Positions 1 through 40,213 of a stretch of DNA of 40,213 nt are shown in pieces; positions within the stretch are counted from its first letter, which is position 1; every line of letters starts with the position of its first letter. The stretch comes from an uncultured Flavobacteriaceae bacterium (GTDB lineage: Bacteria > Bacteroidota > Bacteroidia > Flavobacteriales > Flavobacteriaceae). The position numbers and the translations under genes were made by a program. Location: assembly GCA_947494715.1 (NCBI GenBank), contig CANLWG010000025.1:1-40213 (forward strand). Direction: 5' to 3'. Under the pieces are notes generated by a model that saw nothing but the letters and a program-made list of their open reading frames with translations, was not told where the DNA came from and made no database searches.

Positions 1-77
1 CCATCAACCATCAACCATCAACCATCAACCATCAACCATCAACCATCAACCATCAACCATCAACCATCAACCATCAA
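1..77. repeat. Heptanucleotide tandem repeat (CCATCAA)x11
   Basis: Eleven uninterrupted perfect copies of the 7-bp unit CCATCAA run from the window edge, and the array may continue outside. The last unit supplies the stop codon (minus-strand TGA, 74-76) of the rhodanese gene, so the array abuts the 3' end of a coding sequence. Perfect short arrays like this form by replication slippage. Because 7 is not a multiple of 3, any coding frame through the array would shift with copy number. Confidence 0.97.
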
Positions 78-574
78 TCCTCATTATATACCTTTTCTCC
101 TTTTTGTAGGAATTCGCCCCAATAGGTGTCAAAGGCATGCACTTTTTCGGTTTCCTTTCCTTGGTCGTCATAAACAGGGTATCCTTTATTTTTCCATTCA
201 AAAATACCGCCGTACAAGTTTTTAACATTGGTGTACCCCAATTTCACCAATTTTTCGCCAATATCCTCGGAACGCACCCCAATGGAGCAGTACACCACAA
301 TTTCGGCATTCTTATTGGGAATTTCAACTTGTACCTTATGGGCATCGAACATCTCATATCCTACCCAAATGGCGTTTTGTAAATGGCTCACTTCGTATTC
401 CTGTTTTTTTCGGGTATCCAGGTACAAAACACTATCCTTATGGGCCGTTTCGTTCAAAGATATATAGGGGATACTTTCCGCGTTGAGCTTTTTAAGCGTA
501 CTGTCTAACTTATTTTGGGTAAAGGCGTTTAAGGATAAGGCCAAAAACAAGAATATGCTCAAAAGAAATCTCAT
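74..574 (-). CDS. Secreted single-domain rhodanese-like sulfurtransferase
   Basis: The protein has 166 residues from the chosen start. Residues 1-20 form a signal peptide (MRFLLSIFLF then a hydrophobic core ending NAFTQ), so it is exported. One rhodanese domain follows: the D-T-R loop near residue 53, the E-Y...H-L..A-I-W segment near 60-70, and the active-site loop C96-S-I-G-V-R-S, then the G-Y-T-N-V..L-Y-G-G-I..W end typical of the fold. Such proteins carry a persulfide on the loop cysteine; the substrate here is unknown. An upstream methionine at 643 is in frame, but it would put 23 residues before the signal peptide, and a TAnnTTTG box at 596-603 lies downstream of it. The start at 574 is therefore preferred. 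The gene is divergent from the GH32 gene. Confidence 0.85.
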   Translation of the reverse strand: MRFLLSIFLFLALSLNAFTQNKLDSTLKKLNAESIPYISLNETAHKDSVLYLDTRKKQEYEVSHLQNAIWVGYEMFDAHKVQVEIPNKNAEIVVYCSIGVRSEDIGEKLVKLGYTNVKNLYGGIFEWKNKGYPVYDDQGKETEKVHAFDTYWGEFLQKGEKVYNED

Positions 575-595
575 ACCATTTAAAAATAATACGAA

Positions 596-603
596 CAAAG
601 ATA
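596..603 (-). promoter_or_regulatory. Bacteroidota -7 box for the rhodanese gene
   Basis: The minus strand reads TATCTTTG, an exact match to the Bacteroidota -7 consensus TAnnTTTG, 22 bp upstream of the ATG at 574. No clear -33 TTG is seen at the usual distance, so this is a partial promoter match. It supports the shorter start of the rhodanese gene. Confidence 0.4.
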
Positions 604-651
604 CTATTTTAGAGGTGTTCCATTGAATTGTTCGGCTAATCATAAAATGAA

Positions 652-2211
652 ATGAAGCAAGTAAAAATTGGGCTGTTCTTTGTTTTGATAATTTTGCAGG
701 CTTGCAAAAATAAAGTGGAGGAACAAAAACTTATTTTGGATACCGCCAAGACGGACTACTATACAGAACCGTATAGGCCTCAATTTCACTTTTCACCAGA
801 AGAAAAGTGGATGAACGACCCCAATGGGCTGGTCTATCATAAAGGTTTTTACCATCTTTTCTATCAGTACTATCCAGAGGATATTGTTTGGGGCCCAATG
901 CACTGGGGGCATGCCTTTAGTACAGATCTGGTACATTGGGAACATAAGCCGATAGCCCTATATCCGGATGAACTTGGTTATATTTTTTCAGGAAGCGCGG
1001 TAGTGGATGAAAATAACACTTCAGGTTTTGGTACCGATGGGAATCCTGCTTTGGTAGCCATTTTTACCTACCATGATATGAAGGGTGAAAAAGCGGGGCG
1101 TGATGATTTTCAGACCCAGGGTATTGCATACAGTCTTGATAATGGTGATACCTGGACAAAGTTCAAAGGGAATCCCGTACTAGTGAACGAGGGTATTAGG
1201 GATTTTCGCGACCCTAAGGTAATGTGGCATGACCCTTCACAAAGTTGGATCATGACCTTGGTGGCCGGTAATCATGCCAAATTCTATACATCCAAAAATT
1301 TGAAGGATTGGGAATTGACCGGTGAATTCGGGAAGGATCAAGGAGCCCATGGGGGAGTTTGGGAATGCCCCGATCTATTTCAATTACAGGTGGAAGACAA
1401 GGATGAGGAAAAATGGGTACTGCTCATCAGTATCAATCCCGGTGCCCCGAACGGCGGTAGTGGCACCCAATATTTTATAGGGGATTTTGATGGAAAGACC
1501 TTCACTTCCGATCAAAAGGAGAATCGGTGGATCGATTGGGGCACGGATAACTATGCCGGGGTCACCTATAACAACGCGCCTAATGATGAGCGAATCTTTA
1601 TCGGTTGGATGAGCAATTGGTCCTATGCTCGCGATACTCCTACCGAAAAATGGCGCAGTGCCATGACGGTTCCCCGAAAGTTATCCTTACGGAAAATAGG
1701 GAATTCGTATGATTTGATGAACTACCCGGTTAAAAGTCTGGAAAATCTTAGAGAGGAGGGGATGAAGAAAGCCATAAGATTGGAAGCGGGGGAAAAAGAT
1801 AGTATTGCCTTTACGCATTTTAATCAAGCAGAAGTGCGATTCACAACCACTACAAAGGATTTTCGGCTTGCCTTTAAAAATGACAGGAACGAGCAATTGG
1901 TACTGACCATGGATTCAGAAAAGAGCATTTTTTTATTGGACCGCACGAGATCCGGAAAAATTGGCTTTCAGGAAAATTTTGGGGAAACAGTACAGGAAAT
2001 GCCCATTACCCATTTGCCTCAAGATCAGTTTGAAGTTCGTATGCTACTAGATCATTCCTCTATTGAAGTATTTATCAATAAGGGGCAATATGTGATGACC
2101 GCACAGGTCTTTCCGAACGAATATTATACCCTATTGGATATTGAAAACACCTCGGAGGCGATTTTAGAATTTAAGAGCTTTGAAATGAACAAGGTGAAAG
2201 GGATATGGTAA
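652..2211 (+). CDS. GH32 fructan hydrolase lipoprotein (levanase/inulinase-like)
   Basis: The protein has 519 residues and a lipoprotein signal peptide (hydrophobic core, then L-Q-A-C with C18), so it is probably anchored in the envelope. The glycoside hydrolase family 32 catalytic triad is all present: W-M-N-D-P-N-G with nucleophile D56, the R-D-P motif at 186-188, and W-E-C-P-D with acid/base E238. A C-terminal beta-sandwich follows (about 370-519). GH32 enzymes cleave beta-fructosyl bonds in sucrose, inulin or levan. Motifs do not decide endo versus exo or the linkage. No fructokinase or SusCD pair lies in view, so this is not an obvious full fructan locus. The stop codon directly abuts the stop of the convergent permease gene. 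Confidence 0.93.
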   Translation: MKQVKIGLFFVLIILQACKNKVEEQKLILDTAKTDYYTEPYRPQFHFSPEEKWMNDPNGLVYHKGFYHLFYQYYPEDIVWGPMHWGHAFSTDLVHWEHKPIALYPDELGYIFSGSAVVDENNTSGFGTDGNPALVAIFTYHDMKGEKAGRDDFQTQGIAYSLDNGDTWTKFKGNPVLVNEGIRDFRDPKVMWHDPSQSWIMTLVAGNHAKFYTSKNLKDWELTGEFGKDQGAHGGVWECPDLFQLQVEDKDEEKWVLLISINPGAPNGGSGTQYFIGDFDGKTFTSDQKENRWIDWGTDNYAGVTYNNAPNDERIFIGWMSNWSYARDTPTEKWRSAMTVPRKLSLRKIGNSYDLMNYPVKSLENLREEGMKKAIRLEAGEKDSIAFTHFNQAEVRFTTTTKDFRLAFKNDRNEQLVLTMDSEKSIFLLDRTRSGKIGFQENFGETVQEMPITHLPQDQFEVRMLLDHSSIEVFINKGQYVMTAQVFPNEYYTLLDIENTSEAILEFKSFEMNKVKGIW

Positions 2212-4593
2212 CTATTCTTCTCTCAACGAATCTATAGGATTGGCCAAGGCTGCCTTCAATGCCCTGAACCCTGTAGTACCCATTGTAATTAGCAAAGCCA
2301 AAATTGTGGCCATTGCAAACACTTCAAGCTTAATATTTGTCCTATATGTAAAATCCTTTATCCAGTCATTCATAAAAAAGTAGGTGAGTGGCCAGGCTAT
2401 AAAACTGGCAACCAATAACAAAATGACAAACTCCTTTATTAACTTAAAAGTGACATTGCCAATCGAGGCACCAAGCACTTTTCTAATTCCGATTTCTTTT
2501 GATTTTCGTTCTGCAGAGAAAGATACGAGGCCAAAAGTACCGAGACAGGCAAGGATTATGGCCAGAATGGTAAAAATAGTAAGTACCTCGGTAAACTTTT
2601 CTTCCGTTTGGTATTGCCGCGCCACATCTTCATTTACAAAGGAATACGAAAATTCCCTGTTCGTTACAAATTTTGAATAGACAGATTTGATGTGCTTAAG
2701 GGTCAAAGGTAGATTCTGGGCATCAACTTTTACATATGCCCAATTCAACCAAGTTGAGGACGGGATGAAAATCGTCGGAGGGATTTTTCTGTGAAGTGAC
2801 TCAAAATGGAAGTCTTTCACTATTCCTACCACGGTGAATTTTTGATTGTCAAATTCTACCCATTTGCCGATGGGATCCGTCCAACCCAACTGGACTACGG
2901 CTGCCTCATTGAGGATAATGGATGAATTACTATCCGACGGAAATTCTTTTGAAAAATCGCGCCCCTCGGCAATTTCAGCTTCAACAGTCTTAAAAAAACC
3001 ATAGTCAATTCTAATGATTTTCATTGATTTTCTTGCCTCTTCATCCACAGCTACCCCCTGTGCTTGATATGCAGTGCTATTACTTATCCAACCTGGCATT
3101 TTCATATTGGAAACACCAGTCCTGACAATAGAAGAATTGGTTAAAAGATCATTGCTGAAAGCATCTAACTGGGAACGATCCATTGTCCTGAGAGGTACTG
3201 CCACCAATAGTTCTTTATTAATTCCCAGTTCTTTGTTTTTGAGAAAGTCAAGTTGATTAAAGACAATAGATGTGGAGGCTATTAGGCCAATGGAAATAAC
3301 AAATTGTAAAACCACAAGCCCTTTTCTGAGGGTTGGGCCAAATCTTTCCTTTGTCTTACTGCCCTTCAACGTACTTAATGGTTTAAAGGCCGAAAGAACA
3401 AAAGAAGGGTAAGCCCCGGATAATATGGCAATAATTACTATGGAAGCACTAATGGTCATCAATATTGGAGGATTGAACAAGGTATTTGTAGTTATTTCTT
3501 TTCCGGCAAATTGGTTGAACACAGGGAGTAATAACAGGGTCAGGCAGAAAGCAATTAAAGCCGCGATAAGAGTCACAATAAACGATTCGCTCAAAAACTG
3601 ACCGATGAGGTTCATTTTATGGGCACCCAATACTTTGCGCATACCAACTTCTTTGGCGCGTCTCAAAGATCGGGCTATAGTCAAATTCATGTAGTTTACA
3701 CTTGCAATGACTAGAATGAAAATGGCAACGATGGAAAAAATGTAAACGTGGTTAATATTTCCATTGGGCTCAATTTCGGTCCCATTTTTTGATCTGAGGT
3801 GAATATCCAGTAACGGCTGTAGAAACAGTTTAAAATTTCCAGAAGTAAGCGGGGCTAAATGGTCGTCAATAAAATTTGAAAACATTGATTCTATTCTTGA
3901 GGGTTTAGAACCTTCTGCCATTTTGATGTACACATATTGAGAGTCCCAACCCACATTGTCAAACATGGCCTCTGGTGCTATTTGTCTTGCTGTTTGACCA
4001 GATATAAGGAAATCAAAGTGAAAATGGGAGTTTGACGGCATATCTTCCATGATTCCACTCACCTGTAGTTGTAATGTTCCATCACCGATATCAAGAACTT
4101 TCCCCATAGCGTTTATAGGACCAAAATACTTTTTAGCCGTGGATTCGGAAATGACTACTTTATTCGATCCTTTTAATGCCTCGTTAGGGTTGCCGGAAAT
4201 CAAAGGAAAAGAAAAGACCTCGAAAAAATTTTCATCGGCTACAGCCATCCTCTCCTCATCAAATCTTTTGTCCCCATGAGTGACAATTTCCGACATGCGC
4301 ATAATTCGAACTAATTGTTCAATTTCTTCAAAACTAGTCTTTAGTTTTTCGGCCGTTGGCCATGAATTTGTGGAATACGGCTCCCAGACACTCTGTCTCA
4401 TATAGGCGGCGGCCACACGATAAATTCTATCCCCATCTTGATGAAAATCGTCGTAGCTCAGTTCGTCCTTAATAAAAAGGAAAATCATTAGACAGCAAAC
4501 AAAGCCTAACATCAGACCGGAAACATTAATAAGGCTGTATAATTTTTCTTTTTTGAATACCCTGAAAGCTATTTTAAAATAGTTTTTTATCAT
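2212..4593 (-). CDS. FtsX/MacB-type ABC transporter permease
   Basis: This 793-residue protein has the Bacteroidota tandem layout. An N-terminal helix (about 20-41) and a MacB-like periplasmic core (about 45-285) precede an FtsX membrane block containing the R-R-A-K-E-V-G-M-R-K-V-L-G-A motif. A second periplasmic part and a second FtsX block follow, with K-S-K-E-I-G-I-R-K-V-L-G-A, ending in the classic A-L-A-N-P-I-D-S-L-R. Such permeases work with a separate LolD/MacB-like ATPase in lipoprotein or peptide export or stress signalling. No ATPase gene is visible here. It is downstream of, and parallel to, a paralogue at 4999-7296, with a paralogue remnant between them. Confidence 0.9.
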   Translation of the reverse strand: MIKNYFKIAFRVFKKEKLYSLINVSGLMLGFVCCLMIFLFIKDELSYDDFHQDGDRIYRVAAAYMRQSVWEPYSTNSWPTAEKLKTSFEEIEQLVRIMRMSEIVTHGDKRFDEERMAVADENFFEVFSFPLISGNPNEALKGSNKVVISESTAKKYFGPINAMGKVLDIGDGTLQLQVSGIMEDMPSNSHFHFDFLISGQTARQIAPEAMFDNVGWDSQYVYIKMAEGSKPSRIESMFSNFIDDHLAPLTSGNFKLFLQPLLDIHLRSKNGTEIEPNGNINHVYIFSIVAIFILVIASVNYMNLTIARSLRRAKEVGMRKVLGAHKMNLIGQFLSESFIVTLIAALIAFCLTLLLLPVFNQFAGKEITTNTLFNPPILMTISASIVIIAILSGAYPSFVLSAFKPLSTLKGSKTKERFGPTLRKGLVVLQFVISIGLIASTSIVFNQLDFLKNKELGINKELLVAVPLRTMDRSQLDAFSNDLLTNSSIVRTGVSNMKMPGWISNSTAYQAQGVAVDEEARKSMKIIRIDYGFFKTVEAEIAEGRDFSKEFPSDSNSSIILNEAAVVQLGWTDPIGKWVEFDNQKFTVVGIVKDFHFESLHRKIPPTIFIPSSTWLNWAYVKVDAQNLPLTLKHIKSVYSKFVTNREFSYSFVNEDVARQYQTEEKFTEVLTIFTILAIILACLGTFGLVSFSAERKSKEIGIRKVLGASIGNVTFKLIKEFVILLLVASFIAWPLTYFFMNDWIKDFTYRTNIKLEVFAMATILALLITMGTTGFRALKAALANPIDSLREE

Positions 4594-4836
4594 GATTTTT
4601 GTGGTTGAGGACTAAACAATAGATTTCTTTGGTAACATAGGAGGTTGAATACAATCATCCAAAGGATGCTATCTCCCGACCTAAAATTATGCCAAGTTGT
4701 CAAGTATCTTACTATCAGATTTTTATAATAAGAACTCTAAGAATCCCTCTAATTTACTGTCAAAAATATTTACATCAAATGTCCACTAATTTTACAGTTG
4801 CCAAGAGATTTGGCTCTCCTTTTCCTAAGATTAAAT

Positions 4837-4983
4837 TCAAAAATGAAAAGTCCTGTAAAAAGAACGTTTTTTGGGACTAAAGCAATTTCCTATTATCGTT
4901 CCATCTGAAGCCTTTACATCTATAGGCCGTTTATAACTATTCGGTGAGTAAGCCTCTACCGGGTTAGCCAAAGCTGCTTTAAA
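4837..4983 (-). pseudogene. Remnant of a third permease C-terminus
   Basis: The open frame is bounded by a TAG at 4984-4986 and a TGA at 4837. It begins F-K-A-A-L-A-N-P-V-E-A, the signature C-terminal end of FtsX/MacB permeases (compare K-A-A-L-A-N-P-I-D-S-L at the end of the gene at 2212), then loses similarity. It has no start codon and no preceding membrane domain. It is therefore a decayed 3' end, or a scar of recombination between tandem permease copies. The rest of the 405-bp gap (4594-4998) holds no supported gene. Confidence 0.65.
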
Positions 4984-4998
4984 CTATTGATAACTAAA

Positions 4999-7296
4999 TT
5001 AGTCATTTCGAATTTCATTAATTGGATTTTGCCTAGTAGCCTTTACGGTTTGAAAGCTAAGTGTTGAGAAAGCGATTAGAGCTATGATAATTCCTGGGAT
5101 TAGGATTGCCAAAAGATTAAACTCTATTTTATTTGCGAAACCGCTAAGCCATAAATTCATTAGGTAATAACCAATTGGGACCGCAATTACGAATGCAAGG
5201 GATATTCGTTTTGTAAATACCAATGTCAATAAATTTAGAACATTCATAGCAGAAGCTCCAAGGATTTTGCGAATCCCCATTTCCTTAGTACGGCTTTGAA
5301 TTACGGCCCATGAAAATGCAAACAACCCAAAGCAGGATAGTATAATGCTGATAATTGAAAAAGTTATTATTATTTTATAAAGAAAAGTATCTTGCTTATG
5401 TTTCTTGATTATCTCATCTTCGATTACTCGATATTCAAAGGGATAGTTTGGAAATACATCTTCCCATTCAGTCTGAATTTTCGGAAGTAGGTTTGCTAGA
5501 TTATTACCTTCATAATCAATTAATAAAGACCGACCATTGTCAAAATATGATATAATTACAGGAGGGATACCCTCTTTGAACGAACCGCATGTAAAATCCT
5601 CAACTACCCCAATAATAATATCCTCTGTTCCCGGTACTTTGCTACCAATCGGATTTGATATGTTAAATTGACGAACTAGTTCTTGATTTACCAATTTGCC
5701 CTTATAGGTCTTCGATGGAAGGTTGCCTTCAAGTAAGTTAAGTTTTAAGGTTTTTAGAAAATCATTATCACCACCAAAAAGAAAAGGTGAATAAAACTTG
5801 TCATTTTCAAGTTCATAGCGAACCACTGTATTTCCTGAGATGGGATTCCCACCGCTTACGGTTATACTATTAACATTGGTCAATTGAGAAACCCTCTGTT
5901 TTAGAACGGGTAGTACATCTAAAAACTTCTGGTCAGGAGAATCAAGTTGAACCATACTACGATTGAAGCCAAGCGGTGAATTTTCAATATGAGACATCTG
6001 CTGGATAATAGTAACCGAACATATTGCTAATGTAATTGAAATGACAAATTGGATTGTAAATAAAAGTCCGTTAAATGAAACCTTATTGGAATCTTTGGAT
6101 ATCAAACTTATTGCTTTCATCTTCCATTGTTTGGCTACAGAAAAACTAACCAAAGTAGCTCCAGAGATAAAGAGTACTGCGCATATGGAAGCGAGTACTT
6201 TTAAATCTAAAAAGAATCCTGAAGAAAGATTTGATTCAAAAACTGTATTGAAAACCGGAATTATGAAGAAAGTAATAATTAAAGACAGTAAAAAGGCGAT
6301 AACAATATAAACACTCACCTCTAGTATAGTTGAAGCAAATAAGCCTTTTGGTGTGATTCCCAAAGTCTTCTTAATCCCTATTTCTTTCTTTCTGTCCTGT
6401 AAAAACAGTAAAAATAGATTTACAAAGTTAAACCCTGCAATGAAAACTACTAAACCACAAATTATATAGCCTACCTGTAAAAAAGTGGGGTTTCTCGTTT
6501 TCATATATACCGATTTATTATCGGTATTGAAATAGGATTCCGTTAGGGGTTTAAAAAAGTAATCCATCTTACCTGCACCAATAAGCCCTGGTCGATTTAT
6601 GTCCTCATTAACTTTACCCTCCAAGTTTTCTTTCAGATTTACGCTTTCCAGCAGCGCATAGGTAGCCCCTCCATTCCACTTGTCGGGAAGCATGGTGTGA
6701 TGAACTAAAGCATCGAATGATAAATGGCTGTTTGCATTTGGTTTATCAACAACCGCAGAAACCGTTAGTACCTTGGTTGTATCAGGGGTGTTAATCGTTA
6801 TGTTTTTACCAACAACTTCGGCGCTACCGTACAAAATATCAGCTTTTTTCTTAGTGAGAACAATACTATTGGGATTCAGGCTTTCTGTTTTAGAACCTTG
6901 TAATAAAGGGAAATCAAACAGTGAGAAAAAAGAATCATCTGTAGATAAAATTGAAAAATCTTGAAACACGTCGTTTTTTACCTTCAAGGATATTCCATCT
7001 AACCTAGAAAATTGACATACTTTATCAATTTCAGGATAATTATCAATCAAATAGTGATGAAAATAGTTTGGGATATAGGAAATACGACTGTTTTCTTCGA
7101 ATGGGTCATTACTAAATACCTGAAAAATTCTTTCCCTATTGATATGAAATTTATCAGTATTTGTCTCATAAATAAGAAAGCCTATGAGAATATTTAAACA
7201 GACAAAACCGACTACAAGACTTAATAATATAATAAAAGTGTAAATCCTTTTACTCCATAAATTTCGAAAAATTAATTTAAGATTACGTATTATCAT
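4999..7296 (-). CDS. FtsX/MacB-type ABC transporter permease (paralogue)
   Basis: This 765-residue protein has the same tandem architecture as its neighbour. It has an N-terminal helix at about 17-40, a periplasmic core, a first membrane block with R-K-K-E-I-G-I-K-K-T-L-G, and a second block with R-T-K-E-M-G-I-R-K-I-L-G-A. The C-terminus reads K-A-T-R-Q-N-P-I-N-E-I-R, a divergent form of the usual A-N-P-V/I-E/D ending. The sequence is clearly more AT-rich than the neighbouring permease. The adjacent paralogue and an intervening remnant suggest a locus shaped by duplication. Its partner ATPase must be encoded elsewhere, and the substrate is unknown. Confidence 0.88.
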   Translation of the reverse strand: MIIRNLKLIFRNLWSKRIYTFIILLSLVVGFVCLNILIGFLIYETNTDKFHINRERIFQVFSNDPFEENSRISYIPNYFHHYLIDNYPEIDKVCQFSRLDGISLKVKNDVFQDFSILSTDDSFFSLFDFPLLQGSKTESLNPNSIVLTKKKADILYGSAEVVGKNITINTPDTTKVLTVSAVVDKPNANSHLSFDALVHHTMLPDKWNGGATYALLESVNLKENLEGKVNEDINRPGLIGAGKMDYFFKPLTESYFNTDNKSVYMKTRNPTFLQVGYIICGLVVFIAGFNFVNLFLLFLQDRKKEIGIKKTLGITPKGLFASTILEVSVYIVIAFLLSLIITFFIIPVFNTVFESNLSSGFFLDLKVLASICAVLFISGATLVSFSVAKQWKMKAISLISKDSNKVSFNGLLFTIQFVISITLAICSVTIIQQMSHIENSPLGFNRSMVQLDSPDQKFLDVLPVLKQRVSQLTNVNSITVSGGNPISGNTVVRYELENDKFYSPFLFGGDNDFLKTLKLNLLEGNLPSKTYKGKLVNQELVRQFNISNPIGSKVPGTEDIIIGVVEDFTCGSFKEGIPPVIISYFDNGRSLLIDYEGNNLANLLPKIQTEWEDVFPNYPFEYRVIEDEIIKKHKQDTFLYKIIITFSIISIILSCFGLFAFSWAVIQSRTKEMGIRKILGASAMNVLNLLTLVFTKRISLAFVIAVPIGYYLMNLWLSGFANKIEFNLLAILIPGIIIALIAFSTLSFQTVKATRQNPINEIRND

Positions 7297-7508
7297 AAAA
7301 TGATCTATTTATACAAAATGTATCGAATGAAATTTTCGAAACACCAATTATCATTAGGTTAACGAATACAAAGTCCGCTTCTCACAAGTTATGATTTTTG
7401 ATGGATTTTTCTTACTGATGAATGTTAAGGATTTTAAAATTTCAAATATATTTTAATAGTAACTTAATTACCGCTACATTTTAATTTTTCAAGTATTGTC
7501 TAGCTTAT

Positions 7509-7947
7509 TTGAAATATGGAAGTATTATAAAAAGAACATTTTATGGGATTCTTTCTTTGGTCGCCAAGCTAATCTTAAGACTGCTGTTTTTTTTGGTTAT
7601 CTTTAAACTTCTTGATTTGAGAAATAGTCCAGCCATGGAAAAGAGCTTAAATCAATGTCTACTTTGCAAATTCGATTACACTACTCTTGAACCTCCCTCT
7701 TACCTGAATTAAAATGTCCGGATTGTAGAAAATCCAATGCAGCTATTTCCGGAGAGCGTATTAGGAATATATATTGAAAGCTATAATTAAACCAAGAGCG
7801 GTTTACCTCGCACCCATACCAGCTATTTTTCGCAATAAGTTCTGTGATTTTCCCATTCACTATTGTGTTTTCGCATTACCTTTTATGCTGGACAAACATC
7901 AGGGGATTGTCGTTCCTATAGATAAGCCTGTGCTAAAAACTTCTTAG
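7509..7947 (+). pseudogene. Decayed, frame-shifted coding remnant with Cys pairs
   Basis: The 672-bp gap 7297-7968 has no intact gene, but on the plus strand three open stretches follow each other in different frames. The first (7509-7712) has a hydrophobic segment and ends in C-L-L-C-K-F-D-Y. The second continues with L-K-C-P-D-C-R-K-S-N-A-A. The third (7765-7947, possible TTG at 7774) reads through K-P-R-A-V-Y-L-A-P-I-P to P-I-D-K-P-V-L-K-T-S and stop. The paired C-x-x-C motifs look like a zinc ribbon split by frameshifts. I do not recognise the family; chance open frames remain possible. Confidence 0.3.
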
Positions 7948-7968
7948 AGGTGGCGGGAACATGTTGAA

Positions 7969-9315
7969 TTACCTGCTTGCTGCCTCCACTTCTGTTAAAA
8001 GCTTACTTAACACCTTCTTGGGGTAGTATTTTCCACTTACCACTACAGCATCGATTTTTTGGGCATTGCCTATATTGTCGAGTGGATTGGCTTCCAACAA
8101 TATCAAATCCGCTATTTTGCCTTGCTCAATAGTTCCCAACTCCTCCTGCATCCCAAAAAACTCTGCCGGATGTCGCGTTGCACAAATTAATGCTTGCATC
8201 GGGGTCATTCCAATAATTTGCACAAACATTTGTAGCTCCTCGTGCAAACTAAAGCCAGGATAAATCAATACTACACCTACATCGGTGCCTGCTAGGAATC
8301 GGACACCTACTTGATGCATCACCCTCAAATCGCGTACAGTACCGAAGAACATCTCGGTCAAATCAAATGGATAGAGCTTACGTTCCGCTATTTGCTCCCG
8401 CCAATCCTTAATAAGATATCCAGAGAGGTACTTTCGGCGATAATCCAGCTCACCCTGCTCATCTTCAACGATAGCGGCCACTTTTCCGTAAGGGACCAAC
8501 AGTGATTCTTTCCAACTGATGAGTGTGGGTGTAATGCAAATATCTTGATTTGCAAATTTTTCAAACAGTGTTTTCCTATCCATTTCGCTTAGACTATCCA
8601 ATGGGGGAAAGAAAGAATGCTCTAAACTTCTTTGTCCGGCTTCAAGGATTTCTTCCGGTGAAGCCACCACGTGTCCTGTTAACGCCAGCTTAGCTTGCCG
8701 CGCTGCTTGTGCAATAGCCTGATAAGTTTCTAGGGAAGCCACGGAACGAATTTTCAGGAAATCCACCCCTAACTTTGCTATCGAATCAACAACACGTTTT
8801 GCATCGGACGGATTGCCCAGGCCAGCCCTTGAACGTTCTACCGGTTCTATGGTTCCCTCATTTTTCATACGCCGCACATTGGCCACACTCTCCAAAATGG
8901 GGCCAGCCATTTTAATCCTGGGCCCTAAACGTCTTCCTTCCCCAACTTCTTTTCTCCATCTTAAAACCGGCTCAGGATCGCCACCCATATCCCGTACACT
9001 GGTGATTCCATTGGCAATAAAAAGAGGGAGGCCGTTTACACCGGCTTTGGCCAGATGCGCATGGGCATCCCAAAGACCGGGAATCAGGAATTTTCCGCTT
9101 GCATTCACCACTTGTGCTTTCTTAGGAATAGGAATAGCATCAAAAGCACCAACCGCGATAATACGATCCTGTTCGATTACTACCGTTTGATTAGCAAGTG
9201 GGGGCCGGCCAGTCATGTCAATGACAGTTACATGCTCGAATACAAGCTGGGTATTTTGTGCATTAAGTACAATGGATGAGGTAGAGCACAGCAGCAGGGC
9301 AAATACGATTCTCAT
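7969..9315 (-). CDS. Secreted metal-dependent amidohydrolase (imidazolonepropionase-like)
   Basis: From the start at 9315 the protein has 448 residues and a signal peptide (MRIVFALLLC to about V-L-N-A-Q20). A longer in-frame start at 9399 would overlap the upstream gene and bury the signal peptide. Amidohydrolase-superfamily metal sites are visible: D-A-H85-A-H87 after I-P-G-L-W, a candidate bridging lysine in F-L-K189-I, T-G-H215, L-E-H233-S and A-G-T-D345. The C-terminal I-A-D-L-I-L-L-E-A-N-P-L-D stretch is typical of the Xaa-Pro dipeptidase/imidazolonepropionase-like group. Hydrolysis of a cyclic or peptide C-N bond in the periplasm is the family expectation, but the substrate is not predictable. 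It lies 22 bp after the DUF6090-like gene and is probably co-transcribed with it. Confidence 0.88.
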   Translation of the reverse strand: MRIVFALLLCSTSSIVLNAQNTQLVFEHVTVIDMTGRPPLANQTVVIEQDRIIAVGAFDAIPIPKKAQVVNASGKFLIPGLWDAHAHLAKAGVNGLPLFIANGITSVRDMGGDPEPVLRWRKEVGEGRRLGPRIKMAGPILESVANVRRMKNEGTIEPVERSRAGLGNPSDAKRVVDSIAKLGVDFLKIRSVASLETYQAIAQAARQAKLALTGHVVASPEEILEAGQRSLEHSFFPPLDSLSEMDRKTLFEKFANQDICITPTLISWKESLLVPYGKVAAIVEDEQGELDYRRKYLSGYLIKDWREQIAERKLYPFDLTEMFFGTVRDLRVMHQVGVRFLAGTDVGVVLIYPGFSLHEELQMFVQIIGMTPMQALICATRHPAEFFGMQEELGTIEQGKIADLILLEANPLDNIGNAQKIDAVVVSGKYYPKKVLSKLLTEVEAASR

Positions 9316-9337
9316 GATTTTTTGCCAAATTAACTTA

Positions 9338-9970
9338 TCATAAATTTTGGTAATATTGCTTATTCTTGAGGATTTCCTCAAATTCTTCATATAACGCAAG
9401 TAATTCCTTTTCGTTCCCTATGTAGCTAGTCAACCATAGCTCCATTCCTTTTCGGTATTCTAACCCTTCTCCCCCTTTTTTGAAAATTGGCGGACCGTAA
9501 GCAATGTGATAAAAAAACTTTTCTTGTTCCTTCAATTCCTGGTATTTTGAGTCGATTCGTGAAAGGAGATTGATGGTTTGAAAATTTAACAAGCAAAGAC
9601 TGCTATTATTCAGGGATGTTTGCCAGTTGGTTGAATGGATTTCTGGTGACCCCATTCCATTTGCTTTTGTGGCGATATCAAAAATACTGTAGGTTTTGTC
9701 TTCTCTATAGTGCTGAATGGTGTCCAAAAAGTGCGTTTGCCGTGGTAAATAGGCATTGATGTTTTCTGAGTTCTTCTTAAATTCTTCGGATAATGATTGC
9801 AAGGTGGATTCAAGTAATTTTTCATCACGATAATCCTTTTGCAAATTATTGATGAACAAGGCAATGAGAATGCCAGCTATAACGGGGATTATGTCTAAGC
9901 CAATTTTACCAATTGCTGCTTTTAATGGTTTTCTACGTAGAATTTTTAGCAGAGGAGTCAGAGACTTCAT
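9338..9970 (-). CDS. DUF6090-like membrane-anchored protein
   Basis: This 210-residue protein has one N-terminal transmembrane segment (about 24-42, I-P-V-I-A-G-I-L-I-A-L-F-I-N-N). A charged, helical soluble part follows. The layout matches the Bacteroidota DUF6090 family: a short basic start, one helix, then a helical domain with 'L..L..E...N...' spacing. The function is unknown. Its ATG shares a base with the stop of an upstream open frame (TGATG), a sign of translational coupling. The amidohydrolase gene follows after 22 bp. Confidence 0.65.
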   Translation of the reverse strand: MKSLTPLLKILRRKPLKAAIGKIGLDIIPVIAGILIALFINNLQKDYRDEKLLESTLQSLSEEFKKNSENINAYLPRQTHFLDTIQHYREDKTYSIFDIATKANGMGSPEIHSTNWQTSLNNSSLCLLNFQTINLLSRIDSKYQELKEQEKFFYHIAYGPPIFKKGGEGLEYRKGMELWLTSYIGNEKELLALYEEFEEILKNKQYYQNL

Positions 9971-10278
9971 CAGAAGTTTTTTAAATGCATGGCAAGTAAG
10001 TTATTTCTTGTTCCAATAAGAGCAGGTATTTTCGTGCTCCAAAGATCAAAGATGCGAGAACATGTAATCACCAACTTTAAATTTAGGGAAGTTTCGCTAA
10101 AGTACAATGGCGTGGTTCTTATAAAATAAGTTGGGAAAATTGGAAAATCTTTAACCATGGTCAACGGCATCCACAAACACTTTGAAAATATGCCCTTATT
10201 ACTTTCGTGGGAAATCGGACAAATATTCTTGCCAAAAGTACCCGTAGAAATTTCGAAATGGATAATAAAATAGGGAAG
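9970..10278 (-). pseudogene. Truncated open frame coupled to the DUF6090-like gene
   Basis: About 102 codons are open after a TAA near 10,280 and end in a TGA that overlaps the next ATG (TGATG). There is no good start codon: a TTG at 10,176 would give 68 residues. The frame reads ...S-T-G-T-F-G-K-N-I-C-P-I-S-H-E-S-N... and ends ...L-L-A-M-H-L-K-N-F. The coupled stop/start suggests the 3' remainder of a former operon gene. Family not recognised. Confidence 0.3.
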
Positions 10279-10631
10279 TTAATTATCTCTGATTGTCAAT
10301 CACATACTTAATTCAGATTTCTAATAAATCAATAGTCCAGTAAAAAGAACAATCTGTAAGACTCGGGTCATTGTTCCATTTCGTCCCTTAAATTGGCAGA
10401 TGGCAAACCTTAATCTAATTAGCAATACAGACAGGGAATCTTATGGTAAGCGCACTGTGTCTGCCACGCTAAACCCAATGTTCAATACCGTAAAAAAACA
10501 ATTACCCACGGGTTCGCTGGAGGCCAGGTCATCATTTAAAATTAGCACAACAGCAATTAGAAGTAGTATTCAAGAAGGATCAATCGCGACATTGTACCTA
10601 TTTGATATCTTCAAAATAGGTCCGTTAGTTT
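10279..10631. other. Intergenic stretch, no supported gene
   Basis: This gap is about 350 bp. Short open frames occur on both strands (for example 10,400-10,657 on plus), but none has a ribosome-binding site or a recognisable motif. The plus-strand one overlaps the end of the mutarotase-like gene. The sequence CCAGTAAAAAGAAC at about 10,337 resembles a stretch inside the permease remnant near 4,852. This may be shared decayed sequence, or simple AT-rich coincidence. Confidence 0.5.
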
Positions 10632-11606
10632 TTAAAGTTTGTAAAAGTAGTAGTTGATCGTCCAATTTGCCGTAGCTCCTGGTGCAATGTCGAGGTCAAT
10701 ATAGGGCTCCGGACAAACCGTTTTCTGGGCTGACCAAAAGACTAAGCGAGACAATGGTCTGTCGCATGTAATTTTCACACCTGCGCCCGAACGTCTATTC
10801 TCTACCCAGATTTCATATCCATTACTATTGTTGTTATCGAAACCGGTAATTTCTCCGATATAGACATGGTCTTTTTTGCCTAGTTTTTTGATGAATACAA
10901 TTTCGTCATCTTCTATTTTTACGAATTTTCCAACTCCATTTATCTTTCCTTTGTCAACAATTTTGAATGGAAACCTAACTACATAACCAGGACCCGTATT
11001 TAAACTATCCAGAAAGAAAAAATTATGGTTATACACCTCGGTTTCAATCCTATTGCCTCCATTGTTGGTAAGGCTATGTGTTATTACCATTTTGGATGTA
11101 TCGGGAGATAAACTGATCACTTTTTGGTACTCGTAGGAATAGGGTTTGCCATTTAGTATATGTTTGAAAGAAATCTGGTTCGCGAGATTCTCTACTTTCC
11201 ATTCCCCTGCATCTTGAATTTCATAGGTCTTGAAATTAGAATACCTGGGCTCCGCTGGTTTCCGAAGTGTACCAACACCGATTTTGAGAAAACTGCCTCC
11301 AATTTTCGTTTTGTCATACCCTACAGGTCCAAATTCTTCGACCGGGCCCATTACGGACTCGTGAACTTTTGGGTCATAGGTTTTGAACCATTTTCCAAAA
11401 TAGGAGTGTCCGCCGTGCTCAAGCACAGGCATTACTCCAGACCAATCAAAACGGGTACCGCGATAGTATCCTTTGTGTTCGTCAGGCAAGTATATTGTCG
11501 CTTTGATCAAACCATTTGAGATTTGGAATTGAGGAATCTCTTGACTGATACTGCCCAAGAAAAACAGATAAAACATGGAACTTAACCAATTCTTTAAATT
11601 CTCCAT
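10632..11606 (-). CDS. Secreted galactose-mutarotase-like beta-sandwich protein
   Basis: This 324-residue protein has a probable signal peptide (hydrophobic 9-20). The body is beta-rich, with features of the aldose-epimerase/mutarotase superfamily. These include an early Y-Y-R-G-T-R-F-D-W-S-G segment, a central V-Y-N-H-N-F-F-F-L-D containing a conserved-type histidine, and I-E-T-E strands. The C-terminus is C-P-E-P-Y-I-D-L-D-I-A-P-G-A-T-A-N-W. In that superfamily the fold binds sugar rings at a histidine/glutamate centre. Whether this one is catalytic cannot be seen. It lies downstream of the enolase-type gene on the same strand, about 228 bp apart. Confidence 0.6.
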   Translation of the reverse strand: MENLKNWLSSMFYLFFLGSISQEIPQFQISNGLIKATIYLPDEHKGYYRGTRFDWSGVMPVLEHGGHSYFGKWFKTYDPKVHESVMGPVEEFGPVGYDKTKIGGSFLKIGVGTLRKPAEPRYSNFKTYEIQDAGEWKVENLANQISFKHILNGKPYSYEYQKVISLSPDTSKMVITHSLTNNGGNRIETEVYNHNFFFLDSLNTGPGYVVRFPFKIVDKGKINGVGKFVKIEDDEIVFIKKLGKKDHVYIGEITGFDNNNSNGYEIWVENRRSGAGVKITCDRPLSRLVFWSAQKTVCPEPYIDLDIAPGATANWTINYYFYKL

Positions 11607-11621
11607 TTCGGTATTTTTAAT

Positions 11622-11804
11622 TTATGCTATTCGAACAATAAAAAAGCAACATAGAGGGCCATTTACGGATGCTTTGTGCCAGAACCCAGGATAATAATTC
11701 TCGAATACAATACCAGAGTTGGAAGAGGCTCGACCCAAATTTTGAACACCCTTATCCGGATTCGCCGAAAACCTACTTTTCCGGTTTGCTTTGAAAAACT
11801 CAAT
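11622..11804 (-). pseudogene. Orphan C-terminal coding remnant, family unknown
   Basis: A frame of 60 codons begins right after a TAA and ends in TAA at 11,622, just before the mutarotase-like gene. It has no ATG, GTG or TTG at its beginning. The composition looks coding: ...F-S-A-N-P-D-K-G-V-Q-N-L-G-R-A, then E-N-Y-Y-P-G-F-W-H-K-A-S-V-N-G-P-L. This is probably the tail of a deleted gene between the enolase-type and mutarotase-like genes. I cannot assign a family. Confidence 0.35.
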
Positions 11805-11834
11805 TTACATTTACATTGTTAGCTATGGATTATA

Positions 11835-13214
11835 CTACGGTCGAATCGGTGTGCCATCTTCTCCACGAAGTTGGGTCCAATTGTAATTGTAGACGACCGG
11901 AGGATATTTTTTGGCCAACTTTTCGTTGATGTCGATGCCTAATCCAGGTTTTTCATTTACAGACATATAGCCATTCTTAACGGTGGGCATTCCGGGAAAT
12001 ACGTCGAGCACTTTATCCTCTGGAGTTCTGATAACCCTAGCAGCCTCTTGAATACCAAAATTCCAAACGGCATAATCGATATGCGCATTGGCAGCATGCC
12101 CAACAGGTGAAGTATCACCAGGACCATGCCATGCAGTCCTTACATTGAACCACTCTCCTAATCTTGCCACTTTCATGGCCGGGGTGATTCCCCCGATCTG
12201 TGAAATATGTATTCTTATATAGTCGTATTGTCTGTTTTTCATAGGTTCTAGCCACTCATGTGGGTTGTTCAATAATTCACCCATGGCGATGGGCACACTT
12301 GTATGTTCTCTTAACATATCGAACCAGCCCATGTTCTCAGGCGAGAACGGGTCTTCTATAAAAAATGGTCTGTATTCCTCAACCTTTTTTATCATATCGA
12401 TGGCATCCATGGGCTGAAGGCGTTCGTGCATATCATGAAGTAACTCTATATCATCACCAAACTTTTCACGAACCTTTTTGAACATTTCAACCGTTCCCCG
12501 TTTGTATGCCTGCGGATCAATGGTTTGGTCACCCTGACTTCCGAACCCCGCTCTTTTCCAATCGGGATTGGTCGCCAAGTGTGTAGATCCATAACCGCCC
12601 AATTGAATACGGATATTTCTAAACCCTTCCTCCTTGTACTTAGCTACACTATCAATGACCTCACTTATCGATTTACCAGAGGCATGGGTATAGGTGTCAA
12701 TGGCAAACCGAACTTTTCCACCTAAAAGGTCATATACCGGCATTCCCGCCATCTTACCTTTAATATCCCAGAGTGCCTGATCAAGGCCACTTAGGGCATT
12801 GTTCAAAACAGGGCCGTTTCGCCAATAGGAACTCTGATAAGCAGTTTGCCAGATATCTTCAATATTGGAAACGTTTTTGCCCTTACAAAAAGGATCGAGG
12901 TATTCTTCGATGGCCGAAACAACGGTGTGTGCCCTTTGGGTGAATGTTGCGCAGCCCAGTCCGTAGAGACCGTCTTGATCGGTCTCTACTTTTACAATAA
13001 CCAGATTAGTACCGTAAGGCGCGGTAATAATGGCCCGAACTTTGGTAATTTTGACTTGCACTCCTACAGCGTAAGACGGAGTTGGAGCATGGGATTTGGG
13101 GGTAGATGCCCTAGTATCGGAACTTCCAAAAAAACCTAGAATTCCTGCTGTAGAGCCAAGACCTAGCGTTTTAAGTGCATTTCTACGGTTTACTTGATTT
13201 TCTAAATGTTTCAT
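11835..13214 (-). CDS. Tat-type enolase-superfamily protein, ManD (mannonate dehydratase)-like
   Basis: This 459-residue protein has a twin-arginine leader (N-R10-R11-N-A-L-K then a Gly/Ala-rich core to about 30). A capping domain is followed by a TIM-barrel of the enolase superfamily. The ManD-subgroup pattern is visible: H-D261-M-H263-E-R, I-E287-D-P, M-G-E313 as metal ligands, and the late W-H363-G-P-G-D367-T-S-P loop, ending N-F-G-I-Q-E. ManD proteins dehydrate D-mannonate or D-gluconate, but many members (RspA-like) have other or very low activity. Tat export is unusual for a sugar-acid dehydratase and argues for periplasmic substrates. The first Met fits the twin-Arg spacing. Confidence 0.82.
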   Translation of the reverse strand: MKHLENQVNRRNALKTLGLGSTAGILGFFGSSDTRASTPKSHAPTPSYAVGVQVKITKVRAIITAPYGTNLVIVKVETDQDGLYGLGCATFTQRAHTVVSAIEEYLDPFCKGKNVSNIEDIWQTAYQSSYWRNGPVLNNALSGLDQALWDIKGKMAGMPVYDLLGGKVRFAIDTYTHASGKSISEVIDSVAKYKEEGFRNIRIQLGGYGSTHLATNPDWKRAGFGSQGDQTIDPQAYKRGTVEMFKKVREKFGDDIELLHDMHERLQPMDAIDMIKKVEEYRPFFIEDPFSPENMGWFDMLREHTSVPIAMGELLNNPHEWLEPMKNRQYDYIRIHISQIGGITPAMKVARLGEWFNVRTAWHGPGDTSPVGHAANAHIDYAVWNFGIQEAARVIRTPEDKVLDVFPGMPTVKNGYMSVNEKPGLGIDINEKLAKKYPPVVYNYNWTQLRGEDGTPIRP

Positions 13215-13253
13215 AATTAATGTTTAAGTTGTTGTTCTATACATGGCTTCTTT

Positions 13254-13490
13254 TCAATTTTTGGTAATCTCTTCCCAAATGATTCGTTTAAAAGTGTTCG
13301 ATTGGTAGTCGAGATAGTTTTTCATAGACAACTAGTCCATTCCCGTTTTTACAAAAGTCAAATAAACCGTCTCTGGACTACATATAATTGGTTCACCTCG
13401 GACATTGAAGGAGGTGTTGGCCAACATACGGGATCCGGTTCGTTTTTCTAATTCGAAATTAGTTGCAGTTTCCAGGATTGGCATCTTGAC
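13254..13490 (-). pseudogene. C-terminal remnant of a NodU/CmcH-type carbamoyltransferase
   Basis: An open frame after a TAA at 13,491 reads V-K-M-P-I-L-E... to R-T-G-S-R-M-L-A-N-T-S-F-N, then V-R-G-E-P-I-I-C-S-P-E-T-V-Y. This is the hallmark C-terminal signature of carbamoyltransferases (usual form L-L-N-T-S-F-N-x-x-G-E-P-I-V-x-T-P-x-D-A). It hits a TAG at 13,332 and continues in frame (M-K-N-Y-L..) to TGA at 13,254. The first ~500 residues of the family are missing, so the gene is dead. The intact gene would have carbamoylated a sugar or a natural product. Confidence 0.75.
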
Positions 13491-13829
13491 TTACCGTTTG
13501 GAATATGGGGCAATCGATCTAAATGCGTAGTTGCCGCAATGTTCATTTTAACCCTTGGAAATAAAAAGGAATTCTTGAAACAAAATTTCGAGTTTTTCCT
13601 ACTCGGAATTGTCCAGAAGGACGGTTCTCCCCCTCTCCCAAGTAGAGGTAGATCGAAACCCTAACCCGAAAGGGGTGAACCTTGAGATTTAGATTCTTTT
13701 TTTAGGTTTAGATCAATAGCGTAATCAAAAATTTTCACATGTCGGGAAATGAGGTGTAATGCAGAATGGGCGGCATCACCAATTGCCCTATCAAGGTTCA
13801 ACTATGAAATTTACACTTTACCGTATGGT
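13491..13829. other. Intergenic stretch, probably decayed sequence
   Basis: These 339 bp contain no supported gene. A minus-strand frame of about 45 codons (R-A-I-G-D-A-A-H-S-A-L-H-L-I-S-R-H) is open without a start. Given the carbamoyltransferase remnant next door, this is likely more of the same decayed locus. Confidence 0.4.
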
Positions 13830-14018
13830 CTATTCCAATCCTTTTTTCCCCCGTTTTTGATAATAGAAGGAACCTAGGGCGACAATCGTAATTAAAGGCA
13901 GTAGTATCCAGGCCAATTCGCCCAGTAAGGAATCATGCGAATGACCTTCCGTACCGGGATGGGCGTTTATAAGCTGTGCGGATAGTAACAAAACTAAAAT
14001 TGAAAATGCTTTTTTCAT
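13830..14018 (-). CDS. Small His-containing membrane protein of the lar operon
   Basis: The protein has 62 residues: a signal peptide (1-19, ending I-N-A), a short H-P-G-T-E-G-H-S-H-D stretch at the mature N-terminus, one transmembrane helix (about 34-52), and a basic K-R-G-K-K tail. Only 2 bp separate it from larC, so it is the last gene of the nickel-pincer operon. The periplasmic histidines suggest metal (nickel) handling, but that is inference from context. No known family was recognised. A simple lipid-facing accessory is the alternative. Confidence 0.72.
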   Translation of the reverse strand: MKKAFSILVLLLSAQLINAHPGTEGHSHDSLLGELAWILLPLITIVALGSFYYQKRGKKGLE

Positions 14019-14020
14019 TT

Positions 14021-15256
14021 TTAAGAATTTAAAGGGTTAATATTTATTTTGTTCAAAACCTGAAATGGTGTCTGGCCATTTGTTGCAGCCAAATTCTTGA
14101 TATCATCATATTCGGGTTTTACCTTTATAGTATCGGTTGGAGTGCGTACCTCCTTTACGTGAATTTCTCCTAAAGGGGTGGCTTTTGGATGTCTTTTTCT
14201 TGGCAGCTCAATTCTGTCTATGCTATAATATCGTAGTCCAATAGTAGTGGTGTTGTCAAAAAGGTAATTGGATACTTTCGTTAATGAACCAACGGGAAGA
14301 ATAACGCTAAGTAAAAAGCCGAATCGTCCTTTTTTCATTAACTGCTGTGACATGCCAAAATCGACTGCCCCGGCATCCAAAAGGCCTTGCTGAAAATCCG
14401 TTCCAAGGTATTCCGGCGTCATGTCGTCTATTGAAGTCTCTAGTTGGATGTAAGAATCTTTGCTATCGGAATCATTTTCCTCGATCAGGGAAATTCGTAC
14501 TACATTGGGATTGTTAAAACTCTTCTTTCCAGGTCCATATGCCGTCTTTTGTGCAACATACGCAGTGCTTTCAAAATCGGGATCGAGGTACCTCAAAATT
14601 GCCGCCCCCGTTGGTGTTACCTTTTCCCCTTCTTCATTGCCCGGATAAATTTGCATTCCGTGAAGTAGTTCAGCGGTAGCCGGCGCTGGAATCGGTAGCA
14701 TGCCATGTTGGGTTTTTACCATACCAAAACCTGTACAGATAGGGGTGCAAAAAACCTGGGAAATTTTAAGCTTATCGATCATAATGGCATTTCCGACAAT
14801 ATCGATAATCGAGTCTACACCACTTATTTCGTGAAAGTGAATGGTTTCAAGTGGCATCTTATGAATCTTGGATTCGGCTTTGCCAATTAACAAAAAAATC
14901 TCGTGGGCGATCTTTTTCGCGCCCTCGCTAATGTGTGCATGATCTATCAGCTTCTGTATATCCGAAAGATGCCGATGAGCACTATGATGATGACTATGGT
15001 CATGGTCATGTGAGTGTCCATGATCATGTGCTTTTGATTCATTTGAGTCATCGATCAAGTTCAAATCCAGTACCTCTACATATTTGCAGTTAATACCGTT
15101 TTTATCAACTTCTTTGATTTCGATTTTTGCATCCGGCAAATGCAACTTTTTCGGCAAGTCTATAAGCGACTGATAATCATCAAGCAAGTCGCAAAAGGCG
15201 CTCAGGAACATATTACCTGATAAACCGGAAAAGGCCTCTATGTAGATAGCACTCAT
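14021..15256 (-). CDS. larC: LarC, nickel insertion protein for the nickel-pincer cofactor
   Basis: This 411-residue protein is one continuous frame. LarC puts nickel into the pyridinium bis-thiocarboxylate nucleotide, the last step of nickel-pincer cofactor synthesis. Visible features are the N-terminal E-A-F-S-G-L-S-G-N-M motif (usual D-C-x-S-G-I-S-G-D-M, so two substitutions) and a His-rich metal segment at residues 77-96. The central H-F-H-E-I-S-G-V-D-S-I-I-D-I motif and the T-P-T-G-A-A-I-L motif are present, as is the C-terminal T-S-I-D-D-M-T-P-E-Y-L-G start of the CTP-using domain. In Lactiplantibacillus, larC is split and joined by programmed frameshifting; here no shift is needed. The ATG overlaps the larB stop (ATGA). 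Confidence 0.95.
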   Translation of the reverse strand: MSAIYIEAFSGLSGNMFLSAFCDLLDDYQSLIDLPKKLHLPDAKIEIKEVDKNGINCKYVEVLDLNLIDDSNESKAHDHGHSHDHDHSHHHSAHRHLSDIQKLIDHAHISEGAKKIAHEIFLLIGKAESKIHKMPLETIHFHEISGVDSIIDIVGNAIMIDKLKISQVFCTPICTGFGMVKTQHGMLPIPAPATAELLHGMQIYPGNEEGEKVTPTGAAILRYLDPDFESTAYVAQKTAYGPGKKSFNNPNVVRISLIEENDSDSKDSYIQLETSIDDMTPEYLGTDFQQGLLDAGAVDFGMSQQLMKKGRFGFLLSVILPVGSLTKVSNYLFDNTTTIGLRYYSIDRIELPRKRHPKATPLGEIHVKEVRTPTDTIKVKPEYDDIKNLAATNGQTPFQVLNKININPLNS

Positions 15257-15909
15257 TGTTTCTTAAGATTTAGCATTCTAAAGGCACTCATGGCAGCACC
15301 ATACCCGTTATCTATGTTGACTACCGTAATTCCATTTGAACAGCTTGTCAACATAGCATGTAACGCTGTTTTCCCATTTTTGGCCGTACCGTACCCTACC
15401 GATGTCGGCACGGCAATTATAGGCTGGGGCAACAAACCGCCAACGACTGTAGGAAGGGCCCCTTCAAATCCTGCTACTACGATTAAAATATCGTAAGTAC
15501 GCAAGTCTTCAATTCTATCAAGCAAACGATGTAGGCCGGCAACGCCAACATCCTGGATTATTTCCGCACCAATTCCCATATAGGTCAAAGTATAATATGC
15601 TTCATTGGCCACTCCTATATCGGAACTTCCTGCTGAAATGATGCCTACACGTTTTACTCCGTCATTTCCCTCTAAAGGTCTTAGTGTGAAGATTCCGGAT
15701 TCTTTATCAAAAAAGGCCGAATTGTGTTTCTTCAATAATGCTTTTCCCTTTTTACGCTGCACCCTTGTAATGAGCACATTCTGTTTTCTATTTACATATT
15801 CCGCCAACAGACCTAATAATAAATCAATACTTTTGGCTTCGCCGTATATAACCTCGTCAAAGCCCAGTCGCTGCCTTCTGTCATAATCGATGATAAAGGG
15901 TTTATTCAT
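15253..15909 (-). CDS. larB: LarB, carboxylase/hydrolase of nickel-pincer cofactor synthesis
   Basis: This 218-residue protein converts nicotinic acid adenine dinucleotide to the pyridinium-3,5-biscarboxylic acid mononucleotide. The PurE-like domain fills roughly residues 85-218. It has I-S-A-G-S-S-D-I-G-V-A, V-V-A-G-F-E-G-A-L-P-T-V-V-G-G, P-T-S-V-G-Y-G and T-S-C190-S-N-G-I-T-V-V-N-I-D-N-G-Y-G. C190 corresponds to the family's active-site cysteine. It is somewhat shorter than the ~246-residue Lactiplantibacillus protein at the N-terminus. Its start overlaps the end of larE by 8 bp and its stop overlaps the larC start, so the three are translationally coupled. Confidence 0.95.
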   Translation of the reverse strand: MNKPFIIDYDRRQRLGFDEVIYGEAKSIDLLLGLLAEYVNRKQNVLITRVQRKKGKALLKKHNSAFFDKESGIFTLRPLEGNDGVKRVGIISAGSSDIGVANEAYYTLTYMGIGAEIIQDVGVAGLHRLLDRIEDLRTYDILIVVAGFEGALPTVVGGLLPQPIIAVPTSVGYGTAKNGKTALHAMLTSCSNGITVVNIDNGYGAAMSAFRMLNLKKQ

Positions 15910-16699
15910 TCAGAACACGATTTAACTTTCCGGAGACGAATCCTTCTCTGTCCAATTTTACCTTTAGAAAACCTAGCTCCCTTATTTCTTGTGAAATTTC
16001 TTCGAATTGACTTTCCAAAGAAGGTATTTCATCTAACGGAACTTCTACCGAAGCTTCATCGCCCCTATGTCTAACCCGAACATGATCGAAGCCAAAATCA
16101 TTAAGAATATACTCGGCCTGTTCAATTTGCCGAAGTTTGGTAGTGTTCACCTGTGTTCCATACGGAATTCTTGAACTTAGGCAGGGACTTGGGGGCTTAG
16201 AAGCTGTCTCAAGCCCCAATTCAGCGGCCATTTCTATAACTTCCTTTTTACTAATTTGAAGTTCGGCAAGCGGAGATCTGATCCCATATTTTTCAGCCGC
16301 TTGGAGGCCAGGTCGGTAATCTCCCAGATCATCAAGATTGGTCCCGTTCAAAATAGTATACCCGGGATACTTATCTTGGATGATGTCCACCATCGCCTCA
16401 TACAAGTGATTCTTACAAAAAAAACATCGATTTGCAGGATTGGAAGTATAATTGGAGTCCTTTAACTCTTCTGTCTTGATAACGTCTAGCTTTATGTTGT
16501 GAGTTCTACAGAAAATTAGGGCTACTTCAAAATCCTTGGATTTTAGACTTTCTGAATTTGAAATCAAACCTATTCCATTTTCCCCTTGAACTAGATTGGA
16601 GACATAAAGAACCAATGAAGAATCCACTCCGCCGGAAAATGCGGTCACCGTTCCCTTATGATTTTCAAACCATTTTTTTAACAACTCCAATTTTTTCAT
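15902..16699 (-). CDS. larE: LarE, sulfur-insertion enzyme of the nickel-pincer cofactor
   Basis: This 265-residue PP-loop ATPase has F-S-G-G-V-D-S-S (21-28) as the adenylation loop. LarE adenylates and then thiolates the cofactor carboxylates. Two enzyme types are known: sacrificial-cysteine enzymes with one conserved Cys, and cluster enzymes with three. This one shows R-C92-F-F-C95-K and P-S-P-C173-L-S-S-R, which fits the three-cysteine [4Fe-4S] type. That means sulfur need not come from the protein itself. The assignment to the cluster type is inference from the cysteine pattern. It is followed by larB with 8 bp overlap and preceded by the aldo/keto reductase gene 9 bp away. Confidence 0.94.
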   Translation of the reverse strand: MKKLELLKKWFENHKGTVTAFSGGVDSSLVLYVSNLVQGENGIGLISNSESLKSKDFEVALIFCRTHNIKLDVIKTEELKDSNYTSNPANRCFFCKNHLYEAMVDIIQDKYPGYTILNGTNLDDLGDYRPGLQAAEKYGIRSPLAELQISKKEVIEMAAELGLETASKPPSPCLSSRIPYGTQVNTTKLRQIEQAEYILNDFGFDHVRVRHRGDEASVEVPLDEIPSLESQFEEISQEIRELGFLKVKLDREGFVSGKLNRVLNE

Positions 16700-16708
16700 A
16701 GGGCTGGA

Positions 16709-17731
16709 CTAGGCAAAGACTCTTTTGTAATTTTCCACAATGAGGCCGGCATAGGGCTTTGCATAATTGACCAACCTATCCATATCTTCAACCGATAGTT
16801 TCTTGAAATCCTTTAACACCTTTACATTTTCTTCAAGCTCATAGGTAAATCTACAACCGCTACATAGGCTTGATACGGGTAATGAATACACATATTGATG
16901 TAGATTTGCATGTGTGAGTTCGGTTTTTGCTACAACATCCGGAATGTCCTTTGTTCTGATGTCCTGGGGTGTTGTGTCGATTCTTCCTCCCATCATACTA
17001 CCACCAGCCATGGTTTTCATAGCAATTACCCCATATCCCTTTTTGTTCAAGACCGGCAAGACTTCATGTTGAAATGATTCAAAAGAAGGGTCGCAAACGT
17101 TCAACGGCATTTGGCATGTGTCAAACTCAATGCCCAATTCGTCGAGTTTATTAAGGAAATACAAGTGTGTTTTTGGATTTTGATGGCCTGTAAACCCTAG
17201 GTAACGCGTCTTTCCTTTTTCTTTTGCCTCCAAGAAAACATCAAGAACGCCATCGCGAAGGCGATTATCCACATCCTGCGGCGTAGTAAAAGTGTGTATT
17301 TGCCAAAGATCCAAATAATCGGTTTTTAATGCTTTTAGGGACTCATCCAATTGTTGTTGCACCCCTTTGCCCGTTCTAGCCGGGGCCTTTGACATTAGAA
17401 AGATCTGGTCTCTATATTTAGGGGTAAGGAACTTCCCCATGTATTCCTCGGAACGTCCATTATTATAACGCCTCGCGTTGTCAAAAAAGCGCACACCTAG
17501 TTCCATGGAACGTTCTACCATCTTTTCTGCCTCCTTTGGATCTTCCGTAAGCCCCAAATGATAGCCGCCCAAACAAAATGAGGTCACCTTTTCCCCATTT
17601 CGTATTAATTGTCTTTGGGGCAGGGTTTCGCCCAATTTGTCATAAATTGGCATTGCGGAGGCCCAATCGGCAACTAAACTAAATGCTGCAGCAGAAGCAG
17701 ATTTCTTGAGAAAATTTCTACGGTTTTCCAT
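16709..17731 (-). CDS. Tat-type aldo/keto reductase, first gene of the lar operon
   Basis: This 340-residue protein has a twin-arginine leader (E-N-R-R-N-F-L-K-K-S then an Ala-rich core to A-S-A-M). The aldo/keto reductase barrel follows, with F-F-D-N-A-R-R-Y (catalytic Asp and Tyr), L-M-S-K-A-P (Lys) and W-Q-I-H-T-F (His), the standard tetrad. The C-terminus has C-S-G-C near residue 293, a reduced form of the cysteine cluster seen in related exported reductases. Tat export means folding, perhaps with NADP(H) bound, before transport. It lies 9 bp before larE, so it is transcribed with the cofactor genes. An inverted repeat at 17,783 lies in its promoter region. Confidence 0.88.
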   Translation of the reverse strand: MENRRNFLKKSASAAAFSLVADWASAMPIYDKLGETLPQRQLIRNGEKVTSFCLGGYHLGLTEDPKEAEKMVERSMELGVRFFDNARRYNNGRSEEYMGKFLTPKYRDQIFLMSKAPARTGKGVQQQLDESLKALKTDYLDLWQIHTFTTPQDVDNRLRDGVLDVFLEAKEKGKTRYLGFTGHQNPKTHLYFLNKLDELGIEFDTCQMPLNVCDPSFESFQHEVLPVLNKKGYGVIAMKTMAGGSMMGGRIDTTPQDIRTKDIPDVVAKTELTHANLHQYVYSLPVSSLCSGCRFTYELEENVKVLKDFKKLSVEDMDRLVNYAKPYAGLIVENYKRVFA

Positions 17732-18261
17732 AGCTATGATTCGATTTTAAATTGTGTTTCACTTCGGCCAAAAAACTCAACTGTACTACGATATACAATT
17801 AGGTAGTACTAAAGATAAGGGTAAAACAAAAAGGATGATATGAATAATTGATTAATAACCAGTTAATTTTTTTTGCTATTCAACCTAATAATGAAAAATA
17901 AGGAAAAATTTGCTCATTTTGACCAAACTCGAGGTCATTTTAGAAATGCGCCTTTGTTTTTGTACGTATGCCATTTTCATTGTTCTGGTGTTTTAATTGA
18001 GTCAATGCAAATCAATAATTTGCTCGTTTTGAGAATTACGATATGGATTGTAGTATTTGTGTATATTTAATTCTAAGTCATATCCCTCCCAAAAGTCATT
18101 AGGCCGATTTGTCTCATTGTATTTATTACCCCTAAAGCCTTTACCCTAGAAAAAGCTAATATATAGTGGCAAGAAGTTCTTTAAAAGCTTCCAAAAACTA
18201 CTTTGGTCTTGAACCTGGATGTGAATTTCCTTCGTCATATCGGTAAATTTAAGCTTCTTTT
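17732..18261. other. AT-rich intergenic region upstream of the lar operon
   Basis: These 530 bp separate the lar operon from the cytochrome gene on the same strand. No gene is supported. A near-perfect direct repeat (ATTTGCTCATTTTGA near 17,908 and ATTTGCTCGTTTTGA near 18,017) is present, and the operator-like repeat sits at its left end. The rest is AT-rich without clear signals. Confidence 0.45.
17783..17809. promoter_or_regulatory. Candidate operator upstream of the lar operon
   Basis: Perfect 7-bp inverted arms GTACTAC and GTAGTAC are separated by 13 bp, 52-78 bp upstream of the first gene's ATG. A -7-like TATCTTTA (one mismatch to TAnnTTTG) on the minus strand lies just upstream, at about 17,810-17,817. 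The repeat would then sit at or just after the transcription start, a common place for a repressor site. The regulator is not in the window. Confidence 0.4.
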
Positions 18262-20661
18262 TTATTGTCCTATTTCCGGGGAGATGCTATTTAGGGTATA
18301 CCAGGCTTCTGATGACCAAAGGTTCTGGCCATTCATACTCTGTAGTTCCGAGTTCAACTTAAATTTAACTACATGTTCTTTTTTTAATCCCGGGATTGTT
18401 AAATGCACTTTTTTTCGATCGGCACCTACTTTTATTTCAATAGCGTTCAGTATCTCTAGATCCATTTTAGGCCCTCCATAGGCCTTGGTAGGTTTGTACC
18501 ACCATTGTTCTACCGAATAGTCAGAGGGAGAATCTCCTTGCCCAATAGCTAGTGGTTCCGTAAACTCAATTTCAAATCCATAGGGTTTTGACCTAATCGC
18601 CAACATTTCAAAAGCAACCTTTCCATTATACTTCAATCTTTGGAGACCGTGCCTGGTTTCATTCCATCCCCAGCCTCCGCCCATTCCCACACCACCGGCA
18701 TATAATGCTCCATCACGCCCCCTTCTTATCCGGTTAATTCCTACATTTAGTCCCTGGGTAAACCTAAATACGGCACCTTGGTATGATCCATTAACAGTCT
18801 CAAGAAAAACTCTCTTGATTCCACCATGAGTCACATCGCCAAATATCATTTGGTTTTTATAGGGGCCGTCATACAATAAGGAGGGCTCCGACGGAGAATT
18901 GGCAATCTCATTTTGTGGCAACCATACAGCGGGAGGCACTAATTTAATACTTTGCAACGAGTCTGGAAGCCCCCACCGCATTCCATGAAAATCACCGGAT
19001 TTTACATGTATAAATTTATTTGCGGGAAGCCATTGTCCCTGATTATCCGTAACAAATAGTTCTTCATCCATGCCTATTCCAATTCCATTGGGTGTGCGAA
19101 GCCCATAAATTACCTCTTCATAGCTTCCATCCTTTGATATTTTAATTGTCTTTCCTCGATCTGGAAGAGGTTTTTCATTAGACATTAACCTCATGGGCAT
19201 AGAAAGATTGGCATAGAAATAACCGTCTTTATATACTAGCCCAAAAGCAAATTCGTGAAAATCCACTGATACATCGAAGCTATTGCATATTGATCTATAT
19301 TCATCCGTTATCTCATCTCCATCATGGTCAATGAGCTGTGTGAGTTCCTGTTTTTGTAAAACAAATATTTCACCTTCTACGACAGCAAGTCCCAATGGTT
19401 CCGCAAGTCCCTTTGCCATTGTTTTTATTTTTATTTTATTGCTGTCACCCGTCTCTACTCCTTCAAGAATATAAACTTCCCCTTGAGGGGTCCATGATGA
19501 TACCAACAATCTGCCGTCTGGCAAAAAGGCTAGACCGCCTACCTTAAATTCCATTCCTTTTATACTGATCGTTTGAAGATCATAACTAGGATGAACACTG
19601 TTTAAGGATGAACCAAAACCAGGTCTCAAAACCTTCGTTTCCGGTGAAGGTGGTCTGTTCACAATAGCCTTCTTTTTCAGATCAGGATTCTCTTTTATAC
19701 TATCCTTATAATCAAGGGAAAGGATGAAGTTCACCATGGCACTCAAATTGGAATCCTCAAGATTCGGGTGTGGGTTCATGACGGTTTCACCCCAGACACC
19801 TGATCCACCTTCCTTTATTTTCTTTACCAGTAGATCCACCGTCTTTTTATCATTGGAGTATTTTTCGGCAATTTGCTGAAATCCAGGACCTACAGTTTTT
19901 TCTGACCATTCATGACACGTAAAGCAATCCGAACGTTCCATCCAATATCTCCCCAGATTTTCTGAATTTTCCGAGCCCATTGGCCGAACTTGATCGGGGA
20001 TTTTTTTGAAATAGGTTCGAGAAATGGTTTTGTTATTATTTTCTAACTTGATCGCCTTAGGCTTTGTTAGCAAAGTAATGGACAAGTTTCTGCCCATGCC
20101 TTGCGTCGTAAATACTCTTTCCAGTCCAGGATTGCCTTGATTATCCCTTATAAATTCCGGTCGTTCCTCCAAAAAAATGGTATCCTTTTTAGTGGTCAGT
20201 TTGTATTTCAGGTATATCTGTTCATTTTCAAATCTATAGCCTTGAAATCGTATTGTGACGTCCTGTTTTCTGCCGTTTCGCTCCAATAACCAAGAGTCTT
20301 GAAGTGACTCGTTTAGAAGGTAATCCTTTCCCCAACTAGTAGGTTGTGCTACCTTTGTTTCCGTGTAAACCGTCCCATCCCAGTTAACCCCACCTTTCCA
20401 CGCACGGAATAAACCACATTGATTCAGATCATAAGCTAAATAGCATTCGGAATCTAATGCCAGGGTTAGTATTCTTGGCCTTAAATCAAGAACCGACCTT
20501 AAGGCCCATGGCTCAATAGGCCTATTTCCTTTATCATGAATTTGTTCAGAAGGAGAAGAATTGCAGGAAATCAGGAAAATGAATCCAATTAAAATGAGTG
20601 TATTCTTAATAGTAATCCATTCTTCTTTTCTGCTATGATATTTTATCCTTATCGCCTTCAT
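18262..20661 (-). CDS. Lipoprotein: cytochrome c fused to sugar-dehydrogenase-like propeller
   Basis: This 799-residue protein has a lipoprotein signal ending L-I-S-C33. An N-terminal beta-rich region (about 45-225) precedes one class I cytochrome c domain, with heme motif C246-F-T-C249-H250 and a candidate axial M295 in V-M-N-P-H-P. A long beta-propeller follows (about 350-700). It has repeated G-L-A-V/F motifs, a G-L-R-T-P-N-G-I-G-I segment and a G-D-F-H-G-M-R-W-G loop like glucose/sorbosone dehydrogenases. The layout suggests periplasmic oxidation of a sugar-like substrate with electrons passed to the heme. No PQQ ligand set can be confirmed by eye. Similar fusions are common in Planctomycetes and Bacteroidota. 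Confidence 0.82.
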   Translation of the reverse strand: MKAIRIKYHSRKEEWITIKNTLILIGFIFLISCNSSPSEQIHDKGNRPIEPWALRSVLDLRPRILTLALDSECYLAYDLNQCGLFRAWKGGVNWDGTVYTETKVAQPTSWGKDYLLNESLQDSWLLERNGRKQDVTIRFQGYRFENEQIYLKYKLTTKKDTIFLEERPEFIRDNQGNPGLERVFTTQGMGRNLSITLLTKPKAIKLENNNKTISRTYFKKIPDQVRPMGSENSENLGRYWMERSDCFTCHEWSEKTVGPGFQQIAEKYSNDKKTVDLLVKKIKEGGSGVWGETVMNPHPNLEDSNLSAMVNFILSLDYKDSIKENPDLKKKAIVNRPPSPETKVLRPGFGSSLNSVHPSYDLQTISIKGMEFKVGGLAFLPDGRLLVSSWTPQGEVYILEGVETGDSNKIKIKTMAKGLAEPLGLAVVEGEIFVLQKQELTQLIDHDGDEITDEYRSICNSFDVSVDFHEFAFGLVYKDGYFYANLSMPMRLMSNEKPLPDRGKTIKISKDGSYEEVIYGLRTPNGIGIGMDEELFVTDNQGQWLPANKFIHVKSGDFHGMRWGLPDSLQSIKLVPPAVWLPQNEIANSPSEPSLLYDGPYKNQMIFGDVTHGGIKRVFLETVNGSYQGAVFRFTQGLNVGINRIRRGRDGALYAGGVGMGGGWGWNETRHGLQRLKYNGKVAFEMLAIRSKPYGFEIEFTEPLAIGQGDSPSDYSVEQWWYKPTKAYGGPKMDLEILNAIEIKVGADRKKVHLTIPGLKKEHVVKFKLNSELQSMNGQNLWSSEAWYTLNSISPEIGQ

Positions 20662-20782
20662 TTCAATGTTTATCGTATGGATCGTGTAATCCTAAAATGG
20701 CCAATTATGGACATGCAATTCTTTTTTAATACTGAATTTATCGCTGCCCCATGAGTTGGTTCCTTTTTTATATCCATTTCCG

Positions 20783-20884
20783 TTATCCTTCCTCTAAAAT
20801 CCAATTCATTTGATCAACTATTTCTTGTGGTGCCTGGGCCTTCCCAGAAATGGCTGTTTTTAATGACGCTTGTGTGAACAATAT
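20783..20884 (-). pseudogene. Short C-terminal remnant, possibly a binding-protein end
   Basis: A 33-codon frame starts after a TGA and reads F-T-Q-A-S-L-K-T-A-I-S-G-K-A, then P-Q-E-I-V-D-Q-M-N-W-I-L-E-E-G and stop. The pattern resembles the helical end of sugar ABC binding proteins (A-L..A-I-S-G-K..P-Q-E-A-L-D). That is a weak match from memory. The remaining bases of the gap 20,662-21,103 show no gene. Confidence 0.25.
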
Positions 20885-21109
20885 TCAAATTGTAAAAATA
20901 CTTTAAAAGTATGCTAAATTCTAGTTTTGGGAAAGCCCCATAAAATGGACGTTTATAAGACTTTTATCGAATTTTGATATCCACCCATTTCTTTGTCCAA
21001 AATACATTTATGCCCCTTTGGAGAAAAAGTTATGGCCATTATCCCCTTCTTTGAAAAGTTTAACAGATTGTTATAATAAAATAGGGAAAGTGATGGCTAT
21101 TTTGTGGTC

Positions 21110-22057
21110 ATGAAAGATGCAAAAAGAAACCTCAGGCAAATTATTTTTCCTATAACTCTAAGCTTTTTTATTTATTCCTATGGACAGGAAGCGGACAAAA
21201 TAGACCCTTTAGCCAAATATGAAAATTCGGATTCTCCGGTAAAATTGTTTCCCGGCGATATCTCCATGGATGGTATGCAATGGAACAATGCGTTTACCCA
21301 GGACAATCAGAAGATATTTTACTGCCAGCAACTGCCCCATCGCGCACAATTGGTCTATCAAGAGTTTAATGGTGAGCGCTTTTCAGAACCGGAGCCCATA
21401 CCTTTTGATACCATTTACAATTATTCCGATCCCTATGTCAATGCTCGAGGAGACCATTTAATTTTTATGTCCAACCTTCCGTACCATGTGAATAAGGATA
21501 GTGTGACCACCCATTTTCAATTATGGCAGTCCCGCAAACTTTCGAATGGATGGAGCAATCCGGAAATCGTATTTCCCAATGATAAAGGGGTAGGGTATCC
21601 ATGGAGGACTAAAGATGGAACACTTTTCTATTCCTTGATGCCTTCCGATGGAACACGAAACTCGAACATCTATTTCGCCACCTTTGAGGATGGCCGGTAT
21701 AGTGAACCTGTAGCGCTTCCGGACAATGTGAATTCAACGGACAAATTTGAGGGGGATGCCTTTGTGGCACCGGATATGGAGTACCTTATTTTTGCAGGCT
21801 TCGATCGTGAAGATAGTATGGGATTTTCCGATTTGTACATCACCTTCAATCAAGGGGAGAATACATGGAGCGATCCTCAATCGTTGGGCCCTGGAATCAA
21901 TTCGGAAGGATATGACGGAAGTCCCAATGTAACCGAAGATGGAAAGTTCCTGATTTTTACAAGCAGTAGGAACAGCCCTGGTTCAAATAGTTTCTTTAAC
22001 CGATATATCGTAAGGTTTAATCCAGAGGCCTATAGGGAATGCGAGCTCTTCAATTAA
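21110..22057 (+). CDS. Secreted PD40/TolB-like beta-propeller protein
   Basis: The protein has 315 residues from the ATG; an in-frame GTG lies two codons upstream. A signal peptide runs to about Y-G-Q26. Repeated PD40 blades are visible: Q-D-N-Q-K-I-F-Y, R-G-D-H-L-I-F-M-S-N, K-D-G-T-L-F-Y-S, D-M-E-Y-L-I-F-A-G and E-D-G-K-F-L-I-F-T-S-S-R. Together they form a WD40-like propeller, as in TolB. Such stand-alone propellers act as binding platforms or hydrolase-like domains in the periplasm. No active site is evident. It is monocistronic on the plus strand between two minus-strand operons. The sequence AGGGAAAG about 20 bp before the start is a weak ribosome-site candidate. Confidence 0.8.
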   Translation: MKDAKRNLRQIIFPITLSFFIYSYGQEADKIDPLAKYENSDSPVKLFPGDISMDGMQWNNAFTQDNQKIFYCQQLPHRAQLVYQEFNGERFSEPEPIPFDTIYNYSDPYVNARGDHLIFMSNLPYHVNKDSVTTHFQLWQSRKLSNGWSNPEIVFPNDKGVGYPWRTKDGTLFYSLMPSDGTRNSNIYFATFEDGRYSEPVALPDNVNSTDKFEGDAFVAPDMEYLIFAGFDREDSMGFSDLYITFNQGENTWSDPQSLGPGINSEGYDGSPNVTEDGKFLIFTSSRNSPGSNSFFNRYIVRFNPEAYRECELFN

Positions 22058-22105
22058 TTTGATTGTCCTAGCCCATTCATCCAAGCTATAGCCTTGGGTT
22101 TCTAA

Positions 22106-23473
22106 TCAAATAGCATAAATATTTCGATCTAAAAAAGCATTCCGAAATTTATGTTCCGGATCGTATTGCTCGGCAAGTTTTACGAAATCAGGCAATTTTT
22201 GATACTGCGATTTCAACACCTTAGATGATACCGTAAATAGTTTGCCCCAATGGGGACGGGCGTTAAATGGTTGAAGTTCTTCCTCGATAATAGTAATCAA
22301 TTTACCTACTTCTTCCGGGTGTTGTTTCCAGGTAAAATGGATGGCTAAGCAATCTTGTTTGTAGCACGGACTCATCCAGAGATTATCACCCGCAATGGTA
22401 CGTATTTCGGTAATCATTAACTGGGGATGTATCAAATCCCGCTTTTTTTCCAGGGCAAGTATGGCCTCTAGCGCATTTTCATAAGGAACAAAAAATTCAG
22501 ATTGCAACTCTTCACCGCTGCTGGGGGTAAAACCCATCTTAAAATGTGGCAAGCGGTTGTACCAAGGCCCTGGCACGCCCATTTGGGCCGTACAATTCTC
22601 GGCCGACAATTCGGTTATCGGATGAAGGTCCCTGGTTGCTGCTTTTGCTCCGTAAAAGTCATTACCCAAATCAATAAGGGTATTGTCCGTCCTCCTTTTG
22701 ACCCAAACTTGACTGATCAGTTCATTTTGCCAATCTGTAAACAGGCTAACGCTGTATCCGCAGGAAAGAATGGCATCAAAATTATCTTTTAAGGACTGTA
22801 GGGGCAATTCCTGAAAAACATCCTGACGTACCTGAAACGTTTTTTGAACATCCAGTGTTATTTTGGTCAAAATGCCCAAAGCCCCAAGATGTACCACGGC
22901 CCCATTAAAAATTTCCCCATCATTTTCTCTGCTCAGATTTAGAATTTCCCCTTTGCCATTGACCAATTCCAAGGCGGTGACGCTTGTTGCCAGATTTCCG
23001 TTTTTCACCCCGGAACCATGGGTGGCCGTTGCACAGGCACCTGCAACCGAAATGTGAGGCAGAGAGGCCAGATTGTGCAACGCGTATCCTTTTTCATGTA
23101 ATTCCGGTGCGATATCACCATATTTTGTACCGGCACCTACGGTTACGGTCATTGCATTTTCGTCCAGTGAGATTATTCCGGTAAGGTGTTTTGTGGATAT
23201 TTGATTCAATGGGTTGTCCGCAATGTTGTTAAAGCAATGACAAGAACCCAATGCTTTTTGCGTATCCAGTTTTTTGACCAGTGCCTGAACCTCGGAAACT
23301 GTTTTTGGCTCAAAGAGATTTTGTGCGGTATAGGTATAATTGCCCGCCCAATTCTTACGTTGCACTGCTGTGGCAATAACTTCTTTTTTTTCAGGCTTGC
23401 ACGAGGCCATCGGCATCAAAACCGTACCCGCTGCGAAGGATGCCGTGGTTTGAATAAAATCCTTTCGTTTCAT
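22106..23473 (-). CDS. Exported FAD-dependent alditol-oxidase-like enzyme
   Basis: This 455-residue protein has a leader beginning MKRKDF and ending M-A-S-C25, a lipoprotein-type or Tat-like signal. The vanillyl-alcohol-oxidase fold is shown by the G-S-C-H79-C-F-N-N-I-A-D motif (compare G-T-R-H-S-F-N-D-I-A-D in alditol oxidase, where the His carries covalent FAD). Also present are V-G-A-G-T-K-Y-G-D, A-G-A-C-A-T-A-T-H-G-S-G-V and a C-terminal R-P-H-W-G-K. Alditol, xylitol and aldonolactone oxidases share this pattern and oxidise polyols to aldoses or lactones. The exact polyol is not predictable. It is the last gene of a three-gene operon, 22 bp after the ADP-ribosylglycohydrolase. Confidence 0.85.
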   Translation of the reverse strand: MKRKDFIQTTASFAAGTVLMPMASCKPEKKEVIATAVQRKNWAGNYTYTAQNLFEPKTVSEVQALVKKLDTQKALGSCHCFNNIADNPLNQISTKHLTGIISLDENAMTVTVGAGTKYGDIAPELHEKGYALHNLASLPHISVAGACATATHGSGVKNGNLATSVTALELVNGKGEILNLSRENDGEIFNGAVVHLGALGILTKITLDVQKTFQVRQDVFQELPLQSLKDNFDAILSCGYSVSLFTDWQNELISQVWVKRRTDNTLIDLGNDFYGAKAATRDLHPITELSAENCTAQMGVPGPWYNRLPHFKMGFTPSSGEELQSEFFVPYENALEAILALEKKRDLIHPQLMITEIRTIAGDNLWMSPCYKQDCLAIHFTWKQHPEEVGKLITIIEEELQPFNARPHWGKLFTVSSKVLKSQYQKLPDFVKLAEQYDPEHKFRNAFLDRNIYAI

Positions 23474-23495
23474 CTGTATTTTTGGTTAGAACTGT

Positions 23496-24788
23496 TTAAT
23501 TATCGATTATCTCTCTCGCTAATACCTCCAAATCGATGCCGAGATTTTCCCTATTTACGCGAAGGACCTCTTCTTTTAAGCCTCGGGGCAAATTGGTATA
23601 TCCTTCCTTGGCCCCTAAAATCATCCCGGCCACTGCCGCTACGGTATCGTTATCCCTTCCATAGTTGACTATAAATTGTAGGGTCTTTTCGAAATCACCT
23701 TCGCCAAATTGTAGCCCCGTAATCAAAATTTGCCAGATTTCCCCGGAATGAAAAGGAATAGCCCGTTCATCTTTTTCCAGAAATTGGTAGACCATTTCTT
23801 GGCGTACCCATTTCTTTTGGGTGTCCGGAAATCCCTCCGGAACCTTGAAAATAATGGAGTCTTTGGCAATCAAGGAATCTACCAATATTTTCTCTTGTAT
23901 AGTTAATACATTTTTGATAGAAGAATCTGCAATGTCATAGGAAATACGCCCTACTAAGCGACTATCCTGATATCCATAGGGGTCGACAAAAGTTGCAGCA
24001 TTCAATATGGAATCCATGTCTTTGGTTCGTAGTGCCATATGGGTCAGGACAGACACCAAAGCCGAAATGTCCTTGGCGTAGCCCAAATCAAAAAGAGCGT
24101 GGTCATAGGCCATTGTATAAGCTTCTTCCGGGGTTTTGGCCGATAATCCGAACATGGGGGTATAGAGCTGGCCTGCACAGGACAGTTCCCCACCATAGAA
24201 ACGATTTTGGGCTTTTTGGTAGTCTTCCGGACTTTTTTGATAGGCAATCGCTACCCGTGCCCATTCCTTGATCCAATCTATTTTTTCAATGCGATCATCC
24301 AAGGAATCCGTTTGGGAAAGAACATCTGTATCTGCCAAGCTATGGGCAATGGATTCATAATAGTCCGTAATGAAACGGGCAAAGTTTGTAGGGGACAGAT
24401 CTGTATTGTGTTCCGTAAAATATTTCACCATAAAATACTTCCAACGTGTATCGTCAGTGGTTGCCCCGGCCATAAGATTGTGCTCCCAAGTGCCTTCTGG
24501 AGATTGTACCCGAACGGCGGGGGTGAGTCCGGTAATATATCCATATTTTAATTGGATAGCCTTTCTATACCACATTTCAGTGGATGCTCCCATGGCATCA
24601 CCAATGGCCGAACCTACTAGCGCTCCAAGTACTTTATCATAGTAAGCTTCTTTAGAGAGTTGCAAAGTATCCGAGATATAGGTCGCTTTTTTTGGGGCGG
24701 GAATATCCACATGTGACCTTTGGTCTTTGTCTTTGCAAGAGCCCAAGACCAAAAACAATACTATAAAACCATAGATTGCATTTCTCAA
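23496..24788 (-). CDS. ADP-ribosylglycohydrolase-family lipoprotein
   Basis: This 430-residue protein has a lipoprotein signal (L-V-L-G-S-C18). The ADP-ribosylglycohydrolase fold is shown by G-A-L-V-G-S-A-I-G-D-A-M-G (54-67), the Mg-binding T-T-D112-D113-T, and the C-terminal Y-G-R-D-N-D-T-V-A-A-V-A-G (family form G-G-D-x-D-T). The family removes ADP-ribose or hydrolyses other N-ribosides. Envelope location argues against a cytosolic ADP-ribosylation role and for nucleoside or glycoside breakdown outside the cytoplasm. The ATG overlaps the stop of the kinase gene (ATGA). Confidence 0.88.
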   Translation of the reverse strand: MRNAIYGFIVLFLVLGSCKDKDQRSHVDIPAPKKATYISDTLQLSKEAYYDKVLGALVGSAIGDAMGASTEMWYRKAIQLKYGYITGLTPAVRVQSPEGTWEHNLMAGATTDDTRWKYFMVKYFTEHNTDLSPTNFARFITDYYESIAHSLADTDVLSQTDSLDDRIEKIDWIKEWARVAIAYQKSPEDYQKAQNRFYGGELSCAGQLYTPMFGLSAKTPEEAYTMAYDHALFDLGYAKDISALVSVLTHMALRTKDMDSILNAATFVDPYGYQDSRLVGRISYDIADSSIKNVLTIQEKILVDSLIAKDSIIFKVPEGFPDTQKKWVRQEMVYQFLEKDERAIPFHSGEIWQILITGLQFGEGDFEKTLQFIVNYGRDNDTVAAVAGMILGAKEGYTNLPRGLKEEVLRVNRENLGIDLEVLAREIIDN

Positions 24789-25756
24789 ATCAGAATCATT
24801 TTATAGGCCATTTGTAAAAGGTACTCTTTTTCCTTGATACTTCTATCTAAAGGCAACTGCGCCAATCCAATAAGTCTGCGCATTATCTCTATTCCCGCTA
24901 CTTGGGACACCAATCTTCTATCGGCCTTGCCTTCATACTTCTCCAGTACAGTATCCAAATAGCCTGGTTTATGGGTTGCCAGGATAAGGTGCGCAACCAT
25001 GACCCCCAAATCAAATTCTGCAAACCCTACAAATCCGAACTCTGGGTCTATTACATAGAGATTATCACCTTCGGTCATCCAACTACCGGGATAATAATCG
25101 CCATGGAGCAATGTATGCCCTTCCGAAAGGTATTGGTTGCCAATACTGTCTATTATTGTTTTTAACTTGGTATCCGTCTTGTAGGATTTGGAAAGCTCCT
25201 GCAATCCGGGCTGTACATCATCCAATTGAAATCCGTTGTCCTCAAGAAAGGGCAGTACAAAAATATGTTGATGGTTTAAGTGACGCATTTCCAGGTTTTT
25301 TGGGAAATCTGCGGGCACTTTTTTCTTATGGATCAAACCCAGTATAAAGACAAGCTTTTCCAACTCTCGTTTAGAAAACGATTTCTTCACATACATTGAG
25401 GTCATATCCTCGCAATGCCCCAAATCCTCCAGTATCATCACAAATGTTTCCGCATCATATCCTAAAATCTTGGGGATGTGGGCATTGAGCGCACTACTTT
25501 TCACGGTTTCATAAAAGTCTCTTTCCACCTCAATACGTTCTAAGGGAGCGGCTATTTGTTGGTATTTTTGAACATAGGGGCGCGATTGTTTTAGGATGAA
25601 GGAACGCGTATTGGTACGGATCCGAAGTACAACGTTCATATTGCCCTCGCCCGGTTTTTCAGCGGATTGGATATGCTCTTCTTGGGTTATCCATTCTTTT
25701 TCAAGAAGATAATTTTGAAGTTGTGGAATAGGGGTATGACTATCTATATTGAACAA
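24785..25756 (-). CDS. APH-fold small-molecule kinase (methylthioribose-kinase-like)
   Basis: This 323-residue protein has a phosphotransferase fold of the aminoglycoside/choline kinase type. Features are a nucleotide loop near residues 34-44 (E-K-P-G-E-G-N-M-N-V-V) and ATP-lysine K56 (F-I-L-K-Q-S). The catalytic H-G-D220-Y-Y-P-G-S-W is like the methylthioribose kinase pattern, and the metal-binding I-D237-P-E-F-G-F-V-G is also present. It lacks a signal peptide, so it is cytosolic. It is first in an operon with a secreted glycohydrolase and an alditol oxidase, which suggests phosphorylation of a sugar released outside (for example a ribose derivative) rather than drug resistance. The substrate is unproven. 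Confidence 0.8.
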   Translation of the reverse strand: MFNIDSHTPIPQLQNYLLEKEWITQEEHIQSAEKPGEGNMNVVLRIRTNTRSFILKQSRPYVQKYQQIAAPLERIEVERDFYETVKSSALNAHIPKILGYDAETFVMILEDLGHCEDMTSMYVKKSFSKRELEKLVFILGLIHKKKVPADFPKNLEMRHLNHQHIFVLPFLEDNGFQLDDVQPGLQELSKSYKTDTKLKTIIDSIGNQYLSEGHTLLHGDYYPGSWMTEGDNLYVIDPEFGFVGFAEFDLGVMVAHLILATHKPGYLDTVLEKYEGKADRRLVSQVAGIEIMRRLIGLAQLPLDRSIKEKEYLLQMAYKMILI

Positions 25757-25889
25757 GGTATCGTATTTTTATTCCTTGCAATATAGAATTTAGCCGTTTT
25801 AATACGAACCCAAATGCACAATTTTTTGAATTCGTACTTGTTTATTTATCAAAGGTTGTCCCAGTTTTCAGGGATATCCATTCAACGAT

Positions 25890-26018
25890 ATGAAAAAACA
25901 GAAGTCAGTGTTCAACCCTCAAATTATTCCAGATAAGGGTACACGTCCCTTGCTCAATGACTATGGATTGACCATTCAGTATGATAGTGGTATATGGGCA
26001 AAGACCCAAAAGATATAA
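25890..26018 (+). CDS. Small 42-residue protein, unknown
   Basis: ATG to TAA gives MKKQKSVFNPQIIPD..., 42 residues, soluble and without a signal peptide. The sequence contains P-D-K-G-T-R-P-L-L-N-D-Y-G and ends in W-A-K-T-Q-K-I. The stop is only 7 bp before a perfect 11-bp terminator stem, which supports a real short transcript. No family was recognised; it could be a truncated gene. Confidence 0.5.
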   Translation: MKKQKSVFNPQIIPDKGTRPLLNDYGLTIQYDSGIWAKTQKI

Positions 26019-26025
26019 GAAAAAA

Positions 26026-26050
26026 ATCCTTGCCGATTATCGGCAAGGAT
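26026..26050. terminator. Bidirectional rho-independent terminator
   Basis: This is a perfect 11-bp stem, ATCCTTGCCGA / TCGGCAAGGAT, with a 3-nt loop TTA. A run of A's on its left acts as a T-tract for minus-strand transcripts, and TTATTC on the right serves plus-strand ones less well. It lies between two convergent small frames (stops at 26,018 and 26,055), so it serves both. Confidence 0.93.
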
Positions 26051-26054
26051 TTAT

Positions 26055-26180
26055 TCAAAAAGTATAAAAGAACAATATAGCTATGGATACTGTGAAACAC
26101 AGCAATGCAAAAACTACAATAGGTTGCTTTTTTAGTATTCTTTTGAACTTCCGTTGGTTATCAAAATTGATTTTCCCCAA
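26055..26180 (-). CDS. Candidate 41-residue membrane peptide in frame with the DUF6747-like gene
   Basis: The frame of the DUF6747-like gene continues after its TAG for 47 more sense codons to a TGA at 26,055, 5 bp before the terminator stem. It reads ...K-I-N-F-D-N-Q-R-K-F-K-R, then a hydrophobic helix V-V-F-A-L-L-C-F-T-V-S-I-A-I-L-F. There is no ATG; a TTG at 26,180 could start a 41-residue peptide. Alternatives are a separate gene, readthrough of the TAG, or a mutated single gene. The first part resembles the end of a longer two-helix protein. Confidence 0.4.
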   Translation of the reverse strand: MGKINFDNQRKFKRILKKQPIVVFALLCFTVSIAILFFYTF

Positions 26181-26198
26181 AATCGATTTTTGAATGAT

Positions 26199-26369
26199 CT
26201 AATCAAAGGCAAAGCCCGTGTAGACCCTAAAAACGAATGCATAAAGAACTACTGCCAATAGTACAAAACTAAACCAGGCAAAAGCCTTAAAATAGTTTCG
26301 TACCAAGTAGTTGCTAAAGCTTTTAAATGCATCTTGATAAATTTCCCGTAATAGTAAAACTGTTTTCAT
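26199..26369 (-). CDS. DUF6747-like small membrane protein
   Basis: This 56-residue protein starts MKTVLLLREIYQDAF and has one transmembrane helix (about 29-48, F-A-W-F-S-F-V-L-L-A-V-V-L-Y). It ends F-R-V-Y-T-G-F-A-F-D, a pattern I associate with the flavobacterial DUF6747 family. Function unknown. The TAG stop is followed in frame by a second open, helix-containing stretch ending at the terminator. Confidence 0.7.
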   Translation of the reverse strand: MKTVLLLREIYQDAFKSFSNYLVRNYFKAFAWFSFVLLAVVLYAFVFRVYTGFAFD

Positions 26370-26883
26370 AGTAAAAGATTTGTGATTCGCTACAAAGGTT
26401 TGTCAATTGGTAATACCTAGCTTGCTTAATCGATGAAATGCACTATAAAATTTGTCCATTGGTACGAACAAGACCTTTGGTCGGGAAATTTGGGAATTAA
26501 TCCAGAGGATCAATAGAAAAGCCCTTACGGTCAATTGCACAATTTTGGGGTTCTTCTGAAATTAGGGCATATATCCAAAATTCTTAACAAAAGATTTGAA
26601 ACTGACCGCAAAATTGCGAAACAAACAGGTATGTGGTCTTTTAGGAAGAGCTTAGGAAAAGAGTGGGCTCACATATCCTTGCGATTAAGGTACATACGGC
26701 CAAGGGGTTCAGGACCTCGGATATAAGGAATTTGCTCAGTAGACTGAAAGAAAAGGGTCCATAGGTTTCTCGTAAATGGTACAAATTGTAATTGCAAAAG
26801 TTAAATTGGGCATATATGTAATCGCAAAAGGATTAATCGTTAACTATAATTAAGTTCTGACATTTTTTGGTCTTTGTTGGTCT
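26370..26883. other. Intergenic stretch, possibly decayed
   Basis: About 510 bp without a supported gene. The plus-strand frame 26,535-26,726 lacks any motif or ribosome site. Imperfect short repeats (AATTGCAAAAG and AATCGCAAAAGG, about 26,790-26,830) occur. A plus-oriented terminator closes the region, but no gene that would use it is visible, which hints at a lost gene or a small RNA. Confidence 0.4.
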
Positions 26884-26908
26884 CGTCCCTACCTAGGGGC
26901 GGTTTTTT
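26884..26908 (+). terminator. Rho-independent terminator, plus orientation
   Basis: A 7-bp stem CGTCCCT / AGGGGCG (one G-U pair) with loop ACCT is followed by GTTTTTT. On the minus strand it lies immediately after the stop of the 63-residue gene but has no T-tract there. It is strongest for plus-strand transcripts entering from the left. Confidence 0.6.
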
Positions 26909-27099
26909 CATTCCAAATTGCCTAGGTAGCCCTTCACCGCGTTTATAAGCGTATGGTAGTGGACCGTACAGTAATCCTGCCTATTGGCCGTTATTATGAC
27001 CTGGATTTCCAGTAGCATTTCACTGTGGGCTCTGTTCGCGTACATCTCGTATATCAGATGGTCGAAAGGTATGGCGCTTTCCTTGTCCCAGAACCTCAT
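26908..27099 (-). CDS. Small hypothetical protein (63 residues)
   Basis: This is a soluble, slightly acidic 63-residue protein (MRFWDKESAIPFDHLIYE... ending V-K-G-Y-L-G-N-L-E). Its ATG overlaps the stop of the upstream 64-residue membrane protein by 4 bp, so the two are co-translated. No family was recognised. Pairs of this size are common in phages and islands. Confidence 0.5.
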   Translation of the reverse strand: MRFWDKESAIPFDHLIYEMYANRAHSEMLLEIQVIITANRQDYCTVHYHTLINAVKGYLGNLE

Positions 27100-27290
27100 T
27101 GTTTAAAGATCTTGTCGGCCAGACCATCTATAAGGGGTTTCATGAGCCCCCCAATAAGTATGCAGGCCAAGAGCCATATTGCCTTTATAAGAAGGTGCAA
27201 CTGAAGGATATAAAGGGTAAGGACATAGACCGGGACGATCAACGCCAAATAGCATAGCAGCTTAAACAGTATCTTGAGATAGTTCTTCAT
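27096..27290 (-). CDS. Small two-helix membrane protein
   Basis: This 64-residue protein has two hydrophobic segments (about 9-27 and 32-50, with I-G-G-L-M-K-P at the second end). The N-terminus is basic (M-K-N-Y-L-K) and the C-terminus ends D-K-I-F-K-Q. The hairpin form resembles small holin- or toxin-type peptides, but no motif proves it. It is coupled to the downstream 63-residue gene. Confidence 0.5.
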   Translation of the reverse strand: MKNYLKILFKLLCYLALIVPVYVLTLYILQLHLLIKAIWLLACILIGGLMKPLIDGLADKIFKQ

Positions 27291-27320
27291 CTGTTTGTTT
27301 GACCATTGTATTCATGTTAG

Positions 27321-27485
27321 GTAACTTTTTTCTTTCAAATTCTTAGGGTTTGTCCTATTTGTAAATGTTTGGATGTTCCTTACAAGTTGGCCAAAGAAGT
27401 GGCTGGGCAGTGGATAAAGCATTTAAGCCCGGACTTGGAAAAATACGAGCTGGATTACTATTATCTCTTAAAGACCGTCCGCTAA
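27321..27485 (+). pseudogene. C-terminal remnant with C-P-I-C-K-C
   Basis: Fifty-four open codons after a TAG, without any start codon. The sequence reads R-V-C-P-I-C-K-C-L-D-V-P-Y-K-L-A-K, then W-I-K-H-L-S-P-D-L-E-K-Y and ends L-L-K-T-V-R. It looks like the tail of a zinc-binding protein cut off at its left side. A good terminator follows 60 bp on. Family not recognised. Confidence 0.4.
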
Positions 27486-27547
27486 AAAACAACGGCAGGT
27501 TTCTACTAACAATTACATTTAAATCCATTTTCCTGTTGTTTGTTTTT

Positions 27548-27576
27548 AAGGGTTGCTGTATTGGCAGCCCTTTTTT
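27548..27576 (+). terminator. Rho-independent terminator
   Basis: The 9-bp stem AAGGGTTGC / GCAGCCCTT (one G-U pair) with a 7-nt loop is followed by TTTT. It is downstream of the truncated plus-strand frame at 27,321, whose transcript it would end. Confidence 0.8.
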
Positions 27577-28052
27577 GTTTGCAAGAAATCTATTTGGCTC
27601 TGTTTTTCGCAGGCAACAACAGCGTTAATGTAATCTTAGTGTCCGTTACGTCCTGAACCTCTTGAAAAGCTGTGGTTTCAACGGATTCGCATGGAAAACA
27701 AGCAACAACAAAAATACCACATTTCAAATGTGGGCTAAATGGTCGCGCCAAGCCGTGCGCAACGTATTGCATGAAAAACAAAAATAGGGGTGAGTACCTT
27801 GAGGCAAGCGGCGGGATATTTACTTTTTGGGTTGATACAAAGAAATATATCTAACTGGGGTTTATTATTTTTGATTAAGTTTGTTTTGTTCACTCTAATT
27901 GTGGATTTTTTTTGTTTCCCAATAGAATAAACTAATTGACGTTATTATTTAGCAACAATTTTTGAATTAATCGAATAATAGTTGTTAACTTTAAAGATAA
28001 GTTTGATTTGAATATTGCTTTAGTTGTAATTAATTCAAACTGAGATATAGAA
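27577..28052. other. Gene-free leader of the AT-rich module
   Basis: There is no supported gene in these 476 bp. A palindrome CCACATTT-C-AAATGTGG sits at 27,717-27,733, followed by the GC-richer GGTCGCGCCAAGCCGTGCGC stretch. Base composition then drops sharply to AT-rich from about 27,850. This marks the left edge of the foreign-looking module. Short frames on both strands here look like shadows of the palindromic sequence. Confidence 0.45.
27998..28005 (+). promoter_or_regulatory. -7 box upstream of the TIGR04255-like gene
   Basis: TAAGTTTG matches TAnnTTTG exactly, 48 bp before the TTG start at 28,053. The nearest TTG upstream is only 13 bp away, closer than the usual 17-23, so the -33 element is uncertain. 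Confidence 0.4.
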
Positions 28053-28769
28053 TTGCGGGTTCCTAAAAAGATATTTCCAGACAGATTGAAAGATGCTATT
28101 GTAGAAATACATTATGCTAACTTTCTACCATTAGAATTAATCCCTGGAGTTATTTTTCATTTGTTGGATGATACTTACACTTATGCTAGCGCACCTTTAC
28201 ATCTAGATAAAAAAGTTTTTAGTAGCTATTATCCACATACTTCGTCATCCATTATATTTAATGATAATATTAAGGTTCTTTTGAGACGAAATTCTTTTAT
28301 TTTCAATTTTTTGAATACTTACATCGGTTGGGATGAATATTCAAAGGAGATAAGAAAGTTTATCAAAGCAATAATAGAAGCGCGTAAAGAACCCATTGAG
28401 TTTAATAGGGCAAGTGTAAGATATATAAGCGAATACCCAGACTTGGATTTGGAAGAAGGTTTTAAGTTTGAATTTACTTATGGAATGCCCCATATACAAT
28501 CGGATAAATTCACTATTAGGTCAGAATTTTCTCAGGATGACATGCTTATTTTCCTAAATTTGCAAAATAGTATTGAACTTACTAAGCAAGATGAAGATAA
28601 ATCTGCTTCCATTTCAATAGTTGATATAGATGTCCTAAAAGAAGATTTTAAAACAAGCGATTTAACCGAGCTACTGAAAATAATTACTTCAGTTCACGAC
28701 AAACAAAAAGAAATATTCTTTTCAATAATTAAGGAAGACTTTTTGAAAACCCTTAAACCAGAATACTAA
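28053..28769 (+). CDS. TIGR04255-family-like protein, first gene of a three-gene module
   Basis: This 238-residue soluble protein begins at a TTG codon; no ATG lies nearby in frame. It has the general look of TIGR04255 (sporadically distributed) proteins. An opening 'D-A-I-V-E-I-H-Y' strand is followed by mid-protein aromatic and charged blocks (I-G-W-D-E-Y, R-A-S-V-R-Y-I). The C-terminal half has 'V-D-I-D-V' and a helix 'L-L-K-I-I-T-S-V-H-D-K-Q-K-E-I-F'. Members often occur beside one or two unknown genes on variable DNA. Function is unknown; defence is a guess from context. The stop shares one base with the next ATG (TAATG). Confidence 0.7.
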   Translation: MRVPKKIFPDRLKDAIVEIHYANFLPLELIPGVIFHLLDDTYTYASAPLHLDKKVFSSYYPHTSSSIIFNDNIKVLLRRNSFIFNFLNTYIGWDEYSKEIRKFIKAIIEARKEPIEFNRASVRYISEYPDLDLEEGFKFEFTYGMPHIQSDKFTIRSEFSQDDMLIFLNLQNSIELTKQDEDKSASISIVDIDVLKEDFKTSDLTELLKIITSVHDKQKEIFFSIIKEDFLKTLKPEY

Positions 28770-29323
28770 TGGCGGCAACAATAGATAAGTCTAATATTAG
28801 TTTGCAACAGCGGCAAACTGCCAGTGTTTTTAAACATAAACAAAGAGGTGATGGATATTGCCTTGCCTTAAATAACTTCGTTCACTCCACTGTGCCGGCA
28901 GAAAGATATAATCATATAAGACCAAGTATTCATCAAAGTTTATATTTACATGAAACTAAAAATTTAGTTCTCCATTTAAATAGATTCAAGAAATTATGTG
29001 AATTAGATTCATCTTACAATTATGAGAATTTAAAAGGAGAGTTTACAAAAGTTATTTTCGAATTACTTTCACTTCCATTTGATAATATTTCCTACTCCTT
29101 AACCTTCGAGAATAGTGTATTTTTTATATTACTAAAAGATGATTTTGAGTTTCATCTAAATTATTTCTTTAATGATGAAAATTATGGGTTTGGCGAGGAA
29201 GCGGTTCTAATAACTTATATCAATGGAGTAAAGCAACCTTCGAAGGATGATGGTTTAGATGATGTAATTCTGCATCTAAAATCTATACTAAATCCTGAAG
29301 AAACTTATACTTTTTGGCTCTAG
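28769..29323 (+). CDS. Unknown protein of the TIGR04255-like module (184 residues)
   Basis: This is a soluble protein (MAATIDKSNISLQQRQ...) with no signal peptide or helix. It contains a Tyr/His-rich segment (S-I-H-Q-S-L-Y-L-H-E), and an alternating hydrophobic stretch around residues 110-135 (S-V-F-F-I-L-L-K-D-D-F-E-F-H-L-N-Y-F-F). It ends T-Y-T-F-W-L. Its start is fused to the stop of the first gene and its end overlaps the third gene by 10 bp, so all three form one translated unit. I recognise no family. Confidence 0.6.
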   Translation: MAATIDKSNISLQQRQTASVFKHKQRGDGYCLALNNFVHSTVPAERYNHIRPSIHQSLYLHETKNLVLHLNRFKKLCELDSSYNYENLKGEFTKVIFELLSLPFDNISYSLTFENSVFFILLKDDFEFHLNYFFNDENYGFGEEAVLITYINGVKQPSKDDGLDDVILHLKSILNPEETYTFWL

Positions 29324-30042
29324 TAATTAAATATGCCAAATATATTTGTAATTGGTTTAAGGGGATTTTTTCATCTTATAAAACCAAATATCCAAATCAT
29401 ATTCTTCCTTCGGAAAATAAGAAACTTATTGTTAGTGATATTTCTGATTGTTTATTAATTAGACATTTCTCAGAAAAATCAAATGTACCAGTTCTAGATG
29501 GCCCAAAGAATTACATTAACCAGGCTTATATTATTCACCCAAGTTCCAATATAAGTGATTTATCAACAAATCTATTGGGGATTTTTGGTTATGAGGAAGG
29601 AAAAATAAAAATAGTTGGAAATAAACTTCGTTATTTTAATACATATTGTCAACCAGACTTCAAACCTGAAATCCCTATACATCGGGAGGACTACCAAATT
29701 GAAGATGAAAGAAAGTTTTGGCATTTGATGGTTAAGGACGTTGAAAGTCTACAAGTTGAATATAATAGTGAAAATAAGAATTCCAAATCCTTCTTAGCAG
29801 AATGTAAAGTTCTTCATACTCCTATGAGGTGGAATTATTGGCATTTTTCTATTAGATGGTTAATCACAGAAACTAATCGTACTCCCTTTTTTTTAAATGA
29901 TTTACCTTCTAATCAACAAAAAAGATATTTTCGAAAAATAGCATCAGAAACACGCTCTATTATATCTATGAAGGCTAGAGTCGTTAACAATTTTACTTAT
30001 CGAAAAATAAAAGAATCTGAATATTTGAAAAAAGTTCTCTAA
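29314..30042 (+). CDS. Unknown protein of the TIGR04255-like module (242 residues)
   Basis: It starts at a TTG inside the end of the previous gene (10 bp overlap) and has no in-frame ATG near it. It is a basic, aromatic-rich protein. A short hydrophobic N-terminus (V-I-K-Y-A-K-Y-I-C-N-W-F-K-G-I-F) could be membrane-attached or amphipathic. A striking segment H-T-P-M-R-W-N-Y-W-H-F-S-I-R-W lies at about residue 168, with several Trp and His. A basic tail follows. No known family. The tight overlap means stoichiometric production with its partners. Confidence 0.55.
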   Translation: MALVIKYAKYICNWFKGIFSSYKTKYPNHILPSENKKLIVSDISDCLLIRHFSEKSNVPVLDGPKNYINQAYIIHPSSNISDLSTNLLGIFGYEEGKIKIVGNKLRYFNTYCQPDFKPEIPIHREDYQIEDERKFWHLMVKDVESLQVEYNSENKNSKSFLAECKVLHTPMRWNYWHFSIRWLITETNRTPFFLNDLPSNQQKRYFRKIASETRSIISMKARVVNNFTYRKIKESEYLKKVL

Positions 30043-30222
30043 GCTACACTTTTTACTTTAATCGTAACTCAAAATGTTCCAATACCATTTTCGGTAATTA
30101 ATACCTATCTACATTCATTACACATTTCAACTAATAATAATTGTTTAATATCCCGTTTTGATAATATCTATAATTTAGTATTTGACTTTCGATTCGGAAT
30201 CTTTTATACATATTAGTTTAGA
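30043..30222. other. AT-rich spacer after the three-gene module
   Basis: 180 bp of AT-rich sequence; no gene, terminator stem or repeat was seen. Confidence 0.5.
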
Positions 30223-30638
30223 TTGAAACCGAGTTTGAAGGTTTACAGAGAAAGATTAATACGGCATATAGAAAAGATTTTAAATTCGCAACATTGGCAA
30301 GATTTCCCTTCGTATGTCAAAGGATACATTCTTGATATTACGGAATTTAAAGAATCAGGGATACACAAAAATTTGGTGTCAGGTTGTTTTCATAGATTCA
30401 CCAATCTTCAATGATGCCAGGTATTTTCTTTTCGAACTTCGAAAACTATGATATCTTTTTTTTTGATGATACAAAATATGATTTAAGGGGTGATTTTAAG
30501 AAAGGAGACTATATTATTATTTCCGTTCAAGGTAGTTAATGGATTTCGGATGGAGCCCATATAAGCAATAAGTTTATTGTCGGTAATTCGATAGAGAAAA
30601 GTTATTTATACAATAGGTCAGTACAGCAATATATCTAG
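30223..30638 (+). pseudogene. Broken gene: frameshift plus in-frame stop
   Basis: A first frame (TTG at 30,223, 63 residues, ...I-E-K-I-L-N-S-Q-H-W-Q-D-F-P) ends at 30,414. A second frame opens at an overlapping ATG (30,411) reading M-M-P-G-I-F-F-S-N-F-E-N-Y-D and meets TAA at 30,537. It continues in the same frame with W-I-S-D-G-A-H-I-S-N-K to TAG at 30,636. The three pieces have coding-like composition, so a single gene has lost its frame twice. Alternatively the middle piece is a real 42-residue gene. Family unknown. Confidence 0.45.
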
Positions 30639-30644
30639 TAGGTT

Positions 30645-31466
30645 ATGAGTAAAAAAATGGAAAACAATAAGGAGAAAAAAATTCAAAGACTTATAGGATT
30701 CACCCGCAATGAGAAGATTGGACTTGGTGCATTACTTATTTTAATTGCCGCTTCCCCAATTCTTTTTTCGCAATTCAGCACATACTTCAGTTTTGAAAAC
30801 ACAGGTGAAATTGGGGATACCGTAGGAGGGATTACCGCACCTTTTGTAAACCTTTTAGCGGCATACTTGATTTATAAGTCCTTTACAGCACAGATTAGGG
30901 CAAATCAACAACAAAGGGACGACCATAAAGAGCAGATGGAACAGCTTAACAAGGAGCATAACTTCAATTATATTACAAACCTATTCTCTCTTATAAAAGA
31001 CGATTACTATGCTCATAATAAAATAGATAGCATGAGTAATTTGGGATATATTTACAGAAGGATGATTAGCATCGAGAGCCAGCCAAGTTTTATGGCGACC
31101 AATAACTATCCCAAATCTTCAGCACCTTATAGCATAGATTTTATGAAAAGTGAAATCAATGCCAGGATTAGAGACCCCATTCAAATAGTTAAGTCGCAAC
31201 TATTAAATATTAGCGTACTGACTCAGGAAATCAAAAATTCCAAACTTGATAAAGGAATTAAACACTTCTATAGAACAGAGATCGAGAAGATTCTTTTTGA
31301 TATGGACTTATGGATTCTCCTAAACCCCGCATTCACGAAACGAATGGAAGACCTAGAGATTTTCGGGGGATTTTTATCAAATAGTAGCGGTTATTCACAT
31401 TCAAAGTTGTATGCAGAAACTATTTCAAAAATGGGCTACAAGATAAGAACTCAATTAGATGGATAG
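30645..31466 (+). CDS. Putative phage abortive-infection protein (PF16872-like)
   Basis: This 273-residue protein has two N-terminal transmembrane segments (about 26-44 and 62-80). They flank T-G-E-I-G-D-T-V-G-G-I-T-A-P-F, the signature of the putative abortive-infection protein family PF16872. A soluble domain follows, with a coiled-coil-like Q-Q-Q-R-D-D-H-K-E-Q-M-E-Q-L-N-K segment. Such membrane proteins are thought to act on phage-infected cells, but the mechanism is not known. The start lies 7 bp after the broken gene, and a terminator follows the stop. Its position beside the unknown three-gene module suggests a defence-type patch. Confidence 0.72.
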   Translation: MSKKMENNKEKKIQRLIGFTRNEKIGLGALLILIAASPILFSQFSTYFSFENTGEIGDTVGGITAPFVNLLAAYLIYKSFTAQIRANQQQRDDHKEQMEQLNKEHNFNYITNLFSLIKDDYYAHNKIDSMSNLGYIYRRMISIESQPSFMATNNYPKSSAPYSIDFMKSEINARIRDPIQIVKSQLLNISVLTQEIKNSKLDKGIKHFYRTEIEKILFDMDLWILLNPAFTKRMEDLEIFGGFLSNSSGYSHSKLYAETISKMGYKIRTQLDG

Positions 31467-31522
31467 TATCTATAGCAAATAACGCCTCGACGTACAAAAA
31501 CCGTACAGAATTAAAAACAAAT

Positions 31523-31563
31523 AATACGTAACACACTAATTAATAGATTGTTACGTATTTTTA
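31523..31563 (+). terminator. Stem-loop terminator after the abortive-infection gene
   Basis: A perfect 11-bp stem AATACGTAACA / TGTTACGTATT with a 15-nt loop is followed by TTTT. The loop is long for a terminator, but the perfect arms and T-tract 56 bp after the stop codon support it. Confidence 0.7.
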
Positions 31564-31565
31564 AT

Positions 31566-31578
31566 GTGGTACCTCCAG
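31566..31578. repeat. Second copy of the tRNA 3' end motif
   Basis: GTGGTACCTCCAG recurs at 31,686-31,698, where it is the 3' end of the tRNA-Phe fragment. Here it is isolated. The 107 bp between the copies include an imperfect palindrome (CCCTCGG-CTTGCG-CTCGGG) and the tRNA terminator. The copy may be a scar of an older integration at the same tRNA, or a duplication. Confidence 0.55.
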
Positions 31579-31633
31579 TCATTCCCTCGGCTTGCGCTCG
31601 GGATGGACTTCGATTCTTGCGCTGGCGCACAAA

Positions 31634-31661
31634 AAAACGCCTTGCTTTCACAAGACGTTTT
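31634..31661 (-). terminator. Native terminator of the tRNA-Phe gene
   Basis: On the minus strand an 11-bp stem (AAAACGTCTTG / CAAGGCGTTTT, one G-U pair, 6-nt loop) ends in a run of T's. It lies about 25 bp past the 3' end of the tRNA fragment. Its presence argues that the fragment is the original chromosomal 3' end rather than a phage copy. Confidence 0.82.
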
Positions 31662-31686
31662 CTGCAGCCACCACTCGTGTGGCTCG

Positions 31687-31746
31687 TGGTACCTCCAGGA
31701 ATCGAACCAGGGACACACGGATTTTCAGGATTGAACTCTGAAAATC
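31687..31746 (-). other. Attachment junction: 3' fragment of tRNA-Phe with core inverted repeats
   Basis: On the minus strand, 31,728-31,687 read from the anticodon loop (C-T-GAA-A-A) through the 3' anticodon stem TCCGT, variable loop, T-arm with GTTCGATTC, and acceptor strand AGGTACC plus A. The 5' half of the tRNA is missing. It is replaced by unrelated sequence precisely at the loop, a known crossover point for tyrosine integrases. The arms GATTTTCAG (31,720-31,728) and CTGAAAATC (31,738-31,746) form a perfect 9-bp inverted repeat, like an integrase core site. One T-T mismatch is seen in the T-stem. The element thus extends rightward from about 31,730. Confidence 0.8.
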
Positions 31747-31857
31747 ATCGATCGTAACTCTATGATATGTAGTAATTTACAAAAACGGGATTGGTTAAAA
31801 TTAATGTCTGTTTTTTTGCTGTTGCCTTTTTTGTTACCCCCTATAGGTGATGGTTAA

Positions 31858-32334
31858 TTATATTTTGATATTCTCATAAACTGTGGATGAACCATCGTCG
31901 AATTTGTAGGTTATCAACAACTTATTTCCGAAGAACACTACCTCGCCATAATCCCAGTCGTCAAAGTAATTTTCACCGTCCAACCTATCGGTTCGGATTT
32001 TAAAGTTATTCGCTGGATCCTCAGGATCTGTCTCGGCCCTCCAAGTTCCCTCGAATATAAAAAGCGAACAGTTTTCGATAGTGTTTCCCTCATATTCGTC
32101 CTGTCTATATGTTCCATCCTCTGAAAAACCAATTTCCGTTTGTGTTATGCATTCGTTCACGGAATCCCTCGAACTACCGTCCGGCTCCACAAAAGTAATT
32201 TTTGTCTGTCTCCACACTCCTAATATTCTTTCTGTAAGCTCATTTCCTATTGGTGCTTCGGAGTCTGAATCGCTATCGTTTGAGCAGGAAACAAGGAAGT
32301 TGAAAAACAGAAAAAATATCAAGGGTATTTTCAT
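31858..32334 (-). CDS. Lipocalin-like lipoprotein at the element's left edge
   Basis: This 158-residue protein has a lipoprotein signal (F-L-V-S-C17) and an acidic linker S-N-D-S-D-S-D-S-E. A small lipocalin-like beta-barrel start follows (G-V-W-R-Q-T-K...; then G-T-W-R-A-E and a late T-Y-K-F-D-D-G). Many such proteins are encoded in Bacteroidota chromosomes. Here it is the first gene inside the tRNA junction, oriented against the phage operon, as typical of cargo (moron) genes. A role in altering the host surface is a guess. Confidence 0.7.
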   Translation of the reverse strand: MKIPLIFFLFFNFLVSCSNDSDSDSEAPIGNELTERILGVWRQTKITFVEPDGSSRDSVNECITQTEIGFSEDGTYRQDEYEGNTIENCSLFIFEGTWRAETDPEDPANNFKIRTDRLDGENYFDDWDYGEVVFFGNKLLITYKFDDGSSTVYENIKI

Positions 32335-32605
32335 ATTTGGAAAAATTTAAGGACATTCAAATTATGGCACAATCCGGTACGGTTGACAATTCGCCGATAA
32401 AATAAGTGGTAAATCCGATTAACGGTAACACTGTTCGATTTCCTTGAATTTTAACCTATAAAAACCCCAGAAAGTATAAGGTTTTCGTTGTTTCAGGTTT
32501 AACAAAAACCTCATATATTGTTAAGCTTCCCCCGAGTATCGATTATTAATAAGTATTGGATAAATTCCGTAGGGCGTAGACTACAACTAGGCTTTTTGAA
32601 GGTAA

Positions 32606-32631
32606 TTTAAGGGTATTGTATAACCCTTAAA
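32606..32631. promoter_or_regulatory. Leader hairpin or operator before the lipopeptide gene
   Basis: A perfect 9-bp inverted repeat TTTAAGGGT / ACCCTTAAA with an 8-nt loop ends 9 bp before the ATG at 32,641. In RNA it would cover the ribosome-binding region; in DNA it could be an operator. No T-tract follows, so it is not a terminator. The remaining part of the 306-bp gap 32,335-32,640 shows no gene. Confidence 0.5.
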
Positions 32632-32640
32632 ACTTTCAAA

Positions 32641-32814
32641 ATGAAAAAGTTAGTGTTGGCCCTAATAGTAGTGGCCATGTTAGGAATTGCATTTTCTTGC
32701 GAACAAGACAATTCAGATGAAAACCTTTATTCGATCGACAAAAACAAAGTTGAGCCGCCAGGGGGGCAAGCAATTGACAAGGACAAAGTCCAGCCACCGG
32801 GGAACGGCAACTAG
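32641..32814 (+). CDS. 57-residue lipopeptide with duplicated IDK-x-KV-x-PPG motif
   Basis: ATG to TAG encodes a peptide with a clear lipoprotein signal (M-K-K-L-V-L-A-L-I-V... G-I-A-F-S-C20). A mature part of only 37 residues follows. It holds two near copies of one motif: I-D-K-N-K-V-E-P-P-G-G (32-42) and I-D-K-D-K-V-Q-P-P-G-N (45-55), ending G-N-G-N. After lipidation it would be an outer- or inner-membrane lipopeptide. The mature repeats resemble secreted signalling peptides or protein-docking tags, but this is inference. It is preceded by a hairpin and followed 16 bp on by a membrane-protein gene in another frame. Confidence 0.75.
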   Translation: MKKLVLALIVVAMLGIAFSCEQDNSDENLYSIDKNKVEPPGGQAIDKDKVQPPGNGN

Positions 32815-32830
32815 AATTTTATTAGGGGCG

Positions 32831-33376
32831 TTGTTCGGCTTTGGCTTCCTCGCCCCTTATGCTCACATCCCATTTAATACCTATGATTCACCCGGAATTT
32901 TTGGTTTTACCTATATGTCCGGGTTTTTCTTTTCCATTGGCTTTCCGATTTTTTTAGTGGTTCTCGCAGGAATTATCCGATTTTCTTCAACTTACATGCC
33001 TGATTCGATGAAAAAGCTCTTCAGGATTTTTGCACTACTAACGGCGTTTACAGGATTTTATTTTCTTTCATGGTCATTGAATCCATTGATAGAGAAGGAT
33101 TATCATCCACTGTTTTATTATGGCTCAATGTTGGCAATATCAGTTGTTCTTTCCTATTCAATGAAATACTACAGAACGGCATTCGAGATATTAAAGTCAA
33201 AAAAAGATACCTTCCTTGATTTCTTGGTGGAAATAAAAAACAACCACTATAAAAAAATGCTTAAAAGGGCGATCCGCGCCGATCTTTACAATGAGACATA
33301 TCAAGAGGAAGTAAAAAAGGATTCCAAAAATTTTGACGAGCGAATACGTGACAAGGCTGAAGATCTTTACGACTAA
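32831..33376 (+). CDS. Four-helix membrane protein next to the lipopeptide
   Basis: The frame is open from 32,687, but its first ATG lies inside the lipopeptide gene in another frame, so a later start is likely. I chose the TTG at 32,831, preceded by AGGGGCG; an ATG at 32,915 is the alternative. About 181 residues carry four hydrophobic helices (L-F-G-F-G-F-L-A-P; F-F-F-S-I-G-F-P-I-F-L-V-V-L; I-F-A-L-L-T-A-F-T-G-F-Y-F; M-L-A-I-S-V-V-L-S-Y). A charged cytosolic tail of about 60 residues follows. Not recognised. The order lipopeptide then membrane protein suggests a pair. Confidence 0.6.
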   Translation: MFGFGFLAPYAHIPFNTYDSPGIFGFTYMSGFFFSIGFPIFLVVLAGIIRFSSTYMPDSMKKLFRIFALLTAFTGFYFLSWSLNPLIEKDYHPLFYYGSMLAISVVLSYSMKYYRTAFEILKSKKDTFLDFLVEIKNNHYKKMLKRAIRADLYNETYQEEVKKDSKNFDERIRDKAEDLYD

Positions 33377-33614
33377 ATTTCTAGGGCTGTTCAATACCCG
33401 AAAACCGGAGCATCCAATAAGGGAAGCTTTGGCCCCCACTTCCTATGATGTCGCATTATCAGAATTGAGGGAGGAGGTTGAACTTGAAAAATTGGAGCTG
33501 GAGGAGCTGGATAGGGAAATTTCCGAACTCAAAAATATTCATATCAAATTACTGACCAATGTACAGTTATCAGATGAAGAGGCTAAAAAAGCGAGATTAT
33601 TGAAAATGGAATAG
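33348..33614 (+). CDS. Small coiled-coil protein
   Basis: The protein has 88 residues from a GTG at 33,348; a TTG at 33,333 is also possible. It overlaps the end of the membrane-protein gene by 29 bp. A basic N-terminus (T-R-L-K-I-F-T-T-K-F) is followed by a heptad-like acidic coiled coil from about residue 45 (L-R-E-E-V-E-L-E-K-L-E-L-E-E-L-D). No family. Overlap suggests coupled translation with the membrane protein. Confidence 0.5.
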   Translation: MTRLKIFTTKFLGLFNTRKPEHPIREALAPTSYDVALSELREEVELEKLELEELDREISELKNIHIKLLTNVQLSDEEAKKARLLKME

Positions 33615-33750
33615 AGAAAACAGGGATTATTAAAATGTACTGAAACATCCAATTTAACGTTAAAAGACATATTTACCTTGACAACTAAGATCTTTTTGAA
33701 GTAAATTGTAGTAATTGTAAGGTGGGTGCAATCAATAATACAACATAGGA

Positions 33751-34425
33751 ATGGAGACAATTAGCGTAGAAAAGCCAAAGATCGGGGATGGAATCTACAC
33801 TTCGTCAGAAGTTGCGGAAATACTGAATATTTCCAAAAGAAGGGCTACATATCTAATAAAAGCTTATTCCGAGCAGAAATTCAAGGATCTCTCGAATTTC
33901 ACATATGTTTATAAAAATGAAAGGAGGAAAAGTATCAATTTCTATGGATTGATTGAATTGAAGGTATTCGACACTTTAAGATCCAACGGTTTCTCCTCCT
34001 ACCAGATTTTGGACGCCTATAAGGAATTTGCCAAGGAATATGGCACCAATTACCCTTTCGCGAAAAAGCAAGTCTTGTTCATGGGGAAAAAGATAATACT
34101 TCAAATCGGCGGTGGCTATAGACTTGTATCCGGTGAGAAAACCTTGCTCATTCCAAAAATAATCGAATCCTTCGCAAAGAAAATCGAATTTTCCGAGGAT
34201 GGTACCGCACTGAGATTGTTCCCTATCGGTATGAACAAGGATGTGGTAGTAGACCCAAATCATCAGTTCGGTGCCCCGACTGTAAAGGACACAAACATAA
34301 GGGCTTCAACACTTTGTGGTATGCATGAAGCCGGAGATAGCATTAAGTTGCTTTCGGCTTTGTACAAGATAGAAGAAAAATCCGTTAAGGACGCTATTGC
34401 GTACTGCCATCGAAAAGCCTCTTGA
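33751..34425 (+). CDS. VapB45-type antitoxin with DUF433 domain
   Basis: This 224-residue protein has an N-terminal MerR-like helix-turn-helix (about 16-45, Y-T-S-S-E-V-A-E-I-L-N-I-S-K-R). A central linker follows, then a C-terminal DUF433 domain (about 172-220: V-K-D-T-N-I-R-A-S-T-L-C... and V-K-D-A-I-A-Y-C-H-R). The pair DUF433 protein then PIN-like DUF5615 protein is the VapBC45 arrangement. It would bind the toxin and autoregulate its promoter. The stop overlaps the toxin ATG (TGATG). Confidence 0.78.
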   Translation: METISVEKPKIGDGIYTSSEVAEILNISKRRATYLIKAYSEQKFKDLSNFTYVYKNERRKSINFYGLIELKVFDTLRSNGFSSYQILDAYKEFAKEYGTNYPFAKKQVLFMGKKIILQIGGGYRLVSGEKTLLIPKIIESFAKKIEFSEDGTALRLFPIGMNKDVVVDPNHQFGAPTVKDTNIRASTLCGMHEAGDSIKLLSALYKIEEKSVKDAIAYCHRKAS

Positions 34426-34829
34426 TGAAAGTATTTTTTGACGAAAACTTTTCCCGCTTTTTGGTGTATGCCTTAAATGAGCTAGAGAAACCGTATGGTA
34501 AAATCGAGGTTTTTGCAACAATTGATTTTATGGCGGGTGCGACCGACGAAGAAGTAATCAGGCATGTGGCCGATAACAATGGAGTACTATTTACTAGGGA
34601 CACCGATTTTCATAAACAAAAACTACTAAGGGCCATAATAAATTCCAAAAAGGTCGGATTGGTTTACTTCGGTATAAGAAACACCAATAATTGGATGCAA
34701 GTAAGATATGTCATCTATAATTGGCATCTATTAAGGGAACAGATCATAAAAAAGAAAAAATCCTTTGCTTATCGGATAGTACGTGATGGCAAAGGTAAGG
34801 CCGCACTTGAAAAGATAGTACTGAAATAA
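34425..34829 (+). CDS. VapC45-type PIN-like toxin (DUF5615)
   Basis: This 134-residue protein has PIN-like acidic residues: F-F-D6-E7-N near the N-terminus, A-T-D41-E-E-V, and L-F-T-R-D59-T-D61-F, matching the DUF5615/VapC45 pattern. Such toxins are metal-dependent ribonucleases. The basic C-terminal tail (K-K-K-K-S-F-A-Y-R-I-V-R) could bind RNA. The ATG shares a base with the antitoxin stop, as usual for type II pairs. The pair lies just upstream of the repressor on the opposite strand, and would stabilise the element. Confidence 0.78.
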   Translation: MKVFFDENFSRFLVYALNELEKPYGKIEVFATIDFMAGATDEEVIRHVADNNGVLFTRDTDFHKQKLLRAIINSKKVGLVYFGIRNTNNWMQVRYVIYNWHLLREQIIKKKKSFAYRIVRDGKGKAALEKIVLK

Positions 34830-34840
34830 TCAACTAGGTT

Positions 34841-35314
34841 TTACTTATTAACCTCCTTGTCCTTTTTGTATAGCTCCTTCGCGTCCTGCTGGATCTCCTT
34901 TATGATTTCCTCCTTCAGCTTCAATTTGTCCTGCCTTTCCAATCTATTGGCCAGCTTTTCGATGAAAAGCTGGTAGAACTCGTCCTCCATCAGTTCATCG
35001 TGCCTCCTTATCATCGCGCGCAGAAGCTCGCTCAGCTTGTGCTTATCGGTTAAAATAGACTTTATCAAATCTGATAAGTCTATATCTGTGGTTACTGAAT
35101 CTTCCCTATTAGGCCTTAAACTACCTTCCCCTGTTTTGATCCATTCCTCAGAAATACCAAGATAATTGCATATGGCAGTAAGGGTGGTAGGGTTAGGATC
35201 CGTCTTTCCCTTTAAAAGTCTCCCAATTGTAGATTGGGATATTCCAGTCCCTTGGCTCAACTTATAAGGCGTTATACGCCTTTCCGCTAGAATATTTTTA
35301 AGCCTTTCAATCAC
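34841..35314 (-). CDS. Cro/CI-family repressor with HTH and coiled C-terminus
   Basis: This 157-residue protein has an HTH_XRE domain at about residues 5-62 (Y-K-L-S-Q-G-T-G-I-S-Q-S-T-I-G-R-L-L-K-G-K as the recognition unit). A long charged helical part follows (about 75-157, L-S-E-L-L-R-A-M-I-R-R-H...). It lacks the S24 peptidase domain of SOS-cleaved CI proteins, so release from repression must use another route. It is divergent from the early operon with shared operators between them, the standard lysogeny switch layout. Confidence 0.85.
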   Translation of the reverse strand: MIERLKNILAERRITPYKLSQGTGISQSTIGRLLKGKTDPNPTTLTAICNYLGISEEWIKTGEGSLRPNREDSVTTDIDLSDLIKSILTDKHKLSELLRAMIRRHDELMEDEFYQLFIEKLANRLERQDKLKLKEEIIKEIQQDAKELYKKDKEVNK

Positions 35315-35344
35315 AGTCTAATTATTTAGACAAATAACAAATAA

Positions 35345-35406
35345 GCATATGCAAGTAATTTTAACAAATTATTGCTTGCATATACTTCCATATGGTAGTA
35401 TATTTG
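35345..35406 (+). promoter_or_regulatory. Early promoter with operator inverted repeat (lysogeny switch)
   Basis: TATATTTG at 35,399-35,406 matches TAnnTTTG, and TTG at 35,376-35,378 is 20 bp upstream, so both boxes fit. ATATGCAAG (35,347-35,355) and CTTGCATAT (35,375-35,383) form a perfect 9-bp inverted repeat with 19 bp between, and the right arm overlaps the -33 box. Short palindromes GCATATGC (35,345) and CCATATGG (35,388) flank them. A repressor bound here would block the early operon. The first ATG of the early gene must therefore be downstream, at 35,448. Confidence 0.75.
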
Positions 35407-35447
35407 TACCAATCAACAACAACGAAGGGACAAAATACGAAAAAGTG

Positions 35448-35759
35448 ATGGAAACATTGTTAAAATCCCAGCCAACGGTAAAAAGCCTCGTCAGCTACCT
35501 TGAAAATGCGGTCGTGGAGGATTTCGCCACGAACGTTTATTCGGTGTTCGATTATTCCGATGCCGACAATTTCATCTATGTGGGCTACGATCCGGTTCAT
35601 GACGATTGGACCATCGAATCCAGCAGTTTCAGAATGACCGAGGCCGACATGTCCAAGGTCTTCGATAAGGTATGGGAATTCTATAGGGAGAACCATTTGC
35701 CCAAGCCTATCCCATCGGATAATGAAACTCCCTACTATCCAAATTATAATCAAGTCTAA
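35448..35759 (+). CDS. Early phage protein, unknown (103 residues)
   Basis: The frame is open from 35,349, but the promoter lies at 35,376-35,406. The start is therefore the ATG at 35,448 (METLLKSQPT...); a GTG immediately before it is possible. It is a small acidic protein with Y-V-G-Y-D-P-V-H-D-D-W-T-I-E-S and a Pro/Tyr-rich tail (E-T-P-Y-Y-P-N-Y-N). It is first in the early operon. No family was recognised; a role early in the lytic switch is position-based inference. Confidence 0.6.
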   Translation: METLLKSQPTVKSLVSYLENAVVEDFATNVYSVFDYSDADNFIYVGYDPVHDDWTIESSSFRMTEADMSKVFDKVWEFYRENHLPKPIPSDNETPYYPNYNQV

Positions 35760-35761
35760 TC

Positions 35762-35968
35762 ATGGAAGATTCAACGGCAATACAGCGATTGGCCAATATG
35801 GTACAGGAAAATGAAGAACGGTTCGAAGAGAACAAAAAGGAGATCCGAAACGGAAACGATGTCAAGTTCTACAATAACTGGAACCGGGATATCCTAAATG
35901 AAAATACCGTCTTCCAACATGCAATAGAATCATTGAAAAACAATAGGTCCTATGGAAAGGCATCTTAA
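35762..35968 (+). CDS. Small early phage protein (68 residues)
   Basis: It starts 2 bp after the previous stop. It is a helical, highly charged soluble protein (M-E-D-S-T-A-I-Q-R-L-A-N-M-V... E-E-N-K-K-E-I-R). The end overlaps the next small gene by 17 bp in a different frame. No family was recognised. Confidence 0.6.
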   Translation: MEDSTAIQRLANMVQENEERFEENKKEIRNGNDVKFYNNWNRDILNENTVFQHAIESLKNNRSYGKAS

Positions 35969-36092
35969 AACCGGTACGGTTTGTTTTCAAATTGCTGACG
36001 AAGTAAAAGTGTTGGACTACTTGGATTGGCTCAAGTACCACGACTGGAGCATAAAGGCCCAAAGGACTATAAACGAAATACTATCATCATGA
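35952..36092 (+). CDS. Small overlapping early phage protein (46 residues)
   Basis: ATG to TGA encodes M-E-R-H-L-K-T-G-T-V-C-F-Q-I-A-D-E-V..., ending Q-R-T-I-N-E-I-L-S-S. It overlaps the preceding gene by 17 bp and shares ATGA with the next start, so it fills the gap between them exactly. That precise packing supports it as a real gene despite its size. Function unknown; D-E-V-K-V-L-D-Y-L-D-W-L-K looks helical. Confidence 0.6.
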   Translation: MERHLKTGTVCFQIADEVKVLDYLDWLKYHDWSIKAQRTINEILSS

Positions 36093-36301
36093 TACAGAAC
36101 ATAAAGAACCTATACGCCCAGATCGACAAGAAGGTGGACTTCCTTATCGAATTGGCGAACGACCTTGACAAATCTCCCAATACGATGCGCAACCATTGGT
36201 TTGGGAACTTCTGGTCGATACCGGAGGAATATCAGGAAAGGGTAGTGGAGCTATTGCAGAACCGCATAGCCCTTCAGAACGAATCCAAAGTAACACAATA
36301 A
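36089..36301 (+). CDS. Small early phage protein, HTH-like (70 residues)
   Basis: The start at 36,089 forms an ATGA overlap with the preceding gene. A longer frame opens earlier with a TTG at 36,026, but that would cover the 46-residue gene. The protein has D-K-K-V-D-F-L-I-E-L-A-N-D-L-D-K-S, then P-N-T-M-R-N-H-W-F-G-N, a helix-turn-helix-like pattern. It might be a small DNA-binding or regulatory protein of the early region. That is inference. Confidence 0.6.
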   Translation: MIQNIKNLYAQIDKKVDFLIELANDLDKSPNTMRNHWFGNFWSIPEEYQERVVELLQNRIALQNESKVTQ

Positions 36302-36312
36302 TTGGTTTGGTT

Positions 36313-36357
36313 GGTTGGAGGGGGAGCATGATTTGTGGGGCCTCCCCCTCTCCGACC
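36313..36357 (+). other. Strong RNA hairpin in the early operon
   Basis: GGTTGGAGGGGGAG pairs with CTCCCCCT...CCGACC (14 bp, one G-U pair, a 2-nt bulge) around a 15-nt loop. There is no T-tract, so it is not a standard terminator. It lies between two early genes and just before the 35-residue membrane peptide. It may stabilise or process the message. Coordinates are read by eye. Confidence 0.6.
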
Positions 36358-36371
36358 GAAAAAGCGAAAGC

Positions 36372-36479
36372 ATGGAAATACTGAACATCATATTCCTGTC
36401 CTACGCCGTAATAGGCTGCTACCTGGTCTATGTACTGGCAAGCGGAATAGCAAGGAAAAGAAAGGAACTGAAAAAATGA
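36372..36479 (+). CDS. 35-residue single-helix membrane peptide
   Basis: ATG to TGA encodes M-E-I-L-N-I-I-F-L-S-Y-A-V-I-G-C-Y-L-V-Y with a hydrophobic helix to about residue 26 and a basic tail (A-R-K-R-K-E-L-K-K). Its end overlaps the next gene's ATG (ATGA at 36,476). The exact coupling supports reality. Phage early membrane peptides of this size often target host envelope functions, but that is only context. Confidence 0.6.
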   Translation: MEILNIIFLSYAVIGCYLVYVLASGIARKRKELKK

Positions 36480-36691
36480 ATACCGCCGAGACATTGAAGC
36501 AAATAGACCATTTGGAATCGGTGGCAAGGGAAATATTGCAGACTACTGCGATACTGAAGAAGGAGCTCTCTGGTGGTTCGGAGGGCTCCATTTCAAAGCC
36601 CGCCCTTTCACAAAAACAGGTCGATGAGCTTTTGGCGAAAAGGAGGGACAGAAAGTTGAATGGAGGCCACAAAAAACAAATCAATAATTAA
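36476..36691 (+). CDS. Small early phage protein (71 residues)
   Basis: I chose the ATG at 36,476 over an upstream in-frame ATG at 36,335 because that longer version would cover the hairpin and the 35-residue gene. The sequence is helical (M-N-T-A-E-T-L-K-Q-I-D-H-L-E-S-V-A-R-E-I-L-Q), then basic (L-A-K-R-R-D-R-K-L-N-G-G-H-K-K). No family; the basic tail hints at nucleic-acid contact. Confidence 0.6.
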   Translation: MNTAETLKQIDHLESVAREILQTTAILKKELSGGSEGSISKPALSQKQVDELLAKRRDRKLNGGHKKQINN

Positions 36692-36700
36692 TTCAGGATT

Positions 36701-36970
36701 ATGAGACATGACGGACACAGCCCGGGAAAATCAAGAAAAGTATGGTTGATGATATGGGAGACCAACAGATCCAAAATGGGGGGGGTGCAGGAAATAAAGG
36801 TGAACTCCCTAGTGCCGATTGAAGAGGGCGATACCATAATGGCCTATTCGGGCAAGGAGTACAATACCGTCTATTCGGTGGACAGGATTTTGGAGGTAAG
36901 GCCATCATCGATGAAGGACATGACCTATTACACTATAAAGTCCAAGAGGACGAGGGAAAATTTTGCATAG
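36701..36970 (+). CDS. Small early phage protein (89 residues)
   Basis: ATG at 36,701, 9 bp after the previous stop; an ATG at residue 17 is also possible. The beta-rich body contains V-P-I-E-E-G-D-T-I-M-A-Y-S-G-K-E-Y-N and ends Y-T-I-K-S-K-R-T-R-E-N-F-A. No family. A short hairpin (GCCCTG / CAGGGC, 36,977-36,995) follows. Confidence 0.55.
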   Translation: MRHDGHSPGKSRKVWLMIWETNRSKMGGVQEIKVNSLVPIEEGDTIMAYSGKEYNTVYSVDRILEVRPSSMKDMTYYTIKSKRTRENFA

Positions 36971-36976
36971 GAAAAA

Positions 36977-36995
36977 GCCCTGCTATCAACAGGGC
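36977..36995 (+). terminator. Weak stem-loop, possible attenuator
   Basis: GCCCTG and CAGGGC form a perfect 6-bp stem with a 7-nt loop CTATCAA, just after the 89-residue gene. No T-tract follows, so at most it would attenuate or protect the message ahead of the recombination genes. Confidence 0.35.
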
Positions 36996-37032
36996 CGTTA
37001 ATCAAATAATAAACATAAATCAAGACCAAGTT

Positions 37033-38100
37033 ATGGAAAAAGTATTGGAAAAGGAAAGTACTATGGTACAGCTCGAGAACCTGAGCGCCAACCAACTCCC
37101 GGAGCTTCAGGGCTGGAAGGAGAAACAGGCCATGATAGTGGCCGAGAATCCATTCGTCAAGATCGAGGACAACAAGTCCTATGAGAAAGGGAAAAAGGCC
37201 CGTACAAACTTGGTAACGGCCCGTACCACCATCCAAAATCAGGAAAAGCTTATCGCCTCAAAGTTGAAGGATTTCAGGACAAGGGTTTCAGAGGCATCCA
37301 AGGAACTGATCGCCATTACCCAGCCCCATGAGGAAAAACAGCAGGAGGAAGTCCGTTCCTACGAGGCCAAAAAGGAGACCGAACGTCAGGAGAAACTACG
37401 AATCGAGGAAGAACGGAAATCCAAGATAAAGGATAGGATTGATTCCATTTTCAAAGAATGGAAGAAAGCGATTTCCGAATTGCCGTTCAAGGGAATCAAA
37501 GATTTCGATATGACCAAAAAACTGATGGAAATCGATACCGATGAATTTGAGGAATTCGAGCTTGACTATGCCGAGAAGGTAAGAATGCTCACTTCACAAT
37601 TGGCCGAGAAGATTACCTATCTGGAAAAGTCGGAGGCCCAAAGGATAGAATCCGAGCGATTGGAAAGGGAACGCGAGGCACTTGAAGCGGATCGGAAAAA
37701 GGCCGAAGCGGAGCAAGCAGAAAAAGAGAGAAAGGCCGCCGAAGCCACCAAGGAAGAAGCTGAAAAGTTGGCCAAGGAACGTGAGGAACTGGATGCCGAA
37801 CGCCAACGTGTCGAAGCCGAAAAGGAGGCCCACCGTCAACAACTTGCCAAGGAACAGGCCGAAAAGGAGGAAGCGGAGCGCAAGGCCCAAGAGGAAGCGC
37901 AACGGTTGGAAGCGGAGAAAAGGGCCGAGGCCTTGAAACCTGACAAGGAAAAATTACAATCCTATATCAATTCATTGAGCTATTCAATGGAGGTCCCCGA
38001 CCTCAAGGATGATGCGGCAAATGAATTTTTGACAATGACCGACCGCCGTATCGATGAGCTTAAGCTTGAACTGACCGGAATACTATCACTATTGAAATAA
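37033..38100 (+). CDS. DUF1351-like coiled-coil recombination-region protein
   Basis: This 355-residue protein has an N-terminal part (about 35-130) with K-S-Y-E-K-G-K-K-A-R-T-N-L-V-T-A-R-T-T and Q-P-H-E-E-K. That is the pattern of phage DUF1351 proteins, which are coded next to single-strand-annealing or exonuclease proteins. A long, charged coiled coil follows (about 195-305, rich in E-R/E-K-A repeats). The C-terminal part (310-355) is helical. The next genes encode an ssDNA-binding protein and a YqaJ exonuclease, so a role in phage recombination is likely. The exact activity is unknown. Confidence 0.7.
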   Translation: MEKVLEKESTMVQLENLSANQLPELQGWKEKQAMIVAENPFVKIEDNKSYEKGKKARTNLVTARTTIQNQEKLIASKLKDFRTRVSEASKELIAITQPHEEKQQEEVRSYEAKKETERQEKLRIEEERKSKIKDRIDSIFKEWKKAISELPFKGIKDFDMTKKLMEIDTDEFEEFELDYAEKVRMLTSQLAEKITYLEKSEAQRIESERLEREREALEADRKKAEAEQAEKERKAAEATKEEAEKLAKEREELDAERQRVEAEKEAHRQQLAKEQAEKEEAERKAQEEAQRLEAEKRAEALKPDKEKLQSYINSLSYSMEVPDLKDDAANEFLTMTDRRIDELKLELTGILSLLK

Positions 38101-38119
38101 TAACCATAAATCAAATATC

Positions 38120-38713
38120 ATGAGTAACGAAAATCAAATACAAAAAGGACGCTTCCTGCCTGATAACTATCAGATCCCCGACAAGGCGAAACAATTTTTA
38201 AAACTCGATACAGGGGACAATGTAATCCGATTTCTTTCGAACCCATTGATGGGATGGGTGTTCTTCTCCGAGGACAATAAGCCCGTCAGGAGGCAATACG
38301 ATGCCACCTCACCTACATTGGGCGATTTCTCCAAGGAGGAAATGACGGAACTAAGGGCCAAGATCGACAAGGAAACGGGTGCTTTCGAAGGAAGCCGACA
38401 TTTCTGGCTCGGACTGGTATGGGATACAAAAACGGAATCCCCAAAAATATTGGAACTGACCCAGTCCACCATCCTAAAGCCTATGTACAACCTTTTTACC
38501 GATAAGGATTGGGGCGATCTAAGGAATTACGATGTGAACATCCATAAGGAGGGTTCAACAAAGAACAATACGGAGTACTCCATCAGCCCGAAGCCCGCCA
38601 AGCCTTTGAGCAAGGATATAATTGCTGTAGTGGAGGAACTTGAGGCCAATAACCTGTTAGACCTTTCCGCGATATGGAGGAATGAATATCCATTTGAAAA
38701 ATATCTCTACTGA
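38120..38713 (+). CDS. gp32-like single-stranded DNA-binding protein
   Basis: This 197-residue protein opens with a flexible polar start, then F-L-K-L-D-T-G-D-N-V-I-R-F-L-S-N-P, a strand-forming motif seen in T4 gp32-like and other phage ssDNA-binding proteins. The C-terminus is K-P-L-S-K-D-I-I..., then acidic/hydrophobic. Its position between the DUF1351-like protein and the YqaJ exonuclease supports the role. The stop shares a base with the next ATG (TGATG). OB-fold placement is inferred; eye-level similarity is moderate. Confidence 0.65.
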   Translation: MSNENQIQKGRFLPDNYQIPDKAKQFLKLDTGDNVIRFLSNPLMGWVFFSEDNKPVRRQYDATSPTLGDFSKEEMTELRAKIDKETGAFEGSRHFWLGLVWDTKTESPKILELTQSTILKPMYNLFTDKDWGDLRNYDVNIHKEGSTKNNTEYSISPKPAKPLSKDIIAVVEELEANNLLDLSAIWRNEYPFEKYLY

Positions 38714-39432
38714 TGGGACTGTTGACAGAGGAACCGGTATTGGGTACGCTACCATCCGATGGTTATGATAAACTATTGGAGGCACAGGAACTCAAGGAAA
38801 AGAAAAGGCTCGAATGGCGAATGCTCAAAAAAGGCTGTTTTTCGTCTTCGGAGGCACACCGTCTTGTCACCCATGCAAGCAAGGAAGAACTCCCGGCAGG
38901 GGCCATAACCTACGTATGGGAGAAAGTTGACGAGGCGATGACCATTGGGGTGGAGGACAGCTATTCTTCAAAGGCCATGGACGATGGCAGCGAAATGGAA
39001 CCGGAATCGATGGAAAAGTTCATGGAAGCGACCGGATTCAAAGTGGAGAAATATGGAGAGGACCAGGAGTTCGTAAAACTCGGAAAGGATTTCGGTTCCA
39101 CCCCCGATGGATTGATCGTCGGGATTAATGGGGGCGTAGAGGGGAAGTGTCCGAAATCCAAGACACACATCTTCTATCTGGACAATATCAAAAATCAGGA
39201 AGACCTGAAGAAGCACCGTCCGGCCTACTATTGGCAATGCCAGACAGGAATGTTGGCAACGGGCCGGGATTTCTGGTACTGGTTCTCCTATTGCCCCAGG
39301 ATGAAGAACGAAAACCTTAGGTTGCTTACCATCAAGATAGAAAGGAACGAGGCCGATTTGGAATTTTTCAAAGCAAGACATCAAAAGGCAGTTGCCCTTA
39401 AAAACAGCATAATCCGCAGATTGAATGCCTAA
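38713..39432 (+). CDS. YqaJ-type viral recombinase (exonuclease)
   Basis: This 239-residue protein has the PD-(D/E)xK exonuclease core: F-S-S-S-E-A-H-R at 43-50 and G-S-E-M-E-P near 92. Then come S-T-P-D132-G-L-I, V-E143-G-K145-C-P, and Y-Y-W-Q-C-Q-T-G-M-L-A-T-G. This is the order found in YqaJ/lambda-Exo-like proteins. It would resect 5' ends so that an annealing partner can pair the strands. The end overlaps the NinB-like gene by 8 bp. Confidence 0.86.
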   Translation: MGLLTEEPVLGTLPSDGYDKLLEAQELKEKKRLEWRMLKKGCFSSSEAHRLVTHASKEELPAGAITYVWEKVDEAMTIGVEDSYSSKAMDDGSEMEPESMEKFMEATGFKVEKYGEDQEFVKLGKDFGSTPDGLIVGINGGVEGKCPKSKTHIFYLDNIKNQEDLKKHRPAYYWQCQTGMLATGRDFWYWFSYCPRMKNENLRLLTIKIERNEADLEFFKARHQKAVALKNSIIRRLNA

Positions 39433-39895
39433 CCCCAAACAAATAGAGATACAATCCTTTGTGGACAATGGGCAGTTGACCAAGAACCGTGAACTCGTCA
39501 AGGAGGCCATTGAAAAATTCGAGGGCAAGCCTATAATCGTAATCATAAAAAGATGGTTCAAAAAAAGGAGCAACCGCCAGAACAATTACTACCACGGGGT
39601 TATCGTGGAGCATTGGAGGCATATCCTACGTGAGTACTGGGGGGATATATTGACCCACGACCAGGTACATGAATTCCTAAAGACAAATCTGAGCTATGAG
39701 GAATTCTTTGATGAGGATACCGGGGAAGTGGTCATGAACGAAATCACCGGATTGCCCATCAGGAAGATAAAATCCACCACCAAGAATACTACCTATTCAC
39801 AGGAGGAGTACAACGAGGCCTGTAGGCAATTGGCTTGGAACATGTTCGAATACACCATCCCATTGCCCGAATCAAAACTAAAAGCAATTTTTTAA
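39425..39895 (+). CDS. NinB-like phage recombination protein
   Basis: This 156-residue protein has K-K-R-S-N-R-Q-N-N-Y-Y-H-G-V-I near residues 44-58, the R-S-x-x-Q-N-x-x-Y pattern of NinB-type proteins. A helical segment Y-W-G-D-I-L-T-H-D-Q-V-H-E-F and a late T-T-Y-S-Q-E-E-Y-N-E-A-C follow. NinB acts with phage recombination proteins on ssDNA. The start overlaps the exonuclease gene, so they are translated together. Confidence 0.62.
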   Translation: MPNPKQIEIQSFVDNGQLTKNRELVKEAIEKFEGKPIIVIIKRWFKKRSNRQNNYYHGVIVEHWRHILREYWGDILTHDQVHEFLKTNLSYEEFFDEDTGEVVMNEITGLPIRKIKSTTKNTTYSQEEYNEACRQLAWNMFEYTIPLPESKLKAIF

Positions 39896-39896
39896 A

Positions 39897-40213
39897 ATGG
39901 AAAATTTCATATACAGAACAATTAACGGGGAATCTATAGAGATAAATGGAATCCGTAGGAACAGAAAAAAGGTAATCATACCTAACAAGATTGATGCCCT
40001 ACCGGTCACCCACATCGGGGATTGGGCGTTTCGTGGAAACCAGTTGACCTCCTTGGAGCTTCCCGACAGCGTCACCCACATCGGGTCTGGGGCGTTTGAT
40101 GGAAACCAGTTGACCTCCTTGGAGCTTCCCGACAGCGTCACCCACATCGGGGATTGGGCGTTTCGTGGAAACCAGTTGACCTCCTTGGAGCTTCCCGACA
40201 GCGTCACCCACAT
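39897..40213 (+). CDS. BspA/LRR_5-type leucine-rich-repeat protein (partial)
   Basis: It starts at ATG 39,897, 1 bp after the previous stop, and runs off the window. About 35 unique residues (M-E-N-F-I-Y-R-T-I-N-G-E-S-I-E-I-N) precede 22-residue repeats of the form H-I-G-D-W-A-F-R-G-N-Q-L, then T-S-L-E-L-P-D-S-V-T. This is the LRR_5/BspA-like pattern, seen in surface proteins and as recognition domains. No signal peptide is visible, so cytosolic or phage-associated use is possible. It follows the recombination genes directly, an unusual place. Confidence 0.85.
   Translation, partial: MENFIYRTINGESIEINGIRRNRKKVIIPNKIDALPVTHIGDWAFRGNQLTSLELPDSVTHIGSGAFDGNQLTSLELPDSVTHIGDWAFRGNQLTSLELPDSVTH
40007..40213 (+). 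repeat. 66-bp tandem coding repeats
   Basis: At least three copies of a 66-bp unit follow each other, beginning CACCCACATCGGG. Copies 1 and 3 are identical as far as seen, and copy 2 differs only at a few codons (D-W to S-G and R to D). Such near-identical repeats can gain or lose units by slippage or recombination without breaking the frame. Confidence 0.93.

What the first reader, a model, noticed from the sequence alone, without database searches (positions are those of the whole stretch)
28053..30042. Compact three-gene AT-rich module led by a TIGR04255-like protein
Three genes overlap by 1 and 10 bp, two start at TTG, and composition is clearly AT-richer than the flanks. The first resembles TIGR04255; the other two match nothing I know, and the third has an odd W/H-rich segment (H-T-P-M-R-W-N-Y-W-H-F-S-I-R-W). 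The module sits beside a putative abortive-infection gene and a tRNA attachment junction, a typical site for undescribed defence systems.
Basis: partly seen in the sequence, partly recalled or inferred. Interest (0 to 1): 0.72.

Follow-up and report, generated by a model that had tools for sequence, protein, structure and literature searches.

The report
Three-gene toxin-like module with TIGR04255 hub
A compact set of three genes, probably a self-poisoning switch of the kind bacteria use against viruses, in which an uncharacterised protein family is paired in different bacteria with different toxins; this copy carries a toxin candidate of an uncatalogued family.

Summary
In detail: three overlapping AT-rich genes (28053-28769, 28769-29323, 29314-30042), the first a true TIGR04255 member, the other two without a convincing library match. 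The recurrence test is passed: four genomes of four other families carry the same three genes in order, and profiles built from them alone find window genes 1, 2 and 3 at E = 4.9e-38, 1.3e-4 and 1.1e-19. The 'odd W/H-rich segment' is gene 3's conserved motif (HxPxxxN[YF]WH). More widely, 53 of 60 TIGR04255 matches, read by eye, are followed by a second and third gene; the third is interchangeable: PemK, HEPN, PIN, zeta toxin (plasmid), uncatalogued families, most often that of the window's gene 3. One module sits beside the portal gene of a P2-like phage, next to where an anti-phage hotspot is known. Best reading: a tripartite toxin-antitoxin (abortive-infection) module resembling TAC systems, with TIGR04255 in place of a SecB-like chaperone. 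Toxicity and defence are untested. The module is part of a 4.3-kb insertion beside tRNA-Phe, absent from a sister species. The neighbouring 'abortive-infection gene' is not confirmed.

The parts
28053..28769 (+). gene A, TIGR04255 family protein, 238 aa, TTG start; proposed common third component (stabiliser or sensor)
   Evidence: NCBIfam 64.1 bits, cut-off 30; profile from 4 other loci E=4.9e-38; AlphaFold pLDDT 71.7, pTM 0.74
28769..29323 (+). gene B, 184 aa, proposed antitoxin or adaptor
   Evidence: position between A and C; profile from B genes of 4 other loci E=1.3e-4; no convincing library match
29314..30042 (+). gene C, 242 aa, TTG start, proposed toxin or effector
   Evidence: profile from C genes of 4 other loci E=1.1e-19; hhalign of the 5-member group to 33 wider C proteins E=2e-5
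29809..29859 (+). conserved motif of gene C (V-L-H-T-P-M-R-W-N-Y-W-H-F-S-I-R-W), the 'W/H-rich segment'
   Evidence: H168, P170, N174, W176, H177 invariant in the window and 3 close relatives, and kept in the fourth, L085; H 33/33 and P 32/33 in the wider family
27267..31560 (.). 4.3-kb insertion that holds the module, absent in a species of the same genus
   Evidence: window 26903-27266 and 31561-31728 align 358 bp apart in G217
31686..31728 (-). 43-bp duplicate of the tRNA-Phe 3' end (attachment-site remnant)
   Evidence: 100% match to G000:C11:43745-43787, where ARAGORN calls tRNA-Phe; intact tRNA-Phe at this place in G217
30645..31466 (+). neighbour gene, 273 aa, same insertion, PHROG 8999 of unknown function; not shown to belong to the module
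   Evidence: no Pfam/NCBIfam/PADLOC match

Best explanation
A tripartite toxin-antitoxin-like module that probably acts by abortive infection. C is the toxin (uncatalogued family; in the wider family Ser and His are invariant, Arg and Pro nearly so). B is its dedicated antitoxin or adaptor, made just before it. A, the TIGR04255 protein, is the constant component that binds B or the B-C complex and keeps it inactive; a viral product that captures or removes A would release C. Shown: A, B and C recur as a unit; A stays while B and C are exchanged for other pairs, in some of which the third gene is a recognised toxin domain; the module is found in an insertion and in mobile elements. Inferred: that C is toxic, that B neutralises it, that A is stabiliser and trigger, and that the outcome is phage defence.
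For: Four other families carry A-B-C (L068, L073, L075, L085). 53 of 60 TIGR04255 matches, read by eye, have A-B-C on one strand; in the 51 loci measured A-B spacing is -26 to +12 and B-C -164 to +30 with earliest starts. Third genes include PemK, HEPN, PIN and zeta toxin. On a quick tree of 46 TIGR04255 proteins the fewest changes of effector label are 10 (least possible 6), and one clade (SH-aLRT 99) that holds the window also holds PemK, PIN and SxxCD effectors. Pseudomonas phage Dobby has A-B-C beside its portal gene; in E. coli P2-like phages the cos-proximal region between gpA and the portal gene is an anti-phage hotspot (passages of PMC9122126). Neighbours: a type IIG restriction enzyme 5 bp from L099's C, AbiJ upstream of L030's A, an E1-like gene upstream of L032's A. 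CmdTAC and MqsRAC are worked examples of three-gene TA phage defence (PMC9519451 section 9; PMC11618068 abstract).
Against: No experiment. C's fold is unknown (AlphaFold pLDDT 37), and the wide C profile has no convincing match among solved structures (best E=0.31). A nine-member C profile without the close relatives missed the window's C at E<=0.01, and a 16-member one ranked it first only at E=0.31, while the 17-member B profile did not show the window's B among its listed hits. A is not SecB-like: no SecB match for 13 members in Pfam at E<=5, nor in the 50 Foldseek rows shown of 748. Three of the four close relatives show no recognised defence gene nearby, by eye (L096, L097, L098), and no matched control for defence neighbours was run. 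Four B-C pairs stand without TIGR04255 (L050-L053), so A is not always needed.
Confidence: 0.55

Rival explanations
1. Addiction module: a TA system that only stabilises mobile elements (islands, prophages, plasmids), without a role against phage.
For: Insertion at tRNA-Phe in the window and about 0.4 kb from tRNA-Phe in L096, integrases just before L097's module, TIGR04255 genes on plasmids.
Against: Place beside the portal gene of P2-like phage Dobby; defence genes near L099, L030, L032; L098's module sits alone between core genes, by eye.
Confidence: 0.22
2. Roles reversed: B is the toxic component and C or A neutralises it.
For: B is the least conserved of the three; in PD-lambda-2 the toxic gene was not the expected one (PMC9519451 section 9).
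Against: The third gene, not B, carries PemK, HEPN, PIN and zeta domains in sister loci.
Confidence: 0.1
3. A non-toxin complex, for example a nucleic-acid-binding sensor (A has a TBP-like predicted topology) with enzymes of an unknown process.
For: Foldseek rows 1-26 of the A model are entries of TBP or complexes holding it, or AdoMetDC/prozyme (E 1.2e-4 to 4.3e-3).
Against: TM-scores of those rows, by query length, are only 0.26-0.34 with rmsd 9-17 A; several interchangeable partners are toxin domains.
Confidence: 0.1
4. Chance neighbours or decayed passengers of an old island.
For: AT-rich, TTG starts, other relics of tRNA-Phe integration nearby.
Against: The order recurs in four other families and the motif of C is kept.
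Confidence: 0.03

Closest known systems
TAC systems: CmdTAC, MqsRAC (PMC9519451 section 9; PMC11618068 abstract)
   Same: Three genes, exchangeable toxin-antitoxin pair plus a third component; phage defence by abortive infection shown there
   Different: Their third component is a SecB-like chaperone; TIGR04255 shows no SecB likeness by sequence or in the Foldseek rows shown; here the constant component is the first gene and the toxin candidate the last
Panacea (PanA) hyperpromiscuous antitoxins (PMC8832971, start of abstract in search listing)
   Same: One conserved partner protein combined with many toxin domains
   Different: Panacea is itself the antitoxin; TIGR04255 comes with a separate second gene that varies with the toxin
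TIGR04255 family of NCBIfam (model name sporadTIGR04255, no function given)
   Same: Gene A is a member above cut-off
   Different: Nothing was known to us of its partners; no paper in the searched library names it
PemK/MazF, HEPN, PIN and zeta toxin modules
   Same: Appear as third genes after TIGR04255 in sister loci
   Different: The window's C matches none of these families

Membership tests
TIGR04255 | score over NCBIfam cut-off | tested here: met
   64.1 vs 30 bits, positions 7-252 of 252
TAC (toxin-antitoxin-chaperone) | three genes in one operon with exchangeable toxin-antitoxin pairs | tested here: met
   architecture only: 53 of 60 TIGR04255 matches A-B-C by eye, 51 loci measured; fewest effector-label changes on the tree 10. 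That B is an antitoxin is inferred
TAC (toxin-antitoxin-chaperone) | third component SecB-like | tested here: not met
   no SecB match for 13 members in Pfam at E<=5, none in PDB by sequence at E<=1, none among 50 Foldseek rows shown of 748
TAC (toxin-antitoxin-chaperone) | antitoxin with a C-terminal chaperone-addiction extension | tested here: inconclusive
   B proteins vary widely; hydrophobic stretches in some, no shared motif found by eye
TAC (toxin-antitoxin-chaperone) | toxicity released when the third component is missing | not testable with these tools
   needs expression assays
type II toxin-antitoxin module | toxin of a recognised family | tested here: not met
   window C: no convincing match; met in sister loci
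family of C proteins ('PxH', my name: Arg, Ser, HxP...N..H) | profile match and conserved R, S, P, H | tested here: met
   close group E=1.1e-19; group to wide family hhalign E=2e-5, probability 77, eight control comparisons E>=0.43; but profiles without the close group missed it
known defence system in PADLOC-DB 2.0.0 | any model match for A, B, C | tested here: not met
   0 families for all three at E<=1

The most novel reading that the evidence does not exclude
TIGR04255 is the hub of an undescribed class of tripartite phage-defence systems: a TBP-like-fold protein senses infection and controls interchangeable antitoxin-toxin pairs, and the window's C belongs to a new toxin family (invariant Ser and His, near-invariant Arg and Pro) that is its commonest effector in the genomes sampled.
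Probability: 0.35. Interest if true: 0.85.

Novelty: new variant of a known kind. Interest (0 to 1): 0.68.

Why it matters
TIGR04255 has been a family without a function. If it is a common control component for many toxins, one small set of experiments would give function to it, to its variable partners and to a large uncatalogued effector family, and would suggest that control of a toxin-antitoxin pair by a third protein, as in TAC systems, arose more than once.

Tried and rejected
Relatives of B in the same family of organisms: 1 of 299 genomes, the window's own; none of the window's B or C in plasmids. Five scans of viral contigs with A or C queries: no relative. Genome-contig scan with alignment A2: 3 loci, the same contigs as L007, L009 and L014. 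Two other C proteins (L053's, L051's) in plasmids: none. TIGR04255 of L017 in phages: none. Dobby's module in E. coli genomes by DNA: none. N-terminal extension of B as a chaperone-addiction segment: attempted with the Thermus B in plasmids, only itself found; left open. Internal repeat in A by sequence: none. AlphaFold of C: pLDDT 37, not used further. Rfam: nothing over the gathering scores. SecB-like identity of A: rejected. L067's third gene looks PIN-like by eye but Pfam did not confirm it. L003's HEPN is below Pfam's cut-off (17.7 against 22 bits).

Full report
OBSERVATION. GC falls to 0.290-0.305 over the module against about 0.35-0.45 around it. Gene A is TIGR04255: NCBIfam 64.1 bits, cut-off 30. 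B and C match nothing convincing (the best for C, ISAon1_upstream at E = 0.012 and 16.1 of 55 bits, is far below its cut-off).

RECURRENCE OF THE WINDOW'S OWN MODULE. A search for B in 299 genomes of the same family of organisms found only the window. TIGR04255 itself is sporadic: 24 of 395 genomes of the phylum, 4 of 296 of the order, 28 of 395 in a draw from the class, 11 of 195 in a draw from another class of the phylum; the draws overlap. Reading the loci showed four, in four other families, with A, B and a C of 215-269 aa that bears the same motif: L068 (HSPSKCNFWHF), L073 (HTPTCSNFWHF), L075 (HAPTKCNYWHY), L085 (HKPTYGNYWHF); the window has HTPMRWNYWHF. Profiles made from these four alone score the window's A at E = 4.9e-38, B at 1.3e-4 and C at 1.1e-19 in a background of 276 ORFs from the window and three fetched stretches; the next best ORF had E = 0.076 (for A; it is the window's own C), 0.26 (B) and 0.97 (C).

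THE WIDER SYSTEM. Searches give 60 distinct TIGR04255 matches, the window included. By reading, 53 are followed on the same strand by a B and a C gene; 3 have a broken A (L021, L064, L094), 1 is under the cut-off and not a gene of this kind (L026), 3 are cut by a contig end (L071, L086, L093). A script measured 51 loci, 46 of these 53 and five plasmid ones (two more, L014 and L095, failed its look-up by typed start): A-B spacing -26 to +12, B-C -164 to +30, taking the earliest starts, so overlaps are upper bounds. Third genes of the 53: the C family of the window in a wide sense ('PxH') 34, PemK 5, 'SxxCD' 5, 'KITRAKW' 3, HEPN 2, PIN 2, DUF7689 2. The names in quotes are mine, and class membership was read by eye except where a library is cited: PemK E = 4.1e-13 (L011) and 1.2e-9 (L012), PIN 1.5e-10 (L074), HEPN 1.1e-4 (L070) and DUF7689 1.1e-34 (L040). 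L003's HEPN is under Pfam's cut-off and L067's PIN is unconfirmed. Of 8 plasmid or phage loci read (L029-L035, L095): SxxCD 3, HEPN 1 (L029, 4.2e-6), KITRAKW 1, zeta toxin 1 (L034, 3.1e-12), other 2 (L031, L032) (Pfam values).

THE C FAMILY. In 33 wide C proteins aligned, Ser and His are invariant (33/33), Pro 32/33, Arg 30/33. The five window-type C proteins match that profile at hhalign E = 2e-5, probability 77, over 112 columns that pair the Arg, the 'LSV' Ser region and the HxP...N..H motif; eight control comparisons (wide B, the window-type A and B groups, five other third-gene families) gave E >= 0.43. Window-type B against wide B gave E = 0.0047 (probability 7.5), against 0.11 or more in its eight other comparisons. 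Results against: a nine-member C profile lacking the close relatives did not find the window's C at E <= 0.01 (14 of 395 genomes had a match), and a 16-member one put it first but at E = 0.31, while a 17-member B profile did not bring up the window's B among its listed hits. The link of the window to the wide family therefore rests on the bridging relatives. Four C proteins (L050-L053) stand after a B-like gene with no TIGR04255 before it; L053 has a different first gene.

EXCHANGE OF PARTNERS. On a quick tree of 46 TIGR04255 proteins the effector class needs 10 changes at the fewest (least possible 6; shuffled mean 16.6, none of 200 as low), so the label is clustered but not fixed; well-supported branches alone force fewer (4 for PxH, 4 for SxxCD). 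The window groups with L073, L075 and L068 (98), inside a 14-row clade (99) with PxH, SxxCD, PemK and PIN effectors (long branches present, 18 of 43 inner branches weak). L085, whose C is of the window's type, has its A elsewhere on the tree.

MOBILITY AND DEFENCE CONTEXT. In a species of the same genus (G217) the stretch 27267-31560 is missing and tRNA-Phe is intact. The window carries 43 bp of that tRNA's 3' end at 31686-31728 and phage-type genes to the right of it (repressor at 34844-35314 and single-strand-binding match at 38120-38710). In L096 the same module lies about 0.4 kb from a tRNA-Phe gene. Integrases precede L097's module; a type IIG restriction enzyme ends 5 bp from L099's C; L098's stands alone between core genes, by eye. 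AbiJ (E = 5.8e-20) and an E1-like gene (E = 1.5e-8) lie upstream of A in L030 and L032. L096, L097 and L098 show no recognised defence gene, by eye; no matched control was run. Pseudomonas phage Dobby, a P2-like phage, has A-B-C beside its portal gene; the far side of the module, across the record's start, was not looked at. Passages of PMC9122126 place an anti-phage hotspot in E. coli P2-like phages between gpA and the portal gene.

MECHANISM. TAC systems are the nearest worked example: an antitoxin that needs a third protein, whose capture by a viral product frees the toxin (PMC9519451 section 9; PMC11618068 abstract). The genetic plan here is alike, the third protein is not: 13 TIGR04255 proteins give no SecB match in Pfam. 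The AlphaFold model of the window's A (pLDDT 71.7, pTM 0.74) draws entries of TBP (or complexes holding it) and AdoMetDC/prozyme as Foldseek rows 1-26 (E 1.2e-4 to 4.3e-3), but TM-scores by query length are 0.26-0.34 and rmsd 9-17 A, so a TBP-like topology is a lead only. C could not be modelled (pLDDT 37). The toxin role of C, the antitoxin role of B and the trigger role of A are inference.

NOVELTY. No paper in the searched library contains 'TIGR04255' (5.39 million open-licence papers, main text); papers outside it were not seen. PADLOC 2.0.0 has no model that matches A, B or C at E <= 1.

Noticed in passing
window 33751-34829: To the right of the tRNA-Phe remnant, a possible second toxin-antitoxin pair: the gene at 34422-34829 matches PIN_10 (E 9.8e-11) and DUF5615 and overlaps a 224-aa gene before it by 4 bp.
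   Followed up: partly
window 31566-31580 and G217 L061 about 15062: Further partial copies of the tRNA-Phe 3' end (GTGGTACCTCCAG, GTGATACCTCCAGG), as if several elements had integrated here in turn.
   Followed up: partly
G920, L060 3750-19001: Another species of the genus has different cargo after the shared stretch, with a recombinase-like gene by eye, so the site may be a hotspot.
   Followed up: no
L050, L051, L052: B-C pairs without TIGR04255, each followed by a large protein (388-394 aa shown, cut by the locus end) that looks alike in the three loci.
   Followed up: no
window 39878-40213: Tandem repeat in an ORF (M-W-V-T-L-S-G-S-S-K-E-V-N-W-F-P...) at the end of the contig.
   Followed up: no
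L007, L009, L035, L063, L079, L095: An uncatalogued third-gene family with an 'S-x-x-C-D' motif, found in chromosomes, a plasmid and phage Dobby; no Pfam match for L009's nor for the three tested (L063, L079, L095).
   Followed up: partly
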